From the IMG/VR virus record IMGVR_UViG_3300049483_000343, positions 1-23,765 of that record: a stretch of 23,765 nt of DNA; one strand, 5' to 3'. Position numbers and translations under genes: made by a program. Under the pieces are notes generated by a model. The model was not told the origin of the DNA. It made no database searches and worked only from the letters and a program-made list of their open reading frames with translations. Position 1 is the first letter of the stretch, and every line of letters begins with the position of its first letter. This DNA is from a virus. Positions 1-23,765 of the stretch are shown here, piece by piece.

Positions 1-289
1 CATAGAAGTACCATCCTGCAAATGTACCTGCGGTTGTATTGTGGAAATACAGGGTAACTTCTGCCCACAGCTGACCTGCGGTTGCAACGCTTGGTGGTGA
101 TGCACTGGCAAAGTTTTCTGCCAGACGTACCAAGTCTTCATCAACAGCCTCGCCCCATTCCAGAGCACCGCGGCCATAAAGACGTAGAGTTGTGTTGGCA
201 TTAGAGCCGCCCGGACCGTTGAACCCGCCGGCAGGGATGCTGAAACCGTTCTTCAACGGATCAGAGAAGTCGATTACATATGCTGACAT
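1..289 (-). CDS. Structural (fibre/baseplate-type) protein, N-terminal part only
   Basis: The reading frame starts at ATG 289-287 and runs off the left edge, so only about 96 N-terminal residues are visible. It opens with MSAYVIDFSDP, then a Gly/Asn/Pro-rich stretch (FNGPGGSNANTTLRLYGRG) and GEAVDEDLVRLAENFASASPP, followed by AGQLWAEVTLYFHN. From memory, the pattern 'NTTL.LYGRG...EWGE...E.L..L.ENFA..P.P..GQLW' is common at the N-terminus of structural and fibre proteins of T4-like phages, especially marine ones. The GQLW element resembles the DQHWFDT element in the two fibre paralogues at the right of this window. A good ribosome site (GAGGAAG) precedes the ATG, and a late-promoter octamer lies about 33 bases upstream. 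It is clearly a separate late transcription unit from the replication genes before it. The exact structural role is inferred. Confidence 0.8.
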   Translation of the reverse strand, partial: MSAYVIDFSDPLKNGFSIPAGGFNGPGGSNANTTLRLYGRGALEWGEAVDEDLVRLAENFASASPPSVATAGQLWAEVTLYFHNTTAGTFAGWYFY

Positions 290-322
290 TGTGGCTTCCT
301 CGCGAAATAGGGCATGTAGCTC

Positions 323-330
323 TATTTATG
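323..330 (-). promoter_or_regulatory. T4-type late promoter (CATAAATA)
   Basis: The minus strand reads CATAAATA, one base from the T4 late consensus TATAAATA. It lies 33 bases before the ATG of the structural gene ending this side of the window and just after the stop of the replication-block gene. Position, orientation and the structural nature of the downstream gene all agree with a late promoter recognised by a gp55-type sigma factor, which is not encoded in this window. Confidence 0.7.
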
Positions 331-336
331 GCGTGG

Positions 337-351
337 AGCCAGACACTGGCT
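337..351 (-). terminator. Short hairpin after the zinc-finger gene
   Basis: AGCCAG and CTGGCT form a 6-bp stem around a 3-base loop, one base downstream of the TGA of the preceding gene. There is no run of T after it on the minus strand, so it is at best a weak terminator. It does mark the boundary between the replication block and the late structural gene. Confidence 0.3.
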
Positions 352-352
352 T

Positions 353-1078
353 TCAGATCCCCATTTCGGCGACCAATCTCTTGATCGTAGCAACTTCATC
401 TGGATGACGCTCGAACTTTGCTGGCCAGTACTCGGGGCGAATTAGATTTTCGAGAATGATTTGCTGTTCAGAATTGGCGCGCTGCACAAGGGCTTGCTTG
501 AACGTCTTACTGAATAGTAGCAACCAAGGAGACAGTTTTCGCACGTGAAGGTAGTGAATAATGTCGTGAATCTCCATGTGAACAAACACTTCCGATAGGT
601 CAATCTCGTGTTTATCTGCGTATGACATGATTGTTTCAATCGACAGCGTGGCTTGTTCCATTGGTTTTGCACCCATGTCAAGAAACTCAACATAGATCGC
701 GTACACGTCGTCATTCGTCCACATTGTGGGAGAGAATCCCTTCTGAACCATTAGCCAGATGAATTTGTCAGGACGTGGTAAGTCTACACGTTTGGCAAAC
801 TGTGTGAAGTTGATAAATGTGCGGAAATACTTCGATGTCAGGAATGATGACGCAGGTGGAGGCATCCGCTTCATACTGCGCATCCATAGCTGATAGTAGT
901 TCAACGCAGCTTGTCCTTCCGGTGATCGGAGTTCTTCATCGCGCTTCATTTGCTTGCACTTGTGCTGCAAATACCGACTCTCCATCACGAATACGCTGTG
1001 ACAGAACTTGCAGGTAAATCTGCTTTCAATAGATGCGCGCCGCGTTGTCTGCATGTGTTCTAACGTTGTGCGTAGCAC
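353..1078 (-). CDS. Unknown protein with N-terminal C2HC zinc finger
   Basis: A 241-residue protein. The start is GTG 1078, three bases after the stop of the MazG-fusion gene, with AAAGGGTGA as a ribosome site overlapping that stop. The alternative ATG at residue 9 has no such site. Residues C23, C26, H39 and C41 form a compact CX2C...HXC zinc-finger-like motif within a basic N-terminus (RFTCKFCHSVF...). The rest (about 55-241) is predicted mostly helical and rich in aromatic residues, with conserved-looking stretches such as YYQLWMRSMKRMPPP, FIWLMVQKGFSPTMW and RKLSPWLLLFSKTF. It is the last gene of the replication block, translationally close to gp62 and the MazG fusion, so a DNA- or RNA-binding role in replication or regulation is possible. 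A distant equivalent of the helicase loader gp59 or of RegA was considered, but I see no motif that supports either. Confidence 0.85.
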   Translation of the reverse strand: MLRTTLEHMQTTRRASIESRFTCKFCHSVFVMESRYLQHKCKQMKRDEELRSPEGQAALNYYQLWMRSMKRMPPPASSFLTSKYFRTFINFTQFAKRVDLPRPDKFIWLMVQKGFSPTMWTNDDVYAIYVEFLDMGAKPMEQATLSIETIMSYADKHEIDLSEVFVHMEIHDIIHYLHVRKLSPWLLLFSKTFKQALVQRANSEQQIILENLIRPEYWPAKFERHPDEVATIKRLVAEMGI

Positions 1079-1081
1079 GTA

Positions 1082-2035
1082 TCACCCTTTAATCCATGTT
1101 GCGTCATGTGACACCTTCGTGTCATAGATTGAGAACTCCGTGATCACTTTACCAGTCTCCCAGTAATCCCTCAACGTGTTAACGATTGCATCAAGGTGCT
1201 TCTTGAAACCGACATAGTTGCCAAAGTTGAACCGCAGCGTCAGCATCTGCACGACAGTACCATCGAGGTTGCGTTTGTATACGTTGCGTGATAGGTGCAG
1301 GAACGGCTCGTGCAGCTTTGCTACATGGTTGCGTAAATCGTCCAGGTGGTCTTCACATAGAACGATTGGAATATGGCTCTCGAAGTAGCAATTCGCCGGC
1401 ATTGGTTGGTCGCCGACTGGTGCGGCTGGGTGCCACGGCACTGTTTCAACTTTGACACGAACAACATCGTATCCAGCTCTTGTTAGTGCATTTTTGATTC
1501 GCATTGCCTCTTCATACGCGGACGCGTTCGTGCCGAAATGCTTGGACGATGTCATCACATCGACCATCTTGACGTCTCCGCTCTTTCCTTGCAGATCGAG
1601 AATGATCGGCTTGACGTTGACCCCAGCACAAATCAACTTGAACCCGGTCAACAGATCGCCGAGGAATATGACACCAGTTGGCTCATAATGAACGGTGACG
1701 TGGATTTCGTATGGTAGTGGGTATTTGACGTCTTGTTCTTTGCTTTGCAGCAATGCCCACTTTTCTGCCTTGCGGATCATCATTTCATCGACCTCTTCGT
1801 CTGTAAAGTCGAGATCATACGCAACAGAAAGAGCACAAAGGACTGTGTCTACTGCTTCTTCGAGGATGCTTTCTCGCTCTGTGAAGCGGTGAGTAGTTGC
1901 ATATGCGTTATCAAAGGGAAGGACAACCTTTGCGAGTTCACCGACTTCTTCGCATGTTTTTAATGCCTTCTGCGACAGCGATTTACGGTCTTGTTTTGAG
2001 AGGTGTCGGACATAGTTAAGAAAGTTGGGGGTCAT
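1082..2035 (-). CDS. MazG-like NTP pyrophosphohydrolase fused to a duplicated C-terminal domain
   Basis: A 317-residue protein. The ATG at 2035 overlaps the TGA of gene 62 (TGATG), which is preferred over the in-frame TTG one codon upstream. Residues about 15-100 carry the MazG signature EXXE...EXXD (E30-x2-E33 in CEEVGEL, E60-x2-D63 in LEEAVD), expected to bind magnesium and hydrolyse nucleoside triphosphates to monophosphates. Residues about 107-317 do not belong to MazG and look like two diverged copies of one alpha/beta unit. YEIHVTVHY (109-117) matches FESHIPIVL (218-226). DVMTSSKHFG then helix then YDVVRVKVET (159-198) matches QMLTLRFNFG then helix then KVITEFSIYD (263-305). The HVTV and HLSR motifs recall 2H phosphoesterases, but their spacing is wide, so this is only a guess. 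The gene sits between gp62 and the zinc-finger gene. A nucleotide-pool or nucleotide-signal function is plausible. Confidence 0.85.
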   Translation of the reverse strand: MTPNFLNYVRHLSKQDRKSLSQKALKTCEEVGELAKVVLPFDNAYATTHRFTERESILEEAVDTVLCALSVAYDLDFTDEEVDEMMIRKAEKWALLQSKEQDVKYPLPYEIHVTVHYEPTGVIFLGDLLTGFKLICAGVNVKPIILDLQGKSGDVKMVDVMTSSKHFGTNASAYEEAMRIKNALTRAGYDVVRVKVETVPWHPAAPVGDQPMPANCYFESHIPIVLCEDHLDDLRNHVAKLHEPFLHLSRNVYKRNLDGTVVQMLTLRFNFGNYVGFKKHLDAIVNTLRDYWETGKVITEFSIYDTKVSHDATWIKG

Positions 2036-2568
2036 CAAAACTCCAATAGATCGGGTGGTACGTCAGCAGCTTTCTTACTCTTCTTCGGTGTGTCATCTTC
2101 CGAAGCCTTGATTTCACGTCGGATCTTTGCTACATCATCAGGTTGCCATCCAAGCTGTTCAGCAAAGTCAATGATTTGTGACCGTGTTAGGATCTCCATT
2201 GCATCGAGCGCTTCTTTGGTACTGTACCCAAAGTATTCACGGACTGCCTTCAATGCGTTTGGTCTACCAGTTTCACGCTTTGAAGGCAACTTGTTCCACA
2301 CATAACGCTGTGATTTCCCTGTTGTACAGATCGTTAGCAGTTGCCAAAGCAGCTGTTTGTGATTTGTTAGGGAGAATGCGTATGGGTTGACAAATTCATT
2401 CAGCAATTGAACTTGAACTGGACTTGAAGTACCACTCAACCAACGAGTAACGAGGAACGGTTGAAATTCCTTTCGTTCCTCAGGTGTTAGCTTCGCGTAA
2501 AAGTCAGCCTGCTTCTTGTCAGCAGCACCAAGTACGCGAAAAATGTCGAGTTTACGCTCTGTTGCCAT
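2035..2568 (-). CDS. 62: Clamp loader small subunit (gp62)
   Basis: A 177-residue protein. ATG 2568 (MATERKLDIFRVLG) was chosen because the family pattern starts there. A longer frame to 2625 exists but would overlap the preceding gene much more. The pattern DIFRVL...K..DFYAKLTPEERKEFQPFLVTRWLSGTS...VQLLNEFVNPYAFSLTNHKQLLWQLL......G..QRYVW is, from memory, typical of T4-like gp62 outside the T4 species group. gp62 forms the collar of the pentameric clamp loader with four gp44 subunits and helps open and load the gp45 sliding clamp during phage DNA replication. T4 gp62 is 187 residues, so the length fits. The C-terminus is charged and lysine-rich (DDTPKKSKKAADVPP). It overlaps the upstream gene by 17 bases and the downstream gene by one base, which suggests translational coupling. 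The ribosome site is weak. Confidence 0.85.
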   Translation of the reverse strand: MATERKLDIFRVLGAADKKQADFYAKLTPEERKEFQPFLVTRWLSGTSSPVQVQLLNEFVNPYAFSLTNHKQLLWQLLTICTTGKSQRYVWNKLPSKRETGRPNALKAVREYFGYSTKEALDAMEILTRSQIIDFAEQLGWQPDDVAKIRREIKASEDDTPKKSKKAADVPPDLLEF

Positions 2569-2902
2569 TTGAACTGACCATTGTGAACCGCTTGTTGCAG
2601 AACTTACACTCAACGGCATCGTCATCCAACAACGTCAAGTGAGTATAAGGGTGAACACAATCCTTGACCATTTCGCGCCGTAGGGCTGAAATGTCGTCGA
2701 TGATTGGTGTCTTTTCCGCCATCAGGTCGAGGATCTTGTCTTCAATCGGACGCAGTTTCGCAATCAACGAAACCATATTGTCCATCTTACGGTCCCACGA
2801 TACCTTCTCGCTACGTGTTGCATTGTCAGCAATCGCTTCGAGACGGCGGCGCATTTCTGCTTGGTCAGGCGTTTCACCCTCTGGTTTTTTTCTTCTGCTC
2901 AT
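2552..2902 (-). CDS. Small unknown protein with coiled coil and zinc-binding C-terminus
   Basis: A 116-residue protein whose ATG overlaps the previous stop as ATGA and whose end overlaps gene 62 by 17 bases. The N-terminus is basic (MSRRKKPEGE). Residues about 12-80 are charged and helical (RRRLEAIADNATRSEKVSW, then IAKLRPIEDKILDLMAEK) and may form a coiled coil. C82, H84 or H88, C99 and C102 (DCVHPYTH...ECKFCNKRF) look like a C-H-C-C zinc finger at the C-terminus. I recognise no family. Its place between the two clamp loader genes suggests expression with the replisome. Function unknown. Confidence 0.8.
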   Translation of the reverse strand: MSRRKKPEGETPDQAEMRRRLEAIADNATRSEKVSWDRKMDNMVSLIAKLRPIEDKILDLMAEKTPIIDDISALRREMVKDCVHPYTHLTLLDDDAVECKFCNKRFTMVSSNGNRA

Positions 2903-3390
2903 TTTGTTGCCTTCTTTGCGCGCTCGTAGGCGCTGATTGGATCTTCTTCGATCTTTGCCATTGCTTCGTGGTGAATTCTAACCCTTGGCATTGGTTCGTT
3001 TCCTGTCAATTCACGGTTTAGTTCTGCCAGCGTCATCGCCGCAGACTTCCACAACTCAACTTGGCTTTCAAGACGCTGCAATCGTGTATGGATATCTCTC
3101 ATACTGACAGTTTCACCGTTTTCTGTAATCGTCACGTCCGTAGACCATGACGAACTGCAAGTATACAACAAGTCTCCTTGGTCTTTCAAGAAGACGAGAT
3201 CACCAGCTCCTATTGCAACGCCATCAACCGTTGCCGTGATGATGTTGCTATCGTCGCTCGATTGTGCAAGTCCGGTAACGGTATACACGCCGTTCAGATC
3301 CGCAAACGTGCCATAAGGATCACCGAAGGCACGTTGGTTCTCTTGTTTCATATACCATTCTGGTTCGCCGCATGCTTGTGTAATGGACAT
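2899..3390 (-). CDS. Unknown protein, beta-rich N-terminus and helical C-terminus
   Basis: A 163-residue protein starting at ATG 3390, with a strong ribosome site (AAGGAGAATAACA) in the 11-base gap after gene 44. Residues 25-95 are beta-strand-like and rich in Thr, Ser, Gly and Asp (NGVYTVTGLAQSSDDSNIIT, VAIGAGDLVFLKDQGDLLY), more like a virion structural segment than a replication enzyme. Residues 96-130 (MRDIHTRLQRLESQVELWK) have a heptad pattern typical of a short coiled coil. The C-terminus is charged (DPISAYERAKKATK). It lies between gp44 and gp62, which are adjacent in T4. No function is assigned. Confidence 0.8.
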   Translation of the reverse strand: MSITQACGEPEWYMKQENQRAFGDPYGTFADLNGVYTVTGLAQSSDDSNIITATVDGVAIGAGDLVFLKDQGDLLYTCSSSWSTDVTITENGETVSMRDIHTRLQRLESQVELWKSAAMTLAELNRELTGNEPMPRVRIHHEAMAKIEEDPISAYERAKKATK

Positions 3391-3401
3391 TGTTATTCTC
3401 C

Positions 3402-4337
3402 TTATAGTTGTCCGAGAGAGATGAACATAGCCGCTGCATTGATTTCGGGATCTGCAACGATCGTATGTTTGTAAAGGTGTTCAGCAATCACAACGATTGC
3501 TGCCTCCCACTTGTCTTTGTTTTCAAACTTTGGTGAACGAGAGATGTTCTCGTACAGGAAGCGATATACACCCTCCCACTCTTCCGCTGTAACGCTCGCA
3601 CAAACGAGCTTACGAGCCTCAATCCACTTGTTTGCTTCGATCAGGTCAATCAGCTTGAACTTGTAGTCACCTGTTGTTCCACTCAATACAGGTGGTTGTA
3701 ACTCACCCTTGACGGTATTCAGTTGCAACAGGTTGACAATCTTTCGGACATCGGGATATCCGTACGTAATGTACTTGTCGAGCAACCCAAGATCGAACTT
3801 GACAGTTTCTGATGCAAGGATTGTGATCAAATACTCTGCAATGTCGTTGACGTCTGCGGCGCGGAAGTGGAATTCCTGGCAACGTGATTGGATTGGAACG
3901 ATCACCTTGGAGACGGTGTTGCAGGTTAGAATAAACCGTACGTATTCGCTGGTTTCTTCCATGAACCGCTTTAACGCAGCTTGTGCTTGCGGTGTTAGTT
4001 GATCGGCCTCTTCTAGGTGAATGATCTTGAACCGACCCATTGCCATTGACATTGCAAAGTTCTTGATCGTGTTACGGAACACATCAATTCCTCGATCGTC
4101 AGAAGCATTCAGTGTCAAAACATCAGCGTCTTCCAGACCCATTGCTCGGATCAAGATTTGTGCAAGAGTAGTTTTTCCACTTCCCTGGACACCCGACAAC
4201 AGCAAGTGGGGGATTGACTGATCAGAGATCATCCGCATTACTGCGGCTTTTTGCTGTTGGTCGTGAAAGACGTATTGATCGATCGTTTGGGGTCTATATT
4301 TTTCCACCCACAACGAATGCTTATTGTTATCTGCCAT
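3402..4337 (-). CDS. 44: Clamp loader large subunit, AAA+ ATPase (gp44)
   Basis: A 311-residue protein (T4 gp44 is 319). ATG 4337 is preceded by GAGGAGAG. The N-terminus HSLWVEKYRPQTIDQYVFHD is the usual clamp loader opening. Walker A is GVQGSGKT (49-56). Walker B is IIHLEEAD (105-112), with Glu in place of the usual first Asp of the box. Sensor 1 is FILTCNT (135-141), followed by the SRC arginine-finger motif (151-153, SRCQEFHF). Residues about 160-310 form the lid and collar helices. Four copies with one gp62 hydrolyse ATP to place the sliding clamp gp45 on primer-template DNA for the phage polymerase; clamp and polymerase genes are not in this window. It probably has its own sigma70-type promoter in the 57-base gap upstream. 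It is separated from gene 62 by two unknown genes. Confidence 0.95.
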   Translation of the reverse strand: MADNNKHSLWVEKYRPQTIDQYVFHDQQQKAAVMRMISDQSIPHLLLSGVQGSGKTTLAQILIRAMGLEDADVLTLNASDDRGIDVFRNTIKNFAMSMAMGRFKIIHLEEADQLTPQAQAALKRFMEETSEYVRFILTCNTVSKVIVPIQSRCQEFHFRAADVNDIAEYLITILASETVKFDLGLLDKYITYGYPDVRKIVNLLQLNTVKGELQPPVLSGTTGDYKFKLIDLIEANKWIEARKLVCASVTAEEWEGVYRFLYENISRSPKFENKDKWEAAIVVIAEHLYKHTIVADPEINAAAMFISLGQL

Positions 4338-4362
4338 TAGGCTCTCCTCGGCTTATCATGTT

Positions 4363-4391
4363 AGTATAGCGATATACCAAGGAGAGATCAA
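4363..4391 (-). promoter_or_regulatory. Putative sigma70-type promoter before gene 44
   Basis: On the minus strand TTGATC (4391-4386), a 17-base spacer and TATACT (4368-4363) fit the bacterial -35/-10 arrangement (4 of 6 and 5 of 6 matches). It lies in a 57-base non-coding gap between the membrane protein gene and gene 44, about 25 bases before the ATG. This would give an early or middle transcript starting with the clamp loader genes. Confidence 0.55.
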
Positions 4392-4394
4392 CGG

Positions 4395-5768
4395 TTACAG
4401 ATACATGTCAATGCCATTCTTTCGAAGGATCTCTTCAATTTGAAGAAGTTCCCAGCTCTCTTCGCGGTTCAAACTGTCACCGTTGTCCTGTTTTGCTTTT
4501 AGGAACTTGTGGTGATTGATCAACTCGCGCATTTTTTCAGGAAGAACAGATCCATCACCCACCCAGCGTGAACCGGGGTAAGGACGGAACCGACGACCAG
4601 CGGCGGTTGCTGGATCTTCATTCGGTAGCTCTACGGGATCAACCGTTGACTGTTCAACTAATGGAGCTGCTTCTGGTTCAGGTTCCATATCGAAATTTAT
4701 ATCGAGATCTGTTTCTGGTTCAGGCAGTACGCTATCTGGCAGCGCGTGATCATATTCGAGATGATCAAGACTTCCACGAGGATATTCTACTGCGTGTTTT
4801 ACTGGTTCCAACTTGGCATCATAGTCGACGTGGTCAAGATTACCACGCTGATGCTCCACAGCATACTTTTCAACGCCTGGGTTGCCATCGACGTAATCAA
4901 CGCTATCAAGTACACCACGCTGATCTTCCACCGCGTACTTTTCCGGAGGTGGTGCAGGTGCCGGCAGCATCGGTTCTGGTGGAGTAAACGGAGGCGGTAC
5001 TGCTGGCTTATTGTTTTCTTTTTCTTCACGACGTAGGCGAAGTGCAATGTTGACAGCAAGTGTCAGTGCAACAGCCATAGGGTCAAAGGCAAAGATGATG
5101 ATCAGCACAAGCCACTTGGTCGCATCGTCGGTGCTTTGATTGAACGCCTTTGCAACATACGTAATAGGTCCGATGTGCGCTTCCGTCTTGATTACGTCTT
5201 GTTTGAGAGCCAACAGCTGTGTATCCAACTCCGTAATTCGCTTCGTTACAGTTTCTTGTTCGGCTCGATATTGGCGGACCAATTGGTCACGAGACCTTGT
5301 CGTTTCACGTAGTACGCGCGCGGCGTTGGCATCAATGTCACCGTTCTTTTTATTCACAGCTCCAACGACGGGGCCACCCGCCATTAGATCGTCAATCTGC
5401 TTTTTCCGAGCAAGTGCACGGCCCTTTTCGTCTTCAAGCAGGGTAATCTGTTCTGTCTTCTGTTTTAGAGGCAATACATCTTGCTGATATCCAGACGACA
5501 GATATCCAAAAATACCAAGCGACGTCAGCAACATTAAAGCCGCAATACCTGCCATTAGGTAGGCTTTCAGTGCAAAGTTAGTTTCTTTCCAATACCTGTA
5601 CAGGTAAGAAGCTGCAACCAGCTTGCCAGCTTCAAGAGACGCACCCATGATTACTACGGACCAAAACACACCGCTGAATGTGTTTGCAAGACCGTAGACA
5701 CTAAAATATGCTGCCGACCCGGCGATAGCCATTGTCGACGCAATAAGCAGCAAAATGAAAATCATCAT
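4395..5768 (-). CDS. Four-helix membrane protein with periplasm/cytoplasm coiled coil and 24-residue repeats
   Basis: A 457-residue protein whose ATG overlaps the stop of the GroES-like gene (TAATG), with GGAG just upstream. Hydrophobic segments at about 2-20, 34-57, 68-92 and 219-244 suggest four membrane spans. The second contains SVVIMGASLEAGKLVAASYL and the third ends LLTSLGIFGYLSSGY. From memory, a similar four-span protein is common in T4-like phages of marine bacteria, without known function. Residues about 98-200 between spans 3 and 4 are charged and probably a coiled coil. After span 4 comes a Pro-rich linker (257-275). Three near-repeats follow (EKYAVEDQRG at 276, EKYAVEHQRG at 300, VKHAVEYPRG at 323), each continuing with LD.(V/L)(D/E)Y. 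An acidic stretch and a short charged C-terminal domain (about 390-457) end the protein. A role in membrane-associated replication, lysis timing or superinfection exclusion can only be guessed. Confidence 0.85.
   Translation of the reverse strand: MMIFILLLIASTMAIAGSAAYFSVYGLANTFSGVFWSVVIMGASLEAGKLVAASYLYRYWKETNFALKAYLMAGIAALMLLTSLGIFGYLSSGYQQDVLPLKQKTEQITLLEDEKGRALARKKQIDDLMAGGPVVGAVNKKNGDIDANAARVLRETTRSRDQLVRQYRAEQETVTKRITELDTQLLALKQDVIKTEAHIGPITYVAKAFNQSTDDATKWLVLIIIFAFDPMAVALTLAVNIALRLRREEKENNKPAVPPPFTPPEPMLPAPAPPPEKYAVEDQRGVLDSVDYVDGNPGVEKYAVEHQRGNLDHVDYDAKLEPVKHAVEYPRGSLDHLEYDHALPDSVLPEPETDLDINFDMEPEPEAAPLVEQSTVDPVELPNEDPATAAGRRFRPYPGSRWVGDGSVLPEKMRELINHHKFLKAKQDNGDSLNREESWELLQIEEILRKNGIDMYL
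4749..4943 (-). repeat. Three in-frame 23-24 residue repeats in the membrane protein
   Basis: The encoded unit is (E/V)K(Y/H)AVE..RG.LD.(V/L)(D/E)Y, starting at residues 276, 300 and 323 of the membrane protein. The three copies differ by substitutions, so this is an old protein-level repeat rather than a recent DNA duplication. Confidence 0.8.
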
Positions 5769-6346
5769 TAAACTCCGTCGTCCATCGCGAGAATATCAGT
5801 ATCCTTGATAAACGATAATGTGACACCAGCGTGTCGGAACGTGTCTGTAAAGTTGGTGTCGCTGTAATACAAAATCTGGTCAGGTACAACACCGGAAGTA
5901 ACCTTTGGTCCAACATCGACTATTCGGCCTGTTGGTGTTTCGTCGTGGGCTTTACCGACGACGATGATCAGTGAACTTGGACGAACAAACTCCTTGGTAA
6001 TCTGCTTAAAAATCACATACTCACCAAGTGGGATCAGCGGAGCGTGGGGGTTATCACGAACTGCTACGGCTTGTGTTTCATCAGATCGCCATACCTTTTC
6101 ACCGTCAACCTTGAAGTGTGATGTCCAGCGAAGATTGGGGAGGAGAACCTGGGTGCCAGGTTTGATTGTTTCACATAGCGGACCGACAGCAACTACATTA
6201 ACCCACCGCGGGTTTTTTGCACTGTCATCAACACCTGGGTTCAGCAGAATTCCACCTGCGGAAGATTCTGGTTCAAATTGACCTTGTGAATTTACGCGAT
6301 CAACAAACGTAAAGGCAATGTTATTTCCAAGCGGTGTCAGCTTCAT
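5768..6346 (-). CDS. Tandem GroES/gp31-like co-chaperonin (two GroES folds)
   Basis: A 192-residue protein. ATG 6346 (MKLTPLGNNIAF) is preceded by AGGA and preferred over a TTG two codons upstream. Residues 1-97 resemble GroES: MKLTPLGNNIAFTF, a mobile-loop-like SSAGGILLNPG (compare KSAGGIVLTG of GroES), WVNVVAVGP, then a strand ending TQAVAV. Residues 102-192 repeat the fold: LIPLGEYVIFKQ (compare the GEYVI of T4 gp31), a loop with SSLIIVVGK, TGRIVDVGPKV, and DTDILAMDDG (compare ESDILAIVE of GroES). Single-domain GroES and T4 gp31 are about 97 and 111 residues, so this protein is twice the usual length. The expected role is to cap the host GroEL ring and enlarge its chamber for the phage major capsid protein. 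Both loops keep a hydrophobic tripeptide for GroEL contact. It is coupled to the membrane protein gene. Confidence 0.8.
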   Translation of the reverse strand: MKLTPLGNNIAFTFVDRVNSQGQFEPESSAGGILLNPGVDDSAKNPRWVNVVAVGPLCETIKPGTQVLLPNLRWTSHFKVDGEKVWRSDETQAVAVRDNPHAPLIPLGEYVIFKQITKEFVRPSSLIIVVGKAHDETPTGRIVDVGPKVTSGVVPDQILYYSDTNFTDTFRHAGVTLSFIKDTDILAMDDGV

Positions 6347-6377
6347 ATTCAATCCTATGTGTATATGTTATGTGTTG

Positions 6378-6626
6378 TTAGTCTGTGACCTGATCATCAT
6401 CCGGTGTTTCGTCATATTCTTCAACCGGTAGGGGTTGAGCTGTATCCGCAACTACTTTTGCCACGTCGCGGTTGAGCTTTTTGATACGACGCTTAAACTT
6501 CTGGTCGATGAAATCTTCACGGGCCTTGACGTTTGTCGTTTTTGGAGCTGACGCAATTTGCTGCTTGATCCGTAGTAGATCAAAGTCAACAACCTCGCCT
6601 CTTGCGCTCCGTACTGGTTTTGCCAT
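6378..6626 (-). CDS. Small charged protein, unknown
   Basis: An 82-residue protein starting at ATG 6626 behind AGGGGT. The N-terminal two thirds are basic and helical (VDFDLLRIKQQIASAP, then DQKFKRRIKKLNRDVAKVV), while the last 20 residues are strongly acidic (VEEYDETPDDDQVTD). I have a vague memory of the start MA.PVR.ARGEVVDFDLLRIK being conserved among T4-like phages of marine bacteria, but no function comes with it. A basic body and acidic tail would fit a nucleic acid-binding or scaffold-type protein. It lies between the polymerase stub and the GroES-like gene, and a late-type octamer inside the upstream gene could allow late expression. Confidence 0.8.
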   Translation of the reverse strand: MAKPVRSARGEVVDFDLLRIKQQIASAPKTTNVKAREDFIDQKFKRRIKKLNRDVAKVVADTAQPLPVEEYDETPDDDQVTD

Positions 6627-6641
6627 CTTGTATTACCCCTG

Positions 6642-7205
6642 TTATTCGTGCAAGAAATCGTCGATATCCAAACCATATTCAAAGGAGTCAACATCGTGAA
6701 CTCCGATAACATACAGTACGTATGACGACACACTACTACCTCTGCCGACACCCCAAACGGTATCCTTAGCGGTTAGTGTATTTATGATCCAAATTATAGC
6801 GCGCAACACGTCAAACAGACTATATTTGCGGTACAACATCAATTCCTGTGCAAGGCGACGCTCGCGTAACCCCATTTCTGTTGGGTCAGTACCCTCAAAC
6901 AATAGGCTATGAGCGGTTGATAGGTAGTCGATGACGTCCAACTGCTTGTACGTATTGGGGATTGTCCACTCAAATGAGAACGGTCTGTTTTCCGTTTTGA
7001 CTTGCAGTTTCTTGGCTGTTGATGCGTGTTTGTTGTATTGCTGTATTAGTGGCGTCAGTTCTGTGACGTACTGGATATCCCGTGTCTTTGCTGCTTGAAG
7101 GATTTGTTCAGGCGTGTACGCAGAATCACCATCAAACCAAAGAATACGATCTTTCAGTGATGTATTATGCGAAGGAGCTTTGGTATTTTCCACTTGATGT
7201 GTCAA
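6642..7205 (-). CDS. Truncated DNA polymerase III alpha-like protein (GRGS module)
   Basis: The frame allows up to 187 residues. Residues about 85-187 align with the start of the bacterial DnaE/PolC palm: helices (LAQELMLYRKYSLFDVLRAI, then WIINTLTAKDTV) followed by WGVGRGSSVSSYVLYVIG and VHDVDSFEYGLDIDDFL. In DnaE the same place reads [30 protein letters not shown]. The GS of this motif binds the incoming nucleotide in the pol beta superfamily. The protein stops right after this segment, before the PDFDVDF motif that supplies catalytic aspartates, so polymerase activity is not expected. The start is uncertain: the first in-frame start is TTG 7205, then GTG 7193, both inside the preceding gene with no clear ribosome site. 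An alternative role as an NTP- or DNA-binding regulator is inference. Confidence 0.75.
   Translation of the reverse strand: MTHQVENTKAPSHNTSLKDRILWFDGDSAYTPEQILQAAKTRDIQYVTELTPLIQQYNKHASTAKKLQVKTENRPFSFEWTIPNTYKQLDVIDYLSTAHSLLFEGTDPTEMGLRERRLAQELMLYRKYSLFDVLRAIIWIINTLTAKDTVWGVGRGSSVSSYVLYVIGVHDVDSFEYGLDIDDFLHE
6779..6786 (-). promoter_or_regulatory. Late-promoter-like octamer inside the polymerase-like gene
   Basis: The minus strand reads CATAAATA, identical to the octamers at 323-330 and 14761-14768. It is intragenic and 153 bases before the ATG of the small charged protein gene. It could give late transcription of that gene, the GroES-like protein and the membrane protein, but it could also be chance. 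Confidence 0.35.
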
Positions 7206-7542
7206 TGTCAGGTGTACGAACAGCTTGTCCAGGGTTACCCGCTGCTATCGGAACGCCTTGTGGGATCTGTGGGGGTGACATCATTCCACCGTTCCCCAAC
7301 CCACCGGGTGCCAGTTGCATCGGCATTTGTGGTTGTTGCAAATGTTGCGGAATCGGCAGTTGCATGATTTGCGGAGGAGGTGCAGGAGGTGGCGCGTCAG
7401 GAACGAGTGAATCAATCATCTCACGAATACGAAGCCACTGACGCTTGCTTGGAATCCACTCATCAGTATCTGCTGCAAATTCAACAGCATCAATGAACGT
7501 TTTCAGTTCGGAAACTGTTACCTTTTTTGGGGATGTTGCCAT
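7165..7542 (-). CDS. Small unknown protein with Pro/Gln/Met-rich C-terminus
   Basis: A 125-residue protein. Its ATG overlaps the stop of the nuclease gene (TAATG), and AGGAGAA sits inside the end of that gene. Residues 1-52 look folded and helical (VSELKTFIDAVEFAADTDEW, IPSKRQWLRIREMIDSLV). Residues 53-125 are low complexity, rich in Pro, Gln, Met and Gly (PPPAPPPQIMQLPIPQHLQQ), and likely disordered. From memory, the N-terminal pattern 'FI.AVEFA.DT.EW.PS.RQW.RIR..I' recurs in small proteins of T4-like marine phages of unknown role. Its 3' end overlaps the polymerase-like gene by up to 41 bases. A structural or adaptor role is a guess. Confidence 0.8.
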   Translation of the reverse strand: MATSPKKVTVSELKTFIDAVEFAADTDEWIPSKRQWLRIREMIDSLVPDAPPPAPPPQIMQLPIPQHLQQPQMPMQLAPGGLGNGGMMSPPQIPQGVPIAAGNPGQAVRTPDIDTSSGKYQSSFA

Positions 7543-8273
7543 TATAGTTCTCCTACTAAAAAGCTCAGCCGAGATTTAATCTGTTCGACATCAGTGTTGA
7601 GCACCTCAGACCATCCACTGAATGGTAGTTTGGAGCGCTGTCGAACGTCCTGGAACTCGGTTAGCATTTGTTGTTCAATCTTCCACGCACTATACAACGT
7701 CATTGTGTGTTCGGCTACTGTGATGTAAGTGAGCCCTGCGTATCTCTTCGACGTGGAGCGTTTTGTAATCCCAATTTTGTTGTACGTGTGGGTATTTACC
7801 TTTATTTGAACTAAGTAGACCTTAGCGGGAGCATCTCTCAACAAAGGATTGGCATCAAATACCCAGTCTTTGTATTTTCCTCCTGGGTATGTGCACTGGG
7901 GACATCCTTGCATTCCAGACAGGTGAGCATTTGGTGTCTTTGTAAAATCTCCATGCTTTTGGCAAGTAATTACCACATTGGCGTGACTGTTTACGTATTC
8001 GACCTTATCGTAACTATACGTAGATCTGTGGAGGTTGGTAGCTTTGTTTTTGAATGCTTCTGTGGTCAAAAACATGTTATCGTTCTTACACTGTTTACAG
8101 CCCCAGCCATTAAGATGTCCGTTGGGGGTTTGTCGAAATACACCGTGGGTTGGGCATTTGATATTCACTTTTGATCGGGTGTTGACATACACGACGGTGG
8201 AATAATCATACTTACCACTATGAATATGTGTGGCTTGTTGAACAAACTGTTCTTGTGTTTTACGTTTGGTCAT
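7542..8273 (-). CDS. Zinc-ribbon repeat and GIY-YIG-type nuclease (homing endonuclease-like)
   Basis: A 243-residue protein; its ATG overlaps the previous stop as TAATG. Residues 3-62 and 68-127 are two copies of a zinc-ribbon unit of the DUF723 type. Each has helix FVQQATHIH or FKNKATNLH, then YDYSTVVYVN or YSYDKVEYVN, then C-x2-H (C40/H43, C104/H107), HGVF or HGDF, HL.G, and C-x2-C (C59/C62, C124/C127). Residues about 150-230 look like a GIY-YIG nuclease of the T5orf172/MUG113 kind: KVYLVQI, YNKIGITKRSTSKRY (with the expected Arg at 177), a helix with E200, and FSGWSEVLN. Such proteins cut DNA and are often free-standing homing endonucleases; here no split gene or intron is evident next to it. 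Assignment to the superfamily is fairly sure, the biological role is not. Confidence 0.8.
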   Translation of the reverse strand: MTKRKTQEQFVQQATHIHSGKYDYSTVVYVNTRSKVNIKCPTHGVFRQTPNGHLNGWGCKQCKNDNMFLTTEAFKNKATNLHRSTYSYDKVEYVNSHANVVITCQKHGDFTKTPNAHLSGMQGCPQCTYPGGKYKDWVFDANPLLRDAPAKVYLVQIKVNTHTYNKIGITKRSTSKRYAGLTYITVAEHTMTLYSAWKIEQQMLTEFQDVRQRSKLPFSGWSEVLNTDVEQIKSRLSFLVGEL

Positions 8274-8761
8274 TACCCTATCAGGTTCCCAACACAGATA
8301 TCCTTCAAATACTTGTTAAAACAATCTGACGGGCTAACCGATACCCATTCGTCTGGACCAACTGGGTGACACAGCATTTGATGCTTGTTCAAAGAAGGGC
8401 CAACATTCTTGTGTTCAATGAAGTAGTTTGTCACTGTGATAATTGCTGGTGATGGTGCTGATTTCTGTGGTCCATACACCATTGCTGTGAATTCTCGACC
8501 GGCCGTTTCGGCAAGCTCGACAACATCAAGCTGTGCAGTATCACGGTCGTACACAAGTATGTTCCAGTTTGCTGGAAGTGTGAATTCAAACCCCTGAACC
8601 ATTACACGAATGGAGGGGCAAATGACTTCTTCCAACATTAACAAAGGCGCAAGGGTGAAATCGAGCATCGTTAGGTCAAGGACCCACATATGTTCGGACA
8701 CAGTCGGCCCGTGAATACTGTCGAGAATGATTGGTTGGGAGTTACCGTCGAAGATTAGCAT
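8273..8761 (-). CDS. Unknown conserved-looking 162-residue protein
   Basis: ATG 8761 starts the frame (MLIFDGNSQPIILDSIHGP). The protein is beta-rich in the middle (FTLPANWNILVYDRD, TAQLDVVEL, EFTAMVYGP) and ends with a distinctive segment, HQMLCHPVGPDEWVSVSPSD followed by CFNKYLKDICVGNLIG. No zinc, ATP or membrane motif is evident. I do not recognise the family with confidence. It directly follows uvsW and is preceded by a near-consensus sigma70 promoter whose predicted transcript would start almost at the ATG. It is therefore likely to be expressed early and strongly, as a host-takeover or replication accessory gene would be. Its stop overlaps the next ATG (TAATG). Confidence 0.8.
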   Translation of the reverse strand: MLIFDGNSQPIILDSIHGPTVSEHMWVLDLTMLDFTLAPLLMLEEVICPSIRVMVQGFEFTLPANWNILVYDRDTAQLDVVELAETAGREFTAMVYGPQKSAPSPAIITVTNYFIEHKNVGPSLNKHQMLCHPVGPDEWVSVSPSDCFNKYLKDICVGNLIG

Positions 8762-8769
8762 AGTTGTGC

Positions 8770-8798
8770 ATTATACCTTGGTTAATCCAGATCGTCAA
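8770..8798 (-). promoter_or_regulatory. Near-consensus sigma70 promoter
   Basis: The minus strand reads TTGACG (8798-8793), exactly 17 bases, then TATAAT (8775-8770). That is 5 of 6 and 6 of 6 matches to the host consensus. The -35 lies in the last codons of uvsW and the -10 in the 20-base gap. A start about seven bases after the -10 would fall at about 8763, next to the ATG at 8761, so the first gene may be read from a leaderless or nearly leaderless mRNA. Confidence 0.7.
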
Positions 8799-10308
8799 GC
8801 TTCATGTGCCTAACGTAATCCAGTTTGTGTTTTTTGTAGGGGTATTTCGCTTCTTCATAGAAGTTTGTTCGCTGCTTCATGTGTCGTTTTGCATACTTCA
8901 AATCGCTGCAAATATCTGTAACGTTGACAGACCCTTTGTCTTGTGCTGTTCTCAACCCTCGACCCACGGCTTGAATTACACGAATGAAAGACTTGCCAAT
9001 GTCGATGAATACGAGGTTGAAAATTCGACGAATGTTGATCCCTGTTCCCGCAATGTGAACGGTCGCAATGACAACAAGGTTGTCATTGTCGGCAAACATG
9101 TCGTACACCTTCTGACGATCAGATGACTTCTTCATGTCTTTTCCGTTGACGAAGATTGAGCCTGGGATCAACGCTGCCAACTGTCTACCGAGTACAATGC
9201 TGTCCACAAAGCAAAGTACGTTCCCCTTCTTCGTATCTGATTTGGCAATCAATAACTCCGCAATCCACTCAATTCTATCCTGCTTTCTGTGCAGATAGGA
9301 CTTTTCAGACGCGTAATCAGGGAAGTATCCATCCTTGAACTGAATGTATGTTGGTGGTTTTCCAATGAACTCACCTTGATCGCAAAATTCGTTGTATTGT
9401 TCCCGCAAGTCCTCTTCTAGTTGAACAACATCAACCATCAAATCCGCAAGCACTTTTCGTTCAATCAGATCTGATGCGTAGATTGTGGCACGAACTGGGC
9501 CGAGTGCAACCTTGACGGACAAAAGGCTCGCAGCGTCTTTTGGTAGCGTACCTGTGACACCAAATCGGAAAGGAACTCTTGCTGCATGATCAAGTAGGAT
9601 CTTTTGCAGTGAATTACCTTTGGCTCCGTGGCATTCATCAACCAGCACGAGGCCGAACTGTTCAATGATTTTTGGGTTGTTCTTTAACGCTTGCCACGTA
9701 GAAACGACGTGCAAGTGATCAATCGTTTTCGATGTACCGCTGTATTCGCCTGTATCAAGACCGACGTGAATGTAATCTTGCTTTGTGTTTCGGATCAAGT
9801 CTTGGCTGGGGACGATCGTTAGCGTTTTGATCCCAATCTTTCCGTACGCCTGTACAAGCGCAGCACATAGGAACGTTTTCCCTGCACTTGTTGCTGCAAC
9901 GATCAACCCATTACCGTGCTCAATCAGTTCATTTACACCACCGTATTGATAATCTCGCAACACAATCGGCTCACCTGTATCACGATGCAGGCATTGCACA
10001 AACACGTTTTCATCGATAAGTGCAGGTGATGGCGTTAACTGACGCAAATCTTCTAGCACGGCTTTGTATCCAAACCTAGCAATCTGTGGAAGGATTTCTT
10101 CCAGTAGATAGACGTACGTCTTCCCCGTCTTATAGAAGTAACGGATCTTCCCGTCCCACTGTCCTAGCTTGAACCGTGGGTTGAAGAAGTAATTTGCGGC
10201 CGGAACTGCGTACTGATTGTAGAAGTATTCGAGGTGATCAGGATGAAGACCAACAAATACAACTGACACATCATCGAGGATCCGAACCTTGACGATAGAA
10301 GCTGTCAT
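8782..10308 (-). CDS. uvsW: UvsW-type DNA/RNA helicase
   Basis: A 508-residue protein (T4 UvsW is 503). The ATG overlaps the uvsY stop as ATGA. Residues 1-100 match the small N-terminal DNA-binding domain of UvsW (FNPRFKLGQWDGKIRYF is typical). The SF2 helicase motifs follow in order: Walker A AATSAGKT (138-145), DECH box (224-227), TGTLP motif III (252-256), then in the second RecA domain VIATVHIAGTGINI (about 414-427) and the motif VI arginine segment QAVGRGLR (about 446-453). UvsW unwinds branched DNA, D-loops and R-loops and regresses forks. In T4 it shuts off origin replication in favour of recombination-dependent replication. It is next to uvsY here as in T4. Its ribosome site is weak, so translation probably depends on coupling to uvsY. 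Confidence 0.95.
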   Translation of the reverse strand: MTASIVKVRILDDVSVVFVGLHPDHLEYFYNQYAVPAANYFFNPRFKLGQWDGKIRYFYKTGKTYVYLLEEILPQIARFGYKAVLEDLRQLTPSPALIDENVFVQCLHRDTGEPIVLRDYQYGGVNELIEHGNGLIVAATSAGKTFLCAALVQAYGKIGIKTLTIVPSQDLIRNTKQDYIHVGLDTGEYSGTSKTIDHLHVVSTWQALKNNPKIIEQFGLVLVDECHGAKGNSLQKILLDHAARVPFRFGVTGTLPKDAASLLSVKVALGPVRATIYASDLIERKVLADLMVDVVQLEEDLREQYNEFCDQGEFIGKPPTYIQFKDGYFPDYASEKSYLHRKQDRIEWIAELLIAKSDTKKGNVLCFVDSIVLGRQLAALIPGSIFVNGKDMKKSSDRQKVYDMFADNDNLVVIATVHIAGTGINIRRIFNLVFIDIGKSFIRVIQAVGRGLRTAQDKGSVNVTDICSDLKYAKRHMKQRTNFYEEAKYPYKKHKLDYVRHMKLDDLD

Positions 10309-10754
10309 GTATCTTGAATGCTATGGACACGAGCCAATGTTAGGTCACGAAGGGCAAACCCACGTTTATCGAACGCATCAACCACAGCATCGTATTTGGA
10401 GTACAATTCTTCAACTTCAAGGTACAGTTGGTTGATTTTCAGGAATTCGTCTTCGCCGTCAATGTAACTATACAGCAGTCGATCAGAGAGCTTAATCGAA
10501 TATTGCTCATATCGACGAGCAATACGGCTTCGTGTAGCTGCCACGTTGCTTTCGAGATACTTCATCAGCGTTTTCAATTCAGCTCGGCGTTGGCTGTAAT
10601 AGTTCGGCCACGTTCCTTGCTCTCGTAAAGCAAGGTCGAGGATTTTTCCAGAGATTTTTAAGTTTTCTACTGCCGCTTCAAGGTCGGCTTCGTACTGGAT
10701 GATTAGGGCTGGTAGATTGGACATCGACTGCCCGAGTTCTGCTATTTTGCTCAT
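10305..10754 (-). CDS. uvsY: UvsY-like recombination mediator
   Basis: A 149-residue protein (T4 UvsY is 137) starting at ATG 10754 behind AAGAGGT. An in-frame extension to 10934 is rejected because it is low-complexity and lies within the upstream gene. The protein is almost all helical and charged: QYEADLEAAVENLKISGKIL, WPNYYSQRRAELKTLMKYLE, ARRYEQYSIKLSDRLLYSYI, then a C-terminal AVVDAFDKRGFALRDLTLAR. The last part matches the SRGFAIKHIQDMR end of T4 UvsY, and the YYSQRRAELK part recalls its middle. UvsY helps load UvsX recombinase on gp32-covered ssDNA. Position directly before uvsW, as in T4, supports the call. Overall similarity to T4 is low, so context carries part of the weight. Confidence 0.8.
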   Translation of the reverse strand: MSKIAELGQSMSNLPALIIQYEADLEAAVENLKISGKILDLALREQGTWPNYYSQRRAELKTLMKYLESNVAATRSRIARRYEQYSIKLSDRLLYSYIDGEDEFLKINQLYLEVEELYSKYDAVVDAFDKRGFALRDLTLARVHSIQDT

Positions 10755-10767
10755 ATCGAACCTCTTG

Positions 10768-11316
10768 TTATTGTTTGATACCCTTTGTTTGCTGCTGGAA
10801 ATACAGCAGTTGAGAGATTTGTGTTTGCGTAAGAGGTGTTGGATCAAATGACGTTTGTACAGAATCATCAGGTGTTGGTGCAGGAACTGGATCCGTAGGT
10901 GCTGTAACTTCTGGTACAGAGGCTGGTGCACCAAAGGTTTCTGTTGCCATTTTCATCAACCACATTTTGATCTCTTCCGAAGGCAGGAAGATCGTAGGTA
11001 ACGGAATACCAAGTTGCAATGTACGGTGAATTTTTACCAACGGCTCCGATGGGTTTGAGATACTGATCAACGATAGAAATGGTGTCATTGGTTCAGATGG
11101 GTTGTATTCAATCGTCATCTTGATTGCCATTATTGTGTCAACAACATACACATCATCCCATGTGACAGCATCGTTAGGTAGGCCGAGCAACTCGATCAAC
11201 GCCTTCAACAACGTATCGTTAACAAAGCGAAATATCTTGCGGGTGCTCGATACTTTTAGCTTTTCACGTTGGTCAAACAGACCCAGCAAGTGTTCGATTT
11301 GTTCTAGGTTGTCCAC
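10768..11316 (-). CDS. Unknown protein between the nucleotidyltransferase and uvsY
   Basis: A 182-residue protein read from GTG 11316, with ACAGGATG as ribosome site, overlapping the previous stop by 13 bases. No ATG occurs in frame until about residue 63, so GTG is preferred. Residues 1-125 look folded, with helices (EQIEHLLGLFDQREKLKV, then DTLLKALIELLGL) and a hydrophobic mid-section (IFLPSEEIKMWLMKMATET). Residues 128-182 are rich in Pro, Thr and Gln (VPEVTAPTDPVPAPTPDD) and probably disordered, ending with QISQLLYFQQQTKGIKQ, which could be a partner-binding helix. No family is recognised. Its position suggests co-expression with UvsX and UvsY and possibly a link to recombination. Confidence 0.8.
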   Translation of the reverse strand: MDNLEQIEHLLGLFDQREKLKVSSTRKIFRFVNDTLLKALIELLGLPNDAVTWDDVYVVDTIMAIKMTIEYNPSEPMTPFLSLISISNPSEPLVKIHRTLQLGIPLPTIFLPSEEIKMWLMKMATETFGAPASVPEVTAPTDPVPAPTPDDSVQTSFDPTPLTQTQISQLLYFQQQTKGIKQ

Positions 11317-12365
11317 ATTGCATCCTGTACATCCATCACTAGTTGAGCAGCAAGTTTGATGTCTGGCCGCTTGGGCAGCGATGTCTTTGGGTACAACACC
11401 GTGCGTACGTGATTGTCCATCATTTCAGCGTACTCAACAACCTGTTCGTATGTCCAAGCTCCATTGCGAATTGTCAGCAGTTCTGCTGCATCGGGGCGAC
11501 GGACATTGAGTACCCCTGTTTCCAGTGCTTCTGCACCCATACGAAGCAGACGAACCAAGTGCATTGCATGCTTGGTGTCGTAGCCAAACTGTTCTTCCAA
11601 AACACTGCGTGACTTGTTGCGGTTCTTCTTCCACTCCCAGTAGTGCTCCCAATTTTCCTTGGCAGATGCATAAACGGCACGGTTGAACTTGACGATGAAC
11701 AGCGGCGTTCCAGCAGTGTGGCTGTCACCTTCAAAATCATCATTCAGTGCACCTGTTTCGATGTTGAATGGAGACTTGCCTGGCTGTGCATACACACCAA
11801 ACGTATCGCCGCTGAACGGAACAAGACGGTGTCCAAAATGATAATCCCGAAGATTGACTTTGAACATCTTCTCACCCGTGAAGTTATGCACGAGCGAAAC
11901 GAAGTCAACCTGCTGCGGCTGCCGTTCCGGCTGCGGGTTGTTGATCCATTTGTTGTGCCCCTTGATCCGCTTCAACTGTGATAGAGCGTATCCACTTGTT
12001 GTGAATGCAATCTTGCTGGACAACAGCTTTGGAGCTGCTTCACGAAGCATTTGATATGCGGGAGTGCTATGGACAACGTCTTGTTCTGCCACCCATAACG
12101 TTTCAACAACGTTCGGATTGCAATCAAGCGTTAGCTTCATGAATTGAAACAGCTCGTAAAATTTGGTATCTTCCTCGGTCGTGTCGTCAACTTCTTTGAT
12201 CGGGAAGAACGGAGTGCGGATGTTTATTGGATCGGCCAAAAAGATCCCTCGGAAATCAACGTCCGATGATGCGATGTTCGTACCGTATGCATGAGAACCT
12301 GCGTAATGCTTGACCAGCATGTTATCACGCATTAGCTCCTGTGCGGTTTTGATTGTTAGTGTCAT
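11304..12365 (-). CDS. Nucleotidyltransferase, RlaP/YcgL type (pol beta superfamily)
   Basis: A 353-residue protein starting at ATG 12365 behind AGGAAAT. A ten-residue longer frame lacks a ribosome site. The signature is near the N-terminus: GSHAYGTNIASSDVDFRGIF (23-42), with the GS of the nucleotidyltransferase fold and the metal-binding D35-x-D37. The body has helices and conserved-looking pieces (FYELFQFMKLTLDCNPNVVE, TLW; KHAMHLVRLLRMGAEAL), as in the family grouped under 'RNA repair pathway DNA polymerase beta family' (pfam10127). Members are common in large phages. They are thought to add nucleotides to RNA or protein ends, but the substrate here is unknown. It sits between uvsX and uvsY, possibly behind its own promoter. 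Superfamily membership is firm, the precise reaction is not. Confidence 0.85.
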   Translation of the reverse strand: MTLTIKTAQELMRDNMLVKHYAGSHAYGTNIASSDVDFRGIFLADPINIRTPFFPIKEVDDTTEEDTKFYELFQFMKLTLDCNPNVVETLWVAEQDVVHSTPAYQMLREAAPKLLSSKIAFTTSGYALSQLKRIKGHNKWINNPQPERQPQQVDFVSLVHNFTGEKMFKVNLRDYHFGHRLVPFSGDTFGVYAQPGKSPFNIETGALNDDFEGDSHTAGTPLFIVKFNRAVYASAKENWEHYWEWKKNRNKSRSVLEEQFGYDTKHAMHLVRLLRMGAEALETGVLNVRRPDAAELLTIRNGAWTYEQVVEYAEMMDNHVRTVLYPKTSLPKRPDIKLAAQLVMDVQDAMWTT

Positions 12366-12380
12366 AGGATTTCCTAAACG

Positions 12381-12411
12381 AAAAGAGGGCGACAAAGTAT
12401 CGCCCTCTTTT
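12381..12411 (-). terminator. Intrinsic terminator after uvsX
   Basis: AAAAGAGGGCGA pairs perfectly with TCGCCCTCTTTT around a 7-base loop, in the 65-base gap after the uvsX stop. The stem is GC-rich in the middle and ends in a run of T on both strands, so it can act as a Rho-independent terminator of the gp32-uvsX transcript. Confidence 0.85.
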
Positions 12412-12424
12412 CTGCGAAAGTCAA
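12396..12424 (-). promoter_or_regulatory. Putative sigma70-type promoter nested in the terminator
   Basis: TTGACT (12424-12419), a 17-base spacer and GATACT (12401-12396) on the minus strand. The -10 lies in the loop region of the uvsX terminator hairpin. It would restart transcription for the nucleotidyltransferase, uvsY and uvsW. The hexamers closely resemble those before gene 32 (TTGACT, GATAGT). Confidence 0.45.
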
Positions 12425-12430
12425 CTGCAA

Positions 12431-13567
12431 TTACTCTGTTGCTGCTTTCTTCTTTGCCCGCCTTGCTTTGGCGCTATCACCTTGATGTTCTGTCTCATCA
12501 ACTTCCATCTCGGTTTCTACCGTACCTGTTCTCGTAGAAATGAACGCTTGTGCCATAGCCTCTGCCTTGACCAAAAGATCATCAGCATACTTGCTCATGT
12601 CGCTCTCATAAAACCACGTTTCACCGTCGTCGAGGTAGTACCGGCCAGCTTTCTTTGTGATCAAGCCCATTACCGTCAACACGTCAGCCAAGCCCGAGTA
12701 CGGATCCATTCCTGTGTCGTACGGCACTTCCACGTCAACCGTTTGGAACGGTTTTGTGAACCGGGTCTTATACCCCTCACACGCCATGTTGATACCAACG
12801 ACAGCCTTCTTGGTTTCACCCTTGACAGCTTCACGTAGCTTCAACTTCGACAGAAGAATGATCTGTGAGCATGCATACTTGACAGCATCACTGACAATCC
12901 ACACACCTTCACCGTTCAGTACGTTTTGGTTCTTGTACACTTGTGAAGTACAGATGATCGCCACGTTTAGTGTCTTGATCGACTGAACAAACCCGCGAAG
13001 CATTGCTTTTAGCTGCTTGTTGCGTTGTCCTTGATCACCCTTTTGAATACCCTTTTCGAGGTTTTCTTCCTCTGTGTCGGTCATCAACATGTCCAAACTA
13101 TCAATGAAGATCAACACCTGTTCGGCATCTTCATCTTCACCAACAGCAGCTCGGTATCCTTTCAGGAACTTCGATACGACAGCAGTAACCTGCGCGATCG
13201 TTGTTACTTCTGCATACAGATACTTTTCGCTCGTAACATCGACACCGATCTTGCTCATGAACTCATCGTCCAGTGCATTTTCACTGTCAATTACGAGAAC
13301 TGTTGCCCCAGCTTGTTGAGCTGCTTTGACGAGGTTAGCACCAAGGAAACTCTTTCCAGCCCCTGATGCACCTGCGAGGTCGGTAATTCGACCTTGTGGA
13401 ATCCCACGGAAAAAGCTTCCCGAGATGATTCTGTTGAGAACAAAGTTCCCTGTCGAATACCAATACCGAGGAGGTAGTGCGGACGTCCCAACGTCGTCCA
13501 TATTTTCCAGGTCCTTTTCAAACGCTTTTAGCGCCTTCATGAACTCTGATGTTGTTGCCTTTGCCAT
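12431..13567 (-). CDS. uvsX: UvsX RecA-like recombinase
   Basis: A 378-residue protein (T4 UvsX is 391) starting at ATG 13567 behind GGAG. The RecA fold signature is clear: ITDLAGASGAGKS with Walker A at 66-73, VLVIDSENALDDEF, Walker B VLIFIDSLDML (151-161), and the loop region NVAIICTSQVYKNQ (201-214) followed by a DNA-binding loop (about 215-232, LNGEGVWIVSDAVKYACSQI). UvsX forms filaments on ssDNA and performs strand invasion to prime phage DNA replication. The C-terminus is acidic then basic (METEMEVDETEHQGD, ARRAKKKAATE). It is directly downstream of gene 32, from which it is separated by a hairpin, and is followed by a strong terminator. In T4 these two genes are not adjacent. Confidence 0.95.
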   Translation of the reverse strand: MAKATTSEFMKALKAFEKDLENMDDVGTSALPPRYWYSTGNFVLNRIISGSFFRGIPQGRITDLAGASGAGKSFLGANLVKAAQQAGATVLVIDSENALDDEFMSKIGVDVTSEKYLYAEVTTIAQVTAVVSKFLKGYRAAVGEDEDAEQVLIFIDSLDMLMTDTEEENLEKGIQKGDQGQRNKQLKAMLRGFVQSIKTLNVAIICTSQVYKNQNVLNGEGVWIVSDAVKYACSQIILLSKLKLREAVKGETKKAVVGINMACEGYKTRFTKPFQTVDVEVPYDTGMDPYSGLADVLTVMGLITKKAGRYYLDDGETWFYESDMSKYADDLLVKAEAMAQAFISTRTGTVETEMEVDETEHQGDSAKARRAKKKAATE

Positions 13568-13583
13568 CTATTGCTCCAAAGAG

Positions 13584-13607
13584 AGAAGGAGGGCGAGCCC
13601 TCCTTCT
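13584..13607 (-). terminator. Hairpin between gene 32 and uvsX
   Basis: AGAAGGAGGGC and GCCCTCCTTCT form an 11-bp perfect stem, with the innermost bases probably opening as a small loop, 9 bases after the gene 32 stop. Only a short pyrimidine run (TCTCTTT) follows on the minus strand, so termination is probably partial. It would reduce uvsX mRNA relative to gene 32, or protect the gene 32 mRNA 3' end. Confidence 0.65.
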
Positions 13608-13616
13608 GGTTCACGT

Positions 13617-14600
13617 TTACTTCGCTGCTGCGGCTGCCTTACGGCGAGCTTGAATAGCTGCGAGCATGTCATCAACATCGCTAAACTCTTCCGCTGGTAC
13701 GGCAGGCTTTGCTGATGTCTTGACTACGGTCTTTGGCTCAACGAACGGTGATTCATCTTCAACTACCTTGGTAGCTGCTGGACGAGCTGCTGGCTTCGCT
13801 GGTGCACGAGGTGCTGGCGCTTCGTCATCAGCATCGTCGGATGCTGAACTACCACGCTTGCTGTCGTCTTGGTAATCTTCACCATTCAGATCTGCATTCA
13901 GCATTGCACGAACCTTCTCCACACCTGGGTGCTTAGGCAACAGAGTTGCAAGTTCGATCATACCTTCTTCTGCAACAACCAGTTCTTCCTCTGACAGAGG
14001 ACGTTGCTTGGAGTGGAACTTCGTACCCATTGTGTACGTTGAGTATTCACCTTGCTCTGTCTTCTTGATGATGAAGTCGTAGCCGCCTTCGAAGCTTTGT
14101 GGTGCGTCTTCCAGTGGATCGTCTTCGGATGCAAACGCTTCCTTGATGATGTTGTACAGCTGATAGCCGAGTGCAATGTGACGCACTTGACCTTGGTGGG
14201 TTTCACCACTGTCGGCGTCTGCTGGCAGCGGATCTTCGATTACCAACGCTTGTGCAATGTACTGCTTTTTACGCCAGTACTTTTTGCCGTTGATCTTGTC
14301 GTTCACCTTGTAGTAGTCCTGTGACACCTTGCAAACAGGGCAGTCGTCACCGTACATGCTCAAACATGGGACGGTTTTCTTCTGGCCGTTGATTGTCAAG
14401 TTGTGGGACACCTTTTCAACCATGAACATGCGCGGGTTTTTCCCGTCAAGATCAGGTAGGAAACGAATGACGGCACGTTGTCCGGCCTTCATGTTCCAGA
14501 AAGGGTAGTACTTGTTGGTGAAGTTTTCGCGAGGACCGCTTGGTGTTGGGTCTGCGTAGGCTGCACGAATGGCTGCCATGCGTTCTTTTGCTGTTGACAT
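13617..14600 (-). CDS. 32: Single-stranded DNA-binding protein gp32
   Basis: A 327-residue protein (T4 gp32 is 301) starting at ATG 14600 with a strong AGGAGAA site. The N-terminal basic region (MSTAKERMAAIRAAY) corresponds to the cooperativity domain. The OB-fold core includes YYPFWNMKAGQRAVIRFLPD and a zinc site H66-x12-C79-x7-C87-x2-C90, with the H-C and C-C spacings seen in T4 gp32. KYWRKKQYIAQALVIEDP follows. After about residue 240 comes a low-complexity acidic then Ala/Pro-rich linker, an acidic segment (EEFSDVDDMLAAI), and unusually a basic Ala/Lys end (QARRKAAAAAK). gp32 coats replication-fork ssDNA and interacts with UvsY, the helicase loader and polymerase through its C-terminus. 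It heads the recombination cluster and probably has its own promoter. Confidence 0.95.
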   Translation of the reverse strand: MSTAKERMAAIRAAYADPTPSGPRENFTNKYYPFWNMKAGQRAVIRFLPDLDGKNPRMFMVEKVSHNLTINGQKKTVPCLSMYGDDCPVCKVSQDYYKVNDKINGKKYWRKKQYIAQALVIEDPLPADADSGETHQGQVRHIALGYQLYNIIKEAFASEDDPLEDAPQSFEGGYDFIIKKTEQGEYSTYTMGTKFHSKQRPLSEEELVVAEEGMIELATLLPKHPGVEKVRAMLNADLNGEDYQDDSKRGSSASDDADDEAPAPRAPAKPAARPAATKVVEDESPFVEPKTVVKTSAKPAVPAEEFSDVDDMLAAIQARRKAAAAAK

Positions 14601-14676
14601 GTTTTATTCTCCTGTTCTCTTCTAATAGTTATTGAACTTCGTTTCTGTGATACGATGTCGACGTTCACATCTGGTT

Positions 14677-14705
14677 ACTATCTAATCGTTCTAAAAAGAA
14701 GTCAA
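14677..14705 (-). promoter_or_regulatory. Putative sigma70-type promoter of gene 32
   Basis: TTGACT (14705-14700), a 17-base spacer and GATAGT (14682-14677) on the minus strand (5 of 6 and 4 of 6 matches). The implied start at about 14670 gives gene 32 a leader of about 70 bases. In T4 such a leader is the site of gp32 self-repression of translation; whether this one works the same way cannot be judged by eye. Confidence 0.5.
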
Positions 14706-14709
14706 GAGG

Positions 14710-14746
14710 TTGGGAACCCTCCCAATTAAGGGTGCCTCTCACCCTT
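14710..14746 (-). terminator. Two tandem hairpins after the fibre gene block
   Basis: AAGGGTG and CACCCTT form a 7-bp stem (14728-14746), followed on the minus strand by TTGGGA and TCCCAA as a 6-bp stem (14710-14725). They lie between the end of the 305-aa fibre gene and the gene 32 promoter. There is no clear T-run, so they may be a weak terminator pair or a processing site. Confidence 0.5.
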
Positions 14747-14760
14747 GTCTTTCGACTGTG

Positions 14761-14768
14761 TATTTATG
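14761..14768 (-). promoter_or_regulatory. Late-promoter-like octamer upstream of gene 32
   Basis: The minus strand reads CATAAATA, as at 323-330. It is 160 bases before the gene 32 ATG and before the tandem hairpins. It may provide late transcription into the recombination cluster, but the hairpins downstream make this doubtful. Confidence 0.4.
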
Positions 14769-14812
14769 CTAACTTGTTCGAGAGGTGGCAAAAATATTGC
14801 TACGATAATACG

Positions 14813-15730
14813 TCAACCACCATCAACGCCGTTGTTGATTCTTTGCACCACCATAACCACGTTGAAATCAACAAGTTCACCAGCTTCGGCCGCGTTGTAT
14901 GCTCGCATTGAAAGGCCAAAGTGGTTGCCATTTGTTATTGCAGATGGACCAACGTTAATTAGATCACTATCTGACCACGTAAAGTTATCGCTGTATGCAA
15001 AACCCACCTCCCACTGCGGTCTGTAAACAATAGCGGAGTCAAGGCCACGGAAGTTAATGTTTTGTACTCCTCCGCTAAATCGTTCCGACATGAAAGAAGT
15101 TACACCAGTTGGTGGCCATGGATTGGCGCTTGCTCTGATGTGCCAATCGATACGATATAACCCCTGTTGTTGAAACCTAAATCCTAAAACATATGGATCA
15201 TTATCGTATATGAAATAGTTTGGTTGACCAAACTCAGTCCCGTGATCGTTAATAACCCACCCCTGTGTAGTACTACCATCAAACGGGTGACCACCGTAAG
15301 ACATGCGTTTATATTGCGTCGTTGGAACAAACGGAGCAGGTCTATTTACCCATTGAAGCAGGGTATCATCGTACAAAACCACGTTGTTATTGGCGGGAGC
15401 TGTGATAACAACGTCCGTCAGATCGTTTAACGTTAATGCAGAATAGATGTGCATATCCCACTCACCCGGCACGACTTGTGACACTCGTGCATAGTGATTG
15501 TATGGAAGAACGTTACTTGCATCGTATTGCCGTACTATAACCCCCGTGTCACCAACAAGAGTTACGATTGCCGTTGGATCAGGTGCAAGGTTGAGGATCT
15601 CAATGAATGTACCTTCGGGCCACGTCGCAAGTATATCACCAACAACAATATTGATGTCTTGGTTATCATCCGATACGATACGAACGCGTTTTCCGTTCTG
15701 TGAAGGAAGGAGTTTATAATCCATTGCCAT
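14813..15730 (-). CDS. Fibre-type virion protein (305 residues)
   Basis: The start is taken as ATG 15730 (MAMDYKLLPSQNG), three bases after the stop of the preceding gene. A longer frame to 15763 would overlap that gene by 31 bases and lacks a good site. The protein is beta-rich throughout. Residues 99-128 carry ALTLNDLTDVVITAPANNNV then LYD...QWVN, a segment very common in phage tail-fibre proteins and also present near the N-terminus of the 1327-residue protein (LNDLADVEITSPVDGQVLTY). The C-terminal half (about 140-305) has alternating aromatic/polar strands (LYRIDWHIRASANPW, HFGLSMRAYNAAEAGELVDF) suggestive of a jelly-roll or C1q-like receptor-binding head. It is the last gene of the late fibre block. 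Fibre or adhesin identity is inferred from composition and context. Confidence 0.8.
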   Translation of the reverse strand: MAMDYKLLPSQNGKRVRIVSDDNQDINIVVGDILATWPEGTFIEILNLAPDPTAIVTLVGDTGVIVRQYDASNVLPYNHYARVSQVVPGEWDMHIYSALTLNDLTDVVITAPANNNVVLYDDTLLQWVNRPAPFVPTTQYKRMSYGGHPFDGSTTQGWVINDHGTEFGQPNYFIYDNDPYVLGFRFQQQGLYRIDWHIRASANPWPPTGVTSFMSERFSGGVQNINFRGLDSAIVYRPQWEVGFAYSDNFTWSDSDLINVGPSAITNGNHFGLSMRAYNAAEAGELVDFNVVMVVQRINNGVDGG

Positions 15731-15732
15731 AA

Positions 15733-16680
15733 TTAGGTTCCCAGAATGTGTGCGGTATACCAACGTTCACCGGTGTTGGAGCTCATGCGTATCCGTTCAA
15801 GTCGGTTCATATCAAAGTCAGGTGGTAAAAGCGTGTTACCAGTCTGTGTCTCAAAAACAACATCGTTCAAGTAGAAAACCAAGTCTGTACCATTATCGAC
15901 GAGTTTGACTTTTGTCAAGTTACCTCCGTGATCAAACGAAGCAGTTGTTCGTACTTCTGTGCCCTGGCCCCCGATCCACCGTTGTACGAACATGCGTACA
16001 ATATTGGATGGGTCAATATTAGAGTTCCATACAATACCAAATGTGTATCCATCGTCGTCGATATCACGCAAGGAGATTGACGGTTGAAGGTATGATATCG
16101 CAGAGGCAGGCAGTACATTTAGTTCTATTTCAAGTGTGTTCAGACCCCAAACAACGAAATCACGAGGGACAAGTGTGAAGACAGGAATGGAGAAGCCTGA
16201 ACCTGTACCACCAATATCAACAGCGAGTGCAGACAGTACATCACCAACCTTGTAGTCAAAACCACCATCAACAAGAACGACAGACGTTACAATGCCACCA
16301 GCAACAGTGATATTTGCCGTTGCACCGCCCCCAGCGCCTCCCGTTAACGAAACACCCGGATATACACCGGCAGTGTAGAGAGATCCTGGTGTAATTGCAC
16401 CGAGAGTTTCAATTGCAAACCCTTGTTGATATGTGGGGCCGTTGTATACAAACCCAAACCCAACGTCTGTGAGGTATGATCCTGGTCCGGGTCCATTCCA
16501 AATTCCATCGAGACTTGGTATTCCCGTGGCAGGAGGAATTGCGACACCCTGTTGTGGTGATACGGTAGCGTCAAAGTACCACGATACAAACGGTGTGGGA
16601 GCGTCACCCAACAACACGTTGACAGACGGTAATCCGACGGTAATATCTACCTGCGTTGCATCAACTTTTTTCTGTACCAT
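15733..16680 (-). CDS. Fibre-type virion protein with one copy of the GGTGSGF module
   Basis: A 315-residue protein starting at ATG 16680 behind AGGTGG. Residues 1-90 hold a Pro/Gly-rich segment (SLDGIWNGPGPGSYLTDVGF). Residues about 93-169 form a repeat unit also seen three times in the 1327-residue protein: GVYPGVSLTGGAGGGATANI, TVAGGIVTSVVLVDGGFDY, KVGDVLS, then GGTGSGFSIPV. Residues 170-315 are a separate beta-rich domain (LNTLEIELNVLPASAISYLQ; LVFYLNDVVFETQTG) that could be a lectin-like sandwich. The neighbours are two other fibre proteins, and the gene is probably transcribed from the late promoter before the 520-residue gene. Adhesin or fibre role is inferred. Confidence 0.8.
   Translation of the reverse strand: MVQKKVDATQVDITVGLPSVNVLLGDAPTPFVSWYFDATVSPQQGVAIPPATGIPSLDGIWNGPGPGSYLTDVGFGFVYNGPTYQQGFAIETLGAITPGSLYTAGVYPGVSLTGGAGGGATANITVAGGIVTSVVLVDGGFDYKVGDVLSALAVDIGGTGSGFSIPVFTLVPRDFVVWGLNTLEIELNVLPASAISYLQPSISLRDIDDDGYTFGIVWNSNIDPSNIVRMFVQRWIGGQGTEVRTTASFDHGGNLTKVKLVDNGTDLVFYLNDVVFETQTGNTLLPPDFDMNRLERIRMSSNTGERWYTAHILGT
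16174..16404 (-). repeat. Dispersed protein module copy (315-residue fibre protein)
   Basis: It encodes the unit 'G.Y.GV.LTGG.G..A.A.ITVAGGIVTSV.L...G..Y.VGDVLS...GGTGSGFS', matching three copies in the 1327-residue gene (18758-19006, 19286-19558, 19670-19921). The match is at protein level and most exact around the VGDVLS and GGTG(S/A)GF parts. Confidence 0.8.
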
Positions 16681-16696
16681 TTAGTTTTCCACCTGT

Positions 16697-18259
16697 TTAG
16701 TTGAACGCGTAGATTACAACATCGTCGTTCAGCAGAACACCTGCATTGAAAGTGATTTGGTTTGCACCGGTGACTGTGAATGCCTTCGAACCACCTTCTT
16801 GCTGGAAAACACCATTGCGGAATACTTGCAGATGAGAGAGTCCGCCACCAATTGCGACTGTTGAGAGGGTCGTATTGAATACAGTTTGTCCACCTGTTGC
16901 AACGAACGCTTCATATGCAGGGGCACCGCCGCCTACTGTCACTGTAACAGCACCGAGAACGTTGGTTGCTGTAATGTTTGCACCAACAAAGTTAAGAGAC
17001 GTTGCAGCAGCCGTGAGTTGGGAGCCTTCCTCGCTAACAGCCAACGGATTACCCGGAACTGTTACTGTGACGGCTGGTCCGCCGCTTGCCGTAACGCCAG
17101 CGCCAGCGAAGGTGAGGGACGTTGCAGCAGCTGTCAGTGATGTAACTTCGTCGATAACTGTGAGCGGGTTGCCAGGAACTGTGACAGTTACAGCTGGTCC
17201 AACGTTGGTTGCCGTAACACCGGGACCAACAAAGTTCATTGAGAACGCATCCGTAGTCAGTACGCTACCCTCGTCACTAACTGCCAGCGGACTACCGCTT
17301 ATCGACGTAACAGTCTGTAACGTAGGACGAACTAGGATTGAGTTGATATCAACAACTGCACCAACCACAACGCCGTCTGTTGGTTCTGTCGGGGTTAGGA
17401 CACCTGTTGGATCAACGTATAGAGGAGCACTAGGGCCTGCTGCTGTCCAATTCCAGGCGGGGTTGGTAACAACACCATCAAGAACGACGGTGACAACATC
17501 ACCAATCACAGCATCAATTTCAACCATACCGTACACAGAAGCAAACTCCATTAGTCCAGTTTGGAGTTCAACCTCGTGGAAACCAGAAAACTTGACAATG
17601 CTGTATGCAGGAATGTTGCTTGTTGCAACAGCTTCAATCATTACTGCACCAACCTTGACTCGTGAGGCAGATGCTACACTGGCTGTCACAACATCAGATG
17701 TTGTAAAGAATGCGCCGCCGTTACGTTTGACAGGATCGCCGTTCAAGTCAAATACGAGAGCTCCGGCGTCAACAGGAACTGCTGCAAGTGATCCAACCTG
17801 TGTACCTGTAAAATCAGGTGCATTGATTGACATACTGATAAATGTCGTACCGCTTTGATACTTGCCTGCGAATACACGGATCTTGTTAACCCACCGAGCC
17901 GCGGTAGTATTCCATACCTTCATCTTGTTCAGATTAGTATCAAACCAGTGCTGGTCGTTTACAGGAGACAGAGGGGCCGATGCAGCTTCAACCGGTTCAA
18001 ACAGCGTATGGCCGAACGTGCGAACACCACTTACTGGATTTAGATCCCAGTATAGCCAGTAGTCGGGACCACTCGTGAATGGACCTGTCCAAGCACTTGT
18101 TACGGTTGACCGTTCTGTATGCAGGTAGTTTGCTTGTCCATCAGCAAAAGCAACAAGCAGTAGTGCTGGCGAAGCGATTGAAAGATTAACCGTTGCACCG
18201 TTTGCTTGCAGGAAGGCGTTAGGTGCTTGAACGATACCTTGGCGAAAGTTGATTTGCAT
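16697..18259 (-). CDS. Fibre protein with three tandem 40-residue repeats
   Basis: A 520-residue protein starting at ATG 18259 behind CCAGGAG, 27 bases after a late-promoter octamer. Residues 1-60 contain an N-terminal beta segment. DQHWFDTNLNKMKVWNTTAA (102-121) and WVNKIRVFAGKY begin a domain shared with the fibre gene at the right edge, including GDPVKRNGGAFFTT (174-187) and VTNPAWNWTAAG (264-275). Residues 324-443 are three tandem repeats of about 40 residues: (S/N)PL.V.(D/E)E..(S/Q)LT..A.S..F.G..(V/I)TA....AVTVTV.G. The C-terminus (476-520) LQVFRNGVFQQEGG...FTVTGANQITF...LNDDVVIY again matches the right-edge fibre. The overall pattern is a trimeric fibre shaft with modular ends. Which fibre of the virion it forms is unknown. 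Confidence 0.85.
   Translation of the reverse strand: MQINFRQGIVQAPNAFLQANGATVNLSIASPALLLVAFADGQANYLHTERSTVTSAWTGPFTSGPDYWLYWDLNPVSGVRTFGHTLFEPVEAASAPLSPVNDQHWFDTNLNKMKVWNTTAARWVNKIRVFAGKYQSGTTFISMSINAPDFTGTQVGSLAAVPVDAGALVFDLNGDPVKRNGGAFFTTSDVVTASVASASRVKVGAVMIEAVATSNIPAYSIVKFSGFHEVELQTGLMEFASVYGMVEIDAVIGDVVTVVLDGVVTNPAWNWTAAGPSAPLYVDPTGVLTPTEPTDGVVVGAVVDINSILVRPTLQTVTSISGSPLAVSDEGSVLTTDAFSMNFVGPGVTATNVGPAVTVTVPGNPLTVIDEVTSLTAAATSLTFAGAGVTASGGPAVTVTVPGNPLAVSEEGSQLTAAATSLNFVGANITATNVLGAVTVTVGGGAPAYEAFVATGGQTVFNTTLSTVAIGGGLSHLQVFRNGVFQQEGGSKAFTVTGANQITFNAGVLLNDDVVIYAFN
16931..17290 (-). repeat. Three tandem 120-bp in-frame repeats
   Basis: It encodes residues 324-443 of the 520-residue fibre protein as three 40-residue units with the shared core SLTAAATSL.FAGA.(V/I)TA. 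A fourth, single unit lies in the 1327-residue fibre gene at about 19979-20092. Confidence 0.85.
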
Positions 18260-18285
18260 AAAAAACTCCTGGGGTTATGTACCCG

Positions 18286-18293
18286 TATTTATC
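18286..18293 (-). promoter_or_regulatory. T4-type late promoter (GATAAATA)
   Basis: The minus strand reads GATAAATA 27 bases before the ATG of the 520-residue fibre gene, in the 60-base gap. Spacing to the ribosome site and the structural product both fit a late promoter. Confidence 0.7.
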
Positions 18294-18319
18294 AGAACGA
18301 GCAAGGATCAAGTGAGTTG

Positions 18320-21300
18320 TCAGGTCAATGTCACTGATTTCCATCCCGGTGTACCGGTAAACTGATACACCCATAACGTGAGGACACCAGCGGTATCTTC
18401 AATCAACATAGGCGACATTCCTGCATATGTCGTTGGTGTGCCTACAGGAGGTCCTGCCGCCGCCAATGTTGGAATGTACACAAACCCGTCAGTAGCCCCA
18501 ACAGCAATCGAAGGAACACCAGCTATAACGTTGCCAAGTTGATCAACAATCACCCGTTCAGCGGCGGTATTGTCTGTCCCTGTTGTAATGACAACACGGC
18601 CTGCATTGTTAGGATTCGTTGAATCTGATGTCGTACCAGTGATCGTTACATCCGGGAAGGACAGGCTTGCCAAGTTGTCAGCTGTTGACGATGGAACTCC
18701 CGGCCCAGCAATTCTGCCTCCGCGAATACTTACACTACCAGAAACACCATCGGGTGCTGCATTAACGGTTCCAACTGTAACGGAGAAGCCTGCACCGGTA
18801 CCGCCAACGTTAGCAGCAAGCACTGACAATACATCACCAACTTGGTATCCGTATGCACCAAAGACGCCGGTCAATGATACAACGGCTCCACCTGCAATCG
18901 TGAAGGTTGCGGCTGCATCTTGACCAGTTCCACCTGTGAATTGAGCACTGAATACACCGTTGGTATACCCAGCTCCACCCGCAAAAGCAGAGAAGGAAAG
19001 AATTCGACCGGTAACTGCTTGTGTACCGCCAGCGTTGATGTCAATATTTGATGGACTAGTAGCAGCAGGTCCGGTGATTTGCACAAACCCACCAAGAACG
19101 GTTGATGATGTTGCATAATCATCAGCATACACATCTGCCGCACGAAATGTAGCACTACCAGCACCAGCTGTAAAGTCAGCGCCACCTGATGAAAGGATCA
19201 AACTACCACCACCTAATAGGTAATTTTTACTGCTTCGAGAACCAGCAGCATAAATTTGGGTAGAAAACGGCTCATTAGCTCCAACGGCGTTGACTGTGTC
19301 TACATCAATACTAAACCCACTACCACCCGTGGTAGTGCTTCCCAGCGCGAACGAATCGCGCAATGTCAACGGTTCACCAACCTCGTAACCGTAGCTACCA
19401 ATTCCAAGTTCAACAGGAGTTACCGCAGTAACGATACCACCAGCAACAGTAATGTCTGCATGGGCATTATATCCGTTAATGCCGGTCAAAGGAACAGTTA
19501 GATATGTTCCGTCGACGTATCCTGTTCCACCGACAAGATTAGTCAGTGTTACAATTTTTCCAAACTGGGTGTTGATATTGTAAAAATCATCATTGAATGT
19601 GTCGTAGTTAATTGCAACCAACCCTGTCAATGGATCCATCATCGTAGATGGTGCACTAGTGATACCAGTTTGAATCGATGCTACTGTCAGCAAGAATGGG
19701 CCAGCACTGATATTGCCGTTGTCTGTTAAAGTATCACCAACTTGGTATCCAAACCCAAAATCAGTAAGGGTAACTGCTGTAACTACACCACTGCCGTCTG
19801 TTGTGAATGTTGCAATTGCTCCTTGACCTGTTCCTGTCACAGCTGATAGGAATATATCGGGAGCTATTACGTTTGAGGCTCCACCTGTACCACCGTTTGT
19901 AATCGTTAGAGTAGCAATCATACCGGTCTTGCCGTACACAATTTGTTGTGCTGGCTCTGATACTGATCCACCACCCCCCGGAATTGTTACTGTAACAGCT
20001 GGACCACCAGATGCTGTAACACCAGCTCCAACGAAATTGATTGATGTTGCAGCTGCTGTTAGTGTTGATCCTTCATCCTGGATTGTTAACCCACCTCCTC
20101 CACCCAGAGACGTTACTGTCAAAACTTCATTATCAGGACCAGAAGGTGTTAGCAAGAAGTCGCCCGTATCAAACACCAGTGTGCGTGGAATTGCCAGATC
20201 GCCACTCGGTACTTCCATTGTAACTGTGTTGTCATCAGTGATTACCAAGTGCTGCGGCTCAATCGTTACTTGTTGGTTAGATATTGGCGTTACGCGCATT
20301 CCTGGGTATTGAGCGATCGTGGTTGCTTCAAATAGGTCTGTCACCGGAAATTCGTTTGGTGTTGTTAAGTAAGAAGCACTGGACACATTATACAAATCGC
20401 GCGGTGTCAAGCGCAATTCGTCGATCAGCACTCCGTTAGAATCAGGGTCTGCTTCACCTCCACCGTCCAGTGGTCGAAGCTGCATATTCCACGGGATAGA
20501 CGTTGGCGTTCCTGGTGGAAATAGCTGTCCTGAACCAATGGCTGTTCCATTGAACACACTAACGCCGTTACGGAATAATGCCCAGCTGTCTTGTACAAGG
20601 TCGACGGCAATTGCCCACTTGATGTAGGTATCCATTGGATTACCGAGGTTTGCGTAAACAAGATTACCGCTACTATTTCTGATCTCCAAATCCCAATCAG
20701 TTACGTTGTCAATAACGTACATATTGAACGGGTACGGAAAAATACGATTGACGGTAAAGATACGACCGTCAACGCGTGGCGCTGCCCCTGGCTTGCGCAA
20801 ACTGAATTCCATTGTCCACTGGGAGAAGGGAAGCGGTGTCGTCAACAGATCAAGATCACCACCGGCTGAAGGGTTATTGTGTAGTGCTGAAACACCGTAT
20901 TCGCCCGGTGCTTCTTGCAAATAACCATTCGCATCTATTACTGCTCCTGTGATCCGTTCTGTAATAGTTCCCGCCTGAAGACCGCCGTCAATGTTATTGA
21001 AGTGGTATAGTTGCAACGTAGGATCACCGTTTGTCGTGATAAAGCTATCAACGGTAACGATCTCACTTGCTACACCACTAAGTGCAGCGCGTAATCCTTG
21101 ATTGAACACTACTTGTGTTGTTGCATTGTTGACGATGTTTGGATAATCGCCGGTGACAGGTATGATTTGGACATTACCATACGGATTTGCGTTATCGAGC
21201 AGTTGCATTGCCTGCTGTTCAACGGTAATTTGACCAACGCCTTGTGTTAGACGCAGGTTGGGGAACGCAAACGTATCGTGCGTTGGAGACGCGTTAAACA

Positions 21301-22303
21301 CGTATTCAGCAGGTGGAATTGCAACACCAGTAACATCGACATTTGAAATTAAAGCAGGAATATTGCCCGGAGAACCAGGACCCGTACCGCCGCCCGCTTG
21401 TCCACCGCCGGTAATTGACAAACGCCAGAACTTGTTACCTGCAAAAGTGTTGATTGCATTTGGTAGCGTTAATGAGTAAAACACATCGGCAACACCATCA
21501 CCAGTGCCAACTCCCGTTGCAGTGAACACAACACCAACGGTGTTTGCCGAAGCACCAATGGCAACGAAGTTAGTTGTACCAACCGTGGCAATTTTGTATT
21601 GGCGACCAACTTTGAAGCTACCCGCTTGCACGCCTTTGATGGTGATATCTAATGTTGCTCCTGTTACTGTGACTACGATGTCGCGCGATGTCGTCGGAGT
21701 TGCCCATAGTCCGTCACCTTGCAAGTATGGGAACGTGTCGGGCTGCACAGGAATCAGTTCGTTGTTGTTGTCATCGCGAACGTGAAACGAATCGATAAAC
21801 GGTGCAAACGCGCTGTGTGATTGGTAAAAAATCGAGTATGAAGCAAAGCCGAGACTGAAAAAAGCCGAAGGAGAATGTTGGACAGAGATAAAGAGGTTCA
21901 TTCCAATTGACCCTACTTTACGGGCAGCAGTAAATTGGAACGTGTACCCGCTTGTTACGGTAGCATTTGGATTATTTGCAAAAGTAGCAAGGTACTCTTG
22001 AAAAAAGTTCGCATTCGTCAGCTCCAACGTGCTTCCCATTACAATAGGACCCGTTGGAGTAATCGTAACAGGAACGTTTGACGACGGCGAAGCAAAGTTG
22101 TTGTTGTCGTTGAACGTGAATTGGGTTGGAACTACACCTTGGGCGACGTTGAAGTAAGCTGTACCACCAGCGGCGTCGTCGGCACTCCAATTTCCAGAAT
22201 TGTATGTCAATACCTGTCCGTCAACGGGACTTGTAATCTCAACGTCTGCGAGGTCGTTGAGATTGGCGCTTACCTGGCGGCCTGTAACTTTTTGCTGTGT
22301 CAT
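18320..22303 (-). CDS. Large fibre/adhesin protein with LamG-like domain and repeated modules
   Basis: A 1327-residue protein starting at ATG 22303. In order: LNDLADVEITSPVDGQVLTY (15-34), a common tail-fibre segment; a beta-rich region; at 227-272 a unit with AGSFKVGRQYKIATVGTTNF followed by GASANTVGVVFTATGVG, often seen in fibres of marine phages; at about 420-645 a LamG/concanavalin-like domain (LQLYHFNNIDGG, FSQWTMEFSLRKPG, WALFRNGVSVF, LIDELRLTPRD); at 738-775 one copy of the SLTAAATS repeat; at about 795-878, 916-1006 and 1100-1182 three copies of a 'GG.GY..G...LTG.....A.ITVAGG.V..V......GY.VGD.L....GG.G(S/A)GFS' module; then a C-terminal domain ending WVYQFTGTPGWKSVTL, which looks like a capping tip. 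LamG-like domains usually bind carbohydrate, so host-surface binding is likely. It has its own late promoter. Confidence 0.85.
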   Translation of the reverse strand: MTQQKVTGRQVSANLNDLADVEITSPVDGQVLTYNSGNWSADDAAGGTAYFNVAQGVVPTQFTFNDNNNFASPSSNVPVTITPTGPIVMGSTLELTNANFFQEYLATFANNPNATVTSGYTFQFTAARKVGSIGMNLFISVQHSPSAFFSLGFASYSIFYQSHSAFAPFIDSFHVRDDNNNELIPVQPDTFPYLQGDGLWATPTTSRDIVVTVTGATLDITIKGVQAGSFKVGRQYKIATVGTTNFVAIGASANTVGVVFTATGVGTGDGVADVFYSLTLPNAINTFAGNKFWRLSITGGGQAGGGTGPGSPGNIPALISNVDVTGVAIPPAEYVFNASPTHDTFAFPNLRLTQGVGQITVEQQAMQLLDNANPYGNVQIIPVTGDYPNIVNNATTQVVFNQGLRAALSGVASEIVTVDSFITTNGDPTLQLYHFNNIDGGLQAGTITERITGAVIDANGYLQEAPGEYGVSALHNNPSAGGDLDLLTTPLPFSQWTMEFSLRKPGAAPRVDGRIFTVNRIFPYPFNMYVIDNVTDWDLEIRNSSGNLVYANLGNPMDTYIKWAIAVDLVQDSWALFRNGVSVFNGTAIGSGQLFPPGTPTSIPWNMQLRPLDGGGEADPDSNGVLIDELRLTPRDLYNVSSASYLTTPNEFPVTDLFEATTIAQYPGMRVTPISNQQVTIEPQHLVITDDNTVTMEVPSGDLAIPRTLVFDTGDFLLTPSGPDNEVLTVTSLGGGGGLTIQDEGSTLTAAATSINFVGAGVTASGGPAVTVTIPGGGGSVSEPAQQIVYGKTGMIATLTITNGGTGGASNVIAPDIFLSAVTGTGQGAIATFTTDGSGVVTAVTLTDFGFGYQVGDTLTDNGNISAGPFLLTVASIQTGITSAPSTMMDPLTGLVAINYDTFNDDFYNINTQFGKIVTLTNLVGGTGYVDGTYLTVPLTGINGYNAHADITVAGGIVTAVTPVELGIGSYGYEVGEPLTLRDSFALGSTTTGGSGFSIDVDTVNAVGANEPFSTQIYAAGSRSSKNYLLGGGSLILSSGGADFTAGAGSATFRAADVYADDYATSSTVLGGFVQITGPAATSPSNIDINAGGTQAVTGRILSFSAFAGGAGYTNGVFSAQFTGGTGQDAAATFTIAGGAVVSLTGVFGAYGYQVGDVLSVLAANVGGTGAGFSVTVGTVNAAPDGVSGSVSIRGGRIAGPGVPSSTADNLASLSFPDVTITGTTSDSTNPNNAGRVVITTGTDNTAAERVIVDQLGNVIAGVPSIAVGATDGFVYIPTLAAAGPPVGTPTTYAGMSPMLIEDTAGVLTLWVYQFTGTPGWKSVTLT
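18758..19006 (-). repeat. Module copy 3 in the 1327-residue fibre gene
   Basis: It encodes residues about 1100-1182 (FAGGAGYTNGVFSAQFTGG, YGYQVGDVLSVLAANVGGTG, AGFSV). It shares a 17-base stretch (tcaccaacttggtatcc on the plus strand) with copy 1, so similarity is still visible in the DNA. Confidence 0.8.
19286..19558 (-). repeat. Module copy 2 in the 1327-residue fibre gene
   Basis: It encodes residues about 916-1006 (LVGGTGYVDGTYLTVPLTG, ITVAGGIVTAV, YGYEVGEPLTL, TTGGSGFSIDV). It shares the exact ITVAGGIVT core with the copy in the 315-residue fibre protein. Confidence 0.8.
19670..19921 (-). repeat. Module copy 1 in the 1327-residue fibre gene
   Basis: It encodes residues about 795-878 (TLTITNGGTGG, FTTDGSGVVTAVTLTDFGFG, YQVGDTLTDNG). 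It is the most diverged of the three copies in its second half. Confidence 0.75.
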
Positions 22304-22331
22304 GTGCTATGATCCATTGTATAGGGTAGAG

Positions 22332-22339
22332 TATTTAGT
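22332..22339 (-). promoter_or_regulatory. Late-promoter-like octamer (ACTAAATA)
   Basis: The minus strand reads ACTAAATA 28 bases before the ATG of the 1327-residue fibre gene, in the 41-base gap. It keeps the TAAATA core but differs in the first two bases, a variant plausible for a late promoter given its position. Confidence 0.55.
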
Positions 22340-22344
22340 CGGGG

Positions 22345-23765
22345 TTACAACACGTAACTAACGACAACAACGTCATCGTTCAAGGCAAGCGGTGTTAAAA
22401 ATGTGATCTGGGTTGCACCGGTCACTGTAAACGACTCACCAGCACCTTCGATCTGCAAAATTCCGTTGAGGAATACTTGAATTCGCAGCAGTGGAGCGGC
22501 AGATGATTGCAAGTTGATCGTTGTGTTGACAACTGTTTGTGCCGCTGACGCAATAATTCGCTGGAACCGTGGAACCTTGTTATCAACGTACTGCTTGGTT
22601 GCCGCACCAAGTGCTGTCACTGGATCACCCGATAGGATCAATAATCCCGTCATCGTATCACCAGCTTTGCTGACCTTACCGTCTACGTATTGCTTCGTTG
22701 CAGCACCTAAGGCTGCCACTGGATCACCAGACAGAACCAAAAGGCCCGTCATTGTATCGCCGGCTTTGCTGACCTTTGTGTCTACATATGTTTTGTTTGC
22801 TGCATCAGTGCCAACGATTGGTGCATTAGGTAGTGTGATTTTTGTGCTGCCACCTGACATTACCAGGTTACCGGTCATCGTATCGCCGGCCTTTAACACC
22901 TTATTCGACAAGCGAGGATCATTGTCGCCTACGACAATCGGGTTACCAACGTCTGCTGCGGGGGTCGATAGCTTCGAAATGCCAAACACTGTTGTTGTTG
23001 CGAGTTCGACACCAAGCACATCTCCACTTTCACCTTTATCGCCCTTACCACCAAGTCCTTGGTCGAAAAATATGCTTGTTGGTGACAATACACGAGCAAC
23101 CGGAACACGACTGGTTGGATAAACAAACGCGTTTGCAACGTGGGGGTCAACATCTGTCAGTGCACCCGTGTCATCGGACCACAGCAATGCGCCAACTACT
23201 GTCCAACTCCACGCTGGATTGACAATTGTACCCTGCATTACAACAGTGCCAGTTTGGCCTGTTGTCAAGTTTTCCATTAGCATTGCAACCGCAGTTTCAC
23301 CAATATCGTCATATGTGCACGGAGCAATTTGTCCAAAGTCAACATACTTGACTACTTGGAACTTGGCGATTGGTTGGATTGCTGTACCTGTCAGGACATT
23401 TGCTTCCAACCGGATTGTGTTGACTGGTGAACCGTTAACGAAGAAGTCGCTTTCAGTCGTGAAAAACCGGCCGTCAACACGCCTTACTGGATTGCCAGAA
23501 TCATCTACAATAATTCTTCCAGCTTTCGATCCGGCAATGTTCAATCCGGCTTGTGTTCCAGCATATGGGAACGATGGAAATCCTGTTCCAAGAGGTGTAA
23601 ATGTTGACGTGTTGATCTTTGCTGCAAATACACGCAGTACATTGCGGAATGCACCTGTGTCATACACGTACATCTTACGAGCAGATGTGTCAAACCAATG
23701 CTGATCTTGTGTTGGTGCACCTACGAATGACGGTCCATAAGAGGGAGCAAGTTGTGTTGCACCAA
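22345..23765 (-). CDS. Tail fibre protein with KAGDTMTG repeats, N-terminus outside the window
   Basis: The frame is open to the right edge, giving at least 472 residues. An ATG at 23673 is not the true start, since the upstream in-frame residues APTQDQHWFDTSARK match DQHWFDTNLNK of the 520-residue fibre. Numbered from that ATG: DSGNPVRRVDGRFFTT (58-73) and IVNPAWSWTVVGALLWSDD (150-168) match the same paralogue. GLGGKGDKGESGD (206-218) is a short collagen-like Gly-x-y run. Residues 258-366 hold three copies of K(V)xKAGDTMTG(N/L)L(V/I)(M/L)SG...AA(T/N)K(Q/T)YVD, the classic shaft repeat of phage tail fibres. The C-terminus (396-442) IQVFLNGILQIEG...FTVTGATQITF...LNDDVVVV matches the end of the 520-residue protein. 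A fibre role is secure; which fibre is not known. Confidence 0.9.
   Translation of the reverse strand, partial: GATQLAPSYGPSFVGAPTQDQHWFDTSARKMYVYDTGAFRNVLRVFAAKINTSTFTPLGTGFPSFPYAGTQAGLNIAGSKAGRIIVDDSGNPVRRVDGRFFTTESDFFVNGSPVNTIRLEANVLTGTAIQPIAKFQVVKYVDFGQIAPCTYDDIGETAVAMLMENLTTGQTGTVVMQGTIVNPAWSWTVVGALLWSDDTGALTDVDPHVANAFVYPTSRVPVARVLSPTSIFFDQGLGGKGDKGESGDVLGVELATTTVFGISKLSTPAADVGNPIVVGDNDPRLSNKVLKAGDTMTGNLVMSGGSTKITLPNAPIVGTDAANKTYVDTKVSKAGDTMTGLLVLSGDPVAALGAATKQYVDGKVSKAGDTMTGLLILSGDPVTALGAATKQYVDNKVPRFQRIIASAAQTVVNTTINLQSSAAPLLRIQVFLNGILQIEGAGESFTVTGATQITFLTPLALNDDVVVVSYVL
22576..22902 (-). repeat. Three in-frame KAGDTMTG/YVD fibre repeats
   Basis: It encodes three units of about 35-42 residues, each with KAGDTMTG and ending K(T/Q)YVD(T/G/N)KV. 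The last two are nearly identical in protein (LSGDPV(A/T)ALGAATKQYVD), pointing to a fairly recent duplication. Confidence 0.85.

Follow-up and report, generated by a model that had tools for sequence, protein, structure and literature searches.

A probable co-chaperonin of T4-like phages with two tandem GroES folds

The stretch of viral DNA analysed here (IMG/VR record IMGVR_UViG_3300049483_000343; 23,765 nucleotides, referred to as the window) encodes a protein of 192 amino acids that consists of two complete GroES folds in tandem, an N-terminal half of the gp31 type and a C-terminal half of the GroES type. We consider it likely that the protein is a phage co-chaperonin whose two head-to-tail folds cap the GroEL of the host in the way of gp31 of phage T4. 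So far, discussion of tandem co-chaperonins has treated them as peculiar to plastids and the apicoplast, and a search of the open-licence literature yielded no description of a tandem co-chaperonin from a phage. The gene starts with an ATG at position 6346 and ends with a TAA stop codon at 5770-5768, and its assignment is supported by matches to PF00166, PHROG 931 and PHROG 3188 and by an AlphaFold2 model. A first-pass annotation of this DNA had given the limits of the open reading frame, 5768-6346, correctly. The frame is on the minus strand and reads from 6346 to 5768; the plus strand across this interval contains many stops.

Domain 1 comprises amino acids 1-98 (6053-6346, minus strand) and belongs to the type found in the gp31-like slot of related phages, where it has single-domain orthologues. 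A linker of amino acids 99-103 (6038-6052, minus strand), delimited in an alignment of the tandem proteins, among which its length varies, leads to domain 2 (amino acids 104-192; 5771-6037, minus strand), which is of the GroES type. Against the Pfam Cpn10 family (PF00166) the whole protein scores 35 bits (E 1.5e-8) at a cut-off of 21.1 and contains two matching stretches; the C-terminal half alone lies over this cut-off with 21.3 bits, and the N-terminal half alone lies under it (17.9 bits, E 0.003). Each half has its own match among the phage co-chaperonin families, the N-terminal half to PHROG 931 (E 7.8e-7) and the C-terminal half to PHROG 3188 (E 5.8e-7), in agreement with the proposal of the first-pass annotation that two GroES folds are joined here. 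As T4 gp31 itself falls into PHROG 931 (E 3.7e-50) and GroES-type phage proteins match PHROG 3188 best, the halves differ in type, the first being more gp31-like and the second more GroES-like. This roughly reverses the earlier assignment, which had read the first half as GroES-like and the second as a mixture of gp31 and GroES features; the short motifs quoted for it are all present in the protein. The two halves are also related to each other. Their profiles, built from 11 tandem proteins, were aligned by hhalign over their length at E 3e-14 and with a score of 75-77, whereas none of 100 column-shuffled controls scored above 21.6. When searched against the PDB, the domain-2 profile retrieved solved co-chaperonins with Cpn20 at the top (E 2.4e-10); the domain-1 profile built from tandems only gave no clear match, and a wider domain-1 profile, to which single-domain proteins had been added, matched GroES at E 0.003. 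Profiles are required for such comparisons, since a single-sequence search of PDB sequences returned no co-chaperonin and only chance matches to flavivirus envelope proteins (E 0.3-1.6). A first-pass PF00166 search of the window's own record also returned nothing despite the known match and is, thus, insensitive for this protein.

Structure prediction by AlphaFold2, based on 30 aligned sequences, yielded two GroES barrels and not one (mean pLDDT 87.9, pTM 0.82). Both Foldseek and VIA-align identified Chlamydomonas Cpn20 (7ekq, chain R) as the best match in the PDB across both domains, with 174 residues superposed at 3.9 Å (Z 13.6 in VIA; Foldseek E 1.8e-7), which bears out the likeness to Cpn20 that had been pointed out earlier. 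Each half also aligns separately with GroES and gp31 structures, reaching a Z of about 9-10 to GroES: in VIA, domain 1 alone gives a Z of 10.0 to 1p3h, 9.5 to 1aon and 8.9 to T4 gp31 (1g31), and domain 2 alone a Z of 10.2 at 1.9 Å to Cpn10 of T. thermophilus. The most divergent tandem protein (locus L084) is likewise predicted to form two barrels, at lower confidence (mean pLDDT 81.8, pTM 0.71), and aligns with 7ekq chain R over 164 residues. As a single superposition spans both domains, the model is naturally read with the domains side by side in the manner of Cpn20, and the arrangement taken from this monomer suggests that domains 1 and 2 probably fill adjacent positions of the lid ring, like those of the chloroplast protein.

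Each domain carries a predicted mobile loop with the hydrophobic segment that the first-pass annotation had noted, and the pattern is retained in the aligned tandem proteins. Predicted loop 1 (about amino acids 28-44, G-G-ILL; 6215-6265, minus strand) overlaps the least confident part of domain 1 in the model, amino acids 21-40 (block means 73 and 65), and its pattern of Gly plus hydrophobic residues occurs in 11 of 11 aligned tandems. In predicted loop 2 (about amino acids 119-138, SS-LIIVV; 5933-5992, minus strand) the confidence drops at amino acids 121-130 (mean 62); the hydrophobic segment is kept in the aligned tandems, and the window protein has a Ser where most of them carry Gly, which makes binding of GroEL by domain 2 less certain. 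The roof hairpin is absent from both domains, in which only a short segment connects the GP motif to the strand that follows. T4 gp31 lacks roof loops as well (PMC6318259), and a lid formed by the tandem protein would thus have an open top, as the gp31 lid does.

The gene resides in a block of conserved order, which begins with a helicase gene and two to three small genes. A DNA polymerase III alpha-like gene and one further small gene then precede the co-chaperonin gene, and the genes for a membrane protein and a gp44-type clamp loader follow it. Directly upstream in the window are two conserved genes (6378-7205, minus strand) for an 82-amino-acid protein and for a stand-alone DNA polymerase III alpha-type protein of 187 amino acids (6645-7205), which matches part of the NTPase domain of DNA polymerase III alpha (PF07733, E 8e-8). 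Such a polymerase-III-alpha-like gene is a conserved neighbour of the co-chaperonin gene in many T4-like phages. Downstream follows the gene for a conserved predicted membrane protein without a Pfam match, to which no function is assigned (4395-5768, minus strand). The stop codon of the co-chaperonin gene shares one base with the ATG of this gene in a TAATG junction, so that translation of the two may be coupled. In one relative (L001:6582-8045), the C-terminal part of the membrane protein contains a long repeat of the EPVV type. The sliding-clamp loader of the T4 gp44 type (3402-4337, minus strand), identified by its position and by the annotation in phages XacN1 (ORF241) and SCTP-2 of Salicola, anchors the synteny. 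Genes for proteins with DUF723 and T5orf172-like regions are inserted in the same conserved block in both the window (7542-8273) and L001 (L001:4029-4823), and are possibly mobile genes of the homing-endonuclease type. Elsewhere in the window, an RlaP-like nucleotidyltransferase (11304-12395; PF10127, E 4.6e-10) and internally repeated tail-fibre-like proteins (16697-23673; motifs TAAATSLNFVGAGVTA and KAGDTMTGLL) are encoded.

A search anchored on the genes for the membrane protein and the polymerase-like protein found many loci that encode single-domain proteins of about 96-146 amino acids, and the tandem proteins, at 186-216 amino acids, now amount to 13 distinct members in metagenomic phages in which the frame is kept (window, L001, L011, L012, L014, L015, L017, L020, L071, L072, L084, L176 and L179). 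Pattern searches with the C-terminal domain retrieved L001-type contigs only. A scan of genome contigs with the N-domain profile found no relative and thus points to no host. All 11 tandems that were scanned match PF00166, PHROG 3188 and PHROG 931, and their mean identity is 33% for domain 2 vs 46% for domain 1. Between the window and L001, dN is far under a saturated dS in both domains. The majority of the tandems occur in one clade of T4-like phages, probably jumbo phages, whose relatives carry a single-domain protein in the same slot. A single-domain protein of 103 amino acids fills the slot in the phages XacN1 (384 kb) and RAS14 (319 kb); it is orthologous to domain 1 at about 32-33% identity and is preceded by upstream neighbours in an order identical to that of the window. 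These two proteins, ORF243 of XacN1 (L004:3995-4306) and WAX21715.1 of RAS14 (L003:4001-4312), are labelled predicted or hypothetical and represent unannotated single-domain co-chaperonins. In total, XacN1 has at least two co-chaperonin genes, including ORF282, and RAS14 at least three; a further contig (L149, that of locus L035) encodes a canonical GroES of 97 amino acids besides a slot-type single-domain protein.

How the second domain was acquired can be approached by phylogeny. In a tree of the neighbouring genes, the nine tandem loci that could be included fall into one group of 14 rows (support 100/100), which also holds five single-domain members and implies a minimum of two changes of state. 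As some relatives in this group do without it, the second domain is not essential to the whole clade. In a tree of all domains, which has only about 98 columns, domain-1 sequences intermingle with the single-domain slot proteins, and ten domain-2 sequences cluster together (99/80); relative to a split supported at 97/86 they fall on the side of GroES, placed between the GroES and slot-type groups and not clearly within the former. A single origin for all eleven tandems is not rejected (p-AU 0.31); the divergent L084 may nevertheless stem from a separate tandem-forming event. A fusion of two phage co-chaperonins is plausible, because both XacN1 and RAS14 possess, in addition to the slot gene, separate GroES genes at other positions, and because two GroES-like ORFs have been described in phage CBB (PMC5259590). 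A duplication of domain 1 inside this phage clade appears improbable as the source of domain 2: the halves are clearly homologous and share the lack of a roof hairpin, but domain 2 groups apart from domain 1, across the split mentioned above, and a constraint uniting the N- and C-terminal domains of the tandems is rejected (p-AU 0.004). Domain 2 is therefore no recent copy of domain 1, and a recent duplication is rejected by this result; an older duplication may lie behind it.

By capping the GroEL of the infected host, the protein would promote folding of proteins of the phage, for instance of the gp23-type capsid protein, and each of its domains would present a flexible loop to one GroEL subunit. 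We infer the binding to GroEL, the arrangement of the ring and the client. No GroEL gene was found in 15 related contigs, the largest of 350 kb, and no second co-chaperonin gene in the tandem contigs, among them contigs of 350, 237 and 193 kb; as contigs may be incomplete, both absences are provisional. Action on the host GroEL is, accordingly, the most likely mode, and recruitment of the host Hsp60 has been proposed for jumbo-phage Hsp10 in general (PMC7824862). As no single-domain partner from the phage was seen, the lid should either contain six or eight domains or borrow one GroES from the host. The first-pass annotation had raised a symmetry mismatch with the sevenfold GroEL ring, which is a real question. 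Such a mismatch is not a necessary outcome, since three tandem chains and one single domain add up to seven, as in the Cpn11/20/23 cap.

It is quite possible, though we stop short of calling it probable, that the tandem protein acts alone, three or four chains forming a ring of six or eight domains on the sevenfold GroEL with a symmetry mismatch as in homo-oligomeric Cpn20. Besides the negative search for a second co-chaperonin in the tandem contigs, this would be in line with Cpn20 of Plasmodium and Arabidopsis, the homo-oligomers of which are mainly tetramers and function with GroEL, and with the ability of PfCpn20 to substitute for GroES in E. coli (PMC3542282). However, host GroES is always at hand as a seventh domain, and in algae and plants the native cap seems to be assembled from proteins of the Cpn10 and Cpn20 types to a total of seven domains (PMC5780408). 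Somewhat more doubtful is a mixed lid, in which three tandem chains and one host GroES would make up the seven domains, the lid of the host being rebuilt and not replaced. Such a composition has its counterpart in the chain counts of the 7ekq cap, where two Cpn20, one Cpn23 and one Cpn11 amount to seven domains, and in the seven-domain rings in which Cpn20/23 of Chlamydomonas join Cpn10 (PMC5780408), and a single-domain partner from the phage was not seen in the tandem contigs. It might tentatively be speculated, with still less assurance, that the result would be a mixed, mostly roofless seven-domain cap, by which the virus takes over GroEL through hybridising with the co-chaperonin of the host instead of displacing it.

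It is unlikely that domain 1 alone binds GroEL and that seven chains form a stacked cap, in which domain 2 would add an upper tier and make the chamber taller or gate its opening. The faster divergence of domain 2 and the missing conserved Gly in loop 2 of the window protein would fit this arrangement, but the hydrophobic segment of loop 2 is kept in the aligned relatives, the model superposes on the side-by-side Cpn20 across both domains, and the capsid proteins of tandem phages are no larger. The gp23-type open reading frames comprise 479, 481 and 486 amino acids in tandem phages (contigs with intact frames) and 450, 463, 485 and 487 amino acids in single-domain relatives. Thus, the earlier suggestion of a larger cap for folding a big capsid protein finds no support, either in these equal lengths or in the model, which does not suggest a taller, stacked dome. 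In the L015 contig, the gp23-type capsid match (G002:C1:116518-117723) is broken by three TGA and one TAA codons, and this interruption may reflect a frameshift, an insertion or recoding. For the question of how a lid with an even number of domains would meet a sevenfold chaperonin, and of how phages take over the GroEL of their hosts, the phage tandems are small and testable proteins, and the occurrence of one- and two-domain relatives in one gene slot provides a natural comparison.

Among known systems, Cpn20 of chloroplasts and the apicoplast (7ekq chain R) is similar in that a single chain, about 190-200 residues long, holds two Cpn10 domains joined head to tail. In contrast to Cpn20, the phage tandem is encoded by a viral gene in a T4-like replication-gene block, shares 17% identity with it, and has roof loops in neither domain, whereas Cpn20 has them in both (PMC3542282). 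No sign of descent from Cpn20 was found in the sequence, and a plastid origin does not fit a phage gene whose domain 1 clusters with the single-domain genes that related phages have in this slot. T4 gp31 (1g31) likewise is a phage co-chaperonin without a roof hairpin and shares its PHROG with the N-terminal half of the tandem; however, it is a single domain of 111 amino acids that forms a heptamer, and the neighbours of gene 31 in T4 differ. With two domains in one chain, the tandem is thus gp31-like in its N-terminal half and not a gp31 orthologue as a whole. ORF243 of XacN1 and WAX21715.1 of RAS14 occupy the same slot, with a polymerase-III-like gene on one side and the membrane protein and clamp loader on the other, but are single-domain proteins of phages that encode a separate GroES. 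Bacterial GroES (PF00166) has the fold of each half and the pattern of the mobile loop, but is a single domain with a roof hairpin whose gene adjoins groEL. Finally, Cellulophaga phages unrelated to the T4-like clade carry a tandem of 200 amino acids that has apparently gone unremarked so far: the predicted structure of gp096 of phage phi18:3 (BFVD S0A356; PHROG 13932, with near-identical phages), annotated merely as co-chaperonin GroES, matches the tandem lengthwise. In sequence, the window protein matches PHROG 13932 very weakly (E 0.09), and the best-matching of 11 tandems reaches E 0.00097. The Cellulophaga gene, unlike that of the window, lies beside the terminase gene in a phage with a separate GroES of 84 amino acids. 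Phage phi18:3 thereby combines a tandem (L152:41458-42060) with a single-domain GroES (L152:31108-31362), a combination like that of Cpn20 plus Cpn10. Taken together, the phage tandem family and the sequence-unrelated case in Cellulophaga phages suggest that the joining of GroES domains has evolved more than once.
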